Source: Hydrogenophilales bacterium (GTDB taxonomy: Bacteria; Pseudomonadota; Gammaproteobacteria; Burkholderiales; Thiobacillaceae). Taken from it: a stretch of DNA of 64,000 bases. Positions within the stretch are counted from its first letter, which is position 1; every line of letters starts with the position of its first letter. Of the stretch, positions 1-64,000 are shown piece by piece. The stretch is taken from the NCBI GenBank assembly GCA_016195805.1, contig JACPYT010000018.1, positions 77,549-141,548 on the forward strand. Reading direction: 5' to 3'. The notes beneath the pieces are model-generated. The model was not told the DNA's origin and did no database searches. It worked only from the letters and a program-made list of their open reading frames with translations. The position numbers and the translations under genes are program-made.

Positions 1-1
1 C

Positions 2-514
2 GCCAGTCCGCTGCCCATCCTCGGCAAGGGCATGCTGGAGCGCGCGATCAAGCAGCGCCGCCACCGTCCGGTTTTCATCGTCGACCTGGCCGTGCCGCGC
101 GACGTCGAGGCCGAGGTCGCCGATATGGATGACGTCTTTCTCTACAGCGTGGACGACCTCGGCCAGGTGGTACGCGAAGGCATGGACAACCGCGTCGCGC
201 AGGTGGCACAAGCCGAGGCCATCATCGAAACCAGCGTGGAAAGCTTCGTACACTGGATGGAAGGCCGCGAACTGGTGCCGGTGATCCGCTCGCTGCGCGA
301 CAACGCCGAACGCCATCGCCGCCACGAAATCGAGAAGGCCGAAAAGTCACTGGCACGCGGCGACGACCCGCGCGCCGTGCTCGAAGCGATGAGCCATGCG
401 CTCTCCAACAAGTTGCTTCACGCCCCCACCCACGCGCTCAATCACGCCGGCAGCGCCGAGCGCGACCAGATCGTTCGTCTGATCAGCCAGCTCTACGGGC
501 TGCACCGCGAATGA
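2..514 (+). CDS. hemA: Glutamyl-tRNA reductase, C-terminal part (5' truncated by window edge)
   Basis: This is the carboxy-terminal 170 residues of glutamyl-tRNA reductase, which reduces Glu-tRNA to glutamate-1-semialdehyde with NADPH in the C5 route to heme. The frame is open from base 2, so the gene begins outside the window. Visible family signatures are [10 protein letters not shown], the segment [12 protein letters not shown] that ends the NADPH-binding domain, and [11 protein letters not shown] at the start of the helical dimerisation domain. The rest is the charged helical C-terminus. The stop overlaps the prfA start as ATGA, so the two genes are probably translationally coupled, as is usual for hemA-prfA. 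The identification is sure; only the N-terminal catalytic domain is unseen. Confidence 0.95.
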
Positions 515-1593
515 AGGCCTCGCTCGCCGACAAGCTCGCTCGCGCCGACGAGCGGCTGGAGGAACTCGACGCGCTGCTGTCGCAACCGGAAATCGCCGGC
601 GACATGGAGGTCTACCGCAAGCTCACCCGCGAGCACGCCGATCTCAGCCCGGTCGTTGGGCTGTATCGCCAGTATCGGCAGATCGAGACCGACCAGAAAA
701 CCGCACGCGAAATGCTCGCCGACCCGGACATGCGCGAACTCGCCGAAGCCGAACTCGCCGACGGCGCCGCGAAAATCGCGCAACTGGAAAGCGCGCTGCA
801 GACCGCGCTGCTGCCGAAAGACCCCAACGACGAGCGCAACATCTTCCTCGAAATCCGCGCCGGCACCGGCGGCGACGAGTCCGCACTGTTCGCCGGCAAC
901 CTCCTGCGCATGTATACGCGCTACGCCGAGCGCCAGGGCTGGAAGGTCGAGATCGTGTCGGAAAATCCGGGCGAGGTCGGCGGCTACAAGGAAGTCATCG
1001 TGCGCATCGTCGGCCAGGGTGCCTATTCTCGTCTCAAGTTCGAATCGGGCGGCCACCGCGTGCAGCGCGTGCCGGAAACCGAATCGCAGGGCCGCATCCA
1101 CACCTCCGCCTGCACGGTGGCGGTGATGCCGGAAGCCGACGAGGTCGGTGAAGTCGACATCAACCCGGCCGACCTGCGCATCGACACCTTCCGGGCTTCC
1201 GGAGCGGGCGGCCAGCACATCAACAAGACCGATTCCGCGGTACGCATCACCCATCTGCCCACCGGCCTGGTGGTCGAATGCCAGGACGACCGCTCGCAGC
1301 ACCGCAACCGCGCCCAGGCGATGAGCGTGCTGGCGGCGCGTCTGAAAGACCGCGAAATCCAGGCGCAGCATGCCGCCGAGGCGAGCACGCGCAAGAGCCT
1401 GATCGGCACGGGCGACCGCTCCGACCGCATCCGCACCTACAACTTTCCGCAGGGCCGCATCACCGACCACCGCATCAACCTCACGCTGTACAAGATCGAC
1501 GCGATGATGGATGGCGATCTGACCGAGCTGTTCGACGCGCTGGCGGCCGAGCACCAGGCCGAACTGCTGGCGACGCTGGCCGGCGAGGCCTGA
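511..1593 (+). CDS. prfA: Peptide chain release factor 1
   Basis: A full-length class I release factor (360 aa) that reads UAA and UAG in the ribosomal A site and triggers peptidyl-tRNA hydrolysis. The catalytic GGQ is at residues 233-235 in the context GAGGQHINK, the same position as in E. coli RF1. The codon-recognition tripeptide is P-E-T at residues 188-190 in [10 protein letters not shown], which is the PxT form of RF1; RF2 has SPF. The gene overlaps hemA by four bases and is followed four bases later by prmC, whose product methylates the GGQ glutamine. The grouping of substrate and modifying enzyme is the conserved proteobacterial order. Confidence 0.97.
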
Positions 1594-1597
1594 AGCG

Positions 1598-2461
1598 GTG
1601 AAAGATGAGGCGGCCAGCGTCGCCGGCCTGATTGACGATGCCGGCGCGCGCATTTCGGCCGCGCTGGGCCTGGAAAAACGCGAAGCGCGCCTGGAAGCAC
1701 GGGTACTCGCGGCATTTGCCTGGGAGGTGGCCCCGGCCTGGTTGATTGCGCACGACACCGACCCGCTGACCGAGGCGCAAACCGCGCAATTCACGACGCT
1801 GCTGGCGCGCAGATTGTCCGGCGAACCGGTCGCCCATCTCACGGGCGCACGGGAGTTCTACGGCCGCAGCTTTCAGGTGTCGCCCGACGTGCTGATCCCG
1901 CGCCCCGATACCGAGCTGCTGGTCGAACTGGCGCTCGCGCGCATTCCCCCCGGCCAGGCCATGAAAGTGCTCGATCTCGGCACCGGTAGCGGCTGCATCG
2001 CCATCACCCTGGCGCTGGAACGTCCGCTCGCAGAGGTCACGGCAGTGGATCGTTCTGCCGCTGCGCTGGCCATTGCCCGGCACAACGCCGGCATTCTCGA
2101 CGCTCGCGTCGAATTCCTGGACAGCGACTGGTTCACCGCACTTACCGGACGACGCTTCGACCTCATCGTCGGCAACCCGCCCTACATCGCCGCCGCCGAC
2201 CCCCATCTGACGCGCGGCGACGTACGCTTTGAACCTCTGGGCGCGCTGACCGCCGGACCAGACGGCCTGGAGGACCTGCGCAAACTGGCCGCTGCAGCCG
2301 GCGCCCACCTCCAGCCCGGGGGCACGCTGCTGCTGGAACATGGGTATGACCAGGCCGACGCCGTACAGGCCTTGTTACAGGCCGCGGGGTTTCGTCATAT
2401 CCAAAGCTGGCCGGATCTGTCGGGAATCCGCCGTGTCAGCGGCGGCGATCTGTCGGAATAA
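1598..2461 (+). CDS. prmC: Release factor glutamine methyltransferase
   Basis: N5-glutamine methyltransferase (287 aa) that modifies the GGQ glutamine of RF1 and RF2 using SAM. An N-terminal helical recognition domain (about residues 1-100, ending in GEPVAHLTGAREFYG) precedes a Rossmann SAM-binding domain with LDLGTGSGCIA near residue 128. The catalytic NPPY tetrad lies near residue 193 and is diagnostic for amide methylation. The start is a GTG four bases after the prfA stop; no in-frame ATG lies near it. In related genomes grxD normally follows directly. Here about 3.1 kb separates prmC from grxD, filled by the cassette described in the next entries. Confidence 0.96.
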   Translation: MKDEAASVAGLIDDAGARISAALGLEKREARLEARVLAAFAWEVAPAWLIAHDTDPLTEAQTAQFTTLLARRLSGEPVAHLTGAREFYGRSFQVSPDVLIPRPDTELLVELALARIPPGQAMKVLDLGTGSGCIAITLALERPLAEVTAVDRSAAALAIARHNAGILDARVEFLDSDWFTALTGRRFDLIVGNPPYIAAADPHLTRGDVRFEPLGALTAGPDGLEDLRKLAAAAGAHLQPGGTLLLEHGYDQADAVQALLQAAGFRHIQSWPDLSGIRRVSGGDLSE

Positions 2462-2543
2462 TTTACACTCGCACACGTCACCGCCCCGCCAGGATCGCCG
2501 CAACACCCGCCCGATGGGCATTTCGGGCCGGGCCGTGTATATT

Positions 2544-2559
2544 TGGTGCGATTCTTGCT
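2544..2559 (+). promoter_or_regulatory. Candidate sigma-54 (-24/-12) promoter
   Basis: The sequence TGGTGCGATTCTTGCT lines up with the sigma-54 consensus TGGCACG-N4-TTGCW, with the invariant GG and GC exactly 12 bases apart. It lies about 40 bases before the ATG of the Cys-rich exported protein, in the 136-base prmC-to-cassette spacer. No good sigma-70 pair was seen in the spacer, although TATATT occurs at its centre. The match is by eye; an activator site was not identified. Confidence 0.5.
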
Positions 2560-2597
2560 GCATCCGGGACGAATCCAAATAATGATCGAGGCATGCC

Positions 2598-3248
2598 ATG
2601 TCTGACCTGACCCCCGAAACCCCTGACACTCCGCCCGCAGCCACTGAAAACAATACGGTCGATCAATCCCGCCGCAAGCTGACCGGTGCCGCACTGGGGA
2701 TGTCGGCAGTTTTCACGCTGGCGAGCCGCCCGGTATGGGCCAATCAGTGCAGCATTTCCGGCATGGCATCCGGCAACCTGTCCGCCCCCAAGGTCACGTG
2801 TGAAGGCTGTACGCCGGGTTACTGGAAGGTATGCAACCACTTCGACTCCTGGGGCTCGACCGGCTACAAGCTTACCGATACCTTCAACGCCGTTTTCGGG
2901 GTCACCCAATATGTCGACTGCAAGGGCACGCCTTATACCCTGCTCGACGTGCTCTATCTGAGCGGCAACACTTATTCGTGCCCTGGCAACAAGGACGCCA
3001 ACCCGAACGGCCCCCCCCCTACCTGTACCAACGGCACCTGCTTCCCCAGCCTGGGTGGCGACCCGATTTCCGTGAACCTCGGCTTCCACGCCGTCGCCGC
3101 GCTGCTGAACTCGGCCTACCCCAACATGAATTTCGGCTACACAGCCGGGGAGTTGATTACCTTCTTCAAAGCGAATTACCTGACGGATCCCGCCGGGCTG
3201 AAGGATTCGCTCGCCATGCTGAACGAGCGCTACTGCCCGTTGAATTGA
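2598..3248 (+). CDS. Exported Cys-rich CTPGYWK-motif protein, function unknown
   Basis: A 216-residue protein without a known function. After a 23-residue acidic/Thr-Pro leader comes a Tat-like signal: SRRKLTGAALG, a hydrophobic stretch, and a probable cleavage after SRPVWA near residue 48. The mature part has nine cysteines, a CEGCTPGYWKVC motif near residues 61-72 (CTPGYWK/CTPGFWK segments occur in various exported proteins), a Pro/Asn/Gly-rich loop around 130, and ends in RYCPLN. The cysteines suggest disulfides or metal binding outside the cytoplasm. It is the first gene of the cassette, only four bases before the PqqD-like gene, so it may be the substrate of the enzymes that follow. That role is inference. 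A sigma-54-like promoter precedes it. Confidence 0.75.
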   Translation: MSDLTPETPDTPPAATENNTVDQSRRKLTGAALGMSAVFTLASRPVWANQCSISGMASGNLSAPKVTCEGCTPGYWKVCNHFDSWGSTGYKLTDTFNAVFGVTQYVDCKGTPYTLLDVLYLSGNTYSCPGNKDANPNGPPPTCTNGTCFPSLGGDPISVNLGFHAVAALLNSAYPNMNFGYTAGELITFFKANYLTDPAGLKDSLAMLNERYCPLN

Positions 3249-3252
3249 TGCA

Positions 3253-3525
3253 ATGGCCCATGTCTCGTCGCTGCCGTCACGTCTATTGAAAATTTGGGGA
3301 GACGAAGCGGTCGTCTATGATGCGGCATCCGGCGACACGCATTACCTGAAGCCGTTGACCCTGGCGCTTTACCAGATCTGCCGCGACCACCCCGAATACA
3401 CGTCAACCGAGTTGGCAAGCGCGCTGGCAGCTCATTTTGACATGACGGCAACGCCGCAATTGCGGGAATTGACGGAAGACGCCTTCCACAGCCTGCACAA
3501 AATCGGCCTGCTGGAATCCGCATGA
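3253..3525 (+). CDS. PqqD family protein of the HPr-rel-A type system
   Basis: A 90-residue PqqD-like small protein. PqqD folds act as RiPP recognition elements that hold a precursor peptide for modifying enzymes. The pattern is typical: an N-terminal beta segment (LKIWGDEAVVYDAASGDTHY, about residues 11-30) that matches the VLLYPEG-like opening of PqqD proteins, then LKPLTLALYQIC and a winged-helix-like helical part ending in LHKIGLLES. It lies four bases after the Cys-rich gene and overlaps the HprK-related gene by ATGA, so the unit is surely cotranscribed. From memory, NCBIfam names this combination the HPr-rel-A system; no biochemical role is known to me. A peptide-chaperone role is inferred from the PqqD fold. 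Confidence 0.8.
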   Translation: MAHVSSLPSRLLKIWGDEAVVYDAASGDTHYLKPLTLALYQICRDHPEYTSTELASALAAHFDMTATPQLRELTEDAFHSLHKIGLLESA

Positions 3526-4442
3526 AATTGCTGCAGCTCCCCCGCGCCGAATTGCGACGGCAGTTGGCTGGTGCCGGCGTCTGGATGCGCACCGGACCGT
3601 TTTCGCTCAAGCTGCAATCACGCGTTCCGTCGGTCGCGGATGGCCTCGCCGAACTGTATGGCCAGTTCGAGGTGCGCAATACGCACGAAGCCTTTGCCGA
3701 CTTCCATGTGTCGGTGAACCCTCCAGCCACCCTGCGGCGCTGGCTGCGCCCCCAGGTGAATTTTTCATTCGACGGCATGCATCCCTTCAAGCCGCTGCCA
3801 CGCGACCAGGCGTTTCCGATGCTGGAGTGGGGACTCAACTGGTGCGTCTCGACGCAGGCACATCATTACCTCATCATCCACGCCGCCGTGGTCGAGAAGA
3901 ACGGCCTGGCCGCGATCCTGCCGGCGCCGCCAGGTTCGGGAAAAAGCACACTGACCGCGGGGCTGGTGCTGTCGGGCTGGCGCCTGCTGTCCGACGAGCT
4001 CACCCTGATCAACCGAAAAACCGGCCTGATCCAGCCGTTGCCACGCCCGGTCAGCCTGAAGAACCAGTCGATCGACATCATTCGGCTGTTCGATCCCGAC
4101 GCCTATATCAACCGCCCCTCGCACGACACGGTCAAGGGCACGGTGGCCCACATGCGCCCCCCGCGCGACAGCGTATTGCGCCAGCACGAGACGGCACGCC
4201 CGGGCTGGGTGATCTTCCCAAAGTGGGAAGCCGGCGCGGCGACCACACTCACGCCCCGATCGCAGGCCCAGACCTTCATGTTCCTGGCGCAGAATGCGTT
4301 CAATTACAGCCATCTGGGTGCCGACGGCTTCCGCGTGGGCGCAGCGCTGATCGACCAGACCCACTGCTACGATTTCCATTACAGCGATCTGCGCGAAGCC
4401 ATCGCCACCTTTGATCGCCTGGCGGAACGTCGAACCGACTGA
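3522..4442 (+). CDS. HprK-related kinase A
   Basis: A 306-residue protein related to the catalytic half of HPr kinase/phosphorylase, a P-loop serine kinase fold. The Walker A motif PPGSGKSTL lies near residues 136-144 after the beta strand AAILPAP, and LLSDELTLI (about 158-166) is the HprK-like Asp/Glu motif that follows the P-loop. The N-terminal 110 residues are specific to this subfamily. HPr itself is not encoded nearby, so the substrate is probably not the phosphotransferase carrier. Similar HprK-like kinases phosphorylate the C-terminal serine of some lasso peptides (paeninodin type), which makes a peptide or exported protein a reasonable target here. The gene overlaps its PqqD-like neighbour and is followed four bases later by the nucleotidyltransferase. 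Confidence 0.82.
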   Translation: MKLLQLPRAELRRQLAGAGVWMRTGPFSLKLQSRVPSVADGLAELYGQFEVRNTHEAFADFHVSVNPPATLRRWLRPQVNFSFDGMHPFKPLPRDQAFPMLEWGLNWCVSTQAHHYLIIHAAVVEKNGLAAILPAPPGSGKSTLTAGLVLSGWRLLSDELTLINRKTGLIQPLPRPVSLKNQSIDIIRLFDPDAYINRPSHDTVKGTVAHMRPPRDSVLRQHETARPGWVIFPKWEAGAATTLTPRSQAQTFMFLAQNAFNYSHLGADGFRVGAALIDQTHCYDFHYSDLREAIATFDRLAERRTD

Positions 4443-4446
4443 GCCC

Positions 4447-5541
4447 ATGAAGGTCCTGTCCCGCGATCTGCTCGCCCGCACCCTGCGCTCGCCCGAGTCC
4501 GTCAGCCGTTTCTCGATGAGCGAGTGGGACATCCTCGTGCGACAGGCGCGGACGGCAGGCTTGCTGGCACGGCTGGCCCATCGCCTCGGCCAGCACGGCC
4601 AGACGGCGTCGATCCCGGCGGTCGTCCGCTGGCACTTCGACGCCGCCGAAACCCTGGCCCACAAACAGCGGACGGCGGTGCACTGGGAGTTGCAGCAGAT
4701 CCGCAAGGCACTGCGTGATCTCGGCGGTCCGCTGATCGTGCTCAAGGGCGCAGCCTACGTGGCGGCCGACCTGCCGGCCGCAGAGGGCCGACTGTTCAAC
4801 GATATCGACATCCTGGTACCGCGCGAGTCCCTGCCCAAAGCCGAGTCCTCGCTCAGGCTGGCCGGCTGGCACGCCACCGGCCTCTCCGAATACGACAAGC
4901 GTTATTACCGCCGCTGGATGCACGAAATCCCGCCCATGCAGCATGTCCAGCGCGACACCGTGATCGATGTCCATCACGCGATCCTGCCGGACACGGCGCG
5001 CTATCACCCGGACTCCGCCAAACTGCGCAGCCGGGCCGTCGCGGTGGACGGCCTGCCCGGCATCCAGGTGCTGGCGCCGGAAGACCGCATCCTGCATTCG
5101 GCCACGCACTTGTTCCACGACGGCGAACTGCCGCACGGCCTGCGCGACCTGACCGACCTCGACCTGCTGTTGCGGGACGCCGCCGCCCCCGATTTCTGGC
5201 CTCGTCTGACCGCGCGCGCCGACGAACTGGAGCTCAGTCGTTCACTGTTCTATGCACTGCGTTATCTGCGCCATTTCCTCGACACGCCGGTCCCCGACAG
5301 CGTGTCGGCCGCCTTGGCCCCGGTTGCGCCGAATCGCGTCACGCTCGCTCTGATGGACCGCATCTTCACACGGGTGCTCGCACCCGCTCATGCCGGCTGC
5401 GCGGATGCCTTCACACCGCTTGCACGCCAGGCCGCCTTCGTGCGCGCCCACTGGCTGCGCATGCCTGCGCATCTGCTGCTCCCGCACCTGTTCCACAAGG
5501 CCTTCATCAGCCCCTATCAGCGCGACCCGAAACCAGCTTGA
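4447..5541 (+). CDS. Nucleotidyltransferase family protein (NTP_transf_5-like) of the cassette
   Basis: A 364-residue protein with a minimal nucleotidyltransferase core. LIVLKGAAY near residue 97 and the acidic motif GRLFNDIDILV with Asp119 and Asp121 are typical of the uncharacterised NTP_transf_5 group. A later HHAILPDT segment and a helical C-terminal half with several His and Arg residues follow. The ATG at 4447 is preferred over an ATG 36 bases upstream because that one lies inside the kinase gene and the upstream peptide is not family-like. Proteins of this group accompany HprK-like kinases in lasso peptide and capsule loci. The reaction and substrate are unknown. Its stop codon lies inside the -35 box of grxD, marking the cassette end. 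Confidence 0.8.
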   Translation: MKVLSRDLLARTLRSPESVSRFSMSEWDILVRQARTAGLLARLAHRLGQHGQTASIPAVVRWHFDAAETLAHKQRTAVHWELQQIRKALRDLGGPLIVLKGAAYVAADLPAAEGRLFNDIDILVPRESLPKAESSLRLAGWHATGLSEYDKRYYRRWMHEIPPMQHVQRDTVIDVHHAILPDTARYHPDSAKLRSRAVAVDGLPGIQVLAPEDRILHSATHLFHDGELPHGLRDLTDLDLLLRDAAAPDFWPRLTARADELELSRSLFYALRYLRHFLDTPVPDSVSAALAPVAPNRVTLALMDRIFTRVLAPAHAGCADAFTPLARQAAFVRAHWLRMPAHLLLPHLFHKAFISPYQRDPKPA

Positions 5542-5565
5542 CGCCGCTGCCGCCATGCGTATAAT
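5538..5565 (+). promoter_or_regulatory. Sigma-70 promoter of grxD
   Basis: TTGACG at 5538-5543 and TATAAT at 5560-5565 are separated by 16 bases, a near-consensus vegetative promoter. The -35 box contains the stop codon of the upstream nucleotidyltransferase gene, so grxD can be expressed independently of the cassette. The start codon lies 39 bases after the -10 box. Confidence 0.8.
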
Positions 5566-5604
5566 TCCCGACTATTCCAGTCAAGTATTGTTCAGGAGCC
5601 CCTC

Positions 5605-5928
5605 ATGACGACCCCTCTCGACCGCATCCGCGACCAAGTCACCAACAACACCGTCGTGCTGTATATGAAAGGCACGCCCCAGTTTCCGCAGTGCGGCTTC
5701 TCGTCGCGCGCAGCGCAAGTGCTGCAGGCCTGCGGCGTAAAGGACTTCCTGGCGGTCAACGTGCTGGCCGATCCGGAAATTTTCGAAAACCTGAAGTACT
5801 ACGCCAACTGGCCAACCTTCCCGCAGCTGTATGTGAAGGGCGAACTGATCGGCGGCTCCGACATCATGATCGAGATGTACCAGAAGGGCGAAATCCAGAA
5901 ACTGCTGGAAGAAGCGCAGGCCGCCTGA
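5605..5928 (+). CDS. grxD: Monothiol glutaredoxin, Grx4 family
   Basis: A 107-residue monothiol glutaredoxin that binds and transfers a glutathione-coordinated [2Fe-2S] cluster and works with BolA-type proteins in iron-sulfur delivery. The active site CGFS has its cysteine at residue 30 in FPQCGFSSRA. Other family marks are YMKGTP before it, NWPTFPQLYV (glutathione-binding TFPQ), and GGSDI. Length matches the family (about 105-115 aa). It has its own sigma-70 promoter and a clear terminator right after it. In relatives it sits directly behind prmC, so the cassette before it looks like an insertion in a conserved block. Confidence 0.97.
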   Translation: MTTPLDRIRDQVTNNTVVLYMKGTPQFPQCGFSSRAAQVLQACGVKDFLAVNVLADPEIFENLKYYANWPTFPQLYVKGELIGGSDIMIEMYQKGEIQKLLEEAQAA

Positions 5929-5943
5929 GCTGCCCACGCACGC

Positions 5944-5971
5944 AAAAAAGCCGACGCAAGTCGGCTTTTTT
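5944..5971. terminator. Bidirectional Rho-independent terminator between grxD and ntrC
   Basis: A perfect 12-base inverted repeat, AAAAAAGCCGAC then GCAA then its complement. The stem is GC-rich at the tip and flanked by A and T runs, so it can end both grxD (+) and ntrC (-). Confidence 0.9.
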
Positions 5972-6001
5972 GTTGCACGACATCCGGGCGTCAGGCAGCG
6001 A

Positions 6002-7420
6002 CTATTTCGGTTCGTCTCCCTCGGATTCCGCATCCATCCCCAGTTCATGGATTTTTCGCGTCAGGGTATTGCGCCCCCAACCGAGGAGATGTGCGGCTTC
6101 GATCCGGCGTCCCCCGGTATGGCGCAGCGCCACTTCGATCAGCGTTTTTTCGTACACCTGGGTCAGGTCGTCCAGAATCGCGGCCTCGCCGCGCGCCAGC
6201 CGCGCGCTGGCTTCGGCGGCCAGTCCCTGCAACCAGTCGCCGCCCGGTTGCTCGACTGTTCCCTGCATCAGATCGGCAGGCAGATCCCCTACCTCGACCA
6301 CCTGACCGGGCGCCATTACGGTCAGATAATGGCTGACGTTTTCAAGCTGGCGCACGTTGCCGCTCCACGGCAGGTTGACCAGCGTCTTCATCGCGGCGTC
6401 CGACACGCCCTTGGCCTCCATCCCCAGTTCGCGCGCGCTTTTCTGCATGAAATGGCGCACCAGCAGGGGAATGTCCTCGCGCCGCTCGCGTAGCGCCGGC
6501 AGGCGCAGACGAATCACGTTGAGGCGGTGGAACAGGTCTTCGCGGAACAGCCCCTCGCGCACCCGTACCTCCAGATCCTGGTGGGTGGCGGCGATCACCC
6601 GCACGTTGACCTTGATCGGCGTATGTCCGCCAACGCGGTAGAACTGGCCGTCGGCCAGCACGCGCAGCAGGCGGGTCTGCAGCTCGGCCGGCATGTCGCC
6701 GATCTCGTCCAGAAACAGCGTGCCGCCGTCGGCCTGCTCGAAGCGGCCGCGCCGCTGCGCCGCCGCCCCGGTAAACGCACCGCGCTCGTGACCGAAGAGT
6801 TCGGACTCCAGCAGATCCCTGGGGATGGCCGCAGTGTTCAACGCGATGAACGGCCCGCTGGCACGCGGGCTATGGCGATGCAACGCGCGCGCCACCAGTT
6901 CCTTGCCGCTGCCCGATTCGCCGGTGATCAGCACGGTGGCGTGCGACTGGCTCAGTCGCCCGATGGCGCGAAACACCTCCTGCATGGCGGGCGCCTGGCC
7001 GAGGATTTCCGGCACCGGCGCATCGCTGGTGGCAGGCACGTCTCGGCTGGCGTTTTCCGCCAGCGCGCGGCGCACCAGTTCGAGCGCCTGGTCGACGTCG
7101 AAGGGCTTGGGCAGGTATTCGAACGCGCCGCCCTGGAAGGCCGCCACGGCGCTGTCGAGGTCGGAATACGCAGTCATGATGATGACCGGCACCTTGGGCA
7201 GCCGCTCCTTCAGCGCCTGCAGCAATTCCAGACCGCTCACCCCCGGCATGCGGATGTCGGACAGCACCGCGGCAGGCGTGCTGCGTTCCAGTTCGCGCAG
7301 CGCATCGCTGGCCGAGCTGAAGGTCATGCAGGCGATATCCTCGCGCAGCAGGGCTTTTTCGAGCACCCAGCGAATGGAGCGGTCGTCGTCGATAATCCAG
7401 ACACAGCTAGTTTTTGACAT
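6002..7420 (-). CDS. ntrC: Nitrogen regulation response regulator NtrC (sigma-54 activator)
   Basis: A 472-residue enhancer-binding protein with three domains. The receiver has DDD at residues 11-13 and the phospho-acceptor Asp55 in VLSDIRMPG. The AAA+ domain has Walker A GESGSGKE, the sigma-54 loop GAFTGA and the Walker B region [10 protein letters not shown] Fis-type helix-turn-helix ([17 protein letters not shown]) sits at the C-terminus. The start at 7420 is chosen because the receiver begins immediately ([13 protein letters not shown]); a longer upstream reading adds non-conserved residues overlapping ntrB. The gene follows ntrB after five bases. Phosphorylated NtrC should act at the two-site enhancer before glnA in this window. 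Confidence 0.95.
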
Positions 7421-7425
7421 GGCGT

Positions 7426-8481
7426 TCAGGTCGGTAAGGGGAGAAAGATCGAGAAAACAGTGCGGCCGGGGCGGCTTTCGCACTCGATGGTGCCGTGGTT
7501 CTGCGCGACCAGCGTCTGCGCAACGGCGAGCCCGAGTCCGCTGCCGCCTTCGCGCCCGGACACCAGCGGAAAGAAGATCTGTTCGCGTATATCCTCGGGA
7601 ATGCCGGGGCCGTCGTCGATGATCTCGACGCGCATGCCGAGCTGGTAGCGCCGGCTCTCGAGCGTGATCTGCCGCGCCACCCGGGTCCTGAAAATGATCG
7701 CGCCCTGGCCATGCATCGCCTGCACGGCATTGCGTGCAATGTTGAGCGTGGCCTGAATCAGCTGTTCCGAGTCGGCGCGAATTTCCGGCAGGCTGATGTC
7801 GTAGTCGCGCCGCAATGACACGCTCGGCGTTTCGGCCAGAATCAGGCTGCGGACCCGCTCCAGCACTTCGTGAATGTTGACCGCACCAAAACGGGGCATG
7901 CGGTGCGGCGTCAGCAGACGCTCCATCAGCGACTGCAGCCGATCGGATTCCTTGATGATGACCTGGGTGTATTCGCGCAAGGATTCGCGCGGCAACTCGT
8001 GCTCGAGCAATTGGGCGGCGCCACGGATGCCGCCGAGCGGGTTCTTGATTTCATGCGCCAGGTTGCGCAGCAGTTCACGGTTGGCTTCCTGTTGCAGACG
8101 CGCCTGCTCCAGCCGGGCGATGCGCAGGTGCGGATCGACCGCACGCATTTCGATCAGCGCGGCGTGCGACGGCCTCTCCAGCGGCGAGACACTGCAGCCG
8201 AGGCGAATCGGCGGATGACCGCTCACCACGACGTCGAGCTCGTACTCAATGACGGTTTCCTGCTGCGTGCATGCAGTCTGGATGGCCGCGAGCAACTCGG
8301 GGCTGCGCTCGAACACCGCCACTGCATCCTCCCCGAGCAGCAGAACGCCCGACACCCCCAACAAGGTCTCGGCAGCCGGATTGACGAAGACGATATGGCC
8401 GTCGGCATCCAGAATCACGACGCCGGTAGACAGATAATCCAGTCCGGAAAATTCGGTGGGCGAGAACGGCGGCATGCTCAT
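7426..8481 (-). CDS. ntrB: Nitrogen regulation sensor kinase/phosphatase NtrB
   Basis: A soluble 351-residue sensor kinase for NtrC, normally controlled by PII. A PAS domain occupies about residues 12-120 (GVVILDADGHIVFVNPAAE). The HisKA domain has its phospho-acceptor His143 in NLAHEIKNPLGG, the NtrB-type H-box. The ATPase domain ends in DDGPGIP and GSGLGLAVAQ. No membrane segments are present, as expected. The start MSMPPFSP (ATG at 8481) is chosen because translation from the farther upstream ATG at 8547 would add residues encoded by a short repeat element. The ntrB-ntrC spacing of five bases implies one transcript. Confidence 0.94.
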   Translation of the reverse strand: MSMPPFSPTEFSGLDYLSTGVVILDADGHIVFVNPAAETLLGVSGVLLLGEDAVAVFERSPELLAAIQTACTQQETVIEYELDVVVSGHPPIRLGCSVSPLERPSHAALIEMRAVDPHLRIARLEQARLQQEANRELLRNLAHEIKNPLGGIRGAAQLLEHELPRESLREYTQVIIKESDRLQSLMERLLTPHRMPRFGAVNIHEVLERVRSLILAETPSVSLRRDYDISLPEIRADSEQLIQATLNIARNAVQAMHGQGAIIFRTRVARQITLESRRYQLGMRVEIIDDGPGIPEDIREQIFFPLVSGREGGSGLGLAVAQTLVAQNHGTIECESRPGRTVFSIFLPLPT

Positions 8482-8509
8482 GCACTCAGTTGAAGCACTG
8501 ATTGTGCCA

Positions 8510-8553
8510 GAGCGTGGTTGTTGAAGCTTCAGCTTCTTTACAACCACGGCCTA
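8510..8553. repeat. REP-like hairpin repeat, copy 1
   Basis: This 44-base unit folds on itself. GTGGTTGT at 8514-8521 pairs with ACAACCAC at 8540-8547, and inside that GAAGCT pairs with AGCTTC. A diverged copy lies at 8583-8624. It sits in the ntrB-DUF4124 spacer and does not look coding. Confidence 0.6.
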
Positions 8554-8582
8554 CTCTTTATGCCCACGGGTGCTTGCGGGTG

Positions 8583-8624
8583 GAGCGTGGTTGTTGACGC
8601 TTTAGCCTCTTACCCCGCGGCCTA
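8583..8624. repeat. REP-like repeat, copy 2 (degenerate)
   Basis: Second copy of the unit at 8510-8553, in the same direction 73 bases on: GAGCGTGGTTGTTGA is identical, followed by diverged bases and GCGGCCTA against ACGGCCTA. The closing arm of the hairpin is lost. The copy ends on the stop codon of the DUF4124 gene. Confidence 0.55.
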
Positions 8625-9092
8625 TTTCAGGTTGGCCAGCTCACGCTGTATAGCGGTAATGTTCTGCTCGTGCTGCTGCACCGCGGTGCGCAAGTTTTTT
8701 ACGCGATTGAGATAGGTGGTATCGGTGGCACGCTCGCCGGGCTGAAGGCGCTCGCCCAGCGTCAGCTGACGGCGCGCCTCGTCGGCATTGCGGCGTTCGC
8801 CTGAAATTTCATCCTGCAGCACCTGGCGACGGACGTCGTCGCGCCGTTTCTGCGTAGCGGGATCGATACGCGGAAAGTCCGCCGGACTGGGCGTATAGGA
8901 TGCGCGCCGGGACGATTTCTCGCTGGCCCGCAACTGCGTCGGCGCCCCGGGCAGGTCGACGCGTTTGGCGCCTTTTTTGTAGACGTCGGTAAACGTCACC
9001 TGGCCGTTTTCATCTACGTACTTGTAGATATCCGCCTGCACGGGCGCAGCCAGAATCAGGCACAACAGAAAGGAAAAACGGGCAATTGGCAT
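8622..9092 (-). CDS. DUF4124 domain protein, exported
   Basis: A 156-residue secreted or periplasmic protein. Residues 1-20 form a signal peptide (MPIARFSFLLCLILAAPVQA). The DUF4124 motif follows at once: DIYKYVDENGQVTFTD, the short beta-rich YKYVDxxGxxxxTD segment widespread in betaproteobacteria. The remainder is charged and helical (about residues 70-156, many Arg/Gln/Glu), probably a coiled coil. The start at 9092 is chosen because it places the signal peptide at the N-terminus. The gene lies between glnA and ntrB, a common position in this group; its function is not known. The last codons run into a repeat element. Confidence 0.85.
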   Translation of the reverse strand: MPIARFSFLLCLILAAPVQADIYKYVDENGQVTFTDVYKKGAKRVDLPGAPTQLRASEKSSRRASYTPSPADFPRIDPATQKRRDDVRRQVLQDEISGERRNADEARRQLTLGERLQPGERATDTTYLNRVKNLRTAVQQHEQNITAIQRELANLK

Positions 9093-9180
9093 AAGGCTGA
9101 GTGTAGCGTACCCGTTTTTAACGGACACAAGCCGGCAATCTTGATGCTCCCGTGAACGGTCATCTACGGGGAATACACGC

Positions 9181-9211
9181 AAAAAAAGGGGCAGCCGAAG
9201 CTGCCCCCTTG
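9181..9211 (-). terminator. Rho-independent terminator of glnA
   Basis: Read on the minus strand, AAGGGGGCAGC, a TTCG tetraloop, then GCTGCCCCTT followed by a T run. It lies 18 bases after the glnA stop and has the A/T tail on the glnA-downstream side only. Confidence 0.88.
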
Positions 9212-9228
9212 GGTGCACGGCGCCCTGT

Positions 9229-10638
9229 TTACAGCGAGTAATACATCGCGAATTCGACCGGGTGCGTGGTCATGCGGTACTTGGTGACTTCCTGCATCTT
9301 CAGTTCGATGTAGGCGTCGATCATGTCGTTGGTGAACACGCCGCCACGGGTCAGGAACTCGCGATCCTTGTCGAGTTCTTCCAGCGCCATTTCCAGGCTG
9401 TGGCAGACCTTCGGGATCTTCGCGTCTTCTTCCGGCGGCAGGTCGTACAGATCCTTGTCCGACGGATCGCCTGGGTGGATCTTGTTCTGGATGCCGTCGA
9501 GACCGGCCATCATCAGCGCAGCGAAGCACAGATACGGGTTGGCGGTCGGATCCGGGAAGCGGGTCTCGATGCGGCGGGCCTTCTCGCTGGCGGCGATCGG
9601 GATGCGGATCGAGGCCGAACGGTTGCGGGCCGAGTAGGCCAGCATCACGGGGGCTTCGAAGCCGGGCACCAGACGCTTGTACGAGTTGGTCGACGGGTTG
9701 GTGATCGCGTTCAGCGCCTTGGCGTGCTTGATGATGCCGCCGATGTAGTACAGGCACATTTCGGACAGGCCGGCGTAGCCGTTGCCCGCGAACAGGTTCT
9801 TGCCGTCTTTCCACAGCGACTGGTGGACGTGCATGCCGGAGCCGTTGTCGCCGACGATGGGCTTGGGCATGAAGGTCGCGGTCTTGCCGTAGGCGTGGGC
9901 GACGTTCTGCACGATGTACTTCAGGGTCTGCGTCCAGTCGGCGCGCTTGGTCAGCGTGTTGAACACGGTACCGATTTCGCACTGGCCGGCGGTGGCCACT
10001 TCGTGGTGGAACACTTCAACCGGGATGCCGGCTTCTTCCAGCGCCAGCACCATGGCGGCGCGGATGTCCTGCAGGCTGTCGACCGGGGGCACGGGGAAGT
10101 AGCCGCCCTTGACGCCGGGGCGGTGGCCGGTGTTGCCGTTCTCGAACTTCTCGGCGGACGACCAGGCCGCTTCTTCCGAATTGATCTTCACGCCGCAGCC
10201 CGACATGTTGTCGTGCCAGGTGATCGAATCGAAAATGAAGAACTCGGGTTCCGGACCGAAGTAAGCGGTGTCGGCGATGCCTGTCGACTTCAGATAGGCT
10301 TCGGCGCGCTTCGCCACCGAACGCGGATCGCGCTCGTAGCCCTTGCCGTCGGACGGCTCGATCACGTCGCAGGTCAGGATCAGCGTGGGCTCGTCGAAGA
10401 AGGGATCCATGTAGGCCGAATCGGGATCGGCTTTGAGCAGCATGTCGGACGCCTGAATACCTTTCCAGCCGGCGATCGAGGAGCCGTCGAACGGGTGGCC
10501 GTCTTCGAACCAGTCTTCGGTCACGATGCGGGCAGGAATGGAAACGTGCTGTTCCTTGCCGCGGGTATCGGTAAAGCGCAGATCGACGAATTTCACTTCG
10601 CCGTCCTTAATCATCTTGATCACATTGGCCACGGCCAT
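9229..10638 (-). CDS. glnA: Glutamine synthetase type I (GSI-beta)
   Basis: A 469-residue cytosolic enzyme that makes glutamine from glutamate, ammonia and ATP as a dodecamer. Recognisable family segments are [11 protein letters not shown] (N-terminal beta-grasp), [10 protein letters not shown] (metal-binding glutamates), [10 protein letters not shown] (NxxGxHxHxS, ammonium site) and RIP near NRSASIRIP. The adenylylation tyrosine lies in [10 protein letters not shown] near residue 400, so GlnE can switch it off. The ATG at 10638 is used because a GGAG ribosome binding site sits nine bases before it; the longer reading would include that site. Expression is expected from the sigma-54/NtrC region upstream. 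Confidence 0.97.
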
Positions 10639-10724
10639 GCTGAATCTCCTCAACTGAAATGGATTGAATTACGACGTTGGATGTCGCCCTGACCCGCCAC
10701 ACAAACGTCACACAAAAAGCTGTT

Positions 10725-10740
10725 AGCAGCAACCGTGCCA
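10725..10740 (-). promoter_or_regulatory. Sigma-54 promoter of glnA
   Basis: On the minus strand TGGCACGGTTGCTGCT matches TGGCACG-N4-TTGCW with the full -24 box and GC at -12. It lies 87 bases before the glnA ATG. NtrC sites lie roughly 100-145 bases upstream of the predicted start, as in enteric glnA. Confidence 0.82.
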
Positions 10741-10813
10741 TACGAAAATCGGGCGCCAGACATTGTGCCATAAGCATTCAGGCAACGGCATAGCGCGCGA
10801 CCATTTTCTCTAT

Positions 10814-10862
10814 TGCACCAAAAAAACGCATCAAAGCCCGCCTGCTGCACCAATGTGGTGCA
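10814..10862. promoter_or_regulatory. NtrC enhancer upstream of glnA
   Basis: TGCACCA-N3-TGGTGCA at 10846-10862 is a perfect 17-base palindrome identical in form to the strong NtrC site of E. coli glnA. A second half-site, TGCACCA, at 10814-10820 lies 32 bases away, close to three helical turns, and probably belongs to a weak partner site. It lies between glnA (-) and the rhodanese gene (+), so it might also act on the latter. Confidence 0.82.
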
Positions 10863-10921
10863 AATTGCATCGGGCAGGGGGTTTCATATACTGAACTGAC
10901 AATAAAATAAAAGGAAACATC

Positions 10922-11377
10922 ATGGGACGCATCACGGAGTTGCTCGACACGGCCCACCGTCGCAGCCAGTCAAATTCCTGGTCATTTGCCGGCGCACTGC
11001 TGCCCCACGAAGCGCATGAATTGCTGCAGATTGCACCCGGATCCCGCCTGATCGATGTACGTTCCCACGCAGAACTCGAACTCAACGGGGTCATACCCGG
11101 CGCGCTGCATGTCGAATGGCAAGCCTGGCCCGGCTGGGTCCTCAATCCCCACTTCCTGACCCAGCTTGCGCAGGCCTCCGATCCCGAATCCTTGCTGTTT
11201 TTCATCTGCCGCAGCGGCGAGCGTTCACACCGGGCAGCCGCTGCCTGCAGCGAAGCCGGACGCGGCAGTTGCTACAACGTGCTGGAAGGTATCGAAGGCG
11301 ACCTCAACAAGGCCACCGGCCACCGCAGCGAACTCAACGGCTGGAAACACCGCAGCCTGCCCTGGATTCAAAGCTGA
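10922..11377 (+). CDS. Rhodanese-like sulfurtransferase
   Basis: A 151-residue single-domain rhodanese. The active-site loop is FICRSGERSH with the catalytic Cys96 at its start, and SRLIDVRSHAEL (about residues 41-52) is the CH2A-type signature. The substrate is unknown; such proteins shuttle persulfide sulfur from thiosulfate or similar donors. No signal peptide is seen, so it should be cytosolic. A good ribosome binding site (AAAGGAAA) precedes the ATG. It is divergent from glnA and shares the intergenic region containing the NtrC palindrome, but it has no clear sigma-54 promoter of its own. Confidence 0.9.
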   Translation: MGRITELLDTAHRRSQSNSWSFAGALLPHEAHELLQIAPGSRLIDVRSHAELELNGVIPGALHVEWQAWPGWVLNPHFLTQLAQASDPESLLFFICRSGERSHRAAAACSEAGRGSCYNVLEGIEGDLNKATGHRSELNGWKHRSLPWIQS

Positions 11378-11435
11378 CGCGGCGACGCATACAAAAACGC
11401 CTGGCAACCGGTTGAGCGGCTAAAATACGGCCGCC

Positions 11436-12236
11436 ATGACCGACCGCTACGCCGTATTCGGGCACCCGATTGCCCACTCCAAATCCCCGCAGATCCACAC
11501 CGCCTTTGCCCGCCAGACCGGCCAGGACATGCGCTACGAAGCCATCCTCGCGCCGCTCGACGGGTTTGCGGCGAGCGTCGCTGCGTTCATCGCGGCAGGC
11601 GGGCGCGGCGCCAACGTCACCGTGCCGTTCAAGGAAGAGGCCTTCAGGCTGGCAAGCCGCCTGAGCCCACGCGCCCAGCGCGCCGGCGCAGTCAACACGC
11701 TGACCTTCGATGCCGACGGCATCCTCGGCGACAACACCGACGGCGCCGGCCTGGTCGCCGACCTCACGCACAACCTGCACTGCACGATCGCCGGCCAACG
11801 CATCCTGCTGCTCGGCGCCGGCGGCGCGGCGCGCGGCGTGATCGAGCCGCTGCTCGACCAGCAGCCCGCCGCGCTCGTCATCGCCAACCGCACCGTCAGC
11901 CGCGCACAGGAACTCGCCGAGCTGTTCGGCCGCGGCGTCCGCGCGTGCGGCTTCGACGCGGTCGACACCCCTTTCGACCTCGTCATCAACGCCACCGCCG
12001 CCAGCCTCGCCGGCGACCTGCCGCCGCTGTCGCCGCGCGTGTTCACCCCCGACACGCTGGCCTACGACATGATGTACGGCCGCAACACGCCCTTCCTCGA
12101 CTTCGCCCGCACGCACGGGGCACGCACCGCCGACGGCCTCGGTATGCTGGTCGAACAGGCCGCCGAAGCGTTCTACATGTGGCGCGGCGTGCGCCCCGAC
12201 ACCGCGCCCGTCATCGCGAGTCTGCGCACAGCATGA
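11436..12236 (+). CDS. aroE: Shikimate dehydrogenase
   Basis: NADP-dependent reduction of 3-dehydroshikimate to shikimate, fourth step of the chorismate route (266 aa). The N-terminal substrate domain has [13 protein letters not shown] (residues 8-20; SKS binds the carboxylate) and [10 protein letters not shown] with the catalytic Lys. The Rossmann domain has [10 protein letters not shown], followed by [12 protein letters not shown], which carries the NRT motif typical of NADP preference. YDMMYG and the [11 protein letters not shown] region close the fold. The stop overlaps the mtgA start in the sequence ATGATG. Confidence 0.96.
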
Positions 12237-12934
12237 TGAAGAAAGTGTTCGGCTGGCTCGGCAAAGGCGTCGCGGCAGCGATCACGCTGGCGCTGCTGTA
12301 TCAGGTGTGGCTGTTCGCGCACGTGCTGTGGTGGATCGATCACAACCCCGCCTCCACCTCATTCATGGAAGCCGGCCTGGCACGCCAGCAGGAAAAGAAT
12401 CCCGACGCCGAACTGCGCCACAAGTGGGTGCCCTACGACCGCATCTCCATCCACCTGAAGCGCGCCATCGTCGCCGCCGAGGATGCCAAATTCCTCTCGC
12501 ACGAAGGGTTTGACGTGGACGGCATCCAGCTCGCGGTCGAGAAGAACCTGAAGAAAGGCCGCCTCGTCGCCGGCGGCTCCACCATCAGCCAGCAGCTCGC
12601 CAAGAACCTGTTCCTCTCCGGTGAGCGCAGCTTCATCCGCAAGGGACAGGAAGCCGTCATCACGCTCATGATCGAAGCCACCTGGAGCAAGCGCCGCATC
12701 CTCGATGTGTATCTGAACGTCATCGAATGGGGCGACGGCATCTACGGCGCCGAAGCCGCCGCGCGCCGCTACTACAAGACCTCCGCCGCCAACCTCGGCC
12801 GCGACCAGGCCGCCCGCCTGGCCGCCATGGTGCCCAACCCGCGCTGGTACGAGAACCACCGCAGCTCGCGCGCGTACCAGCGGCGCGTCGCGGTGATCAG
12901 CCGGTATATGGGGAGCGCGCAGGTGCCACGCTGA
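12233..12934 (+). CDS. mtgA: Monofunctional biosynthetic peptidoglycan transglycosylase
   Basis: A 233-residue GT51 glycosyltransferase that polymerises lipid II glycan strands without a transpeptidase domain. One N-terminal membrane anchor lies at about residues 12-35. The donor-site motif is [14 protein letters not shown] with catalytic Glu83, followed by [15 protein letters not shown] and the [13 protein letters not shown] segment; [16 protein letters not shown] is GT51 motif 5. ATG at 12233 overlaps the aroE stop, so the two are coupled, as in other betaproteobacteria. The AT-rich island begins immediately after its stop codon. Confidence 0.95.
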
Positions 12935-13229
12935 GTCGAATTACTCAGTGTCGCCCACATAAATCTGGGCGTTCCTCTAATTTCCCGTAGTGCCCAGCCG
13001 CGGCGATCCCGCCAGAAACAAACATCCACTTCTCACAGTAAGCTCAAGCCCTGATTGACCCACCAGTTCGCATGAAACAGGGAATTGGGACCTATCGGTT
13101 TCAGATAGGGTGGTGACGCGCCAAGAGAAATGAATCTGGGACTTGGAAACAATAATTTCAGTGCCCAAATTAACGCTCGACTTTCGCTTTGTGCTCGGAC
13201 GTAAGACCTCGCAATTCTGCCGATTCATT

Positions 13230-13787
13230 TCACCCTTCGATGCCAAATCCTACATAAGCTTCATCACTATAAATTCCGAGTCCTCGTCCGAGGGGAAGAG
13301 CCTTGTGCGAAAACTGTGAGATTGCATCCATCAGCGCTACTTTTTTAAATGGGATATGAATGATATTGGCAGTCCCGTTATTTATTCGAATTGTAAGTGC
13401 GCTTGGCCAAAATGCTTGAAGAGCGGATGGATTACGAATTGGTTTACCCGTAGCTGTATACGCGGCAATTATTGGTAACTTATATATATCTACAGCCTTC
13501 TCGATTTCGAATGGCACCCAATCATCATCTAAGGCCGTAGTTTCACCAATTATTAGAACCATGTTCTTGGAATTTCGTAATCGCTCAAGAAGGGATGCTC
13601 TTAATGTGGCCTTTTTGCTCGAGTCACGTACAGCCGCTGCTTTGTCGTGACTGTTGTTCATCGTGAACTCGTCGTCTGTCTTTGCAGTCCACGCCTTCAT
13701 TAAATTGTAATAGTCAATATCCGACTTGCCTGGAATATTGGTTCCATTGGCGTGAAAGGCCACGTAAGTTCCATTCCGATAGGCCAT
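13230..13787 (-). CDS. thsB: Thoeris ThsB, TIR-like (DUF1863/MTH538 family) protein
   Basis: A 185-residue TIR-like protein. After recognition of infection, ThsB-type proteins use NAD to make a signal nucleotide that activates ThsA. The TIR-like pattern is present: GTYVAFHANGT as first strand, an SDIDYYNLMKAW segment, SKNMVLIIGETT (third strand), and DDDWVPFEIEKAVD, whose glutamate (Glu94) is the likely catalytic residue, followed by LPIIAAYT. The start overlaps the last base of thsA (TAATG), with a strong GGGAGG ribosome site inside thsA, so translation is coupled. AT-rich codon use sets it apart from its neighbours. The family call rests on motif pattern and on the partner gene. Confidence 0.85.
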   Translation of the reverse strand: MAYRNGTYVAFHANGTNIPGKSDIDYYNLMKAWTAKTDDEFTMNNSHDKAAAVRDSSKKATLRASLLERLRNSKNMVLIIGETTALDDDWVPFEIEKAVDIYKLPIIAAYTATGKPIRNPSALQAFWPSALTIRINNGTANIIHIPFKKVALMDAISQFSHKALPLGRGLGIYSDEAYVGFGIEG

Positions 13788-14632
13788 TATTTTTCCTCCC
13801 AGTGCTTCTTTACATCTCTTAAATCCAAATCGTCAAATCGATCGCGATATAAAACAATTCGAATTTTCTGCGTAATTTCTTTAGCCTTTGTTTCCGTGAT
13901 TGCAGAAAGAATAATGAGATTTAGAAGATCACGGGTAGGCAAACCAAGTCCGGATAGTCCACTACCAACTAGAGGTAGATTTATCTCATGCCCACCGGAC
14001 TCCACTCGAGCTCGTTGCCATAAACGATGTAAAGCAATCCACATCATCGTCACGTCTGAATAAGCCTTGCAGGTCTCTGGGTCCGTCTTCGCGAATGCAA
14101 AGGCTAAATAGCGATCTTGATTTACAGTAATTAGCGCCGTCGATCCAATAGGAAAACATTTTGTTTTTCCGTCTGTTTTCGCGACTTCACTAAATTCAAC
14201 TTTTCTTAATTCTTCATCCACTTGCTTATCGAAGGGTTCTGGATGACCTCCAAAGCACTTTTGAAGAAACATTCCATGAATACTTTTATCGGATACGGGT
14301 TTGCCAATTTTGCTGTCAAAAAATTCATTGACCGCAATTGCACGTATTCCACTCTGCTCAAATAGGTCTCCGAACAGTACTTCAATGGCAGTGTTGGAGT
14401 GTGCCATTTTTATTTCGATCTTTGAGGGCTTCCACACCTTTCTCAGGCCGAAGAAAAGGCTTACCGCAATCACCACGAAGAAAGCAAAGCCCCCCTCAAT
14501 TTTGATCCCTGGTACAAAATAATTAATTGATTTAATGAGGGTGAAAATGACACTGAAGGACGTGAAAACATATCCGCCCGTCTTAAATGGATGGCGAGCA
14601 ATTCCACGCCACAAGTCAGATAAAGATTTCAT
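13787..14632 (-). CDS. thsA: Thoeris ThsA, type II (two TM segments plus macro domain)
   Basis: A 281-residue effector of a type II Thoeris system. Two hydrophobic segments (about residues 18-36 and 48-63) form the membrane part, followed from about residue 75 by a macro-like domain (DUF6430 type): IEVLFGDLFEQSGIRAIAVN, EFFDSKIGKP, SIHGMF and later LPLVGSGLSGLGLPTRDLL. Known type II systems bind a His-ADP-ribose signal in the macro domain and then damage the host membrane; that mechanism is from the family and not tested here. The start MKSLSDLW is chosen because it begins just before the first membrane helix; an in-frame ATG at 14713 would add 27 residues. thsB follows with a one-base overlap. 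Confidence 0.85.
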   Translation of the reverse strand: MKSLSDLWRGIARHPFKTGGYVFTSFSVIFTLIKSINYFVPGIKIEGGFAFFVVIAVSLFFGLRKVWKPSKIEIKMAHSNTAIEVLFGDLFEQSGIRAIAVNEFFDSKIGKPVSDKSIHGMFLQKCFGGHPEPFDKQVDEELRKVEFSEVAKTDGKTKCFPIGSTALITVNQDRYLAFAFAKTDPETCKAYSDVTMMWIALHRLWQRARVESGGHEINLPLVGSGLSGLGLPTRDLLNLIILSAITETKAKEITQKIRIVLYRDRFDDLDLRDVKKHWEEK

Positions 14633-14854
14633 TGTGTAAACGATTGTCCGCAAGTTGTGGTTTTCGGGAATTCGCTCAATCGAAATTCCCCGTCCAAGCA
14701 ATACGGGGGCCATGTATACATCAAAGGTTGTTCATTGAGGGCTTAAGCGTTTGTATGGCCTTGCGTTCGTAACCATGCCCACCCTCTCCTTTTACTTATT
14801 TCCTCCTGCGATATTCCCAACTGCTTCGACTTGGCGAAACAGAAAGCACCCTCC

Positions 14855-16225
14855 TCAGCCTTCCTTCCGCTGCCGCGCAGCGGGCGTCTGCTCACCCTTG
14901 CGCTGTTCGAAATAACGTAGCGCGCGATAGGTGCCAAAACCGAGCGCGCCCATCGCCAGCGTGAAGGCGCCGTAGGCAACCGGCCACGGAATGCCTGCGG
15001 TCATCATCGAGAACTCGGACATGCCGCCGATGCCGGCGATGATGTTGATCGGCACGAACACGACCGAGATCGCGGTCAGCTTGGACACGCGCTTGTTCTG
15101 GTTGATGTTGATGAAGCCGACGGTGGCGTCCATCAGGAAGTTGATCTTGTTGAAGAGGAAGGACGTGTGGCCGTCGAGCGATTCGATGTCGCGCAGGATC
15201 TGTCGCGTATCCTCGTGCTGTTCGGTCGAGAGCAGGCGGCCGCGCATCAGGAAGGAGAGCGCGCGGCGGGTGTCGAGCACGTTGCGGCGGATACGGCCGT
15301 TCAGGTCCTCGCCCTTGGCGATTTCGGCGAGGATCTCCGCCGCCTGGTCATCGGTGACCTGGGGCGAGAGCACCTGGCGGCCGACGCGCTCGAATTCGGC
15401 GTAGACATCCTCGAGCGCGTCGGCCGAGTATTCGACGTCGGCGCCATAGAGGTCGAGCAGGACGTCCTTGCCGTCCGAGACGTAACCCGGCTGGGTGCGG
15501 GCGCGCAGGCGCTGCAGGCGGAATACCGGCAGTTCCTCGTTGCGCACCGAGAACAGGATGTTGCGGTGGAGAATGAAGGCCACCGCGACGTTGCGCGAAT
15601 CGCCCTGCTTGTAGAGCAGGAAGTTCGAGCTCAAGTGCACCGCGTCGTTGTCGTCGATGTAGAAGCGCGCGCTTTCCTCGATGTCGGTGACGTCTTCCGG
15701 GTCGGGCAGGTATAGCTGGAAGAATTCGCCCACCCAGGCGCGCACGCTTGCGGTGGGGGCGACGAGGTCGATCCACATCGGGTTGACGTTGGCCAGGTCG
15801 GCGCGGCTGTCGATGCGCACCTGGCTCAGCCGGCCGTTCCTCAGCTCGAAGGCGGAGAGCATGTTGCGCGCGCTGCTGTGAGGGCGCGCTTCCAGCAGTT
15901 CGGCCCGCACGTCGTCCGAGACGATTTCCAGAACCAGTTCGCAGCGGCCTTCCTCGACCTCCTGCCAGGCGGCGAGGCGATCCTCCTCGGGCAAGGCCTC
16001 GATGACCCGCGCGATCTCGCCGGCCGACAGACGATGCAGCAGGTTGTGCAGTTCGACCAGATGCTGCCGGTGCACCAGCCCTTCGACCAGTTCGTGGCGC
16101 GGCATGTCCTGCTTCTGCACCAGGGCTTCGACCCGCCGTTGACGCGCGAGCAGCAGCTGCACCTCGCTCAGGTGCTGTTCCAGGGCATTCTGCGCGCGCG
16201 GGCGCTGATCGATGGGTTCCGGCAT
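14855..16225 (-). CDS. MgtE_N/CorA-type divalent cation transporter with GMS in place of GMN
   Basis: A 456-residue inner-membrane protein of the CorA superfamily. Residues about 30-120 resemble the MgtE N-terminal helical domain (LSAGEIARVIEALPEEDR), then comes the CorA cytoplasmic alpha/beta and long helix part (about 130-390). Two C-terminal membrane helices are at roughly 375-395 and 410-430. The CorA signature YGMN before the periplasmic loop reads GIGGMSEFS, so the invariant Asn is Ser. This may alter ion choice, so magnesium transport should not be assumed. The start fits the family. The gene is transcribed toward the Thoeris island and is read away from the msbA unit. Confidence 0.85.
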   Translation of the reverse strand: MPEPIDQRPRAQNALEQHLSEVQLLLARQRRVEALVQKQDMPRHELVEGLVHRQHLVELHNLLHRLSAGEIARVIEALPEEDRLAAWQEVEEGRCELVLEIVSDDVRAELLEARPHSSARNMLSAFELRNGRLSQVRIDSRADLANVNPMWIDLVAPTASVRAWVGEFFQLYLPDPEDVTDIEESARFYIDDNDAVHLSSNFLLYKQGDSRNVAVAFILHRNILFSVRNEELPVFRLQRLRARTQPGYVSDGKDVLLDLYGADVEYSADALEDVYAEFERVGRQVLSPQVTDDQAAEILAEIAKGEDLNGRIRRNVLDTRRALSFLMRGRLLSTEQHEDTRQILRDIESLDGHTSFLFNKINFLMDATVGFININQNKRVSKLTAISVVFVPINIIAGIGGMSEFSMMTAGIPWPVAYGAFTLAMGALGFGTYRALRYFEQRKGEQTPAARQRKEG

Positions 16226-16394
16226 GGCGCGTATTCTACGCTCGACGACTCATTCAAGGCATGGCTTCAGGCCGCGAATAGGCGACAAAATGCCGTCCCG
16301 CCAGGAACCCCGAACCGAGGTGGCCCATCCCGACAGAATCGACGCCTGCAAGCCGCGGCGCGTTACAATCGCGGGGCTTTTGACTATCCGCCCC

Positions 16395-16508
16395 ATGACC
16401 GAAAACCCCGAAAACCCGTCGCAGGACATTCTTCAGGCGCGCGTGAAGCGCGACCCGGCCATCGGCTTCGTCATCTTCCCCGGGCTCGCCACCCTGCTGC
16501 AGCCATGA
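16395..16508 (+). CDS. Possible 37-aa leader ORF coupled to msbA
   Basis: A 37-residue open frame beginning MTENPENPSQDILQ and ending in VIFPGLATLLQP. Its stop overlaps the msbA ATG as ATGA, the same coupling seen throughout this chromosome. A TACAAT -10-like box lies 26 bases before it. I do not recognise a family, and no strong ribosome site was seen. It could be a real small protein, a leader peptide that couples msbA translation, or a remnant of a longer gene. Confidence 0.4.
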   Translation: MTENPENPSQDILQARVKRDPAIGFVIFPGLATLLQP

Positions 16509-18247
16509 CGCCTGCCGACACCAGCCACAAGTTGTACGTCCGCCTGCTCGGCTATGTGAAGCCGTACTGGCGCATGTTCGCGCTTTCCATCGTCGCGCTG
16601 GTCCTCACCGCCGCCACCGAACCCGCGCTGCCCGCGCTGTTCAAGCCGCTGCTGGACAAGGGCTTCGTCGCCAAGGACCAGGCTTTCATCCGCTGGGTGC
16701 CGATTCTGCTGCTCGGGCTCTTCATCGTGCGCGGCATCACCAGCTTCGTCAGCACCTATTGCATGGCCTGGGTGGGCAGCCGCCTGGTGATGGATCTGCG
16801 CGCCGCCATGTTCGACAAGCTGATGACGCTGCCGACGCGCTACTTCGATCAGAACCCGAGCGGCCAGCTGATCGCGCAACTCGCCTTCAACGTCACCCAG
16901 GTGACGCAGTCGGCCACCAGTTCGCTGACCACGCTGGTGCGCGAAACGGTGACGGTGCTGGGGCTGCTCGGCTACCTGGTGTGGCTGAACTGGAAGCTGA
17001 CCCTGATCGTGTTCGCGCTGGTGCCGCTCACGCTGTGGGTGGTGCGCGTTGCCAGCAAGCGCCTGCGCGGCCTCTCGCGCAAGGCGCAGCAGAACATCGG
17101 CGAAATCACCCAGGTGGTCGACGAGGCGGTGGGCGGGCATCGCGTGGTCAAGCTGTATGGCGGTGAGGACTACGAGCAGACACGCTTCCGTCAGGCGGCC
17201 AACCTGGCGCGCACGTTCGAGATGAAGCGCGTCGCCGCCAACGCGGTGTACGAACCCGTGATCCAGCTGATCGCCGCGATCGCGCTCGCCGTCATCGTCT
17301 ACATCGCCGCCGACCAGGCGAGCGACAACGCTACGACGGTCGGCGGCTTCGTCGCCTTCTTCATGGCCATGCTGCTGCTGTTCGCCCCGCTGAAACGGCT
17401 CACCTCGGTCAACGACCAGCTGCAGCGCGGGCTGGCCGCCGCCGAGACCATCTTCACCATGCTCGACGAAGACGCCGAGCGCGACAGCGGCAGCCGTACC
17501 CTCCCCCGCACCGAAGGACGGCTGGCGCTGCGCGACGTGACGCTCACCTATCCCGGCAAGACCACGCCGGCGCTGGCCGGCATCACGCTCGACATCGCGC
17601 CCGGCGAAACGGTGGCGCTGGTCGGCGCCTCCGGCTCCGGCAAGACGACGCTGGCCAATCTGGTGCCGCGTTTCTACGACCCAGATTCCGGAATCATCCA
17701 GCTCGACGGCATCGATACCCGCGACATCACATTGCAGAACCTGCGCAGCCACATCGCGCTGGTCTCGCAGGACGTGGTGCTGTTCAACGACACGCTGGGG
17801 CACAACATCGCCTACGGCAGCAAGCGCGACGCCACACCCGACGAGATCCGCGCCGCCTGCATCGCCGCGCATGCCTGGGAATTCATCCAGGCCATGCCCG
17901 ACGGGCTGGACACGCTGATCGGCGAGAACGGCATGCGGCTGTCGGGCGGACAGCGCCAAAGAATTGCCATAGCCCGCGCCATCCTCAAGAACGCGCCCAT
18001 CCTGATCCTCGACGAGGCCACGTCCGCTTTGGACAACGAATCCGAGCGCCACGTCCAGGCCGCGCTCGAGACGCTGATGGAGAACCGCACCACGCTGGTC
18101 ATCGCGCACCGGCTCTCCACGATCGAACGCGCCAACCGGATTGTGGTGCTGGAAGGCGGCCGCATCGTCGAAGTCGGCAGCCACGCCGACCTGATCGCCC
18201 GGCAGGGCCGCTACGCGCAACTGCACGCGCTGCAGTTTTCCGCATGA
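16505..18247 (+). CDS. msbA: Lipid A export ATP-binding/permease protein MsbA
   Basis: A 580-residue ABC half-transporter that flips lipid A core across the inner membrane. Six membrane helices lie in residues about 20-300, including EPALPALFKPLLDKGF after the first helix, typical of MsbA. The nucleotide-binding domain has Walker A GASGSGKTTL, the Q-loop SQDVVLFNDT, the signature LSGGQRQRIAIARA and Walker B ILILDEATSALD. The ATG at 16505 gives the family length; reading farther upstream adds non-conserved residues. It is followed by ttcA with an ATGA overlap. Confidence 0.95.
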   Translation: MTPADTSHKLYVRLLGYVKPYWRMFALSIVALVLTAATEPALPALFKPLLDKGFVAKDQAFIRWVPILLLGLFIVRGITSFVSTYCMAWVGSRLVMDLRAAMFDKLMTLPTRYFDQNPSGQLIAQLAFNVTQVTQSATSSLTTLVRETVTVLGLLGYLVWLNWKLTLIVFALVPLTLWVVRVASKRLRGLSRKAQQNIGEITQVVDEAVGGHRVVKLYGGEDYEQTRFRQAANLARTFEMKRVAANAVYEPVIQLIAAIALAVIVYIAADQASDNATTVGGFVAFFMAMLLLFAPLKRLTSVNDQLQRGLAAAETIFTMLDEDAERDSGSRTLPRTEGRLALRDVTLTYPGKTTPALAGITLDIAPGETVALVGASGSGKTTLANLVPRFYDPDSGIIQLDGIDTRDITLQNLRSHIALVSQDVVLFNDTLGHNIAYGSKRDATPDEIRAACIAAHAWEFIQAMPDGLDTLIGENGMRLSGGQRQRIAIARAILKNAPILILDEATSALDNESERHVQAALETLMENRTTLVIAHRLSTIERANRIVVLEGGRIVEVGSHADLIARQGRYAQLHALQFSA

Positions 18248-19074
18248 GCCAAACATCAAACCCAAGCGCCGTTCGGCCTGAGCCCGTCGAAGGCCTTGTG
18301 TCCGCCCATGCTTCGACAGGCTCAGCACGAACGGACACAGGCTGGGTGAAACCCGCGCGCTCGCTGCTCACTGCGGCCGGGCGCGCCATCGGCGACTTCC
18401 GCATGATCCGCGAAGGCGATCGCATCCTGCTCGGTTTGTCGGGCGGCAAGGATTCGCTGTCGCTGTTGCACACGCTGCATCACCTGCAGCAGAAGGCGCC
18501 GGTGAAATTCGAACTGCTGGCCTGCACGGTCGATCCGCAGTCCGACCAGTTCGATCCGTCGCCGCTCACGCCCTACATGGCCGAACTCGGCGTGCCCTAC
18601 TTCCTCGAATCGCAGCCGATCCTGGAAGAAGCGCAGAAAACCCTGACCAAGGACAGCGACTCGTACTGCGCGTATTGCTCGCGCATGCGGCGCGGCATCC
18701 TCTACCGCGTTGCACGCGAACAGGGCTGCAACGTCGTCGCGCTGGCGCAGCATCTCGACGATCTTGCCGAAACGCTGATGATGTCGATGCTGTTCGGCGG
18801 CAAGCTGCGGACCATGTCGCCGCATTACCTCAACGACGCCGGCGACCTGCGCATCATCCGTCCCTTCGCCTACGCGCGCGAGCGCCAGACCCGCGCCTTC
18901 GCGCACGACGCCGGCCTGCCGGTGATCTTCGAGAACTGCCCGGCGTGCTTCGCCAAGCCGCAGCAGCGCTATGCGATGAAGCAGATGCTGGCCGAACAGG
19001 AAAAGGCGCATCCACGCATCTTCAACAGCCTGCTGACTGCGATGCGGCCGCTGATGGGCGAGCCACCCGTCTGA
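18244..19074 (+). CDS. ttcA: tRNA 2-thiocytidine biosynthesis protein TtcA
   Basis: A 276-residue iron-sulfur enzyme that thiolates C32 of certain tRNAs. The PP-loop motif LGLSGGKDSLSLL lies at residues 63-75, and the cluster-binding Cys pairs are YCAYC (about residues 139-143) and NCPACF (about 235). All core features of TtcA are intact. The N-terminal roughly 10-31 residues are encoded by a dispersed palindromic repeat (RPEPVEG ... STGSAR), an unusual insertion in a housekeeping gene. No other ATG start occurs before FRMIREG, so the repeat peptide is probably part of the product unless a downstream GTG near residue 35 is used. Confidence 0.93.
   Translation: MSQTSNPSAVRPEPVEGLVSAHASTGSARTDTGWVKPARSLLTAAGRAIGDFRMIREGDRILLGLSGGKDSLSLLHTLHHLQQKAPVKFELLACTVDPQSDQFDPSPLTPYMAELGVPYFLESQPILEEAQKTLTKDSDSYCAYCSRMRRGILYRVAREQGCNVVALAQHLDDLAETLMMSMLFGGKLRTMSPHYLNDAGDLRIIRPFAYARERQTRAFAHDAGLPVIFENCPACFAKPQQRYAMKQMLAEQEKAHPRIFNSLLTAMRPLMGEPPV
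18270..18334. repeat. Dispersed palindromic repeat within ttcA 5' end
   Basis: Arms CGTTCGGCCTGAGCC...TCGAAGGC and GCTTCGACAGGCTCAGC...ACG are inverted relative to each other around a short loop. This is the widespread proteobacterial repeat that encodes RPEPVEG and STGSAR when read in frame. It is in frame with ttcA and has no stop. A related half-copy is seen near 49565 in the spacer after hslU. Confidence 0.75.
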
Positions 19075-19160
19075 GTGGTTTGCAAGATTCCAGGCGCCTC
19101 TATTTGCTAGTAGAATCAAGCCTTTGTTTTGATTGATATTTCCACAACGAGAACAAGGTT

Positions 19161-20276
19161 ATGACGGCTTCCTTCATCCCCCCCAAGCGCATCCTCATGG
19201 GCCCCGGCCCGTCCGACGTGCCGCAGCGCATCCTCGATGCGATGGCGCGCCCGACCATCGGCCACCTCGATCCCGCTTTCGTCGACCTGATGGAGCAGAT
19301 CAAGTCCATGTTGCGCATGGCGTTCCAGACGCAGAACGCGCTGACCTTTCCGGTTTCGGCACCCGGCTCGGCGGGAATGGAAATGTGCTTCGTCAATCTG
19401 GTGGAGCCGGGCGACAAGGTGATCGTCTGCCGCAACGGCGTGTTCGGCGGGCGCATGCTGGAGAACGTCAAGCGCACCGGCGGGGTGCCGGTGATCGTCG
19501 ACGACGCCTGGGGCAAACCGGTCGACCCGCAGAAAGTACGCGACGCCTTCAAGGCGAACCCGGATGCAAAAGTGCTGGCGTTCGTCCATGCCGAAACCTC
19601 GACCGGCGCGCAGTCGGACGCCGCAAGCCTGGCGAAGATCGCGCAGGAGTTCGGTGCGCTCACCATCATGGACTGCGTCACCAGCCTCGGCGGCACACCG
19701 GTCTACCTGGACAAGTGGGGCATCGATGCCGCCTATTCCGGCAGCCAGAAATGCCTGTCGTGCACGCCGGGCCTGTCGCCGGTGTCGTTCTCGGAACACG
19801 CCATCGCCCGCATCCAGGCGCGCACCACCCCGGTGCAGAGCTGGTTCCTCGATCTGAATCTGGTGCTCGGCTACTGGCAGTCGGCCGGCAAGCGCACCTA
19901 CCACCATACCGCGCCGATCAACCCCATGTACGGCCTGCACGAGGCGCTGGTGATCCTCGAAGAAGAAGGCCTGGAGAACGCTTGGGCGCGCCACCGCGCG
20001 ATGCACGAAAAACTCAAGGCCGGGCTGGAGGGCATGGGCCTGAAATACGTGGTCGAGGAATCCGCCCGCCTGCCGCAGCTCAACTCGATCTACGTGCCCG
20101 AAGGCATCGACGAGGCAGCGATCCGCGCCCGCCTGCTCAATGAATTCAACCTGGAAATCGGTGCCGGCCTCGGCGACATGGCCGGCAAGATCTGGCGCAT
20201 CGGCCTGATGGGCTATTCTGCCAAGCAGGAAAATGTCGATTATTGCCTGAAGGCGCTGAAAGCCTGCCTAGGCTGA
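19161..20276 (+). CDS. Alanine/serine-glyoxylate aminotransferase family protein (PLP class V)
   Basis: A 371-residue pyridoxal-phosphate enzyme of the Agxt/serine-glyoxylate aminotransferase family. The opening MGPGPSDVPQRIL and the Schiff-base lysine Lys197 in YSGSQKCLSCTPG identify it, with VHAETSTGA and MDCVTSLGG (cofactor Asp) before it. Likely reactions are amino group transfer from serine or alanine to glyoxylate, which removes photorespiratory-type glyoxylate or links to serine and one-carbon metabolism; the exact donor cannot be read from sequence. It has its own 86-base upstream region after ttcA with a TAGAAT box. Confidence 0.9.
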   Translation: MTASFIPPKRILMGPGPSDVPQRILDAMARPTIGHLDPAFVDLMEQIKSMLRMAFQTQNALTFPVSAPGSAGMEMCFVNLVEPGDKVIVCRNGVFGGRMLENVKRTGGVPVIVDDAWGKPVDPQKVRDAFKANPDAKVLAFVHAETSTGAQSDAASLAKIAQEFGALTIMDCVTSLGGTPVYLDKWGIDAAYSGSQKCLSCTPGLSPVSFSEHAIARIQARTTPVQSWFLDLNLVLGYWQSAGKRTYHHTAPINPMYGLHEALVILEEEGLENAWARHRAMHEKLKAGLEGMGLKYVVEESARLPQLNSIYVPEGIDEAAIRARLLNEFNLEIGAGLGDMAGKIWRIGLMGYSAKQENVDYCLKALKACLG

Positions 20277-20369
20277 CGCAGTACGGGCCGAAGACGCTTC
20301 ACATTCGACGATCCCGGTCAGTCCAGGCGGATAATCCGGTCAGCTGCCCCTTCCCCACGAGGACATGCG

Positions 20370-20684
20370 ATGAAAGCCTACTTGATCGATGCCAACCAGC
20401 AAACCGTCACAGCGGTCGACATCGCCGATGGACTGAACGGCATCCGGCGGCTGATCGGCTATGACTCGGTCGATTCGGAGGAAATCGATGCCAGCGGCGA
20501 CCGCCTGTTCTTCGACGAAGGCTGCTTTCTGCGCGACCAGACCGGCAAGGGTCGCTTCAAGCTCGACAACCTGGTGCCGGTGGCGGACAAGGCGGTGGTG
20601 GTCGGCTCAAGCGACGACGGCGTCACCCTGAAAGATCCCGCTGCCCCATTGGCCGATTTGCAGCGCCGCATCACCTGGCTGTAA
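20370..20684 (+). CDS. Conserved hypothetical protein, 104 aa
   Basis: No family is recognised. The protein is acidic and soluble, without signal peptide or membrane segment. It begins MKAYLIDANQQTVTAVDI, with a short beta-rich pattern and LFFDEGCFLRDQTG in the middle, and ends RRITWL. The overall look resembles small phage or plasmid-type DUF3846-like proteins, but I would not press this. It stands alone on the plus strand before a run of minus-strand genes. Confidence 0.65.
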   Translation: MKAYLIDANQQTVTAVDIADGLNGIRRLIGYDSVDSEEIDASGDRLFFDEGCFLRDQTGKGRFKLDNLVPVADKAVVVGSSDDGVTLKDPAAPLADLQRRITWL

Positions 20685-20779
20685 ACGGCCAACGCATTCA
20701 GCCGGCAAGCTCACCTCGTTATGGTGCAGCCCCTGCCGCCCCAAAGCGCAGTTGCGGCAGGTCGATGGGCAGCGCGCCG

Positions 20780-20938
20780 TCAGACCCACCCCACCAGCAG
20801 CAGCACAATCAGAATTACGACAATCAGTCCGACGCCGCCGCTCGGTCCGTAACCCCAGCCACGGCTGTAAGGCCAGGCGGGGACCGCGCCAATCAGGATC
20901 AGGATCAATACGATCAACAGTATGGTTCCGATGCTCAT
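20780..20938 (-). CDS. DUF3309-like small membrane protein
   Basis: A 52-residue very hydrophobic protein that begins MSIGTILLIVLILILIGAVP, has the Gly/Tyr-rich middle PYSRGWGYGPSGG and a second hydrophobic segment GLIVVILIVLLLVGWV. This two-helix, GYGPSGG-centred layout is that of the DUF3309 family. It would sit in the inner membrane. The start is the first ATG in frame; the function is unknown. It may have been missed by automated gene calls because of its small size. Confidence 0.8.
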   Translation of the reverse strand: MSIGTILLIVLILILIGAVPAWPYSRGWGYGPSGGVGLIVVILIVLLLVGWV

Positions 20939-20967
20939 GATTTATTCCTTGTGTATCGTAGCGCGCC

Positions 20968-21354
20968 CTACCCACCCAGGCCGCCGCCAGAAAAATAGCC
21001 CAGTTTCTGCTTGTCCTCTTCGGTACACGCGTCGTTCAGACACAGGAACTTTGTCCCGTTGTCGTCAAGGCTGACAAGGTTGATATCGGGCTCTTCGAAG
21101 CCGTCGGTTTCAGTAAAAATGAAGTGGTAGCTATCGCCGACCTGCAATTCCAGTACCCCTTCGTTGCTCTCGCCATAGTCATGCCAGCGGTCACCCTTGC
21201 CGCCGGGAATTGCCGGCGCCGACTGGCCGTTCGTGTCGTCTTTCCAGGCGACGATGACGGAGCGGCCCAGCATTTCGCTGGCTTTGTCAACGGCGGCTCG
21301 ACGCGCTTGCGAAAAGCCAGTCAGGTCGTTATCCGGTAATGCGACTCTTTGCAT
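20968..21354 (-). CDS. Conserved hypothetical protein, 128 aa
   Basis: A soluble acidic protein that begins MQRVALPDNDLTGFSQARRA and has SVIVAWKDD, then HDYGESNEG and LQVGDSYHFIF. It looks like the small DUF5619/AF1514-like group, but the match is uncertain. The start at 21354 is preferred to the ATG 45 bases earlier because GGAGACC precedes it as a ribosome site. Two cysteines near the end (LCLNDACTEED) are six apart. It is followed after 29 bases by the DUF3309-like gene on the same strand. Confidence 0.7.
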   Translation of the reverse strand: MQRVALPDNDLTGFSQARRAAVDKASEMLGRSVIVAWKDDTNGQSAPAIPGGKGDRWHDYGESNEGVLELQVGDSYHFIFTETDGFEEPDINLVSLDDNGTKFLCLNDACTEEDKQKLGYFSGGGLGG

Positions 21355-21623
21355 GCTGGTCTCCTGTGCCTGTGAATGGCATTCGCCTTTCTCGATCAAG
21401 AACTGGCAATGTCATCTTGCCCGGGTTGTCGCGAAAGGCGGGTAGGATTCGGCCTATTCGCATGCAGGCGTCGGCTGAAAGTCTGGCGCGCATGATCTAA
21501 CGGCGTGCAGGGCCCACGGCAGCCATCGTCGCCCGAACGGCGGCTGGGTACAGATACTCAGGCAAGCGGCGGAACCCTGGCGGCAGACTTGCGCAGGGCC
21601 GCACGGGTTACGGCATGCGCGGC

Positions 21624-22454
21624 CTACAATCCCAGCCGCTGCCAGATCGTCGTGCTGGGACCCGCCTGGTTCATGGTGTAGAAATGCAGGCCCGGCGCGC
21701 CGCCGGCAAGCAGGCGGTCGCACAGATCGGTCACCACATCCAGCCCGAAGGCGCGGATCGACGCCAGATCGTCGCCATAGCTCTCCAGCTTCTTTCTCAG
21801 CCAGCGCGGGATTTCGGCGCCGCAGGCATCGGAGAAGCGCGCCAGTTGCACGTAGTTGCCGATCGGCATGATGCCGGGGACGATGGGAATGGAAACACCA
21901 AGCGCGCGCGCGTCTTCGACGAAGTTGAAGTAGGCGTCGGCGTTGAAGAAATACTGCGTGATCGCGGAGTCGGCGCCGGCGTCGACCTTGCGCTTGAAGT
22001 TGACCAAGTCCTCGGTGGAGGAACGTGCCTGCGGGTGAATTTCCGGATAGGCTGCCACTTCGATCTCGAACCAGTCGCCGGTTTCCTTGCGGATGAAGGC
22101 CACCAGTTCGTTGGCGTAGTTGAACTCGCCAGCGTCCAGGGTACCCGAGGGCAGATCGCCGCGCAGCGCGACCAGATGGCGGATGCCCTGGCTTTTGTAG
22201 GCGTTGAGGATGTCGCGGATGCTGTCCTCGGTCGAGCCGATGCACGACAGGTGCGGCGCGGCTTCCGAACCGGAGGCCTGGATCTCGCGCACGGTTTCCA
22301 GGGTGCGGTCGCGGGTCGATCCGCCGGCGCCGAAGGTGACGGAAAAGAATTTGGGCTTGAGCTGGGCAAGCTGCTCCCGCGTGGCGCGAAGTTTCTCCAC
22401 GCCTTCCGCCGTCTTGGGCGGGAAGAACTCAAAGCTGAAGGTACGCGTAGTCAA
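21624..22454 (-). CDS. metF: 5,10-Methylenetetrahydrofolate reductase
   Basis: A 276-residue flavoenzyme that reduces methylene-THF to methyl-THF, supplying the methyl group for methionine synthesis. Family motifs are FSFEFFPPK (residues 6-14), VTFGAGGSTRDRT (about 40-52), HLVALRGDLPSG (flavin site) and PGIMPIGNY. The length is normal. It lies nine bases after a small membrane protein gene that follows ahcY, and so belongs to the transcript governed by the SAH riboswitch. Confidence 0.96.
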   Translation of the reverse strand: MTTRTFSFEFFPPKTAEGVEKLRATREQLAQLKPKFFSVTFGAGGSTRDRTLETVREIQASGSEAAPHLSCIGSTEDSIRDILNAYKSQGIRHLVALRGDLPSGTLDAGEFNYANELVAFIRKETGDWFEIEVAAYPEIHPQARSSTEDLVNFKRKVDAGADSAITQYFFNADAYFNFVEDARALGVSIPIVPGIMPIGNYVQLARFSDACGAEIPRWLRKKLESYGDDLASIRAFGLDVVTDLCDRLLAGGAPGLHFYTMNQAGPSTTIWQRLGL

Positions 22455-22463
22455 GATTCAATC

Positions 22464-22802
22464 CTAGTAAGGGATGAGGGCGGACAGCGCCCAGGCGATC
22501 ACGCCATACAGGATCGCGCCGACGATCGCCGAGGCGAGACCCCGCACCTCGAAACCGGGGATGAGCGCGCTGGCGAGCCAGAACAGCAGCCCGTTCAGCA
22601 CCAGATAGAAGATGCCCAGCGTCAACACCGTGAGCGGCAGCGTGAGGAGCGTCAATACCGGCCGCACCAGCGTGTTGATGAAACCCAGCGCCAGCGCGGC
22701 GACCAGCGCCGTGCCGAATCCGGACACCCGGATGGTGGGCAGCAGATACGTCACCGCCAGCAGGGCGACGGCATTCAGGATCCACAGCAGCATCAGACGC
22801 AT
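22464..22802 (-). CDS. Small membrane protein, phage-holin-like superfamily (PF04020 type)
   Basis: A 112-residue integral membrane protein with four predicted helices separated by short loops: LLWILNAVALLAVTYLLP, then a Gly/Ala-rich second helix, LPLTVLTLGIFYLVLNGLLF and a last helix ending in SALIPY. This is the pattern of the mycobacteriophage holin-type PF04020 family, which is common in bacterial chromosomes and need not be of phage origin. No phage genes are nearby. It sits between ahcY and metF, in the conserved betaproteobacterial order ahcY-membrane protein-metF. The function is not established. Confidence 0.85.
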   Translation of the reverse strand: MRLMLLWILNAVALLAVTYLLPTIRVSGFGTALVAALALGFINTLVRPVLTLLTLPLTVLTLGIFYLVLNGLLFWLASALIPGFEVRGLASAIVGAILYGVIAWALSALIPY

Positions 22803-22826
22803 GGCGCGCTCCTTTCAGAGGATCGA

Positions 22827-24245
22827 TCAATAGCGATAGTGCTCGGCTTTGTAGGGGCCCTGTTTCGGCACGCCGATGTAGGAAGCCTGCTGGTCGGTCA
22901 GCTCGGTCAACTGCGCGTTGAGCTTCTTCAGCTGCAGGCGCGCGACCTTCTCGTCGAGATGCTTGGGCAGTGTGTAGACGCCGACAGGATACTTGCCGGA
23001 ATCGCGTTCCTGCCACAGCTCGATCTGCGCGATGGTCTGGTTGGCGAACGACGAGCTCATCACGTACGACGGATGGCCGGTGGCGCAGCCGAGGTTCACC
23101 AGGCGGCCCTTGGCAAGAAGAATGATGCGCTTGCCGTCAGGGAAGATCACATGGTCGACCTGCGGCTTGATCTCTTCCCACTGGTATTTCTCGATGCTGG
23201 CGACGTCGATCTCGTTGTCGAAGTGACCGATGTTGCAGACGATCGCCTGGTCCTTCATCTTCGCCATGTGGTCGTGGTTGATGACGTGGAAGTTGCCGGT
23301 GGCGGTGACGAAAATGTCGGCCTTGTCGGCGGCGTATTCCATGGTCACCACGCGGTAGCCTTCCATCGCCGCCTGCAGCGCGCAGATCGGGTCGATCTCG
23401 GTCACCCACACCTGCGCGGAGAGCGCGCGCAGCGCCTGCGCCGAACCCTTGCCCACGTCGCCGTAGCCGGCGACCAGAGCGACCTTGCCCGCCACCATCA
23501 CGTCGGTCGCGCGCTTGATGCCGTCGACCAGCGATTCGCGGCAGCCGTACAGGTTGTCGAACTTGGACTTGGTCACCGAATCGTTGACGTTGATCGCCGG
23601 GAACTTGAGCTCGCCGCGTGCGTGCATCTGGTACAGGCGGTGCACACCGGTGGTGGTCTCCTCGGTCACGCCCTTGACGGCGGCCAGACGGCTGGAGTAC
23701 CAGCCCGGCTGCGCGGCCACCTTGGCCTTGATCGCGGCATACAGCACGCGCTCTTCCTCGCTGGTGGGGTTGGCGATCACGGAAATATCCTTTTCAGCGC
23801 GCGCCCCAAGATGCAGCAGCAAGGTGGCGTCGCCGCCGTCGTCGAGAATCATGTTCGAGTAGCCGCCATCGGCCCACTCGAAGATGCGGTGGGTGTAGTC
23901 CCAGTAGTCGGTGAGCGACTCGCCCTTGACCGCGAAGACGGGAACACCGGTGGCTGCGATGGCCGCGGCGGCGTGGTCCTGCGTCGAGAAGATGTTGCAC
24001 GAGGCCCAGCGCACTTCGGCGCCGAGCGCGGTCAGCGTCTCGATCAGCACGGCGGTCTGGATGGTCATGTGCAGCGAACCGGTGATGCGCGCGCCCTTCA
24101 AGGGCTGGCTCGCGGCGAACTCCTCGCGGATCGCCATCAGGCCCGGCATTTCGGTTTCGGCGATGCGGATTTCCTTGCGGCCCCAGTCGGCAAGCGCGAG
24201 GTCGGCAATCACATAGTCGGCGGTGGAATTGAGTGCGGCGTTCAT
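22827..24245 (-). CDS. ahcY: S-adenosylhomocysteine hydrolase
   Basis: Reversible hydrolysis of S-adenosylhomocysteine to adenosine and homocysteine with bound NAD (472 aa). Signs are [41 protein letters not shown], the Rossmann [13 protein letters not shown] and the C-terminal [10 protein letters not shown]. The extended insert typical of bacterial enzymes is present. The ATG at 24245 is preferred over the adjacent GTG because a strong AAGGAGG lies five bases before it. Directly upstream is an SAH riboswitch, so the gene should be switched on when its substrate accumulates. Confidence 0.97.
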
Positions 24246-24274
24246 CACGCCCTCCTTTCGTTCAGAAAAAGAAA

Positions 24275-24341
24275 ACGTGAGCGCCGTTGAAAGGAAGCGT
24301 CCTGAGCCTGGCGGGTGAACCGTCGCAGCGCTCCTCAGAAC
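24275..24341 (-). ncRNA. SAH riboswitch in ahcY leader
   Basis: On the minus strand the leader contains the conserved blocks GAGGAGCGCTGCGACGG, then GCCAGGCTC and finally AACGGCGCTCAC, in the order and spacing of the SAH riboswitch class known upstream of ahcY in proteobacteria. The last block can pair with the first (GAGCGC/GCGCTC), giving the pseudoknotted fold. The ribosome site AAGGAGG lies about 15 bases after it. With the next 240 bases up to the PEP-CTERM gene, this fills the 24246-24617 gap, which otherwise holds only promoter elements. Confidence 0.9.
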
Positions 24342-24523
24342 CGAGGCGGCATTCTACCCCGGAAGCGCCAAATGCAGAATGTGTATCAGGGATGGCTGGG
24401 TAATTGCACTCTCCATAACGCCTCTCTGCTTTATGTCGGCATTCTTTACACCCGCTAACGCGACTTCCTGTAACCGCAGCGCAACGGATTGTTTTGCCTT
24501 GTAATAATCAATCACCGCAAGGC

Positions 24524-24539
24524 AGGAACACATTTTGCG
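24524..24539 (+). promoter_or_regulatory. Candidate sigma-54 promoter of the PEP-CTERM gene
   Basis: AGGAACACATTTTGCG has GG and GC at exact -24/-12 spacing with a TTGC core, a good fit to the sigma-54 consensus. It lies about 80 bases upstream of the ATG. PEP-CTERM genes in related bacteria are often under sigma-54 with the PrsR activator; that link is inference. Confidence 0.55.
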
Positions 24540-24617
24540 TTCAAGCGTCGAGACCGCTCGACGCTCAGCAAGCCGAGCAGACCGAAATAACGAATCCAAC
24601 AAAGACGAAGAGGAAAC

Positions 24618-25285
24618 ATGAAGCACATCACAAGAACATTAGCGGGGATTGCTTTGGGCTGCTGCATGGCCCCCCTATCGCGCAGGCCGCCCCCCTCGAA
24701 CGCTTATTTATAGGCGAAATCGGCCAACTATCCGGTGGGTTAGGCACCTCAGCCAATCAGCTCGGCGGAGGCATTTTCTCCGCATATTCCGGTTCGCTGC
24801 CTATCGGCAGCGCCAGTTTTGTCAGCCAAGGCAGTACCGACGGCGCCATGCTAATGGGAATCGTGCAAGGTCCTGGCGATTTCAGCACCGGGTTTCTTTG
24901 GCAAGGCCATACAGCTTATGCGACCACACTGAACGGTGCACCGAGCGGCAACATAATCAACAACACCATGACACTGGATATGTCGGGTTTCACCGGCGAG
25001 TGGAATGGGGTCTCGTTCAATGCAACACCCGATCCCGGCACTTTGGCGACCGCAGTATCGCTCATTGGTAACGGAGTGTATTTCTACACTGCGGATTGGA
25101 CGCACCTGGTCACCGCCAGCGAGGTACCCGCGCCGTACTATGGCTTCACACTTAGCCTCCACTTGGAGGGCATTGCGGTTACCAGCCTTGCCGCACCCGT
25201 TCCGGAAGCCGATACCTATGCCATGATGACGGCGGGGTTGGGACTGGTCGGACTGATGGCGCGCCGTCGTCGCAAGCAGGTCTGA
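24618..25285 (+). CDS. PEP-CTERM sorted protein, frameshifted after the signal peptide
   Basis: A secreted protein meant to be anchored or processed by exosortase. The C-terminus has the PEP motif PVPEADTYAMM, a hydrophobic helix and the basic tail ARRRRKQV. The N-terminus is split. From ATG 24618 (after a good GAGGAAAC ribosome site) one reads MKHITRTLAGIALGCCMAP, a signal peptide, but that frame soon stops. The frame that carries the body begins with IAQAAPLERLF, the natural signal cleavage region. One extra C in the run of six at 24670-24675 restores a perfect signal peptide. The gene is therefore either mutated, wrongly sequenced, or switched by slippage. The body (about 200 residues) is Gly/Ser/Thr-rich with no other known domain. 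Confidence 0.75.
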
Positions 25286-25301
25286 CCGCCACGCCCTAAC
25301 G

Positions 25302-25330
25302 AAAAAGAGCCGGATCATCCGGCTCTTTTT
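25302..25330. terminator. Bidirectional terminator between PEP-CTERM gene and metK
   Basis: AAAAAGAGCCGGA, loop TCA, TCCGGCTCTTTTT: a perfect 13-base inverted repeat ending in T runs on both strands. It serves the PEP-CTERM gene (+) and metK (-). Confidence 0.93.
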
Positions 25331-25363
25331 CATTTCTGCAACAAGCTTAGACAGGCAACCGCA

Positions 25364-26530
<1,167 letters not shown>

Positions 26531-26546
26531 GACTGCTCCTGTTGCC

Positions 26547-26569
26547 CCGGTTACCGACTGCGTAACCGG
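26547..26569 (-). promoter_or_regulatory. Stem-loop in the metK leader
   Basis: Arms CCGGTTAC and GTAACCGG pair perfectly over a seven-base loop, about 17 bases before the metK ATG. A TTGACA box lies about 100 bases before the ATG, so the hairpin belongs to the mRNA leader. It may regulate translation; none of the SAM riboswitch cores I know is recognisable. Confidence 0.45.
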
Positions 26570-26704
26570 CTCGGGGGACAGACGGAGCGGCGACGCTTTA
26601 GCTGTATTTGTATCCCGCCCGCAAGTTGTCAAGATTAACGCGGCGGCTCGTGCACGCGCATCATTGTGCACTGCCCTGTCCTTCAGCGTCAATTCCCCCG
26701 CCGC

Positions 26705-27577
26705 ATGATGTTCCTGTTCAGGCTGCTGGCCCACCTGCCACTGCCGCTGCTGCATGGGCTGGGCATCGCGCTGGGCTGGCTCGTTTACTGGGCGCCGGGC
26801 CGCCACTCCGGGCGCATGCGCAGCAATCTGTTCGACAGCGGCCTGTGCACGGCCGGACGCGATTGCAAACGTCTGCTGCGGCAGACCATCGGCGAGTCCG
26901 GCAAGGCCATCGTCGAACTGCTGCCGGTGTGGCTGCGCCCGTACGACAAGGTAGTGAAACTGGTGAAGGGCACCAGCGGCTGGGAGCACATCGACGCCGC
27001 GCGCGCAGCGGGCCGGGGCATCATCCTGATCGGCCCGCATATCGGCTGTTTCGAAATCATCAACCTGTATTACGCGTCGCTGCATCCGTTCACTGCCATG
27101 TACAAGCCGCCGCGCAAGGCGGTGCTGGCGAGCCTGATGCTGGCCGGCCGCCAGCGCGGCCAGGCGACGCTGGTGCCGACCGACCTGTCGGGCGTGCGTG
27201 CCCAGTTGGCGGCGCTGAAACGCCGCGAAGCGATCGGCATCCTGCCCGACCAGGTGGCCACCGGCGGCGACGGCGTGTGGGCGCCGTTCTTCGGGCGCCC
27301 GGCCTATACGCCGACGCTGGTCGCCAGCCTGCAGCGCAAGACCGGCGCGGCGGCGTTCTTCATCGCTGCCGAGCGACTGAGCTGGGGACGCGGCTACCAT
27401 ATCCACGTCTATCCGCTGGAAACCCCGCTGCCCGAAGATAAAATCGCTGCCGCCGTCCTCATCAACCGGGGCGTGGAAGACATCGTGCGGCGCTTCCCGG
27501 CGCAATACCTGTGGAGCTACAACCGCCACAAACGCCCAGGCGGCGTGGCGCACCCGGACGATCCGCCCGAAGAATGA
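26705..27577 (+). CDS. Lysophospholipid/lipid A acyltransferase family protein (LpxL/LpxM type), first copy
   Basis: A 290-residue membrane-associated acyltransferase of the lipid A late acyltransferase family. The N-terminal hydrophobic helix (residues about 3-32) is followed by the catalytic H-x4-E motif: His112 to Glu117 in IGPHIGCFE, then MYKPPRK and LPDQV. This is the LpxL/HtrB layout, where the enzyme adds a secondary acyl chain to lipid A using acyl-ACP. Which position it acylates cannot be told. The tandem gene follows with an ATGA overlap. Start chosen at the ATG pair 26705/26708, since an upstream start would add 13 residues without conservation. Confidence 0.9.
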
Positions 27578-28488
27578 GCTCCACCCAATCCAACAAGCTG
27601 ATGCGTCCCGCGCTGCTACCGGTCTGGTTCAGCGTCGGCCTGCTGTGGCTGCTGCACTGGCTGCCGCTGCCGCTGCAGGCGGCCATCGGCAATCTCCTGG
27701 GCTGGCTGCTGGCGCAGCTGCCGGGCAAGCGCCGTCATGTCGTCGCCACCAATCTCGCCCTGTGCTTTCCCGACACCCCCAGGCGGGAGCGCGACCGCTG
27801 GCTGCGGCAGACCTACCAGGCTTCCATGCGCGCCGTGCTCGAGCACGGCCTGTTGTGGTGGGGTTCCGAAGCGCGGTTGCGGCGCCTGATCCAGATCGAC
27901 AATCCCGAAGCCGTGATGGGCGACGGCGTGCGGCCGGTGATCTGGCTGGCGCCGCATTTCGTCGGACTCGACATGGGCGGCGTGCGGCTCAGTATGGATC
28001 GCCAGGTCGCCTCGATGTACGCGCCCTCGAAGAACCCCGCCTCGGACTGGCTGATGCTGCGCGGGCGTTCGCGTTTCCATGCGCCGGTGCTGATCGCCAA
28101 GTCGGACGGCATCAAGCCGGTGCTGAAGGCGCTGAAGACTCATCTTCCATTCTATTACCTGCCGGACCAGGACCAGGGGCGCCTCAATGCCGTATTCGTT
28201 CCATTCTTCGGCATCCAGGCCGCCACTCTCTCGGCGCTGCCGCGGTTGGCCAAACTCACGGGCGCGCAAATCGTCCCCGTCATCACCCGCCAGCTGCCCG
28301 GCGGCGCGGGCTACCGTCTGCGCTTCTATCCGCCATGGGACAATTTTCCCAGCGACGACCTGGAAGCCGACGTCGCGCGCATGAACGCCTTCATCGAGGA
28401 ACGCATCCGCGAAATCCCGCCGCAGTATCTGTGGCTGCACCGCCGCTTCAAGACCCGGCCCGAAGGCGAAACCAGTCTGTATGAGTGA
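27574..28488 (+). CDS. Lysophospholipid/lipid A acyltransferase family protein (LpxL/LpxM type), second copy
   Basis: A 304-residue relative of the preceding gene, sharing the same fold and layout. An N-terminal helix is at about residues 12-36, the catalytic H-x4-D runs from His128 to Asp133 in LAPHFVGLD, and MYAPSKNP and YYLPDQDQG follow. The different acidic residue (Asp instead of Glu) and low identity suggest different acyl or position specificity, so the two enzymes probably act in turn. Its start overlaps the first copy by ATGA and its stop overlaps the next gene, a chain of translational coupling. Confidence 0.9.
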
Positions 28489-28978
28489 CGTCAGTCTGCA
28501 CCGTCTGACGCCGCAAGAGGTCGACGCCGTCAGCGCACTGGCGCGCATCGTCTGGCAGACCACCTACCCGGCGTTGATTTCGCAGGCGCAGATCGACGCC
28601 ATGCTGGCCGACCGCTACGCTGCCAGCCGCATTCGCACGCAGCTCGACGACCCCAACCAAGCCTGGTGGGTCGCACGACGGAACCCGGCGCTGGCCGGCT
28701 TTGCCCATGCCGTGCTGGACGGCATGGACTGCAAGCTCGACAAGCTTTACGTTCATCCCGATCACCAGCGCCAGGGCATCGGCGCCGCGCTGCTGCGGGC
28801 CGTCCAGGACTGGGCACGTCAACAGCAATCTTGCCGGCTGTGGCTGCAGGTCAACCGCGGCAACACGCAGGCGATCGCCGCCTATCAAAAATATGGCTTC
28901 CGCATCGTCGAGTCGCGCGTGTTCGACATCGGCCACGGCTTCGTGATGGACGACCATGTGATGGAGTTGCCCCTATGA
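28481..28978 (+). CDS. GNAT family N-acetyltransferase
   Basis: A 165-residue GNAT protein. The acetyl-CoA loop HQRQGIGAALLRA (about residues 89-101; Q/RxxGxG/A motif) and strand LDKLYVHPDHQ are clear; AIAAYQKYGFRI is the B motif before the C-terminal strand. The substrate cannot be named. Its ATG lies inside the end of the upstream acyltransferase gene (eight-base overlap), and its stop overlaps the CoA-binding gene. Confidence 0.88.
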   Translation: MSDVSLHRLTPQEVDAVSALARIVWQTTYPALISQAQIDAMLADRYAASRIRTQLDDPNQAWWVARRNPALAGFAHAVLDGMDCKLDKLYVHPDHQRQGIGAALLRAVQDWARQQQSCRLWLQVNRGNTQAIAAYQKYGFRIVESRVFDIGHGFVMDDHVMELPL

Positions 28979-29430
28979 ACTTTGCCAATCCCGACGACGC
29001 CACGCTGCGCGCGCTGCTCAATCGCATCAAAACCATCGCCGTCGTCGGCCTGTCGCCGCAGCCCGCGCGGCCGAGCTACCGCGTGGCACAGGCGATGCAG
29101 CGTTACGGCTATCGCATCGTGCCGGTGCGCCCGCTGGTCGATGAGGTACTGGGCGAGAAGGCCTATGCCAGCCTCGCAGACATTCCTTTTGCGGTCGATC
29201 TGGTCGACGTGTTTCGCGCCGCCGAGCATGTGCCGGCTATCGTCGAGCAGTGCCTGGCGCTACACTCCATGCAACGGCCATTTTCGACGGTGCATCATTC
29301 ACCGGCAGCCATCTGGATCCAGGAAGGCATCGTTCACGATGACGCCGCGCAACGCGCGCAGGCGGGCGGCATGACCGTGGTGATGGACCGCTGCCTGCTC
29401 AAGGAATACGTCAGACTCAAAACCGAATGA
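28975..29430 (+). CDS. CoA-binding domain protein (COG1832 type)
   Basis: A 151-residue Rossmann-like CoA-binding protein. Motifs are [19 protein letters not shown] (residues 18-36), [10 protein letters not shown] and [12 protein letters not shown], typical of the YccU/COG1832 group. It is soluble, without a known reaction. Start is the ATG that overlaps the GNAT stop; the frame runs farther upstream but there overlaps the GNAT gene. It is followed by dapF with an ATGA overlap or a 33-base-later start. Confidence 0.88.
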
Positions 29431-29459
29431 ATACCGCAGGCACAAGTACCCAACAGGGC

Positions 29460-30290
29460 ATGAAACTGAAATTCACCAAAATGCACGGCCTCGGCAACGA
29501 CTTCGTCGTGATCGACGGCATCAGTCAGGCTGTCGCGCTTACGCCGGAGCAATGCTGCCGCATCGCCGACCGCCACTTCGGGATAGGCTGCGACCAGATC
29601 CTGCTGGTCGAGAAACCCGGCCGCGCCGACGTCGATTTCCGCTACCGCATCTTCAACGCCGACGGCGGCGAGGTGGAGCAGTGCGGCAACGGCGCGCGCT
29701 GCTTCGTGCGCTTCGTGCACGACAAGGGACTCACCGGCAAGACCGTGATCCGCGTGGAAACCGCTTCCGGCGTGATCGAGCCACGCCTGCTAGCCAATGG
29801 CCAGGTCACCGTCGACATGGGCGCGCCGCGCTTTGCGCCCGCCGACATTCCGTTCGCCGCCGAAGCCGAGGCGATGACGTATGCGCTCAAGGTCGGCCAG
29901 CACGTCCTCGACATCGCCGCGCTGTCGATGGGCAACCCGCACGCAGTGCTGCGGGTGAACGATCTCGACAGCGCGCCGGTGGACATCCTCGGCGCGGCGA
30001 TCGAGTCGCACGCGCGCTTTCCGCAGCGGGTCAACGCGGGATTCATGCAAGTGCTGACCCCGCACGACATCCGCCTGCGCGTCTACGAACGCGGCGCCGG
30101 CGAAACGCTGGCCTGCGGCACCGGCGCCTGCGCTGCGGCGGTCGCGGGGATTCGCCAGGGCTGGCTGCAAAGCCCGGTCAGCGTGCACACGCGCGGCGGC
30201 GACCTCGTCATCGAATGGGCGGGCACGGGCCAGCCGGTATACATGACCGGGCCGGCTGAAACAGTATTTGAAGGGGAGATCGAACTCTAA
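29460..30290 (+). CDS. dapF: Diaminopimelate epimerase
   Basis: Interconverts LL- and meso-diaminopimelate for lysine and peptidoglycan (276 aa from the chosen start). The proton-relay cysteines are Cys75 in [10 protein letters not shown] and a later one in [10 protein letters not shown]. The family N-terminus [17 protein letters not shown] begins at 29460; an ATG at 29427 that overlaps the preceding stop would add 11 residues and may be used for coupling. The order dapF-DUF484-xerC is the conserved proteobacterial cluster. Confidence 0.95.
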
Positions 30291-30967
30291 TGAACATGCA
30301 ACCCACCAACCTAGAACCCCAGGCCATCGCCGAGTTCCTGACCCGGCATCCGAATTTCTTCAACGACTTTCCCATGCTGCTGGCGGACCTGCACATTCCG
30401 CATCCGCACGGTACCCACGCCGTGTCGATGAGCGAGCGCCAGCTGATTGCGATGCGCGACAAGGTGCGGATGCTGGAAAACAAGCTCGCCGAGCTGATCC
30501 AGTTCGGCGAGGAAAACGACGGCATCTCCGAAAAGCTGCACGCGCTGACGCTCGCGCTGGTAACCGCCAGCCAGCCGCAGGACGTCGCCGCTGCGCTGGC
30601 GATCCACCTGCGCGACGGTTTCGCCGTGCCGCATCACGCGCTGCGCGTCTGGACGCTGACCGGCGAGCCGATGCCGGGGCTCGATCAGCCGGTGTCGCAA
30701 GCAGTGCGCGATGCCGTGGCGGCGATGCTGCATCCGGTATGCGGCCCGCTTGCCGTGCCCGAGGCCAGCGACTGGTTTGGTGAAGTCTCGCCGCACCTGC
30801 GCGCGTTTGCCTGCATTCCACTGCGGCCTGCCGCTGTCGCCGCTCCGATCGGTCTGCTGGTATTGGCGTCGGAGGAAGCCAAGCGCTTCTACCCCGGCAT
30901 GGGCACGCTCTACCTCGATCGCCTGAGCCAGCTGGTCGGCGCCGCGCTGGTGCGGATGCAGGGTTGA
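30290..30967 (+). CDS. DUF484 family protein (GAF-like)
   Basis: A 225-residue DUF484 protein. The N-terminal signature is IAEFLTRHPNFFNDFPMLLADLHIPH (quoted here only in outline: FLxxHPxFF...LxxLxxPH), then an arginine/leucine-rich helix SMSERQLIAMRDKVRMLE and a GAF-like domain in the last 130 residues. The start is a TAATG overlap with dapF. Its function is unknown, although it is conserved between dapF and xerC in many proteobacteria. Its stop overlaps the xerC start. Confidence 0.92.
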   Translation: MNMQPTNLEPQAIAEFLTRHPNFFNDFPMLLADLHIPHPHGTHAVSMSERQLIAMRDKVRMLENKLAELIQFGEENDGISEKLHALTLALVTASQPQDVAAALAIHLRDGFAVPHHALRVWTLTGEPMPGLDQPVSQAVRDAVAAMLHPVCGPLAVPEASDWFGEVSPHLRAFACIPLRPAAVAAPIGLLVLASEEAKRFYPGMGTLYLDRLSQLVGAALVRMQG

Positions 30968-31884
30968 ACGCGGTCGCGGCCTATCTGCAAACCCTCGCCG
31001 CCGAACGGCGGCTGTCGCCGCATACCGTGGCGGCCTATCAGCGCGACCTGGCCAACCTTGCCAGCCTGACCGCCGGCAAGCCGCTGGCCGAACTGACCGT
31101 CACCGACATCCGCGGCGCCATCGTCAAGCTGCGCAGCCAGAATCTGGGGGCGACCAGTGTGGCGCGGCAGTTGTCGAGCTGGCGCGGGTTTTACGTCTTT
31201 GCCTGCCGCCGGCTCGGCTTTGCCAACAACCCCTGCACCGGCCTGCGCCCGCCCAAGGCGGCCAAGGCCCTGCCGCAGATCCTGTCGCCCGATGCCTGCA
31301 CCCAGCTGCTCGACGGCGGCACGTCTGCTGCAGCCGACGATGCCCTTCTGGCGCGCGACCGCGCCATGTTCGAGCTGTTCTATTCGTCCGGCCTGCGCCT
31401 GGCGGAACTGGTGGGGCTCGATCTCCACGACCTCAACCTGCAAGCGGGCGAAGCGCAGGTCACCGGCAAGGGCAACAAGACCCGCATCGTGCCGGTGGGA
31501 CAACAGGCCCTGGCCGCGATTGCCGCCTGGCTGCCGCACCGGCTGCCGCTTATATCCCGCAGGGACGGTATCCCTAGGGAGGCGCACGCCGACACGACCG
31601 CCCTGTTCATTGGCCAGCGCGGCGCCCGCCTCACGCCGCGCAGCGTGCAGCTGCGGCTCAACCGCTGGGCCTTGCAGGCAGGTCTGAGCCAGCACGTTCA
31701 CCCGCACATGCTGCGCCACGCGTTCGCCACCCATGTGCTGCAATCGTCGGGCGACCTGCGGGCGGTGCAGGAAATGCTCGGCCACGCCAGCATCAGCACC
31801 ACCCAGGTCTACACCCACCTCGACTGGCAGCATCTCGCCAAGGTGTACGACCAGGCGCACCCGCGCGCGCGCAAGAAAAGCTGA
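30964..31884 (+). CDS. xerC: Tyrosine recombinase XerC
   Basis: Site-specific recombinase that with XerD resolves chromosome dimers at dif (306 aa). The SAM-like N-terminal domain starts AVAAYLQTLAAERRLSPHTV. Catalytic residues are Arg in SSGLRLAEL, HxxR in HMLRHAFATH, His in LGHASISTT, and the nucleophile Tyr in QVYTHLDW. The start is TTG with a TTGA overlap to DUF484; it is an uncommon initiation codon but the only one fitting the domain. Context and length show the chromosomal XerC, not a mobile integrase. Confidence 0.95.
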   Translation: MNAVAAYLQTLAAERRLSPHTVAAYQRDLANLASLTAGKPLAELTVTDIRGAIVKLRSQNLGATSVARQLSSWRGFYVFACRRLGFANNPCTGLRPPKAAKALPQILSPDACTQLLDGGTSAAADDALLARDRAMFELFYSSGLRLAELVGLDLHDLNLQAGEAQVTGKGNKTRIVPVGQQALAAIAAWLPHRLPLISRRDGIPREAHADTTALFIGQRGARLTPRSVQLRLNRWALQAGLSQHVHPHMLRHAFATHVLQSSGDLRAVQEMLGHASISTTQVYTHLDWQHLAKVYDQAHPRARKKS

Positions 31885-31902
31885 GCCTCGGTACACCCGA
31901 AA

Positions 31903-31916
31903 TGTAAGCGGTTACA
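31903..31916. promoter_or_regulatory. Small palindrome, possible operator
   Basis: TGTAAGCGGTTACA (TGTAA and TTACA arms around GCGG) lies between xerC and the GGDEF/EAL gene, 63 bases before the latter's ATG. It could be an operator or chance. Confidence 0.3.
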
Positions 31917-31979
31917 CACATTGAATAGCGCGTCTTTACGCCCGCTTCAGAAAGCGCGCATGCCGCCGATTCCTTGCGT

Positions 31980-34799
31980 ATGCGCCCCCGTCTCCCCTCC
32001 CCGCTCGACCGACTTGTGCACGCCCTGCGCCCGGCCCACCTCAGCACCCAGGGCCGCGTCGCGGGCGCAACTCTGTTTGTCCTGATCGCGGTGTTCGCGC
32101 TGGCTGGGCAGCAGGCGCTGCACATCGCCCGCCAGGATGCCGACGCCGCATTGCACGTGCAGGCCACCGCACAGCTTGCGGCGCTGTCGCAAGCTGTGGC
32201 CGACTCGGCCATCCGTGGCGATTATGCGGCCGTGCAGACGCGGCTGCGGATCCCGATCGACCAGGGCAATCTGCGGCAGGTGGCGTACACCGCACCGGAC
32301 GGGCGCGTCCTGCGCCAGCAGGCACACCCTCCAGCCGTAGATCGTCCAGACTGGTTTGCCCGGCTGACCCGTCTCGCCCTGCCCGTCATGCAGCAAGACC
32401 TGATCGTCCAGGGCTCCTATTACGGCAGCCTGAGCATCCAGCCTTCTTCCCATGCGTATGAAGACTTTCTGTGGCATCTCGGCACCCGTCTGTTCCTGCT
32501 GCTCGGCCTTGCAATTGCCCTGCTCGGCTGGCTCATCCGTGCCTTGCTGCGGATCAACCTGAAAGACCTGATCCGCCTCAGCGCGACCGCACGCCAGATC
32601 GAGGCGGGAGATTACAGCGTGCGCCTCCCCATTCGTGCCAGCAGCCCACCCGAACTGCAGGAGTCCGCGCGCGCCTTCAACTTCATGAGCGCGGCGCTGG
32701 AGCGCCTGCTCACCGATCTCGGCGAGCAGCAGAAGGCGCTCGACAGCGCCGCCAGCGTGTCGGAGTCGGATCTCGCCGGCAACATCACCTTCGCCAACGA
32801 CCTGTTCTGCATCATCAGCGGCTACACGCGCGAAGAGCTGATCGGCCAGAATCACCGCATCGTCAATTCGGGCATGCACGACCCCGCGTTTTTCTCCAAC
32901 CTGTGGGGAACCATCGCAAGCGGCCGCACCTGGCGCGGCGAAATCTGCAACCGTGCCAAGGATGGCCGGTTGTTCTGGACCGCCTCGACCATCATCCCGA
33001 TCAAGGGCGACGACGGCCTGCCGCTGAAATACCTGTCGATCCGTTTCGACATCACGCAACGCAAACTCGACGAAGCGGCGCTCAGCACCGAAAAGGAACG
33101 CTGGCAGGTCACGTTGCAATCGATCAACGACGCTGTCGTCGTCACCAATGCGCACAACCAGGTGACCTACCTCAACCCGGCCGCCGAAAGCCTGCTCGGC
33201 CTCGCGCTCGAGGATGCGCTGCTGAATTCGCTGAGCGACGTGATACGGCTGGACCGGGTGAGCGGCGATGAAGAAGCGCCGGCCTGCTTACTGTCGTCGG
33301 CGGCGGCGCTGCACGGCCAGACTGGCTCGGCCCAGTTGCACACGCGCTTTGGCCAGCACCTGGCCATCAGCTACAGCTGTGCCCCGCTGAACGAACATGG
33401 CGGCCTCGGTGCCGTCTATGTGCTACGCGACGAAACCGAAAAGAAGGTATTGCTCGACAATCTGCGCGAAATGGCCTTCCACGACACGCTGACCACCCTG
33501 CCGAATCGCCGCGCGGTGGAAGGCCGCCTGGCGCGCGCGTTGCACACCGCGAGCGACCTGGGCCAGCAGCATGCGTTCTGCTACATCGATCTCGATCAGT
33601 TCAAGCTGGTGAACGATACCTGCGGTCATTCGGTGGGCGATGCCCTGCTGGCGGACATTGCCCAGACCATGAAAGCCGCCCTGCCCGCCCAGGCCTACCT
33701 GGGCCGTCTGGGCGGAGACGAGTTCGGCCTCATCCTGTTCGACACCCGGCCCGACGAGGCGAACCGGATCTGCCGCCAGCTGGTGCAGCGCATCCGCGAC
33801 TTCCGTTTCGAGCACAAGGGGCGGCGCTTCACCCTCGGCGCCTGTGCGGGCATCGCCCCCGTCACGCAAGCCGCGACCACCGCCGGCGACCTCATGATCC
33901 AGGCCGACATGGCGTGCTACCGCGCCAAGTCGGAGGGCAGCGGGCGGGTCATGCTGTACGAGGCGGACGAGGTCGGGTTCCGTCGTCTGGAAGCGGAAAT
34001 GGGCTGGGCGGCCGATTTCGCGCAAGCGCTGGACGCCAACCAGTTCCTGCCCTACCGCCAGCTGATACAGCCGACTTCAAGCCACGGCCAGCCGCATTAC
34101 GAGGTGCTGATCCGCTGGCAACGCAACGGCGTGGTCGAGGGGCCGGCCAAGCTGCTGCCCGCGCTCGAGCGCTACGGCCAGGCCCCCATCCTCGATCGCT
34201 GGATGCTGGAGGCCGTGGTGTCCTATCTGGCCGCGCAGCCCGACGACCATGCGGTGTATTTCATCAACCTGTCGGGCAAGACCGTCGCCGACGAGTCCTT
34301 CCTCGGCGTGGTCTGCCATCTGCTCGATCACTATGGCGTCGCGGGCTCACGCCTGGGGTTCGAGGTGACGGAAACCGCCGCCGTGGTCAATCTGGGCGAT
34401 GCCCAGCGCCTGATCCAGGGCCTGCGCGAACGCGGCTGCCAGTTCGCGCTGGACGATTTCGGCCGCGATGCGTCCTCGTTCTTCTATCTCAAGCACCTGC
34501 CCGCCGACTTCCTCAAGATCGACGGCGCCTTCGTGCGCGGCATGCTGGACGACCGACGCGACCAGGCCATCGTCCGCTCGATCGCACAACTGGCGCGTGA
34601 TTTCGGCATGCATTCGGTGGCCGAGCAGGTGGAGGACGCCGACATGGCCGCGCTGCTCGAAGACATGGGGGTGGATTATTTGCAGGGCTACCACATCCAC
34701 CGTCCGGAAGCCTTTCCCGCCTGGCAGCCGGTCGCCGGATCGCAGTCGGCCGCACCGGAACACGGCGCACGCGCGCCCCACCTGACGCTGATCAAATAG
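31980..34799 (+). CDS. Membrane-bound HAMP-PAS-PAS-GGDEF-EAL protein (cyclic di-GMP turnover)
   Basis: A 939-residue inner-membrane regulator of cyclic di-GMP. Domains in order are a first membrane helix (about 25-45), a periplasmic sensor of roughly 115 residues, a second helix (LFLLLGLAIALLGWLI, about 160-178), HAMP, PAS-1 with a PAC end (KYLSIRFDITQRK), PAS-2, GGDEF with GGDEF at about 578-582 (RLGGDEFGL), and EAL from about 700. The EAL motif reads EVLIR (Glu at about 708), the common EVL variant, with DDFGRD and later EQVED. Both catalytic sets look largely complete, so either cyclase or phosphodiesterase output is possible. A TTG six bases upstream could also start it. No partner gene is adjacent. 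Confidence 0.9.
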   Translation: MRPRLPSPLDRLVHALRPAHLSTQGRVAGATLFVLIAVFALAGQQALHIARQDADAALHVQATAQLAALSQAVADSAIRGDYAAVQTRLRIPIDQGNLRQVAYTAPDGRVLRQQAHPPAVDRPDWFARLTRLALPVMQQDLIVQGSYYGSLSIQPSSHAYEDFLWHLGTRLFLLLGLAIALLGWLIRALLRINLKDLIRLSATARQIEAGDYSVRLPIRASSPPELQESARAFNFMSAALERLLTDLGEQQKALDSAASVSESDLAGNITFANDLFCIISGYTREELIGQNHRIVNSGMHDPAFFSNLWGTIASGRTWRGEICNRAKDGRLFWTASTIIPIKGDDGLPLKYLSIRFDITQRKLDEAALSTEKERWQVTLQSINDAVVVTNAHNQVTYLNPAAESLLGLALEDALLNSLSDVIRLDRVSGDEEAPACLLSSAAALHGQTGSAQLHTRFGQHLAISYSCAPLNEHGGLGAVYVLRDETEKKVLLDNLREMAFHDTLTTLPNRRAVEGRLARALHTASDLGQQHAFCYIDLDQFKLVNDTCGHSVGDALLADIAQTMKAALPAQAYLGRLGGDEFGLILFDTRPDEANRICRQLVQRIRDFRFEHKGRRFTLGACAGIAPVTQAATTAGDLMIQADMACYRAKSEGSGRVMLYEADEVGFRRLEAEMGWAADFAQALDANQFLPYRQLIQPTSSHGQPHYEVLIRWQRNGVVEGPAKLLPALERYGQAPILDRWMLEAVVSYLAAQPDDHAVYFINLSGKTVADESFLGVVCHLLDHYGVAGSRLGFEVTETAAVVNLGDAQRLIQGLRERGCQFALDDFGRDASSFFYLKHLPADFLKIDGAFVRGMLDDRRDQAIVRSIAQLARDFGMHSVAEQVEDADMAALLEDMGVDYLQGYHIHRPEAFPAWQPVAGSQSAAPEHGARAPHLTLIK

Positions 34800-34805
34800 G
34801 ACAGG

Positions 34806-35615
34806 TCAGACGATCACCGTATCAGTCACGCCTTCCACCGCTTCCGGGTAACGCATTTTCAGATTTTCCAGCGTTTCGATCAGCAGTTGGGAAATCATCA
34901 GATTGCGTGCCAGCTTGCTGTTGGCGGGAATCACATGCCACGGCGCGTGCGTCGTGCTGGTGGCCGACAGCGCTGCCTCGTAGGCCTCCATGTAGTCGTC
35001 CCACTGCGCCCGCACGGCAAGATCGCCGGGCTGGAACTTCCACTGTTTTTCGGGCGTGTCGCGACGCTCTTCCAGGCGTTTTTTCTGCTCGTTCCTGGAA
35101 ATGTGCAGATAGAACTTCAGGATCGTCGTGCCGGTTTCCGCCAGCATTTTCTCGAAATCGTTGATCTGGCGGTAGCGGCGCTTGCATTCGGCCGCATCGA
35201 TCCAGCCGTTCACCCGTGTGATGAGTACGTCTTCGTAATGCGAGCGGTTGAAAATGGCGATCTCGCCGGCCCCCGGCACGTGCGGATGCACCCGCCACAG
35301 GTAGTCGTGCGCCAGTTCCGCCGCGGTCGGCGCCTTGAAGCAGGCCACACTTACGCCCAGCGGATCGACCCCCTGGAACACGTGGCGGATGGTGGAATCC
35401 TTGCCTGCGGTGTCCATCGCCTGCAGCACGACCAGCAGTTTGTGCCGACCCTCGGCGAACAGCAATTCCTGCAACGTGTCCAGTCGCTCGCGATATTCAT
35501 CCAGGCGTTGATGCGCATCGGATTTGTCCTTGCCTATGATCGCATCGTCGTCTGCATCCCACTTCGACAGTTTGACCTTGCTGTCGGGCGCAATGCGGGT
35601 ATCGGCAGGTTTCAC
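34806..35615 (-). CDS. ppk2: Polyphosphate kinase 2 family protein
   Basis: A 269-residue PPK2 that moves phosphate between polyphosphate and nucleotides. Walker A AMDTAGKDSTI is at about residues 66-76, the Walker B / lid region FNRSHYEDVLI at about 122-132, then EKQWKFQPGDL. Length and residues fit the short polyphosphate:nucleotide phosphotransferases (class I or III), which cannot be separated by eye. The stop lies seven bases from the end of the convergent GGDEF/EAL gene. The start overlaps the stop of the upstream lipoprotein gene (ATGA), so both are cotranscribed. Confidence 0.92.
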   Translation of the reverse strand: MKPADTRIAPDSKVKLSKWDADDDAIIGKDKSDAHQRLDEYRERLDTLQELLFAEGRHKLLVVLQAMDTAGKDSTIRHVFQGVDPLGVSVACFKAPTAAELAHDYLWRVHPHVPGAGEIAIFNRSHYEDVLITRVNGWIDAAECKRRYRQINDFEKMLAETGTTILKFYLHISRNEQKKRLEERRDTPEKQWKFQPGDLAVRAQWDDYMEAYEAALSATSTTHAPWHVIPANSKLARNLMISQLLIETLENLKMRYPEAVEGVTDTVIV

Positions 35616-36175
35616 AGCGTCTCCTTCGGCGGAATCAGGCGCATCCAGTCGCCCAGCGCGCCGCGGATCTCATCCAGGGTGAGATGCCGCATCAACGGCC
35701 GGTTGCCCGGGGCCATCTGGTTCCATGCGCAGGTCATGCCGCGCAGGTTCGGTTGCGCGGCATCGCGCAGGCGGAACGCGGTGATGTAATACAGAAACGA
35801 CGGTTCGCCGTCGTCGTCATTCACGAATTGCGCCTTCACGAGGGGCGCCGACGCCGCACGGGCGATGAGCGTGCTGACGCTGCGCGTGACCCGAAGCACC
35901 TCGAAGCGCCCCGGCTGCAGCGTCTGGGGCGCGTCGCTGACCGTGTTCAGTTCGACCACGCAGAATGGATCCTGCTCCTGCACGCCATTGCGCGGCACGA
36001 CATGGCCATACTGCAAGCGCACGGTCGCGGACTCGGCCGGAATGGTCAGGGGGCGATCGAGCTGCGCCACCCAGCCCGTCGAATAGGCGTAATACGGCGA
36101 CGCGGGGTTCGGCGATTCGAGCGACGCGCACCCGCCCAGCAGCAACAGCAACAGTCCGACTCCGAGCGTCTTCAT
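35612..36175 (-). CDS. Hypothetical lipoprotein, 187 aa
   Basis: A probable outer-membrane lipoprotein. The signal MKTLGVGLLLLLLGGCAS has the lipobox cysteine at residue 16 (LGGC). The mature part is beta-rich: VRLQYGHVVPRNGVQEQDPF and FCVVELNTV, and ends LIPPKETL. I know no name for the family. The ATG at 36175 is selected over an upstream ATG because it gives the exact signal peptide and a GGAGG ribosome site precedes it. It is followed by ppk2 and preceded by the RND pump on the same strand. Confidence 0.78.
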   Translation of the reverse strand: MKTLGVGLLLLLLGGCASLESPNPASPYYAYSTGWVAQLDRPLTIPAESATVRLQYGHVVPRNGVQEQDPFCVVELNTVSDAPQTLQPGRFEVLRVTRSVSTLIARAASAPLVKAQFVNDDDGEPSFLYYITAFRLRDAAQPNLRGMTCAWNQMAPGNRPLMRHLTLDEIRGALGDWMRLIPPKETL

Positions 36176-36208
36176 CCCGCCTCCTTGCAACATATGACTT
36201 GCGGCGCG

Positions 36209-39200
36209 CTATTCGGTTCTTACCCGGAACCACGCCGCATACAGGGCAGGCAGGAAAAACAGCGTGAGGAAGGTCGCCGCAATCAGCCCGCCCATCACCG
36301 ATACCGCCATCGGCCCCCAGAATATCGAGCGCGACAGCGGAATCATCGCCAGCACCGCGGCAGCGGCGGTGAGACTGATCGGCCGCATCCGCCGCACCGT
36401 GGACTCGACGATCGCGTCCCATTGCGGCAGACCGCGCGCGATGTCCTGCTGGATCTGGTCGACCAGGATCACCGAGTTGCGCATGATCATGCCCGACAGC
36501 GAAATGATGCCCAGCAATGCCACGAAGCCCATCGGCTGGCCCGTCACCAGCAGCGCGATCGCCACGCCGATGATGCCGAGCGGTGCCGTCAGCACCACCA
36601 GCAGGGCACGCGAGAAATTGCCGAGCTGCAGCATCAGCAGGGATAGCGTGGTAATCACGATCAGCGGCCAGGATGCGCCGATGGCGGCATTGGCCTTGGC
36701 GCTGCTTTCCACCGGTCCGCCGATTTCCAGCCGGAAACCGGGCGGCAGCTGGGCCTTGAATCGGGCCACCTGCGGCGCGATGGCGTCGATGATGGTCGCC
36801 GGCTGCGTCTTGCCCACCGGATCGCCGCGCACCGAGATCGTCGGCAGGCGGTCGCGCCGCCAGATGACGCCGTCCTCGAACACCGGCTTGAATGTGGCGA
36901 TCTGCCCCAGGGTCACGCTCTGGCCATCGAAGTTGCCGATCGGCAGCGATTTCAGTGCATCGACATCGCGGTGTTCCTTGCGCGGAATGCGCAATTCTAC
37001 GTCGATCAAGCGATCGTTCTCCCTGAACTGGGTAACGGTCGTACCCGACAGCTCCAGGGCCAGCAGGCGGCCGACCGCATCCGAGCTGAGGCCGAGCGCC
37101 TTGATCTTGTCCTGATCGAGCTGGGCTCGGATCGCCAACGACTGCTCGTTCCAGTCCAGGTTCACGGCCGTCACCTGCGGTTGGGCCGCGACGATTCTGC
37201 GTAGTTTTTCGGCCTCGATCTTGAGCCGCGGAATATCGGTGCCGGACAGCCGGTATTGCACCGGATAGCCGGCCGGCGGCCCGTATTCGAAACGCACTGC
37301 GCGCCCGCGCACGTTGGGAAAATCGGTTTCGAACAATCTGCGGATGCGGGCGAGTTCGCGCTCGCGCGCCGGGATGTCCTTGGCAATCACCACCAGCTGC
37401 GCAAAATTCCGGTTGTTCAGCCGCTGATCCAGCCCCAGCACGAAACGCGGCGCACCCTGGCCGATGTAGTCGATCACGTGCGTCACATCCTTGTCCCGCC
37501 GCACCAGGGTTTCGAGCCTGATTGCTTCGGCACGCGTGGCCTCGATGGAGGCACCTTCCGGCAGCCACATCTCGACCAGGATCTCCAGCCGGTCGGATGC
37601 CGGGAAAAACTGTTTCTCGACCCGCTGCATCGCCGCCAATCCGACGATCAGCGCTGCCACCGTCAGCGCAATCACGCTGCGGCGATGCGTCAGGCACCAG
37701 GTCACCATGGCACGGAAGCGCCGATAAAACGGCGTGTGGTAGGCGGCGTTCTCATCGGTCACGTGATGGCTCGGCTTCAGCAGAACGTGGCCCAGATAAG
37801 GCGTGACCACCACCGCCACCAGCCAGGACGACAGCAGCGCAATCGTCGTCACCGCAAAAATGGCGAAGGTGTATTCGCCGACCACCGACTTGGCCAGCGC
37901 GATCGGCAGGAACGCGGTGGCAGTGAGCAGGGTGCCGGTGAGCATGGGGAACGCGGTCGACTGGAAGGCGTAGGTGGCCGCCTCGAAGCGGCCCCAGCCG
38001 GACTCGAGCTTGTGCGCCATCATTTCCACCGCGATGATGGCGTCGTCCACCAGCAGCCCGAGCGCGATGATGAGCGCCCCGGTGGAGATGCGGTGCAGGT
38101 CGATGTCGAAGAACCACATCGCCGTGAAGGTGATTGCCAGCACGACTGGAATGGACAGCGTGACGACCAGGCCGGCACGCCATTTGAGCGCCAGGAAGGT
38201 CACCGCCAGCACGATGGCGACGGCTTCGAAAAAGCTCTCCATGAACAGCCTGACCGCGCGGCTGACGATGCTGGGCTGGTCGTGGATACGCTGGATTTCC
38301 ATTCCCACGGGCAATGTTTTCTGCAATGCCGCCATGGCGGCAGCCACGTCGCGCCCCATCGTCACCACATCGCCGCCGTCCGCGAGCGACACCCCGAGCA
38401 GGATCGCCGGCTCGCCTTGCGAACGGATTTCGCTGGTGGGCGGATCCTCGTAGCGTCGCGTCACCTCGGCAATGTCGCCCAGCCGCAGACTGCGCGTCCC
38501 CACCCGAATGACCGTTTCGCGCAGGCGCTCTACGTCGGAATACGGCCCCGACACACGCAGCGGGATCGACAGCACATTGTTTTCCACCCGGCCATCGGCG
38601 ACCACGCCGTTCTGTTCCTGTACTGCCTGCATGAGCTGTTGCGGCGTGACACCGAGCGTGGCGAGCTTTTGCGCGGGGATCTCGATATAGATCTTTTCCG
38701 GCACGATGCCGAACAGCTCGACCTTGCCGACATTCGGCAAGCGGCGCACCTCGCGCTGCGCATCCTCGGCGGCACGGCGCAGTTCCTCTCGGCTGAAGCC
38801 GTCGCCGGTGAAGGCATAGATCGACCCGAAGGTGTCGCCGAATTCGTCGTTGAAGAACGGCCCCTTCACGCCGGCTGGAAGTTCCTGTTTGATGTCGCCG
38901 ATCTTCTTGCGGACCTGGTACCAGGCTTCCGCCACGTCGTGCCCGCGCACGGTTTCCTTGAGATTGACGAAGATCGCGGTCTCGCCAGCCTTGGCGTAAC
39001 TCTGCACAAAATCGAGCTGGGGCATTTCCTGCAGCTTTTTCTCGATCCGTTCGGTCAGCTGTTCCGACACCTCCTGCGCGGTCGCGCCCGGCCACTGCGC
39101 CTGGATCAGCATGACCTTGAACGTGAACGGCGGATCCTCGGCCTGCCCCAGATGGAAATAGGAACGCACGCCAACCAGCAGGATCAGCACGATGAAGAAG

Positions 39201-39277
39201 CGCACCAGCGCCGGGTGCTCGATTGCCCAGCGCGACAGGTTGCCGCGCCCGGGAACGAAACGCGGGGTGTCGCTCAT
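36209..39277 (-). CDS. RND efflux transporter permease (AcrB/MMPL-type HAE1-like subunit)
   Basis: A 1022-residue inner-membrane RND pump. The first membrane helix is at about residues 22-40, large periplasmic loops carry PGATAQEVSEQLTERIEKKL and MPQLDFVQSYAKAG, and a second set of helices is in the centre. The proton relay region is LLVDDAIIAVEMMAHKLE in the TM4 area. It is closest to the shorter-spacer group without a narrow substrate, so the substrate is unknown. The reading start MSDTPRFV overlaps the adaptor gene stop (ATGA); a longer frame exists but is not conserved. An outer-membrane channel gene is not seen in the window. Confidence 0.9.
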   Translation of the reverse strand: MSDTPRFVPGRGNLSRWAIEHPALVRFFIVLILLVGVRSYFHLGQAEDPPFTFKVMLIQAQWPGATAQEVSEQLTERIEKKLQEMPQLDFVQSYAKAGETAIFVNLKETVRGHDVAEAWYQVRKKIGDIKQELPAGVKGPFFNDEFGDTFGSIYAFTGDGFSREELRRAAEDAQREVRRLPNVGKVELFGIVPEKIYIEIPAQKLATLGVTPQQLMQAVQEQNGVVADGRVENNVLSIPLRVSGPYSDVERLRETVIRVGTRSLRLGDIAEVTRRYEDPPTSEIRSQGEPAILLGVSLADGGDVVTMGRDVAAAMAALQKTLPVGMEIQRIHDQPSIVSRAVRLFMESFFEAVAIVLAVTFLALKWRAGLVVTLSIPVVLAITFTAMWFFDIDLHRISTGALIIALGLLVDDAIIAVEMMAHKLESGWGRFEAATYAFQSTAFPMLTGTLLTATAFLPIALAKSVVGEYTFAIFAVTTIALLSSWLVAVVVTPYLGHVLLKPSHHVTDENAAYHTPFYRRFRAMVTWCLTHRRSVIALTVAALIVGLAAMQRVEKQFFPASDRLEILVEMWLPEGASIEATRAEAIRLETLVRRDKDVTHVIDYIGQGAPRFVLGLDQRLNNRNFAQLVVIAKDIPARERELARIRRLFETDFPNVRGRAVRFEYGPPAGYPVQYRLSGTDIPRLKIEAEKLRRIVAAQPQVTAVNLDWNEQSLAIRAQLDQDKIKALGLSSDAVGRLLALELSGTTVTQFRENDRLIDVELRIPRKEHRDVDALKSLPIGNFDGQSVTLGQIATFKPVFEDGVIWRRDRLPTISVRGDPVGKTQPATIIDAIAPQVARFKAQLPPGFRLEIGGPVESSAKANAAIGASWPLIVITTLSLLMLQLGNFSRALLVVLTAPLGIIGVAIALLVTGQPMGFVALLGIISLSGMIMRNSVILVDQIQQDIARGLPQWDAIVESTVRRMRPISLTAAAAVLAMIPLSRSIFWGPMAVSVMGGLIAATFLTLFFLPALYAAWFRVRTE

Positions 39278-40350
39278 GGCCGGGCGGACCCGGCCATACG
39301 GACCTGCTGGCCGGGTGCGATCTTGTGCACCCCGGCCGTCACCACCCACTCGCCGGCAGTCAGCCCCGACACAATGGCCGCGCGTTCGCCGCTCAGCTCG
39401 CCGAGCTGAACGCTGCGCGCCGCCACCTTGCCGGTCTGGGAGTCCACCACCCACACCTGAGGTTGGCCGTCGATCCTGAACAGCGCCGATTGCGCCACCG
39501 ACAAACTCGGAGCCGACTTGCTGCCGACCTCGACCGTAGCCGTCATGCCCAGTTTCACGGCCGCATCGGGATTAAGCAGACTGATGCGGGCGTTGTAGGT
39601 ACGGCTGGCCGCATCGGCCACCGGCGACAATTCCCGCAGCTGTCCTGTATAGGTCCGGTCCGGCGCCGACCACAGGTGAATGCTCAGCGTGCGCGCAGCA
39701 CGCAGCGCATCGAGCGCGTTTTCAGGCACATCGATGCGAATTTCGAGTTCGCTGGTGCGCGCCAGCTTCGCCACCGGCTGCCCGGCCGCCACCACCTGCC
39801 CGGCCTCGAACGAAATGGCCGTCACCACGCCCGCATGCGGCGCGGTCAGCCGGGTATAGGCCTGCTGGTTGCCCTGGCGGGCGGCGTCTGCGCGCAGTTG
39901 ACGCGCCTGCGCCGCGGCCGCTTCGGCCGTGGTCCGGCGGCGGTCGAGTTCGGCCTGGGAAATGAAGTTCTGCGCGCGCAGCTCGGTAAAGCGCTGCAGG
40001 TCCTGCCGCGCCAGCCTGGCTTCTGCTTCGGCCGCGCTGAGTTGCGCCCGTGCCGCACTCGCCGCCAGCGCATAGTCATTGGGGTCGAGCGTGGCGATGA
40101 CCTGGCCCGCCTTGACCTGGGTGCCGACCTCCACCTTGCGGGCGTTGACCCGCCCCGCCACACGGAACGCAAGGTCGGTTTCGTAACGTGCGCGCACTTC
40201 CCCGGCGTAACGCATCCCGCTTTGAGCGGTGCTCACCTCCACCTGCTCGGCGCGTACCGGACGGATATCCTCGGGCGCCGCCTGCGGCGCGTCGCGCCCA
40301 CACGCGGTCAGCAAGAGCAGAAGGATGGTCAACGGAAAAAAGGGTTTCAT
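39274..40350 (-). CDS. RND efflux periplasmic adaptor subunit (MFP), lipoprotein
   Basis: A 358-residue membrane fusion protein. It has a lipobox signal MKPFFPLTILLLLLTACGR (Cys17), then the biotinyl-lipoyl hairpin split by an alpha-hairpin of about 80 residues (ARAQLSAAEAEARLARQDLQ), and the beta-barrel part TAPHAGVVTAISFEAGQVV. It joins the inner RND pump to an outer channel. Overlap with the RND gene (ATGA) shows one operon. The specific substrate is unknown. Confidence 0.9.
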   Translation of the reverse strand: MKPFFPLTILLLLLTACGRDAPQAAPEDIRPVRAEQVEVSTAQSGMRYAGEVRARYETDLAFRVAGRVNARKVEVGTQVKAGQVIATLDPNDYALAASAARAQLSAAEAEARLARQDLQRFTELRAQNFISQAELDRRRTTAEAAAAQARQLRADAARQGNQQAYTRLTAPHAGVVTAISFEAGQVVAAGQPVAKLARTSELEIRIDVPENALDALRAARTLSIHLWSAPDRTYTGQLRELSPVADAASRTYNARISLLNPDAAVKLGMTATVEVGSKSAPSLSVAQSALFRIDGQPQVWVVDSQTGKVAARSVQLGELSGERAAIVSGLTAGEWVVTAGVHKIAPGQQVRMAGSARP

Positions 40351-40545
40351 TTTTGAATTATCGCCTATCCCCCCGGATTCGGGCTGCCCAGGCCAACCCG
40401 CTGCATTTCACCCCCCGCTGGTGGCACTCGCCACCGTGACGGGGTTATGATGCGGGGCGCAATTAACGCCACCGGGTCCATTTCGGTTGCCCTGGGCGCA
40501 TGCCCGGCTGCACTTATCAATCATCCTAAGACGCTTGGAGTTCCC

Positions 40546-40965
40546 ATGCCTGCCACGTCCAAACCCCTTACCGAAGCTGCGCTGCTCAAAATGCCGGCGG
40601 CCGCCTACATGAACGCCGCCCAGCTCGCATTTTTTCGCACCCGCCTCGAAACGCTGCGCGACGAGATGCTCAGCAATGCTGCCGACACTGGCGAGCACCT
40701 GAAAGAGAACGAGAATTTTGCCGATCCCAATGACCGTGCCACCGTGGAAGAGGAGCACATGCTGGAACAGCGCGTGCGCGACCGCGAACGCAAGCTGCTG
40801 AAAAAGATCAATACCGCCCTGGCACGCATCGACAGCGGCGAGTATGGCTGGTGCCTGGAAACCGGAGACCCCATCGGTCTGCCTCGTCTGCTGGCGCGCC
40901 CCACCGCCGAATATTCGATCGAGGCGCAGGAGCGACACGAGAAGAAGGAAAGACTGCACGCCTGA
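40546..40965 (+). CDS. dksA: RNA polymerase-binding transcription factor DksA, zinc-ligand-poor form
   Basis: A 139-residue DksA that enters the RNA polymerase secondary channel and works with ppGpp. The coiled-coil with the acidic tip NFADPNDRATVEEE (Asp-rich tip) is clear. The zinc finger region reads YGWCLETGDPIGLPRLLARPTAEYSIEAQERHE: only one of four usual cysteines is kept. This form is widespread in alpha- and betaproteobacteria and is not necessarily a defect, but it would not need zinc. The start at 40546 follows GGAG; an upstream ATG would add 33 residues. A TATGAT box lies at 40446. It stands before the cobW-like gene. Confidence 0.92.
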   Translation: MPATSKPLTEAALLKMPAAAYMNAAQLAFFRTRLETLRDEMLSNAADTGEHLKENENFADPNDRATVEEEHMLEQRVRDRERKLLKKINTALARIDSGEYGWCLETGDPIGLPRLLARPTAEYSIEAQERHEKKERLHA

Positions 40966-41130
40966 AGCAGCGGCGGTTATCCGCCATGGGAACCTTACTC
41001 GTCATCGCCCTGTCTCCTGTTGCGGGCTCTGGTCGCCGCTGCACAACGATGCATTGGCTGATGCCGACATGAGCCGTCACCGTAACTCCCACCTCAACGC
41101 TTAGATCAATACAGTCGTGATACACGACGG

Positions 41131-41161
41131 CCCCCTTCCCATCACGCTGCTCACCGGTTTT
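41131..41161 (+). repeat. 31-bp direct repeat, copy A (5' duplicate of the cobW start)
   Basis: Exactly the same as 41271-41301, 140 bases on: CCCCCTTCCCATCACGCTGC and the following TCACCGGTTTT. The copied part encodes the PLPITLLTGF leading to the GTPase P-loop but ends before GSGKT. The surrounding bases are related (a GCCGACATGAGCC sequence also recurs), so this is a partial tandem duplication of the gene's 5' end. Confidence 0.8.
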
Positions 41162-41256
41162 GGCTCCGGCCGCCGCTTCGCGGCTTCACGTCGGCTACGC
41201 CGACATGAGCCTGTGCCGAAACCTGCGCTTTGCCCCTCGCAAAAGCCCGTACGCGC

Positions 41257-42326
41257 ATGATGTCCGATACCCCCCTTCCCATCACGCTGCTCACCGGTTT
41301 TCTGGGCAGCGGCAAGACCACGGTGCTGAACCATCTGGTTCGCACATTGCCGCGCACGGCGATCCTGATGAACGAGTTCGGCGAGGTCGCGCTCGACCAT
41401 CAGCTGCTGCAGAAAATGGAAGGCCCGATGGCGCTGCTGTCGGGCGGCTGCGTGTGCTGCACGATTTCCGGCAGCCTGTCGCCTACCCTGAAGAACCTGT
41501 GGATGGCGCGACAGAAGGGCGACATCCCCCCGTTCGAGCGCGTCATCATCGAAACCACCGGCATCGCCGATCCGGCCCCGGTGCTCGACAACCTGCTGCA
41601 CGACAACTGGGTACGCGCACGCTTCCGCCTCGATGGCGTGGTCACCACGGTCGACGCGCTGTTCGGCATGGGCCAGCTGGACGAGCACTTCGAGGCGGTG
41701 AAACAGGTAGCGGTGGCCGACCGGCTGCTGCTGACCAAGACCGATCTCGCGCCCGCCGACACGGTCGCTGCGCTGCGCGAACGACTTGCCGCACTCAATC
41801 CGGCAGCCGACATCGTGACGGTGACGCACGGCGCGCGCTCGATCCCGCCGCGATCCAGAATCTGGGGCTATGGAACGCCGAAACCCGATCGCTGGAAGTC
41901 GCGCGCTGGCTGAAGCCGCAGCGGTATCAGCCCGCCAGCGCCGGCACGCTCGGCGGCGCCAACCCGATTACCGGCAAACGCATGGCCGCCTTGCACGACA
42001 CTCGCATCCGGGCATTCTCGGTGGTGATCGATGCGCCGCTCGACCGCTACGGCCTGCAATCGGCACTCGGCATGCTCACCTCGTTCCGCGCCGAGAATCT
42101 GCTGCGCTTCAAGGCCATCGTGAACCTGCAGGATGAACCGCAGCCGGTGGTGCTGCATGGCGTGCAGCATGTACTGTATCCGGAGGTGAAGCTCGACGCC
42201 TGGCCGGACGACGACCGCCGCAGCCGCTTCGTGTTCATCGTGCGCGACCTCGAACCCGAATTCGTCGCCAAGCTGCTGGCCGACTTCTCGGGCGCGGCGT
42301 CCCACCATGCCGGGGCGCATCCATGA
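41257..42326 (+). pseudogene. CobW/COG0523 GTPase, frameshifted
   Basis: G3E-family GTPase of the CobW/COG0523 metallochaperone group. The N-terminal half has the P-loop GFLGSGKTTV, the metal site GGCVCCTI (CxCC motif) and LTKTDL (G4). After residue about 193 the frame is lost. The first frame ends as RSIPPRSRIWG, while the frame shifted by one carries the continuation: DPAAIQNLGLWNAETRS, then the CobW C-terminal domain to [13 protein letters not shown]. Removing two bases from the (GC)4 run at 41831-41838 restores GALDPAAI, a common CobW passage. The gene is broken or the run is misread. The stop overlaps yidD. Confidence 0.85.
41271..41301 (+). repeat. 31-bp direct repeat, copy B (within cobW start)
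   Basis: Second copy of the repeat at 41131-41161, here inside the real cobW-like gene, encoding PLPITLLTGF just before the P-loop glycine-lysine residues. Confidence 0.8.
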
Positions 42327-42562
42327 ATCTCGCGCAAAAAACCCTCATCGGCGCGATCCGCGTCTACCAGCTGGCACTCTCGCCCTGGCTAGGTCGGCAA
42401 TGCCGTTTCCTGCCGACCTGCTCCGAATACGGCAAGGAAGCCATCGAAAAACACGGGGCGCTCAAGGGCAGCTGGCTCGCCGCCAAGCGCATCGGCCGCT
42501 GCCGCCCCGGCTGTACCCACGGCTACGACCCGGTTCCGCCGGTCGCCCCGCCCAGGCAGTAG
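42323..42562 (+). CDS. yidD: Membrane protein insertion efficiency factor YidD
   Basis: A 79-residue PF01809 protein. Motifs are [28 protein letters not shown] and [14 protein letters not shown], with three conserved cysteine motifs. It aids insertion of some inner membrane proteins and is usually next to rnpA/yidC; here it is downstream of the cobW-like gene with an ATGA overlap. That unusual position suggests a second copy, but the rest of the genome is unseen. Confidence 0.92.
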
Positions 42563-42572
42563 AATTCGCCCC

Positions 42573-42869
42573 ATGCCGTCGCGCCGCCTGCTCTCCTGGC
42601 TGTTCGCCCTGACCCTGCTGTTCGGTCAGGCGGCGGCGTTCGCGCATGCGCTGACCCATCTGCGCGTGCACGACACGGGACTGCCCGACAAGGTCTGCGA
42701 AACCTGCCTCGCGCAGGCGCAGCTGGGCACGGCCCTGCCGCCCAGCCTGATCGTCCTGGCGACGCCGCCCGGCGATTTCAGCTTTGCGCCCGGCACCGAA
42801 TTCGTGTGCGCCGACCTCGCCCCCCGCCCCGCGTGCGCACGCGCGCCCCCTGCTCCGTCCGACGTCTGA
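42573..42869 (+). CDS. DUF2946-like small exported protein
   Basis: A 98-residue exported protein. A signal peptide (SWLFALTLLFGQAAAFAHA) is followed by THLRVHDTG and then VCETCLAQAQLG, a CxxC pair with His residues before it. This is the layout of DUF2946-like proteins found beside metal-import genes. The rest is Pro/Ala-rich. With the ABC components downstream it may bind or sense a metal in the periplasm; this is inference. A TAGAAT box occurs at the yidD end. Confidence 0.65.
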   Translation: MPSRRLLSWLFALTLLFGQAAAFAHALTHLRVHDTGLPDKVCETCLAQAQLGTALPPSLIVLATPPGDFSFAPGTEFVCADLAPRPACARAPPAPSDV

Positions 42870-42931
42870 GTTTTTCGATGCCTGCGCCGACCGCTTGCGC
42901 AGGCGTTCACCTCACGTTGATGGAGTCAAAC

Positions 42932-44278
42932 ATGTTACGTCCCGCTTTCCTGGTGGCGGCCCTCGCGGCCGCCTGCCCGGCCCATGCCGACGATGCCGAC
43001 CTCGCCGCGCTGCGCGCCGAAGTCAAGGCGATGAAGGCCGATTACGAAACCCGCATCCAGGCGCTGGAAACCCGGCTCGCCACAGCCGAAGCCGCCGCCA
43101 AGGCCGCCCCGCCAGCGCCCGCCCCACAAGACACGGCCAGTTCGGCGCCCAGCAATCCGGGCGCATTCAACCCTGAAATCTCGGTCATCCTGCAGGGCGG
43201 CTATGCCCATCTGAAGGACATCCCCGAACGCCGCATCACGGGTTTCCTGCCCAACGGCAAGGCACCCGGCTCGACACGCGGCTTTTCTGTCGACGACAGC
43301 GAACTGGTGCTGGCCTCCAACGTCGACCCGTATTTCCGCGGCTATTTCAATGCCACGCTGAACGACGGCAAGGTCGGTGTGGAGGAAGCCTGGTTCCAGA
43401 CCCTGGCGCTGGGCCAGGGCCTGACCCTCAAGGGCGGTCGTTTCCGCTCCGGCATCGGCTACCAGAACGAGCAGCACCCGCACGCCTGGGATTTCGCCAC
43501 CAACAACCTGATGTACGAAGCGCTGTTCGGCGAAGGCTACGGCAACGACGGCCTGCAGCTGAGATGGGTGGCGCCGACCGACCTCTTCACCGAACTGGGT
43601 GCCGAAATCGGGCGCGGGGCGAATTTCCCCGGTACCGACCGCAACACGAACGGCGTCGGCAGCTATGCGCTGTACGGCCACATCGGGGGCGATGTAGGCG
43701 ACTCGCACAGCTGGCGCGGCGGCATTTCGTACCTGTCGACCCGCGCCGAAGCGCGCAGCAGCACACTCGCCGACTTTGCCGGCACCGACGTGAACACCGC
43801 CTTCACCGGCGACAGCAAGACCTGGCTGGCGGATTTCGTCTGGAAGTGGGCGCCGCTGGGCAATACTACCGTCCACAACTTCAAGTTTGCCGCCGAGGCG
43901 TTCCGCCGCGAGGAAAGCGGCAGCCTGGACTGCGTGAACGGAATGTGCGGCACGACGGGAAGCCTCGGCGCCTACCAGTCCACCCAATACGGCGGCTACG
44001 CGCAAGCCGTGTACCAGTTCATGCCGCTCTGGCGCGCCGGCTATCGCTACGACCTGCTCAACCCCGGCTCGCAGGATTTCGGCCTCAACAATACCAAGCT
44101 GCCGCAAACCGGTTACCGACCCACCCGCCATTCACTGATGGTCGACTACTCGCCTTCGGAGTTCTCGCGCTGGCGTCTGCAGTACACGAAGAACCGGGCG
44201 ATCGAAGGACAGGACGAAAACCAATGGTACGTGCAGTACATCTTCAGCCTCGGCACGCATGGCGCGCACTCTTTTTAA
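42932..44278 (+). CDS. Outer-membrane porin-like beta-barrel protein in metal-uptake context
   Basis: A 448-residue exported protein. Signal peptide residues 1-19 (ending CPAHA); coiled coil about 22-60 (LAALRAEVKAMKADYETRIQ region), a Pro/Ala linker, then a beta-rich barrel with many short alternating segments and the C-terminal strand QWYVQYIFSLG before the end HSF. A terminal Phe is typical of BAM-targeted outer-membrane proteins. The substrate is not known; the adjacent metal ABC genes suggest metal or metal-complex entry. Start chosen after GGAG, since upstream residues overlap the preceding gene. Confidence 0.75.
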   Translation: MLRPAFLVAALAAACPAHADDADLAALRAEVKAMKADYETRIQALETRLATAEAAAKAAPPAPAPQDTASSAPSNPGAFNPEISVILQGGYAHLKDIPERRITGFLPNGKAPGSTRGFSVDDSELVLASNVDPYFRGYFNATLNDGKVGVEEAWFQTLALGQGLTLKGGRFRSGIGYQNEQHPHAWDFATNNLMYEALFGEGYGNDGLQLRWVAPTDLFTELGAEIGRGANFPGTDRNTNGVGSYALYGHIGGDVGDSHSWRGGISYLSTRAEARSSTLADFAGTDVNTAFTGDSKTWLADFVWKWAPLGNTTVHNFKFAAEAFRREESGSLDCVNGMCGTTGSLGAYQSTQYGGYAQAVYQFMPLWRAGYRYDLLNPGSQDFGLNNTKLPQTGYRPTRHSLMVDYSPSEFSRWRLQYTKNRAIEGQDENQWYVQYIFSLGTHGAHSF

Positions 44279-44288
44279 GGAGCACCCG

Positions 44289-45188
44289 ATGAAAGCATTC
44301 CGTTTATTCGCCTTTCTGGTCGCGGCTTGGCCGGCTTTCGCCCATGCCGCGCTCAGTGTCTTTGCCTGCGAACCCGAGTGGGGCGCGCTGGCCACCGAGC
44401 TCGGCGGCACCAACGTCAAGGTCTACACCGCCACCACGGCCTTCCAGGACCCGCACCACATCGAGGCGCGCCCCAGCCTGATCGCACAGATGCGGCGCGC
44501 CGACCTCGCCGTCTGCACCGGCGCCGAGCTCGAGATCGGCTGGCTGCCGGTGCTGCTGCGGCAGGCGGGCAACGCCGCCATCCAGCCGGGCCAGCCGGGT
44601 TATTTCGAGGCGGCCCAGCAAGTCGCGCTGCTGGAAAAACCGGCCGTCCTCGACCGCGCCCAGGGCGACATCCACGCCGCCGGCAATCCGCACATCCAGA
44701 CCGACCCGCGCAACATCGCGCGGGTGGCGCAGGCGCTCGGCGCTCGGCTGGCCGAGATCGACCCGGGCCACGCTGCCGCCTATAAGACCCGGCTGGCGGA
44801 TTTCAACACCCGCTGGAATGCGGCGATGGCCCGCTGGCAGGCGCAGGCCGCGCCGCTCCGGGGCATGCCCATCGCGGTACAGCACGAGGGCTTTCCCTAC
44901 CTGGAGAACTGGCTGGGACTGAAGCAGGTGGCGGTGCTGGAACCCAAGCCCGGTGTCGCGCCTTCGATCGGCCATCTGGCCGAAATCGTCGCACACCTGA
45001 AAATTGCCCCGGCACGGGCCGTCATCCGGGCCGCCTATCAGGATCCGCGCCCCTCGGAATGGCTGGCTGAACACGCCGGCATCCCGGCCGTCATGATGCC
45101 GTTCACCGTCGGCGGATCGGAGCGGGCCAAGGATCTATTCGGCCTCTTCGACGACAGCGTCGACCAGTTGCTGAAAGTCGCACGATGA
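44289..45188 (+). CDS. Metal ABC transporter substrate-binding protein, ZnuA type
   Basis: A 299-residue periplasmic protein of the ZnuA/TroA cluster A-I family. The signal ends FAHAALSVF. Metal ligands fit: QDPHHIEARPS (His of the loop), NPHIQTDP (second His), QHEGFPY (third His), and an acidic residue near the C-terminus (DDSVDQ). Compared with ZnuA it lacks the usual long His-rich loop, so zinc or manganese remain possible. A strong GGAG ribosome site precedes the ATG. It overlaps the permease gene by four bases. No ATPase gene lies in this operon. Confidence 0.88.
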   Translation: MKAFRLFAFLVAAWPAFAHAALSVFACEPEWGALATELGGTNVKVYTATTAFQDPHHIEARPSLIAQMRRADLAVCTGAELEIGWLPVLLRQAGNAAIQPGQPGYFEAAQQVALLEKPAVLDRAQGDIHAAGNPHIQTDPRNIARVAQALGARLAEIDPGHAAAYKTRLADFNTRWNAAMARWQAQAAPLRGMPIAVQHEGFPYLENWLGLKQVAVLEPKPGVAPSIGHLAEIVAHLKIAPARAVIRAAYQDPRPSEWLAEHAGIPAVMMPFTVGGSERAKDLFGLFDDSVDQLLKVAR

Positions 45189-45958
45189 ACTGGACTGCGC
45201 TCGACCCCGGGCTGCTCGGCTGGCCCTTCGTCGCCGGGCTGCTCGTCCTCGCCACCCACGTCCCGCTGGGACGGCGGGTGCTGGCGCGCGGGATCATCTT
45301 TCTCGATCTCGCCATCGCCCAGATCGCCGTGCTCGGCGTGATCGCCGCCCACACCCTGGGCTGGCAGACCCAGGGCTGGCAGACCCAGCTGGCCGCCGCT
45401 GCGGCGGCGCTGGCGGGCGCCGCGTTCCTGGCGCGCTGCGAAGCGCGCTGGCCCGAGATCCAGGAAGCGCTGATCGGCTCGTCCTTCGCCGTCGCGGCGA
45501 GCCTGGCCGTGCTGCTGTTGTCGGGCGACCCGCACGGCGGCGAGCATCTGAATGAACTGCTGGCCGGGCAAATCCTCTGGGTGGACCCGGCCCAGCTGAC
45601 GCAGATCGCAGCGATCTACGCGCTACTGCTCGGCTTCTGGTGGCTGCGCGGCGAACGCCTCGGACGGATGGGCTTTTATCTGATCTTCGCGCTCGCCATC
45701 ACCGCCTCGGTTCAGCTCGTCGGCGTGTACCTGGTGTTTGCCAGCCTGATTCTGCCTGCCCTGGCGGTGCGCAACCGCCCACCCCGTGCGGGATTGCTGG
45801 TCGGCTGGGGGCTCGGCGCACTGGCTTACGCAACGGGACTGGCAGCGTCTGCACTGTTCGACTGGCCTGCCGGCCCCGCGACTGTCATGGCGCTCGCCGC
45901 GGCCGCACTGCTCGCCGGCCGTTTGATGCGGGTTGCCGGGACGGGTCGACAGCGCTAG
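45185..45958 (+). CDS. Metal ABC transporter permease, ZnuB/ABC-3 type
   Basis: A 257-residue ABC-3 permease with about 7-8 helices. Motifs are LARGIIFLDLAIAQIAVLG after the first helices, GSSFAVAASLAVLLLSG, and QLVGVYLVFASLILPALAV, a region conserved in ZnuB. The start overlaps the binding protein gene (ATGA). The partner ATPase (ZnuC) is missing here, so it must be supplied elsewhere or the system is incomplete. The next gene is not part of the transporter. Confidence 0.85.
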   Translation: MNWTALDPGLLGWPFVAGLLVLATHVPLGRRVLARGIIFLDLAIAQIAVLGVIAAHTLGWQTQGWQTQLAAAAAALAGAAFLARCEARWPEIQEALIGSSFAVAASLAVLLLSGDPHGGEHLNELLAGQILWVDPAQLTQIAAIYALLLGFWWLRGERLGRMGFYLIFALAITASVQLVGVYLVFASLILPALAVRNRPPRAGLLVGWGLGALAYATGLAASALFDWPAGPATVMALAAAALLAGRLMRVAGTGRQR

Positions 45959-45996
45959 TATCCTTACTGACTCTGTGACCCGCGCACGCATATTCT

Positions 45997-47118
45997 GTGG
46001 CTCTTCCGTTTTTCAAAAAAGGCAAGGACAAGCCCCCCGCCCCGGCATCCAGGCAGGCGCCTGTCTCCGCGCCTGCCAGCGAATCGCATCCCACCGAAAC
46101 GCTGCTGACCATGAATATGGGGGCCAGCGGCATCGTGGTGGAGGAAACCAGCGGCGCACCCCAATCGCCCGTAGATGAAGCGGCCATCCTGTATGCAAGC
46201 GGTCAGTCCGACATGGCAGAGCGCCTGCTGAAGGATATGCTGGGCACCGGCGATCGGCGTGCCTGGCACATGCTGTTCGATCTGTACTGCATCCAGCGCA
46301 ACGAGAAGGAATTCGAACAACTGGCACTCGATTACGCGATGCGTTTCGAGACCTCGCCGCCCGTCTGGCAAAAAATGGGGGGGAACGGCAACCCGGGAAA
46401 ACCCCAGCAAGCCGAGGCGGCCAGTCTGGAATTGCCGAGTCTGCTCGACAGGAAAGCGACGGCCACCCTGCGCGAAGGCATCGCCGGCACCGACAAAAAG
46501 GCCGTGGTGCAGATCGACTTCTCGCGTATCGAGATGGTCGACGAAACGGGTGCGGACGAATGTGCCCAGATTCTTGCTGCCGCCCGCAAGGCCAAGCGCA
46601 AGCTGCGGGTCAGCGGCGTCGATCGACTGATCGCCCTGCTGCAGGATCTCACGCGCGCCATGCACAGTCGCGCGGTGCACTGGTTGCTGCTGCTAGAGCT
46701 CTACCAGACGCTCGGCCAGCAGGACAATTTCGAGGACATGGCAGTCGATTATGCCGTTCGCTTCGAAGTATCGCCCCCGTCCTGGAGCGACGTGCAGGCG
46801 GCCGAAGTGGTACAGGCCAAACCCGCCGAGCCGGTGGATGACGCACTGCGCCTGACCGGCGAAATCACCCCTGCCAACGATGCCGCCCTGCAGCAGATCG
46901 GCAGTTATGCCGCCACCCATCAAGACGTGCTGGTCGACCTGACCCAGGTCACCCGGGTCGATTACGGCAGCGTCAGCCAGTTCATCAGCGTGCTGATGCA
47001 ATGTCTGGGCAGCGGCAAGGCCATCACCCTGCGCGGCCACAACGCGCTCATCCATGAACTTTTCCGCGTCATGGGCATCGATCAGCTGGCGCAACTCATC
47101 CCGCACCACCCGGACTGA
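45997..47118 (+). CDS. Protein with two (helical repeat + STAS) modules
   Basis: A 373-residue cytosolic protein with clear internal duplication. Module 1: [19 protein letters not shown] and [13 protein letters not shown] (about residues 88-125), then a STAS-type region [18 protein letters not shown]. Module 2: [20 protein letters not shown] and [13 protein letters not shown] (about 226-266), then [21 protein letters not shown] folds act as partner-binding switches, often on phosphorylation; the helical parts resemble TPR fragments as in FimV. An N-terminal Pro/Ala/Lys tail precedes it. The start is GTG. No kinase is next to it, so its partner is unknown. Confidence 0.75.
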
Positions 47119-47218
47119 CCTGCGCTTGCCGAGGGCGCAGGACGCCGAGCCGGACCAGGCAAATCCGTCCGGTGGCGCTTTCAGCGGCCAAACGCCTTTT
47201 TCAGGAACCCACCCGCTC

Positions 47219-47752
47219 ATGGAACAATATCGCGGCACCACCATCCTCTCCGTCCGCCGGGGCAGCGACGTCGCCCTCGGTGGCGACGGCCAGGTCACCC
47301 TCGGCAACATCGTCATCAAATCCACTGCGCGCAAGATACGGCGTCTGTATCAGGACAAGGTGCTGGCCGGATTCGCCGGCGGCACCGCCGACGCCTTCAC
47401 CCTGTTCGAGCGCTTCGAGGCCAAGCTCGACAAACACTCGGGGCATCTGCTGCGTAGCGCGGTCGAGCTCGCCAAGGACTGGCGCACCGACCGCATGCTG
47501 CGGCGGCTGGAAGCCATGCTGGCGGTGGCCGACCATGAGCATTCCCTCATCATCACCGGCAACGGCGACGTGCTGGAGCCCGAACTCGGCATCGCCGCCA
47601 TCGGCTCCGGCGGCGCCTTCGCCCAGTCCGCTGCCCGCGCCCTGCTGGAAAATACCGACCTGCCCCCGCTTGAAATCGTCAAGAAGAGCCTCACCATTGC
47701 GGGAGACATCTGCATCTATTCGAACCAGAACCACGTGATTGAAACCCTGTGA
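47219..47752 (+). CDS. hslV: ATP-dependent protease subunit HslV
   Basis: The peptidase of HslUV (177 aa), a threonine protease. The mature N-terminus after cleavage is TTILSVRRG in [12 protein letters not shown]; catalytic Thr follows GT. Others are [10 protein letters not shown] and [24 protein letters not shown] and [15 protein letters not shown]. Start at 47219 gives the family form; the frame is open upstream but overlaps the previous gene. hslU follows after 68 bases containing a repeat. Confidence 0.97.
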
Positions 47753-47816
47753 GGCGTGAGGCGAAACAGCCCGCCTACCCGCTTACGCCTCACCCCTCAC
47801 GCCTAACGTCTCACGC
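47749..47816. repeat. Degenerate CCTCACG/GTGAGGC short repeats in the hslV-hslU spacer
   Basis: GTGAGGCGTGAGGCG at 47749-47763 and several CCTCAC/TCACGCC/TCACGCT units at 47787-47816 face one another, so they can form a hairpin between hslV and hslU. This is an imperfect 7-8-base tandem unit, found in both directions. It may tune the ratio of the two subunits, or be a simple-sequence relic. Confidence 0.5.
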
Positions 47817-47820
47817 TCCA

Positions 47821-49143
47821 ATGACTCCCAAAGAAATCGTCCACGAACTCGACAAGCACATCGTCGGCCAGGCCGCCGCCAAGCGCGCCGTCGCGGTCGC
47901 CCTGCGCAACCGCTGGCGGCGCCAGCAGGTCGACGAGCCGCTGCGCCAGGAGATCACGCCGAAGAACATCCTCATGATCGGCCCGACCGGCGTCGGCAAG
48001 ACTGAGATCGCGCGCCGCCTGGCGCGGCTCGCCAATGCGCCTTTCATCAAGATCGAGGCGACCAAGTTCACCGAGGTCGGCTACGTCGGCCGCGACGTCG
48101 ACACCATCATCCGCGACCTGATGGAAACCGCGATCAAGGATCTGCGTGCGCAGGCGACGCAAAAAGTGCAGTTCCGCGCCGAGGAAGCTGCCGAGGAGCG
48201 CGTCCTCGATGCGTTGCTGCCGCCGCCGCGCAGCGTCGGCTTCGGCGAGGCCGAGCCGCAGCGCGAGGAAGGCGCGGCGCGCCAGCGCTTCCGCAAGATG
48301 CTGCGAGAAGGCCAGCTCGACGACAAGGAAATCGAGATCGAGGTCGCCGCGGTCAACCCCAGCATGGAAATCTTCACCCCGCCGGGGATGGAAGATCTGT
48401 CGCAGCAGCTGCAGGGCATGTTCCAGAACCTTGGGCAAAGCCGCCGCCAGAGCCGCAAGCTCAAGGTGCGCGAAGCCATGAAGCTCTTGACCGAGGAAGA
48501 GGCCGGACGCCTGATCAACGACGAAGACACCAAGCAGCAAGCGCTCGAAGCCGTCGAGCAGAACGGGATTGTATTTTTGGACGAGATCGACAAGATCGCC
48601 ACCCGCAGCGACGCCCACGGCAGCGACGTCTCGCGCCAGGGCGTGCAGCGCGACCTGCTGCCGCTGATCGAGGGCACCACGGTGTCGACCAAGTACGGCA
48701 TGGTGAAGACCGACCACATCCTGTTCATCGCCAGCGGCGCCTTCCACCTGTCGAAGCCGTCCGATCTCATCCCCGAACTGCAGGGCCGTCTGCCGATCCG
48801 CGTCGAACTGCAGGCGCTCTCGGTGGAGGATTTCGAGCGCATCCTCACCGCCACCGACGCCTGCCTCACGCGTCAGTACGAAGCCCTGCTGGCGACCGAA
48901 GGCGTGACGCTGAAATTCACCGACGACGGCATCCGCCGCATCGCCGAGATCGCCTTCGAAGTGAACGAGCGCACCGAGAACATCGGCGCGCGGCGCCTGC
49001 ACACGGTGATGGAAAAGCTGCTGGAGGACATCTCCTTCGACGCCGGCAGCACCACCGGCGAACACGTGGTCGATGCCGAGGCGGTCACCACACGGCTGGC
49101 TGCGCTGGCTGCCCGCGAGGATCTGGCGCGCTACGTGCTGTAA
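47821..49143 (+). CDS. hslU: ATP-dependent protease ATPase subunit HslU
   Basis: The 440-residue AAA+ unfoldase that feeds HslV. Walker A is [15 protein letters not shown] (about residues 57-71), the pore loop GYVGRDV, Walker [12 protein letters not shown], sensor region GRLPIRVEL, and the C-terminus ARYVL that inserts in HslV. The intermediate I domain is present. Start at 47821 is the family start ([10 protein letters not shown]); the frame is open upstream over the repeat spacer. After it lies a long non-coding stretch. Confidence 0.97.
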
Positions 49144-49262
49144 TCAGGTTGACTTCTTATTGCGAGGCGCTCTTTTAGCCCGACGCTGAATACGTTACAC
49201 AGGCATTCAAACCATCCCGTTATCGTTTGCCTGGTTTTGACTTTCCTCCCCTCACAGCCCCG

Positions 49263-49389
49263 CCGGAAATCGAACCTGCCGGACGGATCAGCGGCGAAGG
49301 TGTCTGAGTCCCGCCTACAAAAAAACCAAATTAAAAACAGCAAGGCGGGGCGAGTTCTTCGCCGCCCGTTCGGCAGGTTCGATTTCCGG
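49263..49389. repeat. Long inverted repeat, possible mobile or REP-like element
   Basis: Arms CCGGAAATCGAACCTGCCG and its exact complement are 89 bases apart. Between them lie A-rich and C-rich stretches including GGCGAGTTCTTCGCC. The element resembles dispersed non-coding repeats of proteobacteria; it has no coding capacity. Confidence 0.55.
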
Positions 49390-49430
49390 GGCTTCGGGGC
49401 TGTCGGGGTCGCCTTTTTTTGGTTACTTCG

Positions 49431-49454
49431 ATGAGCATGCCTTGGCATGTTCAT
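49431..49454. promoter_or_regulatory. 24-base palindrome (operator-like)
   Basis: ATGAGCATGCC, TT, GGCATGTTCAT: arms match at 10 of 11 positions. It lies within the repeat-rich spacer 262 bases before the TPR-like gene. Function unknown. Confidence 0.35.
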
Positions 49455-49715
49455 CCATTAAGACAGCGCGAGACAAGCGAGGGAACCGAGCAACTAGCTG
49501 CCGGGCTACCCCCGGCCAAAGGTCAGTAGTTAAGTGTAATCCGTCACTACTGTTGACTGTCCCCTTCGTCCAGCTCAGGACAGGCTCAGTGCAAGTGGTA
49601 TCACACTGACAACATGCCACGGCTAATACCGCCATCGACATTACTTATTTGGCTGCCCCCCGCAGCAGGCGGAAAATCACACGGCTAAGTTTTTTATTAC
49701 CCTGGAGAACACCCG

Positions 49716-51548
49716 ATGGCCACCCGCGACACCCTCACCCCCAAAGAAGCCCAATGCAGCGGCGGCGCCGATTACGCGGCGCTGGCGCTGGAAGCGCTGC
49801 AGGAACCCGCCGACGCGGCCTACGCCAAGGAGCTGATGGACCGCGTGGCGGACGACTGCCAGTTCACCAAGGACCTGGCAGCCTGCGCCATCGTCTACAA
49901 GGCACTGGGCGAGCAGGACCGCGCCGAGGAGTTGCTGCAGACCGCCGAGGACTACTGCATGTCGGGCGAGGAGCAGATCGCGCTGGCCGAGGCCAAGTTC
50001 AAGGTGCTGGGCGACAAGGCGGCGGCGGTGGGCGCGTACGAGAAGGCGCTGAAGGAAACCGGAAACCTCGACCCGCTGATCGATCTGGCGAAGAACGTGA
50101 TGGCGGTGATCGCCGACAGCGCGTTTGCCAAGAAAGTGCTGGAAAAGGCCGAGGCGAAAATCTCGCGCGCGGTCGAATACAGCAAGCTGGCTGCGGCCTC
50201 GGCCGAGCACCTGCTCGACAAGGATTATGCCGCGGCGATTTTCAGCAAGGCCGGCGAGAAGCTTTCCAGCGTGCCCGACCTGCTGTCCCTGGCGAGCGAA
50301 GTCACCAAGACGCTGGGCGACCCGGCACGCGCCAAGGCGCTGTATGAGCGCGCCTTGGCGGGCGCCACCGATTTCACCGCCGCGAAGACGCTGATCGAAT
50401 CGGCCAGGCAGGCGGGCGATGCCGCCTTCATGCAATCCGCCCTGAAAAAGGCAGGCGACCTGGCGACCGCGACCGGCGACTACATCGAACTCGCCGCCGG
50501 CCTGGCCGGTGTGGGCGACAAGCCGGGCGCCGCGGCCTTGCTCGACAAGGCCGAGGATGCCGTGGCCGGACTGGACGAAATGCAAAAGCTGGTGGCCGCC
50601 GTGGAAGCCCATCTGGCCGACGACGCCGAACGGCTGGCGCGGGTGAAAGCCAAGCTGGAAAAGCGCCAGGCCAACCATGCGCGTTATCTGGAATTCCAGC
50701 AACTCGAAAAGGACGCTACCAGCGTCAAGCAGTTCCTCGCGCTGGCCGAGCGCGTCCGCGTGGAACTGGAAGACCCCTTCTATTCCGCCAAGCTGATCGC
50801 GGCGGCCGAAACCCTGCTCGACGGCACCGGCTACCAGTTCTCGCGCTACAAGCCAATCCTGCTGGCCGTGGACAAGAACTTGGACGACACCGACTGGCTC
50901 TCGCGCCTGCTCGACCGCGCGGCCGAAAACGCCACCGACTTCATCGCATTCAAGGATCTGGTGGTCACCGCCGCCCACCTGCACCACCGCGAACTGGGCG
51001 TCGCCAAGGCGCGCGCCTACCTCGCCGCGCGCGAAGCTGCGCTGGCGGCAGATGCCAACGCCACAGTGTACGATCTCGCCAAACTCGCCGAAGCGAGCTT
51101 CGCCGCAACGCAAGACGCAACCGAAGCCGGCCGCCTGCTTGAGGCAGCGCGCGCCCAGGCCAGGGATCATTTTGCGCTGACCCACATCGGCCACCTGTAT
51201 GCCGCCATGGGCAACAGCGCCCGGGCGGACGAGCTCTACGCGGCGGCCGCGGCAGCCTGCCCGAATGGCGACGCCTGCATCCAGTTCATCGATCGCCTGA
51301 AGGGCTTTGCCCTGCCGGCCGCGACGCTGAAAAAATGGTATGCCCAATGCGGGGCCCACCTCAACAAGCCGGCCGACAAGCTGCGCTGGGCCGAGGGCAT
51401 CGCCGACGCGCTCAACGACAAAGCCTGGGCCAGCGAGGTGTATGGCCAGATCGCGGGGCAGTTCAGCGGTGCCGAGGCCGCGCGCTTCGAACTATCGCGC
51501 CGCTCGCGCGCCGACCTCAACTATTTCGGCGCCAAGCGCCGGCATTAA
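49716..51548 (+). CDS. Large alpha-helical TPR-like repeat protein, function unknown
   Basis: A 610-residue protein, cytosolic by lack of signal peptide or membrane helix. Repeats of roughly 33-35 residues run throughout (for example AYAKELMDRVADD, VLEKAEAKISRAVEY, and DPARAKALYERALAGATDF) with the A/L/Y pattern of TPR or SEL1-like solenoids. Ala and Lys are abundant. The last part holds PNGDACIQFIDRLKG and a few cysteines. No catalytic motif is seen; it is probably a scaffold. It is preceded by a GGAG ribosome site and followed by a terminator, so it is monocistronic. Confidence 0.75.
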   Translation: MATRDTLTPKEAQCSGGADYAALALEALQEPADAAYAKELMDRVADDCQFTKDLAACAIVYKALGEQDRAEELLQTAEDYCMSGEEQIALAEAKFKVLGDKAAAVGAYEKALKETGNLDPLIDLAKNVMAVIADSAFAKKVLEKAEAKISRAVEYSKLAAASAEHLLDKDYAAAIFSKAGEKLSSVPDLLSLASEVTKTLGDPARAKALYERALAGATDFTAAKTLIESARQAGDAAFMQSALKKAGDLATATGDYIELAAGLAGVGDKPGAAALLDKAEDAVAGLDEMQKLVAAVEAHLADDAERLARVKAKLEKRQANHARYLEFQQLEKDATSVKQFLALAERVRVELEDPFYSAKLIAAAETLLDGTGYQFSRYKPILLAVDKNLDDTDWLSRLLDRAAENATDFIAFKDLVVTAAHLHHRELGVAKARAYLAAREAALAADANATVYDLAKLAEASFAATQDATEAGRLLEAARAQARDHFALTHIGHLYAAMGNSARADELYAAAAAACPNGDACIQFIDRLKGFALPAATLKKWYAQCGAHLNKPADKLRWAEGIADALNDKAWASEVYGQIAGQFSGAEAARFELSRRSRADLNYFGAKRRH

Positions 51549-51689
51549 CCAGCGACTTGCCGTTTTAGCGGCTTAGTCGATTGGCTATGCAGCGCGGATC
51601 GGCGAATTTGTCATTCCGGCGGACGCCGGGGTGACGACTTGTTCAGGACTTCCTCAGTTGATAAGGCGTCACTAAGCGCAATACCCCTG

Positions 51690-51720
51690 AAAACAGCCCG
51701 GTTACACGGGCTGTTTTTAT
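51690..51720 (+). terminator. Rho-independent terminator after the TPR-like gene
   Basis: AAACAGCCCG, loop GTTACA, CGGGCTGTTT, then TTAT. It lies 142 bases after the stop and just before the next gene's promoter region. Confidence 0.85.
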
Positions 51721-51758
51721 TTGTACACTCTAAATAAAGCGGTCTTCCGGAGTGCGCC

Positions 51759-52811
51759 ATGCTTGAACTGTCTGCCCTCATCGACACCGTGCAGAAGAAT
51801 TGCACCATCGCCGACGCCCGCCACGCGCGCGACATGACGATGTGCACCTTCCTGCTGGAAATGCGCGAGTACTACCGCTGGGAAATGGAAATTCCCTACG
51901 GCGCGCGACTGCCCAAGGACGAACTCGGCGACTGGCTGAACGCGCGCGAGAGCCTGTGGGATGCGGTCGAGGAAGAGGATTTCGCACCGCTGCCGTTGAG
52001 CGAAACCGGCATCGACCCGTTCGAGGCCGACGACATCAACCGCGCGCTGATCCCGCAAGGGCTGGTCTACAGCAGCGGGCTCGGGCATTTCCGCAAGCCG
52101 CATTTCGTGCTGGCCGAACTCAAGCGCGCCGAGGTGCGCGACGGCGTGCAGGTGCTGGTCGCCGGCTGCGAATATGCGCGCGACTTGATCGCGCCGCCTG
52201 CCGCCATGCGCGACGGCGCCATCTTCCTGCGCATGGACGCAGTGCGCCGCCTGCTGTGGAACAAGTACGAAGAATGGCAGTGGAAGGAAAAGGATACCGC
52301 GCTGGGTCGCGCGTTCGCCCACTACGATTTCGAGCACGACATCGAGCGTGGGCTCGATCGCATGGCCGAGGCCGAGAGCGAGGCGATGATCCTCCACGAG
52401 ATCGGCGAGGCACGCGCAGAATCGCTGCTGGGTGCAGACTGGAATGCGATGCTCGGCCACCTCAGCTCCCGCCACGCCGAACTGCTGGCACGCGCGGTGC
52501 GCGACCATCTGGCCGACTGTCTGGTAACGCTGCCGACGCTGCTCGAACGCGAGGCAACCGGCTCGCTGCACTTTTATCTGGCGAATCTTTCGGGGCTGCG
52601 CCGCGCCTTGTTCCCGGCGCTGCCGCAGGCGTACGAAGCCTGGCTCGGCAGCGGCGATAGCGCCAAACTGGCTGCTCTGGTGAAGGCGGCCGAAGCCCAC
52701 TGGCTGGACGCTGCGCGCCACCTGACGGCAACCTATCACCGCGATCCGGCACAGGGCGACGCACGGCTCAACGCCCTGGCCGGCGGAGACCTCACCGACC
52801 TGAAACTCTAG
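51759..52811 (+). CDS. Conserved hypothetical protein, possibly Sfum_1244 family
   Basis: A 350-residue soluble protein. It begins MLELSALIDTVQKNCTIADA, and has TMCTFLLEMREYYRWE at about residues 27-42, a pattern I associate with the Sfum_1244 family of unknown function. Other segments are GHFRKPHFVLAELK, CEYARDLIAPP and FLRMDAVRRLLWNKYEEWQ. No signal or membrane helix. It has no known reaction. It is flanked by terminators on both sides and stands alone. Confidence 0.72.
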   Translation: MLELSALIDTVQKNCTIADARHARDMTMCTFLLEMREYYRWEMEIPYGARLPKDELGDWLNARESLWDAVEEEDFAPLPLSETGIDPFEADDINRALIPQGLVYSSGLGHFRKPHFVLAELKRAEVRDGVQVLVAGCEYARDLIAPPAAMRDGAIFLRMDAVRRLLWNKYEEWQWKEKDTALGRAFAHYDFEHDIERGLDRMAEAESEAMILHEIGEARAESLLGADWNAMLGHLSSRHAELLARAVRDHLADCLVTLPTLLEREATGSLHFYLANLSGLRRALFPALPQAYEAWLGSGDSAKLAALVKAAEAHWLDAARHLTATYHRDPAQGDARLNALAGGDLTDLKL

Positions 52812-52830
52812 CCGCCATTCCATTGGACGA

Positions 52831-52860
52831 AAAAAACGGGCGTTCGACGCCCGTCTTTTT
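52831..52860. terminator. Bidirectional terminator between the hypothetical gene and chpA
   Basis: ACGGGCGT, loop TCG, ACGCCCGT at 52836-52854, with A run before and T run after. It ends both the plus-strand hypothetical and the minus-strand pil-chp operon. Confidence 0.92.
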
Positions 52861-52874
52861 CGCCCAGCAAGCGA

Positions 52875-55800
52875 TTACGCCGGAACGGCCGCTTCCTGGC
52901 CCAGTTGCTCAGCAATCGAGTCGAGCAACTGCTGCTCCTGATAAGGCTTGCCCAGGTACACGTTGACGCCGATTTCCAGCGCGTGGTTGCGGTGCTTGTC
53001 CGCCGTGCGCGAGGTAATCATGATGATCGGCACCGACTTCAGGCGCGCGTCGCTGCGCATCACGCGCGCCAGCTCGAAACCGTCCATGCGCGGCATCTCG
53101 ACGTCGAGCAGCACCACGTCCGGAATCAGGTCGTGCATCCTTTCCAGTGCATCGACGCCATCCTTCGCGCTGTCGACGCGGAAGCCTTCGCGGGTGAGCA
53201 GGCGGGTGGTGATCTTGCGAACGGTGAGCGAATCGTCGACCACCAGCACCAGCGGCGGCTGCAGCGCGGCGCTGACTTCAACGGCCTCGGCGGGCGCCGT
53301 GCGTTCCACTGTGGAACGCGGCAGGCTGGCCCAGCGCAGCGCCAGCGGCACCGGGTTGAGGATCAGGATCACCCGCCCGTCGCCGCGCACCGTGGCACCC
53401 GAGACACCGGTAATGCGCGCCATCTGCGGACCGATGTTCTTGACCACGATTTCGCGCGTACCCTCGATCACGTCGAGCAGCACGGCCGCCTGACTGGAAC
53501 CGCTCTGCAGCAGCACCACCGGGTTGTAGCGCTGCACCTCGTGCACCGCCTCGGTGTCGCCCAGCAGATGCGGCAGATAGGAGAACGGATAGCGCGCACC
53601 GCGCCACGTCAACTCGCCGGCCGCCATCGCCTGTTCCAGTTCATGCGGCTTCAGTTCCAGCACCTGCTGCACCAGCGGGGCCGGCAGCGCGTAATCGTGC
53701 TTGGCGGCCTGGATCATCACCGCCTGGGTCATCGCCAGGGTGAGCGGCAGATAGATGTTGAAGGTGGTACCGGCGCCCGGTACGGAGACGATGTCGATAC
53801 GGCCGCCCAGCGCGGAGATTTCGCTCTTGACCACGTCCATGCCGACCCCGCGCCCGGCCACCTCGGTCACCGCCTCGGCAGTGGAGAAGCCGGCGGCGAA
53901 GATCATCTGCGCCAGCAGGGTCTCGGTCGGCTCGACACCCGGCAGCAGCAGACCGTTGGCCTCCGCCTTTTCGCGGATGCGCACGTAGTTGAGACCGGCG
54001 CCGTCGTCCTTCACGGTCAGCAGCATTTCGTTTCCGGTCTGGCGCGCCGACAGCACGATCTCGCCGAATTCCGCCTTGCCCTTGGCGCGACGTACTTCGG
54101 GATCTTCAACCCCGTGAGCCAGCGCGTTGCGCAGCAGGTGCTCCAGCGGCGCGGTCACCTTTTCCAGCACCGAGCGGTCGATTTCGAGGTCGCCGCCCTG
54201 GATGTCCAGTTGTGCGCGCTTGTTCACGTCGCGCGCGGTCTGCCGCACGGTGCGATACAGGCGCTCGGCCACCGAATACAGCGGCACCATGCGCACCCGC
54301 AGCAGATCCTGCTGCAGTTCGCGGTTCAGCCGTGTCTGCTGGATCAGCGCGGCATCGGCTTCGCCCAGACGGGCCAGCAGAATGTGCTGCACCGTGGAAA
54401 TGTCGTTCACGCTTTCGGCGAGGAAACGGGTCACTTCCTGGAAGCGGGTGAAACGGTCGAACTCAAGCGGATCGAATTCCTCGGCCGCGCCCTGCGTCTG
54501 GAAGGTCGCCTGCATCTGCGACTCGGCCTGGATTTCGACCTCGCGGATGTGGCCGCGCAGGCGCACCAGCGCTTCCGACAGTTCGTTGACGTGACGCTTG
54601 AACGCGAATACTTCGCTCTCGATACGCGAACGCGCGATCGCCACTTCGCCGGCTTGGTTGACCATGCGGTCGATCCAGTCGGCACGTACCCGCAGGGTCA
54701 GGGCGTTGCTGTCACGCGTGACCGGTGTCGCGGGCGCGAGCGGATCGGCCGTCATGGCGGTCACCGCAGTCGCGGACTCGGCATGCCCCAGCACCGGTTC
54801 GACCGGTGCTTGCAGCGGCGTCGCTGCATCTTCGATCACCGGCGCCAGGTCGCCCTGCTTCAGGCGTTCCACGGCATCGGCCAGGCGATCGAGTTGTGCT
54901 TCCAGCGTATCGAAGACGTCCGCGCCGGTGCTCAGATGGCCTTCGATCACGGCAATCACGCGCGATTCCATTACGTGCGTCAGTTCGCCCAGGCGCATCG
55001 CGCCGACCATGCGCGCGCTGCCCTTGATGGTATGCAGGTTGCGGCGCAACGCATCGCGCGGTCCCGCGCTGGCGGGCGCATCCCTCCAGGCGCGCAGCTG
55101 CGCGCTGGTATCGGGCACCAGCGTGTCGGCTTCCTCGAGGAAGATCGGCAGCAGCTGCGGGTCGATTTCATCGGCCACTTCGCGCCGCTCGAATACCGGC
55201 GCCGGCGTGGCGTGCTTGATGTCGGGGACCAGTGTGCTGATATCCGGCAGGCCGGGTACAGCAGCGGGCTGACCGACTTCGGCCGGTTCGGTGGCGCTGA
55301 CTGCCTCGGCAGGAATTTCTTCCGGAGAAGGTAGCTCTTCCTGCACTTCGGCAGCGGACATGGCAAGTTCATCCGGCGCGTCGCTCACCGTCGCAGGTTC
55401 CGGTTCGACCGCCAGCGGGGCCTGCTCATCCTCGAGTTCGCCCAGCGTCGCGATCAGGTCGGCCGCGCCCTCGGGCAGATTCCCGCTTTCTATGCCTGCA
55501 ATCATGTCGTGCAGGCGCGCGATGGTGTCCTGAACCAGCGACAGATGCGAAGCCGGCATCGGGGTATGCACGAAGCGGTTCCAATACTGCTCGAGGGCGT
55601 GCGACAACTCGGACAATGCGGTGATGCAGGCAGTGCCTGCAATCCCGCCCAGGGTATGAATCGCACGGCGCGCATGCTCGCTGACTGCGCTGTTCGCAAT
55701 CTCGGCGTGGCGTTCGGCCTCTTCGCTCAATACAGCCAAACGCTGATGCGCTTCGGTTATGAAAATTTCGTAGAGACCGGTGGAGAGACAAACCGGTCCG

Positions 55801-58800
55801 ATGCAGATCTCGTCCGGCACAAACGACTCCACATACGCCTCAGTCGCGAGCGGATCGGCGTCCTCTTGCGGAACAGTCGATGCCGCATGCATTTCCGCGT
55901 ACAGCATATCGGCGTCTTCCAGGGCGGCCGACTCGATGCCGGACGACGCCATGGGCGCCGCATATTCGATGATCGCGCCGACATTCAGCACAGGCAGTTC
56001 AGCACGGACCATTTCGGCTTCAGGCTGAGCGCCGTCCGCCATGATCGATGCCGCATCGGCATGCACTTCGCTGCCTGCATACTCGGCCAACTCGACCAAG
56101 GTTTCAGCGGCGACGGCCTCGGCAGCATCCATCGCATCATTTTCCGGTGCGGCGAACACGTCCCCATGCTCGACAACCGGTTCGGTCTCCGACAAGGCCA
56201 GCCAATCGCTTTCCGCTTCGGCATCGGCCGCAACGTCCACGTCGAATGCGGCCACCGGCTCGACTTCCGGCACGGTTGCCACGCCGGTTTCCACTGCCGT
56301 CCCGGCTTCTGCAACCGTTTCAGACCAGTCCGGCGCATTCGCAGCCGGTGCTTCGGCAACATGCTCGACCGGGGCAGCAGCCGGGACCGGCGACACATCC
56401 AGCGGTTGTCCCTGTGCTACACGATCGACCGCCGCCAGCAGGGCGGGAACCGGCAGACTCGCGGACCGATTGGCCTGCAGCGCGTTCACCCAATCCTGGA
56501 ACACCCCCCGGGCACGCCCGACCAGACGCAACAGATCGCCGCTGGCCGGCTTTTTCTCGGCCAGCCAGCCGTTCATCAACTGCTCATGCCGCCACGCGGT
56601 TTCGCCCAGTTCGTTCAGACCCACCATGCGCCCGCTACCCTTCAGCGTGTGGAAGCCACGGCGGATGACCGTCAGGGAAGCCTGGTCGTCGGGGTTGCTC
56701 TGGCAGGCATCGCAGGCTTCGCCCAGGGTCGCCAACACCTCGTTGGCTTCCTCCAGGAAGATTTCCAGCAATTCCGCCTCGGATTCTTCGGGAACCGCAA
56801 CCAGCAGCATGTCTTCGGCTGGCACGTGGTCGCCAGCCGGGCTTGTTCCGGTTTCCGGCTCGGTGGCCGCAGTGTATGCGGGCACCGCCACATCGTCGGC
56901 TTGCACCTCGAGCAACTCGCTTGCTGCCATTTCCCCGATCGCCCCTTCGGCGAAAACCGGCGTGGCTGCCTCGGCAGCCGGTTCGGCCACCGTTTCGATC
57001 GTCGGCGGAATGTCGAGTACAGCCCGTTCGGGCAAGGCCAGACCGGTCAGGGCGGCGATGTCGGCATCCAGCGCCAGCGGCGCAGCGACCGCATCCTGGC
57101 AGGCATCGAGCGCAGCGCGAGTCTGCTGTTTCAGCGTGGCGTCGTCGATCAGTTCGGCGTCGCGGCTGAGTTCGGTCAGGACTTCAAGGAATTTTTTTTT
57201 TGTGGCGTCGTCGGATTGATCGCGCCACGCCAGATAATTTTCCTGTACCTCAGCCTTGCGGGTGGGCAAGCCCGATTCAACGGTGTCCTCGAACGCGCTT
57301 TCGTCAACGCTGTCGGCATCGATCACGCCGAACTCGATCAGCACGGGACGCAGAATCCTGACGGCGTCGGCACGGCCGGCACAATAGGATTCGATATACA
57401 GACCCAGGCTGGAGAAGGCATCGGCCAGACGCTGCTGGGTTGCCTCGTCGGGGTGGCCCTCGCTGGCAAACGATTGCACGGTGGCGGCCGCTGCGCCCAA
57501 CAGGCTCGCGGCATCGGGCAACTCCAGCATGGTCAGCGCACCCTGCGCCTGCTGCGCCAGCGCAGGCAAGCCGGCCAGCGCCTCGCGCTCATCGGCATCA
57601 CGGAAGAAGGCATCCAGCGCCTCTTCCATCTGTTTCAGGTTCTGGCCGACTTCCTGCGCCATATGCACCAGCATGTCGCGTTCCGCTTCGCGCTGGTTGC
57701 TGGAATCCACGACATTGGCCGGCATTTCGCGGCCTTCGATCAGCGCACGCAGGCGCGCCTGCTGGCTTTCCGCGCGGGCGGAGAAGTCGCTGTGCAGGAC
57801 ATCTTCCTGGTCGACGGCATTCTGCATGAACAGCAAGGTGGACGCGACTTCCAGATCCATCTGTTCGCGCGCATCGCCTTCGCGACCTGCCGTCGCAGCG
57901 GCCGCAGCCGCCAGTTCGTCCAGCAAGGGCTTCAACTTGCTGGTTTCCAGCATCTGCGCCTGCGGCAGCATGCGTTCGAGGTGAGCCTGGAATTGCGGTA
58001 GCTGGGCGGTATCGCCCTCCACGTAGGCGTGCCAGCTATCGCGCGCCGCCTTGAGGTTCGCCTGCAAGGCATCCAGCACCGGGCGCATGCGGGCCAGTGC
58101 TTCGGGGTCGAGCATGCCGCGGCCGGGGAGATAGCGATCGAGGCCGAAGGTCGCGCGGACTTCGGCGGCGCGCCCGTCCAGCGTCTGGCTTTTCGCCACG
58201 AAGAACAGGGCATCGCGCAACAGGCGCTCGGCAACTTGCGGCGAGCCCTCCATCAGACGGCGCATCTGCAGGTCGACGCGAGCCAGCAGTTGCTTGACGT
58301 GAAAATCGGCTTCGACGCCGCGCGCGATCAGGCTGTCGACAAAACCGACGCACGCCCACCAGAAGGTTTGCGAGGCCTGTGAGGGCGCAATGCGTTCGAT
58401 TGCGGCCAGCGCATCGCGCATCCGCTTCAGCCCCTGCTCTGCCTCGATATTGCGCAGGAAAGCCAACAGGCCACGCTGGAACAGGCCGCGCGCGGTCTTG
58501 ACCTCAGCCGCCAGTGCCTCCTGCGTCATCGCATCGTTAGCCGCCTTGCCCTGCGCCCGCGTGCGCAGGTCGGGGAAAAACAGTTCGCCTTCGAACACCC
58601 GCTCCGCACCTTGCAGTTCGCGCAGCCGCTTGTAGAGGGGAAACAGCGCCAGCTCGCCGCTGCCGCGGCCGTCGGCCAGGTCCTTGACCCAGCGCTGCAG
58701 GCCTTCGATGGCATTGCGCAGGGCGCGCAACACTTCGTCGTTCGCCAGCATGCGATTTTCATTGACGTCGCCCAGGGTGGACTCGAGTGCGCCTGCCAGC

Positions 58801-59000
58801 GTGGCCGCCCCTTCGAGGCCGACCATGCGGAGCGCGCCGGTCACCTGGTGCGCATCGTCGGCTGCCAGGCGCAGGGCATTGGTGAGATCGGCGTCCACGC
58901 CGTAGGCCTGCACGCGCCCGAGGGCGGCTTGCAGGGCGGCATCGATATCCCCGCGCACCCAGTTCAACGGGCCGGTATCGTAATCGAGTAAGGCGCTCAT
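52875..59000 (-). CDS. chpA: Pil-Chp hybrid histidine kinase ChpA (multi-Hpt CheA with CheW and receiver)
   Basis: The 2041-residue kinase of the type IV pilus chemosensory system. Phosphotransfer helices include HTLKGSGRMVGL near residue 784, HTLGGIAGTA near 1114 (diverged) and HTIKGSARMVGA near 1323, plus a degenerate N-terminal unit (DDAHQVTGALRMVG). The ATPase follows: HLLRNALAHGVEDP near 1627, DDGAGLNY and GVGMDVVKSEI. A CheW domain sits at roughly 1770-1890 and a C-terminal receiver has VVDDSLTVRK and LLDVEMPRMDG (Asp near 1966). Acidic Pro/Ala linkers separate the modules. It senses surface contact or chemoattractants through PilJ and controls pilus motors via PilG and PilH. Confidence 0.94.
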   Translation of the reverse strand: MSALLDYDTGPLNWVRGDIDAALQAALGRVQAYGVDADLTNALRLAADDAHQVTGALRMVGLEGAATLAGALESTLGDVNENRMLANDEVLRALRNAIEGLQRWVKDLADGRGSGELALFPLYKRLRELQGAERVFEGELFFPDLRTRAQGKAANDAMTQEALAAEVKTARGLFQRGLLAFLRNIEAEQGLKRMRDALAAIERIAPSQASQTFWWACVGFVDSLIARGVEADFHVKQLLARVDLQMRRLMEGSPQVAERLLRDALFFVAKSQTLDGRAAEVRATFGLDRYLPGRGMLDPEALARMRPVLDALQANLKAARDSWHAYVEGDTAQLPQFQAHLERMLPQAQMLETSKLKPLLDELAAAAAATAGREGDAREQMDLEVASTLLFMQNAVDQEDVLHSDFSARAESQQARLRALIEGREMPANVVDSSNQREAERDMLVHMAQEVGQNLKQMEEALDAFFRDADEREALAGLPALAQQAQGALTMLELPDAASLLGAAAATVQSFASEGHPDEATQQRLADAFSSLGLYIESYCAGRADAVRILRPVLIEFGVIDADSVDESAFEDTVESGLPTRKAEVQENYLAWRDQSDDATKKKFLEVLTELSRDAELIDDATLKQQTRAALDACQDAVAAPLALDADIAALTGLALPERAVLDIPPTIETVAEPAAEAATPVFAEGAIGEMAASELLEVQADDVAVPAYTAATEPETGTSPAGDHVPAEDMLLVAVPEESEAELLEIFLEEANEVLATLGEACDACQSNPDDQASLTVIRRGFHTLKGSGRMVGLNELGETAWRHEQLMNGWLAEKKPASGDLLRLVGRARGVFQDWVNALQANRSASLPVPALLAAVDRVAQGQPLDVSPVPAAAPVEHVAEAPAANAPDWSETVAEAGTAVETGVATVPEVEPVAAFDVDVAADAEAESDWLALSETEPVVEHGDVFAAPENDAMDAAEAVAAETLVELAEYAGSEVHADAASIMADGAQPEAEMVRAELPVLNVGAIIEYAAPMASSGIESAALEDADMLYAEMHAASTVPQEDADPLATEAYVESFVPDEICIGPVCLSTGLYEIFITEAHQRLAVLSEEAERHAEIANSAVSEHARRAIHTLGGIAGTACITALSELSHALEQYWNRFVHTPMPASHLSLVQDTIARLHDMIAGIESGNLPEGAADLIATLGELEDEQAPLAVEPEPATVSDAPDELAMSAAEVQEELPSPEEIPAEAVSATEPAEVGQPAAVPGLPDISTLVPDIKHATPAPVFERREVADEIDPQLLPIFLEEADTLVPDTSAQLRAWRDAPASAGPRDALRRNLHTIKGSARMVGAMRLGELTHVMESRVIAVIEGHLSTGADVFDTLEAQLDRLADAVERLKQGDLAPVIEDAATPLQAPVEPVLGHAESATAVTAMTADPLAPATPVTRDSNALTLRVRADWIDRMVNQAGEVAIARSRIESEVFAFKRHVNELSEALVRLRGHIREVEIQAESQMQATFQTQGAAEEFDPLEFDRFTRFQEVTRFLAESVNDISTVQHILLARLGEADAALIQQTRLNRELQQDLLRVRMVPLYSVAERLYRTVRQTARDVNKRAQLDIQGGDLEIDRSVLEKVTAPLEHLLRNALAHGVEDPEVRRAKGKAEFGEIVLSARQTGNEMLLTVKDDGAGLNYVRIREKAEANGLLLPGVEPTETLLAQMIFAAGFSTAEAVTEVAGRGVGMDVVKSEISALGGRIDIVSVPGAGTTFNIYLPLTLAMTQAVMIQAAKHDYALPAPLVQQVLELKPHELEQAMAAGELTWRGARYPFSYLPHLLGDTEAVHEVQRYNPVVLLQSGSSQAAVLLDVIEGTREIVVKNIGPQMARITGVSGATVRGDGRVILILNPVPLALRWASLPRSTVERTAPAEAVEVSAALQPPLVLVVDDSLTVRKITTRLLTREGFRVDSAKDGVDALERMHDLIPDVVLLDVEMPRMDGFELARVMRSDARLKSVPIIMITSRTADKHRNHALEIGVNVYLGKPYQEQQLLDSIAEQLGQEAAVPA

Positions 59001-59069
59001 GATGTGTGTTCCTGACGTTGTGTGCCTGGTCTGGGTCGGCTGACCGCTTTGCGTTGTGGTCAGTCCCGA

Positions 59070-61190
59070 TCAGGCGAGCTTGAAGCCTGCAACCGAGTTC
59101 TTGAGATCCTGCGCCAGCTGCTTCATGCCGCCGATCGAGTCGGCGGTCTGCTGCGTACCGCTGCTGGTCTGGGCCGAAATGGACTTGATGTCCTGCATGG
59201 TTTCGGCCACCTTTGCGGTCGATTCCGCCTGGCTCTGGGTGGCCGAGGAGATGTCGGCGATCAGTCCGGCCAGCTTCTTCGACACGTCGCCGATCTCGGC
59301 CAGCGTCTGGCCTGCCGCATCGGACAGCTTGGCGCCTTCGACCACGCCCTGGGTCGAGACCTCCATCGCCGCCACGGTATCGTGGGTATCCGACTGAATG
59401 GTCTTCACGATCGCGGCGATCTGCTTGGTCGCATCGGCAGAGCGTTCCGCCAGCCGCTGCACTTCTTCCGCAACCACCGAGAAGCCGCGACCGGCCTCGC
59501 CCGCGGACGCGGCCTGGATGGCGGCGTTGAGCGCCAGCACGTTGGTCTGTTCGGTAATGTCGGAAATCAGTTCGACGATTTCACCGATCTCCTGCGAGGA
59601 CTCACCGAGGCGCTTGATTCGCTTCGAAGTTTCCTGGATCTGTTCGCGCAGGCCGTTCATGCTGGCAATGGCGTTAGCCACCGCCTGCTGGCCCTTCTCG
59701 GCAGCGGCCAGCGATTGTTCGGCCACGCGGGCGGATTCGGCGGCGTTGCCCGACACCTGCTGCACCGACTGCGCCAGACTCACCACCGCAGCCGAGGTTC
59801 CCTCGATTTCCACGGTCTGGCGGTGCGCTGCCTGTTGCAGCGAATCGGACACCTGGCTCGCCTGGCTGGCGGCCTGATCCATCTGCTGCGCGGCATTGTT
59901 GATCCCGCGCACCAGCGTACGCAATTCCTCCACCGTGTAGTTGATCGAGTCGGCCACCGCGCCGGTGATGTCCTCGGTCACGCTGGCGTTGATGGTGAGG
60001 TTGCCCTCTGCCAGCTCGCCCAGTTCGTCCATCAGACGCAGAATCGCTTCCTGGTTACGGCCGTTTTCCTCTTCGCTCTTGCGCGCCCGCGACTTGGTCT
60101 CGTTGATGTTGACCAGTCCCAGCATCACCAGCGAGCCGATCGCCAGCAGGCCGAACAGGGCGGCCAGCAGATAGCCGACACCGCCGATGGACTGATAGTC
60201 CTTCGATAGCCGGTCGGTATTCTGCAACAGCGTGTCGCTGCCGGTGAACAGGTGCTTGGCCGAGACCTTGGCTTGCAGCAGCGGCTGCGTGTTGGCCAAC
60301 ACCGCGCCCACCACCTCGACCATGTCACCCATGTTGCTGCCGAGATCTTCCAGCGTCGCCATGCTGTTTTCGTTGCGGCTGGCTCCGCCTGTCATCAATG
60401 CCTGCACCGTGTCGCGGAACGAAGTCGTGTCCTTTTCCAGCTGACTCACAACAGCCGGATTGATGAGGTCGGACGACAGCAGCAGGTTGGCGTTCTTCGG
60501 CAGGCGTTGGCTCAGCATGACCAAGTGATCGGCGCGCGACACTTCGCGTACGCCGGCGCCGGAATCGGCCAGCTGGCCGGCGAGCCGCTCGGCTACTTTC
60601 TGCAAGTCGACGCTCAGCTCATTGATGCGTTTGATGTTCACGCTCATCGCCACCAGGTTCTTCTGCTGCGACAGGATCTGCGCCACCTGGGGATTCATCT
60701 TTTTCCACTGGGCGTCGATCTTGTCCAAGGTGTCGCGTGCTGCGCCACCGGACGCCGGGACGTCGTCGTCGCCCTCGACCAGGCCTCTCAGGGTGGTCTC
60801 GAAGGAGGTCTTGCCCTCGGCCAGCTTCTTGAAGGCTGCGGCATTACCCAGAACAGACTGCTGGGCGGTCAACGGCAGGCGCTGCGACAGCACCTTCAGT
60901 TCGCCCGCTCGCGTTTCGTAACCGGTACGGTTGTTGATCTGGATCGAACTGTAGATGGTGAATCCGGCTGCCAGGAGCAAGGAAACGATCAGGGTGCCGC
61001 CGGTATAGAGATATTGCTTCTCGACGGGCAGACTGCCGATCAGGGGCGCCTTGCCGGGCTCCTTGTCCGCCAGTTTGCGCACGGTCTGCATGATCAGTGT
61101 GGTGTGTTCGCCCCCACCCTTACCCGTGACCTTTCCCGTCATGCGGCCCGCCAGCCCTTTCAGGCCATTCATCGTGATTGCCATGTTCAT
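59070..61190 (-). CDS. pilJ: Methyl-accepting chemotaxis protein PilJ
   Basis: A 706-residue inner-membrane receptor. Two membrane helices lie at about residues 56-78 ([18 protein letters not shown]) and 340-365 ([17 protein letters not shown]). The periplasmic part shows two PilJ-type four-helix units ([21 protein letters not shown] and [15 protein letters not shown]). After HAMP comes the signalling domain with the hairpin tip EISDI-type stretch [20 protein letters not shown] and [18 protein letters not shown] 61190 and 61184 both have ribosome sites (AAGGA and GGAG). It is upstream of chpA and downstream of pilI in one operon. Confidence 0.95.
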
Positions 61191-61240
61191 CGCTCCAGTC
61201 CTTCCTCATCGGCGCCAGTGCGCCCGGTTTTAATGATCAA

Positions 61241-61762
61241 TCAATTGCCGATCTGCGCTTCGACCTTGAGAAACTCGGCATTCCCGAGCAATTGCCCGAA
61301 GTCCATGTCGCACCAGCCTGCACCGGCCTCGTCCGCATACTGGCGTGCGATCCAGGGATACGCCGCGTGCGCGTTGCGCAACTGGTAACGGTTGATGTTT
61401 TTCAGGCCCAGGGTGCTGCGCACCAGCAGAGCCGCGTTGACGCCGAAATCATGATGCGGAATCAGCAGGCGGCAGTCGGCATGGTCGGGGGTCACGCCCT
61501 GTCCCATGAAATCGGAAAAATCGCTCACCGCAAACAGGTTCCCGCGGATGTTGGCGACGCCGCGAAACCATCGGCGCGCGCCAGGCACCTTGACGATGGG
61601 CGGTACCGGGATCACTTCTTCGGTGTCGGACAGACTCACCAACCAGTTCACGTCGCCCACGCGGAAACCCAGCCGGGAGCCGGAATTGTCGCGGCTGGCC
61701 GCCGCCTGCAACTGCTGCGAAAGCGTGGTCTGAAATTCGCGCAGATTGAATTTCTTGGCCAT
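61241..61762 (-). CDS. pilI: CheW-like adaptor PilI
   Basis: A 173-residue CheW domain protein that couples PilJ to ChpA. Characteristic stretches are VGDVNWLVSLSDTEEVIPVP, GVANIRGNLFAVSDFSDF, and LVRSTLGLKN. It lies 10 bases after pilH and 50 before pilJ. No signal peptide; cytosolic. Confidence 0.94.
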   Translation of the reverse strand: MAKKFNLREFQTTLSQQLQAAASRDNSGSRLGFRVGDVNWLVSLSDTEEVIPVPPIVKVPGARRWFRGVANIRGNLFAVSDFSDFMGQGVTPDHADCRLLIPHHDFGVNAALLVRSTLGLKNINRYQLRNAHAAYPWIARQYADEAGAGWCDMDFGQLLGNAEFLKVEAQIGN

Positions 61763-61772
61763 GACGGTGTGC

Positions 61773-62138
61773 TCAGCCCAGCGCCTTGATTTGCGACAGC
61801 AGATCTTCCGGCTTCACGGGCTTGACCAGGTAGGCTTTCGCACCCTGGCGCATGCCCCACACCTTGTCGGTTTCCTGGCCCTTGGTGGTGCACATGATGA
61901 CCGGGATATGCTTGGTCGCTTCTTCCTTGGTGATCATGCGAGTCGCCTGATAGCCGTTCATGCCGGGCATCACGACGTCCATGACGATCAGGTCTGGCAG
62001 GGTCTGTTTGGCCTGTGCAACGGCTTCCTCGCCGCTTTCGGCCATGCTGACCAGATAGCCGTTCTTGACCAGCAGCTCGGATAGGAAAAAGCGCTCGGTG
62101 GGGGAATCATCCACAACCAGGATTCGGCTGATCGCCAT
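61773..62138 (-). CDS. pilH: Response regulator PilH
   Basis: A single-domain receiver (121 aa). The acidic pocket is VVDDSPTERF, the phospho-acceptor is Asp53 in LIVMDVVMPGMNGY, and the Lys is in YLVKPVKPEDL. In Pseudomonas PilH acts with PilG on the PilT/PilU retraction side or as a phosphate sink. It lies 24 bases after pilG. Confidence 0.94.
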   Translation of the reverse strand: MAISRILVVDDSPTERFFLSELLVKNGYLVSMAESGEEAVAQAKQTLPDLIVMDVVMPGMNGYQATRMITKEEATKHIPVIMCTTKGQETDKVWGMRQGAKAYLVKPVKPEDLLSQIKALG

Positions 62139-62162
62139 AATTTATTCTCCTTGGGTAAACAG

Positions 62163-62555
62163 TTATGCGCCCGCGCACGCGTGTTCGCGCACCGCCGTCA
62201 GCAGCGTGTCCTTGGTAAACGGCTTGGTCAGGTATTCGTCCGATCCCACCATGCGGCCACGCGCACGATCAAACAGCCCGTCCTTGGACGACAGCATGAT
62301 GACCGGCGTGGTGCGATACTTGGCATTGCGCTTGATCAATGAACAGGTCTGGTAGCCGTCGAGCCGCGGCATCATGATGTCGACAAACACCACGTCCGGT
62401 TCGTGGTCGGTGATCTTGGCCAGCGCGTCGAAGCCGTCCTGCGCCAGGATGACCTCGCAGCCCGCCTGGTTCAGAAAGATTTCCGCGCTGCGGCGTATGG
62501 TGTTGCTGTCATCGATGACCATCACCTTGACGCCTTTCAATGCTTCGTTATCCAC
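62163..62555 (-). CDS. pilG: Response regulator PilG
   Basis: A 130-residue single-domain receiver controlling pilus extension, first gene of the pil-chp operon. Motifs are KVMVIDDSNTIRRSAE, the acceptor Asp in VVFVDIMMPRLDGY, and EYLTKPFTKD. The start is read as GTG at 62555 (VDNEALKG), since a GGAG lies seven bases before it and the PilG family begins there; the ATG at 62597 would add 14 residues that include that ribosome site. Confidence 0.93.
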   Translation of the reverse strand: MDNEALKGVKVMVIDDSNTIRRSAEIFLNQAGCEVILAQDGFDALAKITDHEPDVVFVDIMMPRLDGYQTCSLIKRNAKYRTTPVIMLSSKDGLFDRARGRMVGSDEYLTKPFTKDTLLTAVREHACAGA

Positions 62556-62670
62556 ACGTTTCTCCGGCAGGGTCGTCGGGTAAGCGGCACGTGCCACCCC
62601 CCTGTGTGGTAAACATTACGGCACCGGTTCGGGCTTCTTTAGTGCCTGAACGCCACCGGGGACAGGCAGC

Positions 62671-62709
62671 AAACAAAAAGGGCGTTGCTGCGCAACGCCC
62701 TTTTTGTTT
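62671..62709. terminator. Bidirectional terminator before the exported hypothetical gene's end
   Basis: A 17-base perfect arm AAACAAAAAGGGCGTTG, loop CTGCG, and its complement ending TTTTTGTTT. It terminates the minus-strand gene at 62727 just upstream of the pilG promoter area. Confidence 0.93.
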
Positions 62710-62726
62710 GCCATGGAACCGAATCT

Positions 62727-63632
62727 TTACTGCTGCCAGGACTCCCCGCTGGACTTTTTCTCCACCCCGGCCACCGCACTCATGGTTTCGAGGATGGCAC
62801 TCGGCAGGGAGGATATCCGCATGAATTGCCCCATCCCCACATCCGGGAACGCCAGGGCGATGCGGAAGCGGCCATGCGGTGACTCCACCTCCTTGTCGAC
62901 CACGTAAATCTCGTAGGGCAGGCCGGCGATACTGTTCTGCATGTCGATTTTCTTGATCCAGTCGCCGTCGCTGTTCTCGCCGTCGTTCATCGCAACGCCG
63001 AATACGGCCAGCTTGCGATCCGGCATCACGACCTCGTAGACCTTGGTCGTCTTGCCCGTGCCCTTGGCCAGATTCTCGCGCACGGTCTTCACCGCCTCGG
63101 CAAAGCTGCCGTATTCGGCCAGTTTGTTCTTGTACGAATCCAGGCGCTCCATGCCGATCATGTAGCGGTAGTTGCTCAGGCTGCCGGCGGATTCCTCACC
63201 GCCCAAACCCTTGCCAGCCCCCAGCGCATCCTGCAGGCGCGTTTGCAGGGCCTTGACCGCGTCCTCCTTCTTGGCAAAACCCTTGCGGAAATAGGCGCGA
63301 TACCAGTAGTCGGGGTTGGTGTACGCCACACTGCCGTCCGCCTTCACGCCCACGCGAATCGCCGCACCCAGGATGGCATTGCCGCCCACCGAGCCCACCT
63401 CGTCGAGCATGGCATCGTCCGTGGCAATGACCACCCCATAGCCCGCCAGGGTTTTGGGGAAATATTTGCCGATCACCTTGAAACCGCCGCTCTTGAGCTT
63501 GGATTCGACCGCCGTTGCCGCCGCCTGCACGTTGCCGCCCTTCACCGAATCCCCCTGGATATAAGGGGAAATCGCCCATACGCTTGCCGAGAAAACAAGC
63601 AGGACCCACGCTGTAATCCACCGAATAATCAT
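62727..63632 (-). CDS. Exported hypothetical protein, 301 aa
   Basis: A secreted or periplasmic protein with signal IIRWITAWVLLVFSASVWA (cleaved near residue 20). The mature part begins ISPYIQGDSVKGG and includes VESKLKSGGFKVIGKYFPK and YGVVIATDD (a DUF302-like look), then YWYRAYFRKGFAKKED, KVYEVVMPDRKLAVFG and a C-terminal ISSLPSAILETMSAVAG. I cannot assign a known function. AGGAG precedes the ATG. It is monocistronic, ended by the strong terminator above. Confidence 0.75.
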   Translation of the reverse strand: MIIRWITAWVLLVFSASVWAISPYIQGDSVKGGNVQAAATAVESKLKSGGFKVIGKYFPKTLAGYGVVIATDDAMLDEVGSVGGNAILGAAIRVGVKADGSVAYTNPDYWYRAYFRKGFAKKEDAVKALQTRLQDALGAGKGLGGEESAGSLSNYRYMIGMERLDSYKNKLAEYGSFAEAVKTVRENLAKGTGKTTKVYEVVMPDRKLAVFGVAMNDGENSDGDWIKKIDMQNSIAGLPYEIYVVDKEVESPHGRFRIALAFPDVGMGQFMRISSLPSAILETMSAVAGVEKKSSGESWQQ

Positions 63633-63683
63633 TATCGTCTCCTGAATTAAATGTTATTTTTCAACGTCGTCTCATCATCCCAC

Positions 63684-63705
63684 CATGAGGCATGACTGCC
63701 TCATG
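63684..63705. promoter_or_regulatory. Hairpin/palindrome in the rubredoxin downstream region
   Basis: CATGAGGCA, loop TGAC, TGCCTCATG: nine perfect pairs. It lies between rubredoxin and the exported hypothetical gene without a T run, so it might be an operator or an mRNA-stabilising hairpin. Confidence 0.45.
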
Positions 63706-63793
63706 ATACGGACGCGCGTTTTCGCAACCCATCCACTTCCCCTGCAATAACGTCCCGGCCCGGCCTTTTCTTGAACGAAATCAACAAAATGCC

Positions 63794-63976
63794 CTAAAAC
63801 GCCACCATCTCGAAATCGTCCTTGCGCGCGCCGCAATCGGGACAGGTCCAGTTGATCGGGACATCTTCCCAGCGCGTGCCGGGTGGAATGCCATCGTCGG
63901 GCGCACCGGTTTCCTCGTGGTAGATGTAACCGCAGATCAGGCACATCCAGCTTTTGTATTCAGCGTTGTCAGGCAT
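63794..63976 (-). CDS. Rubredoxin
   Basis: A 60-residue rubredoxin with one iron bound by four cysteines: MCLICGYIY and WTCPDCGARKDDFE. The classical sequence between them, GAPDDGIPPGTRWEDVP, is complete. It passes single electrons in the cytoplasm; partner enzymes are not seen. It is the last gene on the right edge. Confidence 0.97.
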   Translation of the reverse strand: MPDNAEYKSWMCLICGYIYHEETGAPDDGIPPGTRWEDVPINWTCPDCGARKDDFEMVAF

Positions 63977-64000
63977 GGGGACGGGGGGAATCGGCTAAAA

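Follow-up and report, generated by a model that had tools for sequence, protein, structure and literature searches.

The closest described relatives of the system considered here are two families of phosphorylated peptides. Phosphorylated and hexosylated lasso peptides such as paeninodin and pseudomycoidin involve an HprK-like kinase with conserved His, Lys and Asp residues, a nucleotidyltransferase and a discrete B1-type recognition protein (PMC9266682). The linear polyphosphorylated peptides (LPP), a 2026 family from Bacillota, have a discrete RRE, an HprK-like kinase and an NTP transferase, and their precursors of 35-200 aa have a conserved N-terminus and a highly variable C-terminus (PMC13381572). 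The kinases of both families phosphorylate serine, which is core residue S3 in the case of LppK (PMC13381572, PMC9266682). PsmN is required for the hexoses on phosphoserine, directly or via a host enzyme (PMC9266682), and no effect of LppN was detected in the host (PMC13381572). The main text of the LPP paper contains none of the terms Proteobacteria, Pseudomonadota, Gram-negative, twin-arginine or Tat (PMC13381572). The HPr-rel-A system is represented by two NCBIfam entries, TIGR04352 (HprK_rel_A) and TIGR04353 (PqqD_rel_X), whose names and descriptions give no substrate or function; a literature search on these names and accessions found no paper using them and no published function.

In the window (the whole stretch of DNA analysed, 64,000 nucleotides), the ORF listing places four same-strand ORFs at 2598-5541, encoding a protein here called EXP, a PqqD-like protein, a kinase and a nucleotidyltransferase (Table 1). 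An earlier note on this DNA had described them as separated by 4-bp gaps or an ATGA overlap, which the coordinates confirm. For the nucleotidyltransferase, the ATG is preferred as the start, and the alternative TTG at 4411 proposed by the ORF tool is less likely. The PqqD-like protein matches TIGR04353, "HPr-rel-A system PqqD family peptide chaperone", at 74.7 bits (cut-off 35), and the kinase matches TIGR04352 at 406.6 bits (cut-off 200), both above the curated cut-offs; the adjoining nucleotidyltransferase matches PF14907 at 213.8 bits (cut-off 31.2). These matches bear out the three protein types that had been read from the sequence, their likeness to a lasso peptide enzyme set and the name HPr-rel-A given in the note.

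Table 1. Features of the cassette and its flanks, in window positions
Feature	Position	Strand	Remarks
prmC, left flank	1598..2461	+	family scan
EXP, exported substrate candidate	2598..3248	+	216 aa; no Pfam or NCBIfam match in the window protein scan
EXP leader / Tat-like signal peptide, residues 25-48 (RRKLTGAALGMSAVFTLASRPVWA)	2670..2741	+	leader profile
Candidate modification site, serine cluster C51-x-x-S54-G-x-x-S58-G-N-x-S62	2748..2783	+	motif conservation; low-confidence model stretch
PqqD-like protein, RRE-type peptide chaperone	3253..3525	+	90 aa; 4-bp gap after EXP; TIGR04353
HprK-related kinase A	3522..4442	+	306 aa; ATGA overlap with PqqD gene; TIGR04352
Kinase Walker A	3933-3950	+	within TIGR04352 kinase
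Nucleotidyltransferase	4447..5541	+	364 aa from ATG; 4-bp gap after kinase; PF14907
Nucleotidyltransferase GR....DxD motif	4786-4809	+	within PF14907 protein
grxD, right flank	5605..5928	+	family scan

Judged by sequence, the catalytic motifs of the cassette enzymes are intact. The kinase matches the HprK/PEPCK-type P-loop kinase fold and has the P-loop, His and Asp residues, and G114, R115, D119 and D121 of the nucleotidyltransferase are each conserved at 93% or more across the 77 sequences aligned. T29 of the PqqD-like protein is invariant across all 73 aligned sequences. In two related HprK-like kinases (L116 and L117), an N-terminal stretch resembles PqqD with sub-threshold scores. Assignment of the cassette kinase as HPr kinase/phosphorylase was rejected, since it scores 15.6 bits with TIGR00679, whose cut-off is 240; the genome has a true HprK at a separate locus (L120, 354.6 bits).

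By family type, the cassette shares with LPP clusters the discrete RRE, the HprK-like kinase and the NTP transferase, and LPP clusters are also frequent in polysaccharide loci (PMC13381572). However, the LPP leader YxxPxVLxHQxIxFETxxS (PMC13381572) is absent from the N-terminus of EXP, which is Tat-like instead and precedes a predicted folded domain. LPP clusters also encode an SpI-type peptidase and an MsbA-like transporter (PMC13381572), and neither type was found among the window genes at 2-12934, that is, to about 7 kb downstream of the cassette. The earlier note had stated that no B2 protease or cyclase of lasso peptide biosynthesis is present, and the genome searches agree: the B2 transglutaminase-like peptidase family PF13471 has no match in the genome at E<=0.001, and the best genomic score for the macrolactam cyclase is 223 bits against a cut-off of 525, with none among the window neighbours. 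Unlike a lasso peptide, the candidate substrate EXP extends for about 170 aa past the leader. By analogy, the enzymology of the cassette would parallel that of lasso peptides and LPP, except that the leader is of Tat type and the protein behind it is folded.

The cassette had been placed at a site where prmC and grxD normally adjoin, and this holds in the relatives compared. The two genes are directly adjacent in three genomes of the genus Thiobacillus that have no cassette there (G093, G056 and G105), and also in two genomes of another genus (G108 and G111). The window is placed in this genus by the names of its database matches. A full-length match to the kinase is present in 51 of the 56 genomes of the genus, so the empty sites may represent losses rather than sites before insertion.

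EXP proteins are a near-constant partner of the HPr-rel-A system, newly identified here. They were detected with a leader profile (threshold 12 bits) trained on one locus set, from proteins first gathered as EXP relatives, and tested on a second. Set 1 comprised 100 stretches (L061-L160 and the window), from which L120 and L156 (kinase below 100 bits) and L115, L116, L117 and L157 (sub-cut-off relatives) were excluded, leaving 94 loci; the gene-call table has a called kinase above 290 bits at 88. The profile finds an adjacent same-strand ORF at 84/94 loci (60/60 training loci and 24/34 outside training; best background 10 bits). In set 2, an adjacent same-strand leader protein is present at 73/80 loci (best background 5.7 bits), although the contigs of three loci (L161, L185 and L214) appear from their lengths to be set-1 contigs, so these 80 loci are not wholly independent; of the other seven, three score 6.7-9.6 bits, three are cut by contig ends and one (L223) has none. 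The earlier note had asked whether the trio usually occurs without a linked exported protein, and the link held in both sets. The order EXP, PqqD, kinase, nucleotidyltransferase, or the same with EXP last, is found at 69/94 and 76/80 loci (54/94 and 74/80 for the EXP-first order alone), and since all four parts occur together so often, their grouping is not due to chance.

There are several departures from this pattern. Five loci lack a neighbouring EXP but have one elsewhere in the same genome, and L223 and L114 have the trio with no adjacent EXP. Six loci of genome family f13 have EXP, kinase and nucleotidyltransferase, with PqqD not recognised; at four of these, a small ORF with no family match occupies its place. 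Across the phylum, the kinase is found in 61 of 398 sampled genomes, and a leader match at E<=5e-6 in 49 of these 61 and in 0/337 others. At E<=1e-4, eight kinase-free genomes have a leader match and eight kinase genomes have none. Given the origin of the 40-row training alignment (A3; 30 rows from set 1, 10 from set 2), this search tests specificity better than sensitivity.

The feature common to EXPs is the leader, a twin-arginine motif followed by a conserved end, "TL-S-P/A-x-A". The analysis of 138 EXPs (134 loci) covers those parsed by a start-finding rule; a rough pattern of the leader and AxA-type end fits 116/138, and 132 have RR and six KR, although the rule itself requires [RK]R. The first interpretation of the locus stands in its name, enzyme set, link to an exported protein and genomic site, but not in its choice of CTPGYWK as the shared feature, which occurs in only 6/138 EXPs ([TS]PG[YFWC][WFY] in 44/138). 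In the window, the twin-arginine N-terminus, seen by eye and by profile, and nine mature cysteines agree with the exported Cys-rich protein described from the sequence.

The cassette probably serves to modify and export a single protein, EXP, in a substrate-guided manner. The RiPP recognition element would be the PqqD-like protein: it would bind the conserved Tat-like signal peptide, using it as a leader, and bring the kinase to EXP. That the leader is instead an ordinary Tat signal peptide, with EXP in the operon by chance or through shared regulation, is very unlikely, even though the twin-arginine motif fits Tat and one EXP (L083) weakly matches a Tat target model (15.1 bits). The window EXP, the one copy found in its genome, scores 53 bits with the leader profile, and the next best protein scores 18, two of these lower-scoring proteins being Tat-like by eye; the absence of leader matches from kinase-free genomes at the stricter threshold also argues against it. 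Within the genus, the leader is 84% identical and most of the mature part 40%, and the single control exported protein has the reverse pattern (signal 61%, mature 82%), although a truncated start in the control set (L121) lowers its signal identity. Leader divergence has a rank correlation of 0.26 with PqqD and 0.37 with the kinase (133 loci), which gives no hint that leader and PqqD co-evolve in any special way.

In the guided-modification reading, the kinase would phosphorylate one or more serines of EXP, the likeliest being those of the flexible S-G-x-x-S-G-N-x-S segment directly behind the cleavage site. The motif C-x(1,3)-S-[GA]-x(2,3)-S is present in 33/33 parsed EXPs of the family, and is confined to one EXP class; other classes have no single obvious common site. 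In the AF2 model, residues 1-46 have pLDDT <50, residues from about 47 to 65 are low, and the domain that follows is mostly >90, so EXP is predicted to be a flexible segment ahead of a folded domain. The nucleotidyltransferase may then add a nucleotide or sugar onto the phosphate; this second step is the weakest because of the LppN result. Tat, whose TatC component is encoded in the genome, would export folded EXP, and a general signal peptidase would remove the leader; at the 7/88 loci with a trypsin-like protease near the kinase, a dedicated peptidase is possible. Tat proofreading chaperones hold back cargo until it is mature, via signal-peptide binding. The cassette would likewise couple cytoplasmic maturation to Tat export, and may retain EXP until modified, using a PqqD-type protein rather than a chaperone of the TorD/DmsD type.

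Mature EXP sequences are hypervariable behind the constant leader, which could suggest strain conflict, with EXP as a secreted antagonist or signal (a RiPP-like toxin or bacteriocin) that the kinase and nucleotidyltransferase tailor or keep inactive inside the cell. Alternative cassettes in one region fit this idea, as two genomes of the window's genus have a kinase that shares 89-91% identity with one from a different genus and 56% with that of the window, and one of these two genomes has two kinase-nucleotidyltransferase pairs in tandem; the kinase also occurs on four plasmid records. However, inspection by eye of the 30 neighbour clusters that occur most often showed none resembling an immunity or exporter gene, many neighbours being unclassified singletons, and 59/61 leader-positive genomes have a single match, though L133, L146, L179 and L238 show two EXPs. 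Together with the wide carriage of the kinase in the genus and the many partner loci of exopolysaccharide/XrtA type, this makes an antagonist unlikely.

Many cassette loci are embedded in XrtA exopolysaccharide clusters, with glycosyltransferases and an amidotransferase as neighbours, and the kinase is present in 25/35 XrtA genomes and 36/363 others (raw genome counts, kinship ignored). Under the preferred reading, mature EXP would act outside the inner membrane, probably with this surface system. The same context, and the fact that nucleotidyltransferases often produce sugar nucleotides, could instead mean that both enzymes target a carbohydrate or lipid carrier used in making exopolysaccharide, with EXP a matrix protein in its own right, exported by Tat, and PqqD a partner that has nothing to do with them; three XrtA-context loci (L078, L079 and L092) indeed have the kinase with neither PqqD nor EXP. 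Such a role is nevertheless improbable. The pairing with EXP is near-constant, and in three of the five loci whose EXP lies elsewhere in the genome (L279, L281 and L282) PqqD adjoins EXP, away from the kinase and nucleotidyltransferase; a further locus, L280, has EXP with no PqqD beside it. Cassettes also occur outside exopolysaccharide clusters, including the window's, which is not beside XrtA. Kinase/RRE/nucleotidyltransferase sets of known activity target peptides (PMC13381572, PMC9266682).

From sequence comparison, then, a four-gene cassette in many proteobacteria appears to mark one variable protein bound for export with phosphate, possibly also with sugar, while it is still inside the cell, and to pick it out by its export signal. 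More tentatively, the Tat signal peptide may double as a RiPP leader. Reading it, a PqqD-type RRE would direct the phosphorylation, and the phospho-glycosylation or nucleotidylation, of an entire folded protein, and would delay Tat export until this is complete; the result would be a large proteobacterial system whose surface or matrix proteins are phospho-modified, diversify fast and are linked to XrtA and exopolysaccharide. The EXP leader family adds a candidate substrate to the HPr-rel-A entries, and naming it makes HPr-rel-A a directly testable system. If the proposal is true, RiPP-style guided modification would be joined to Tat export, and guided modification of folded surface proteins would be added in Gram-negative bacteria. 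It would also offer a way to learn what phosphorylated RiPPs do; the relatives in Bacillota are likewise often found in polysaccharide loci (PMC13381572).

The earlier note's layout of four genes was borne out on reading the window sequence, with the ORFs placed as it had described; the first and last junctions are 4-bp gaps, and at the middle one the genes overlap by 4 bp (ATGA). The kinase and the PqqD-like protein both score above the cut-offs for the NCBIfam HPr-rel-A pair (TIGR04352 and TIGR04353), and the fourth gene is a PF14907 nucleotidyltransferase by Pfam. The putative exported substrate protein (EXP) has no match in Pfam or NCBIfam, and its nearest named relatives are Thiobacillus proteins; ten EXPs from other loci likewise gave nothing above cut-off against family models. 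As far as position 12,934, the rest of the window's genes have housekeeping or regulatory roles by Pfam, or no known function (DUF4124).

A same-strand adjacent ORF matching a profile of the Tat-like EXP leader was found at 84 of the 94 first-set loci that remained after exclusions, and the profile, not retrained, matched at 73/80 loci of a second set. Among the ten remaining first-set loci, L063 and L152 have leader proteins visible at 6.8 bits. The L152, L139 and L145 loci are cut by contig ends, and at L076 EXP and PqqD are both on the opposite strand. No leader protein is found near L078, L079, L092, L099 or L114, and each of these genomes has one elsewhere, the match in one of these five genomes (G330) being weak (E 3e-5). 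The unlinked EXP has PqqD beside it at L279, L281 and L282, with a kinase-nucleotidyltransferase locus lacking a recognised PqqD, and is without PqqD at L280 and L283; two more EXP-PqqD pairs, L284 and L285, lie on contigs other than that of the kinase.

The leader follows the pattern RRxLxKG...PxxxTLxSxPAxA, with RR in all displayed second-set leaders apart from L199 and L240, which have KR, and L214, which is truncated. EXP scores 53 bits against the leader profile in the window's genome, and the next protein 18. Across 398 genomes, leader matches at E<=1e-4 occur in 53/61 kinase genomes versus 8/337 others, and at E<=5e-6 in 49/61 versus 0/337. Within the genus, 11 EXPs are 84% identical in the leader, 71% in the first 16 mature residues and 40% in the rest. 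The control exported protein shows the reverse (10 sequences; signal 61%, mature 82%). The EXP pattern would be that of a leader needing recognition and is not the one expected if a signal peptide is kept solely for export, although one control makes for a thin comparison.

Simple sequence patterns divide the mature parts of 138 EXPs into the classes C-x-x-S-[GA]-x-x-S (73), C-terminal [S]C[WF]xS (33, including the CEIPVP proteins of one genome family, f45), ARTSN (6), leftover CEIPVP (3) and other (23). The cysteine number is even in 108/138, which fits disulfides, though the sequences are mutually related. The serine motif is present in all 33 parsed EXPs of the window's family, a cleaner figure than the invariance of S54 and S58 in the EXP alignment, whose locus rows were partly picked by a similar motif. 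In the AF2 model of the window EXP, the motif serines lie in a low-confidence segment followed by a confident domain, for which the PDB gave no convincing match. By eye, [CA][WFYL]xS[FLIV] recurs near the C-terminus in several classes and is a rival candidate modification site, reminiscent of the C-terminal Ser in lasso peptides.

In the kinase, H120, the P-loop lysine and D158-E159 are kept in 20 aligned members, and the predicted structure aligns with PEPCK across 287/306 residues, which we take to fit the HprK/PEPCK superfamily. GR....DxD is kept in the nucleotidyltransferase. If recogniser and kinase act jointly, a natural fusion of the two is predicted; the related kinases L116 and L117, with PqqD-like N-termini at sub-threshold scores, would match this arrangement, as would L115, whose PqqD-like stretch is seen by eye only. 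Next to the L115 kinase is a 70-aa ORF whose N-terminus is leader-like, in surroundings resembling an exopolysaccharide export locus; this locus may represent a small-peptide relative of the system. At the family-f13 loci L096, L098, L102 and L103, small ORFs that occupy the PqqD position gave no match in a family search, and are possibly diverged PqqDs.

Coordinates of individual features
Locus	Position	Feature
L083	8722-10392	TPR-sulfotransferase
L115	7998-9475	HprK-like kinase, PqqD-like N-terminus (by eye)
L301	6712-6966	Unannotated 84-aa ORF, PqqD position, Vibrio alfacsensis plasmid

TIGR04352 is above cut-off in 83/117 genomes of the window's family and 61/398 of the phylum sample, and among the second-set hosts are Massilia, Duganella, Methylomonas, Nitrosomonas, Thioalkalivibrio, Zooshikella and Thalassotalea. 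On the Vibrio alfacsensis plasmid, the cassette comprises EXP (leader 21.6 bits), the tabulated ORF, kinase and nucleotidyltransferase. Gene orders are EXP-PqqD-kinase-nucleotidyltransferase or PqqD-kinase-nucleotidyltransferase-EXP. PrmC lies <=3 genes upstream of the kinase in 27/36 family loci with a called kinase, and prmC adjoins grxD in three same-genus genomes without a kinase there and in two genomes of another genus. Cassettes appear, from sequence comparison, to be exchanged among relatives, since the kinases of L141 (G074:C40) and L159 (G080:C51), from the window's genus, are 89-91% identical to another genus's kinase and just 56% to the window's, and at L141 the foreign-like cassette is followed by a second pair whose kinase is 73% identical to the window's. 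The two L141 kinase-nucleotidyltransferase pairs stand in tandem between prmC and grxD.

In many loci, as scanned in representatives, the cassette lies among XrtA/PEP-CTERM genes (TIGR03087, TIGR03108, TIGR03019, PrsT, PrsK). XrtA is above cut-off in 35/398 genomes, and the kinase occurs in 25 of these versus 36/363 others, in counts uncorrected for phylogeny; the XrtA of the window's genome is on a different contig. A TPR-sulfotransferase (cluster c122), near kinase and nucleotidyltransferase at 11/88 loci and often between the two, may add a sulfate step. A trypsin/HtrA-like protease (cluster c49), close to the cassette at 7/88 loci (L063, L064, L077, L089, L098, L102, L103), is a possible processing enzyme there.

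The mechanism proposed for the window cassette is drawn from two parallels. The LPP systems of Bacillota combine an RRE, an HprK-like kinase and an NTP transferase with precursors whose N-terminus is constant and whose C-terminus varies; LppK puts a phosphate on core residue Ser3, no visible effect is reported for LppN, and capsule loci are frequent, the biological role being given as unknown (PMC13381572). In lasso peptides, according to a review, PsmK phosphorylates and hexoses depend on PsmN (PMC9266682). The window system differs in its Tat-like leader, in the size and predicted fold of its substrate, and in having no peptidase or exporter beside the cassette, and is thus a variant. The chemistry we infer is well motivated and unproven. 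The cassette itself is a real, widespread system, and EXP, its near-constant partner, is a newly defined family of putative substrates.
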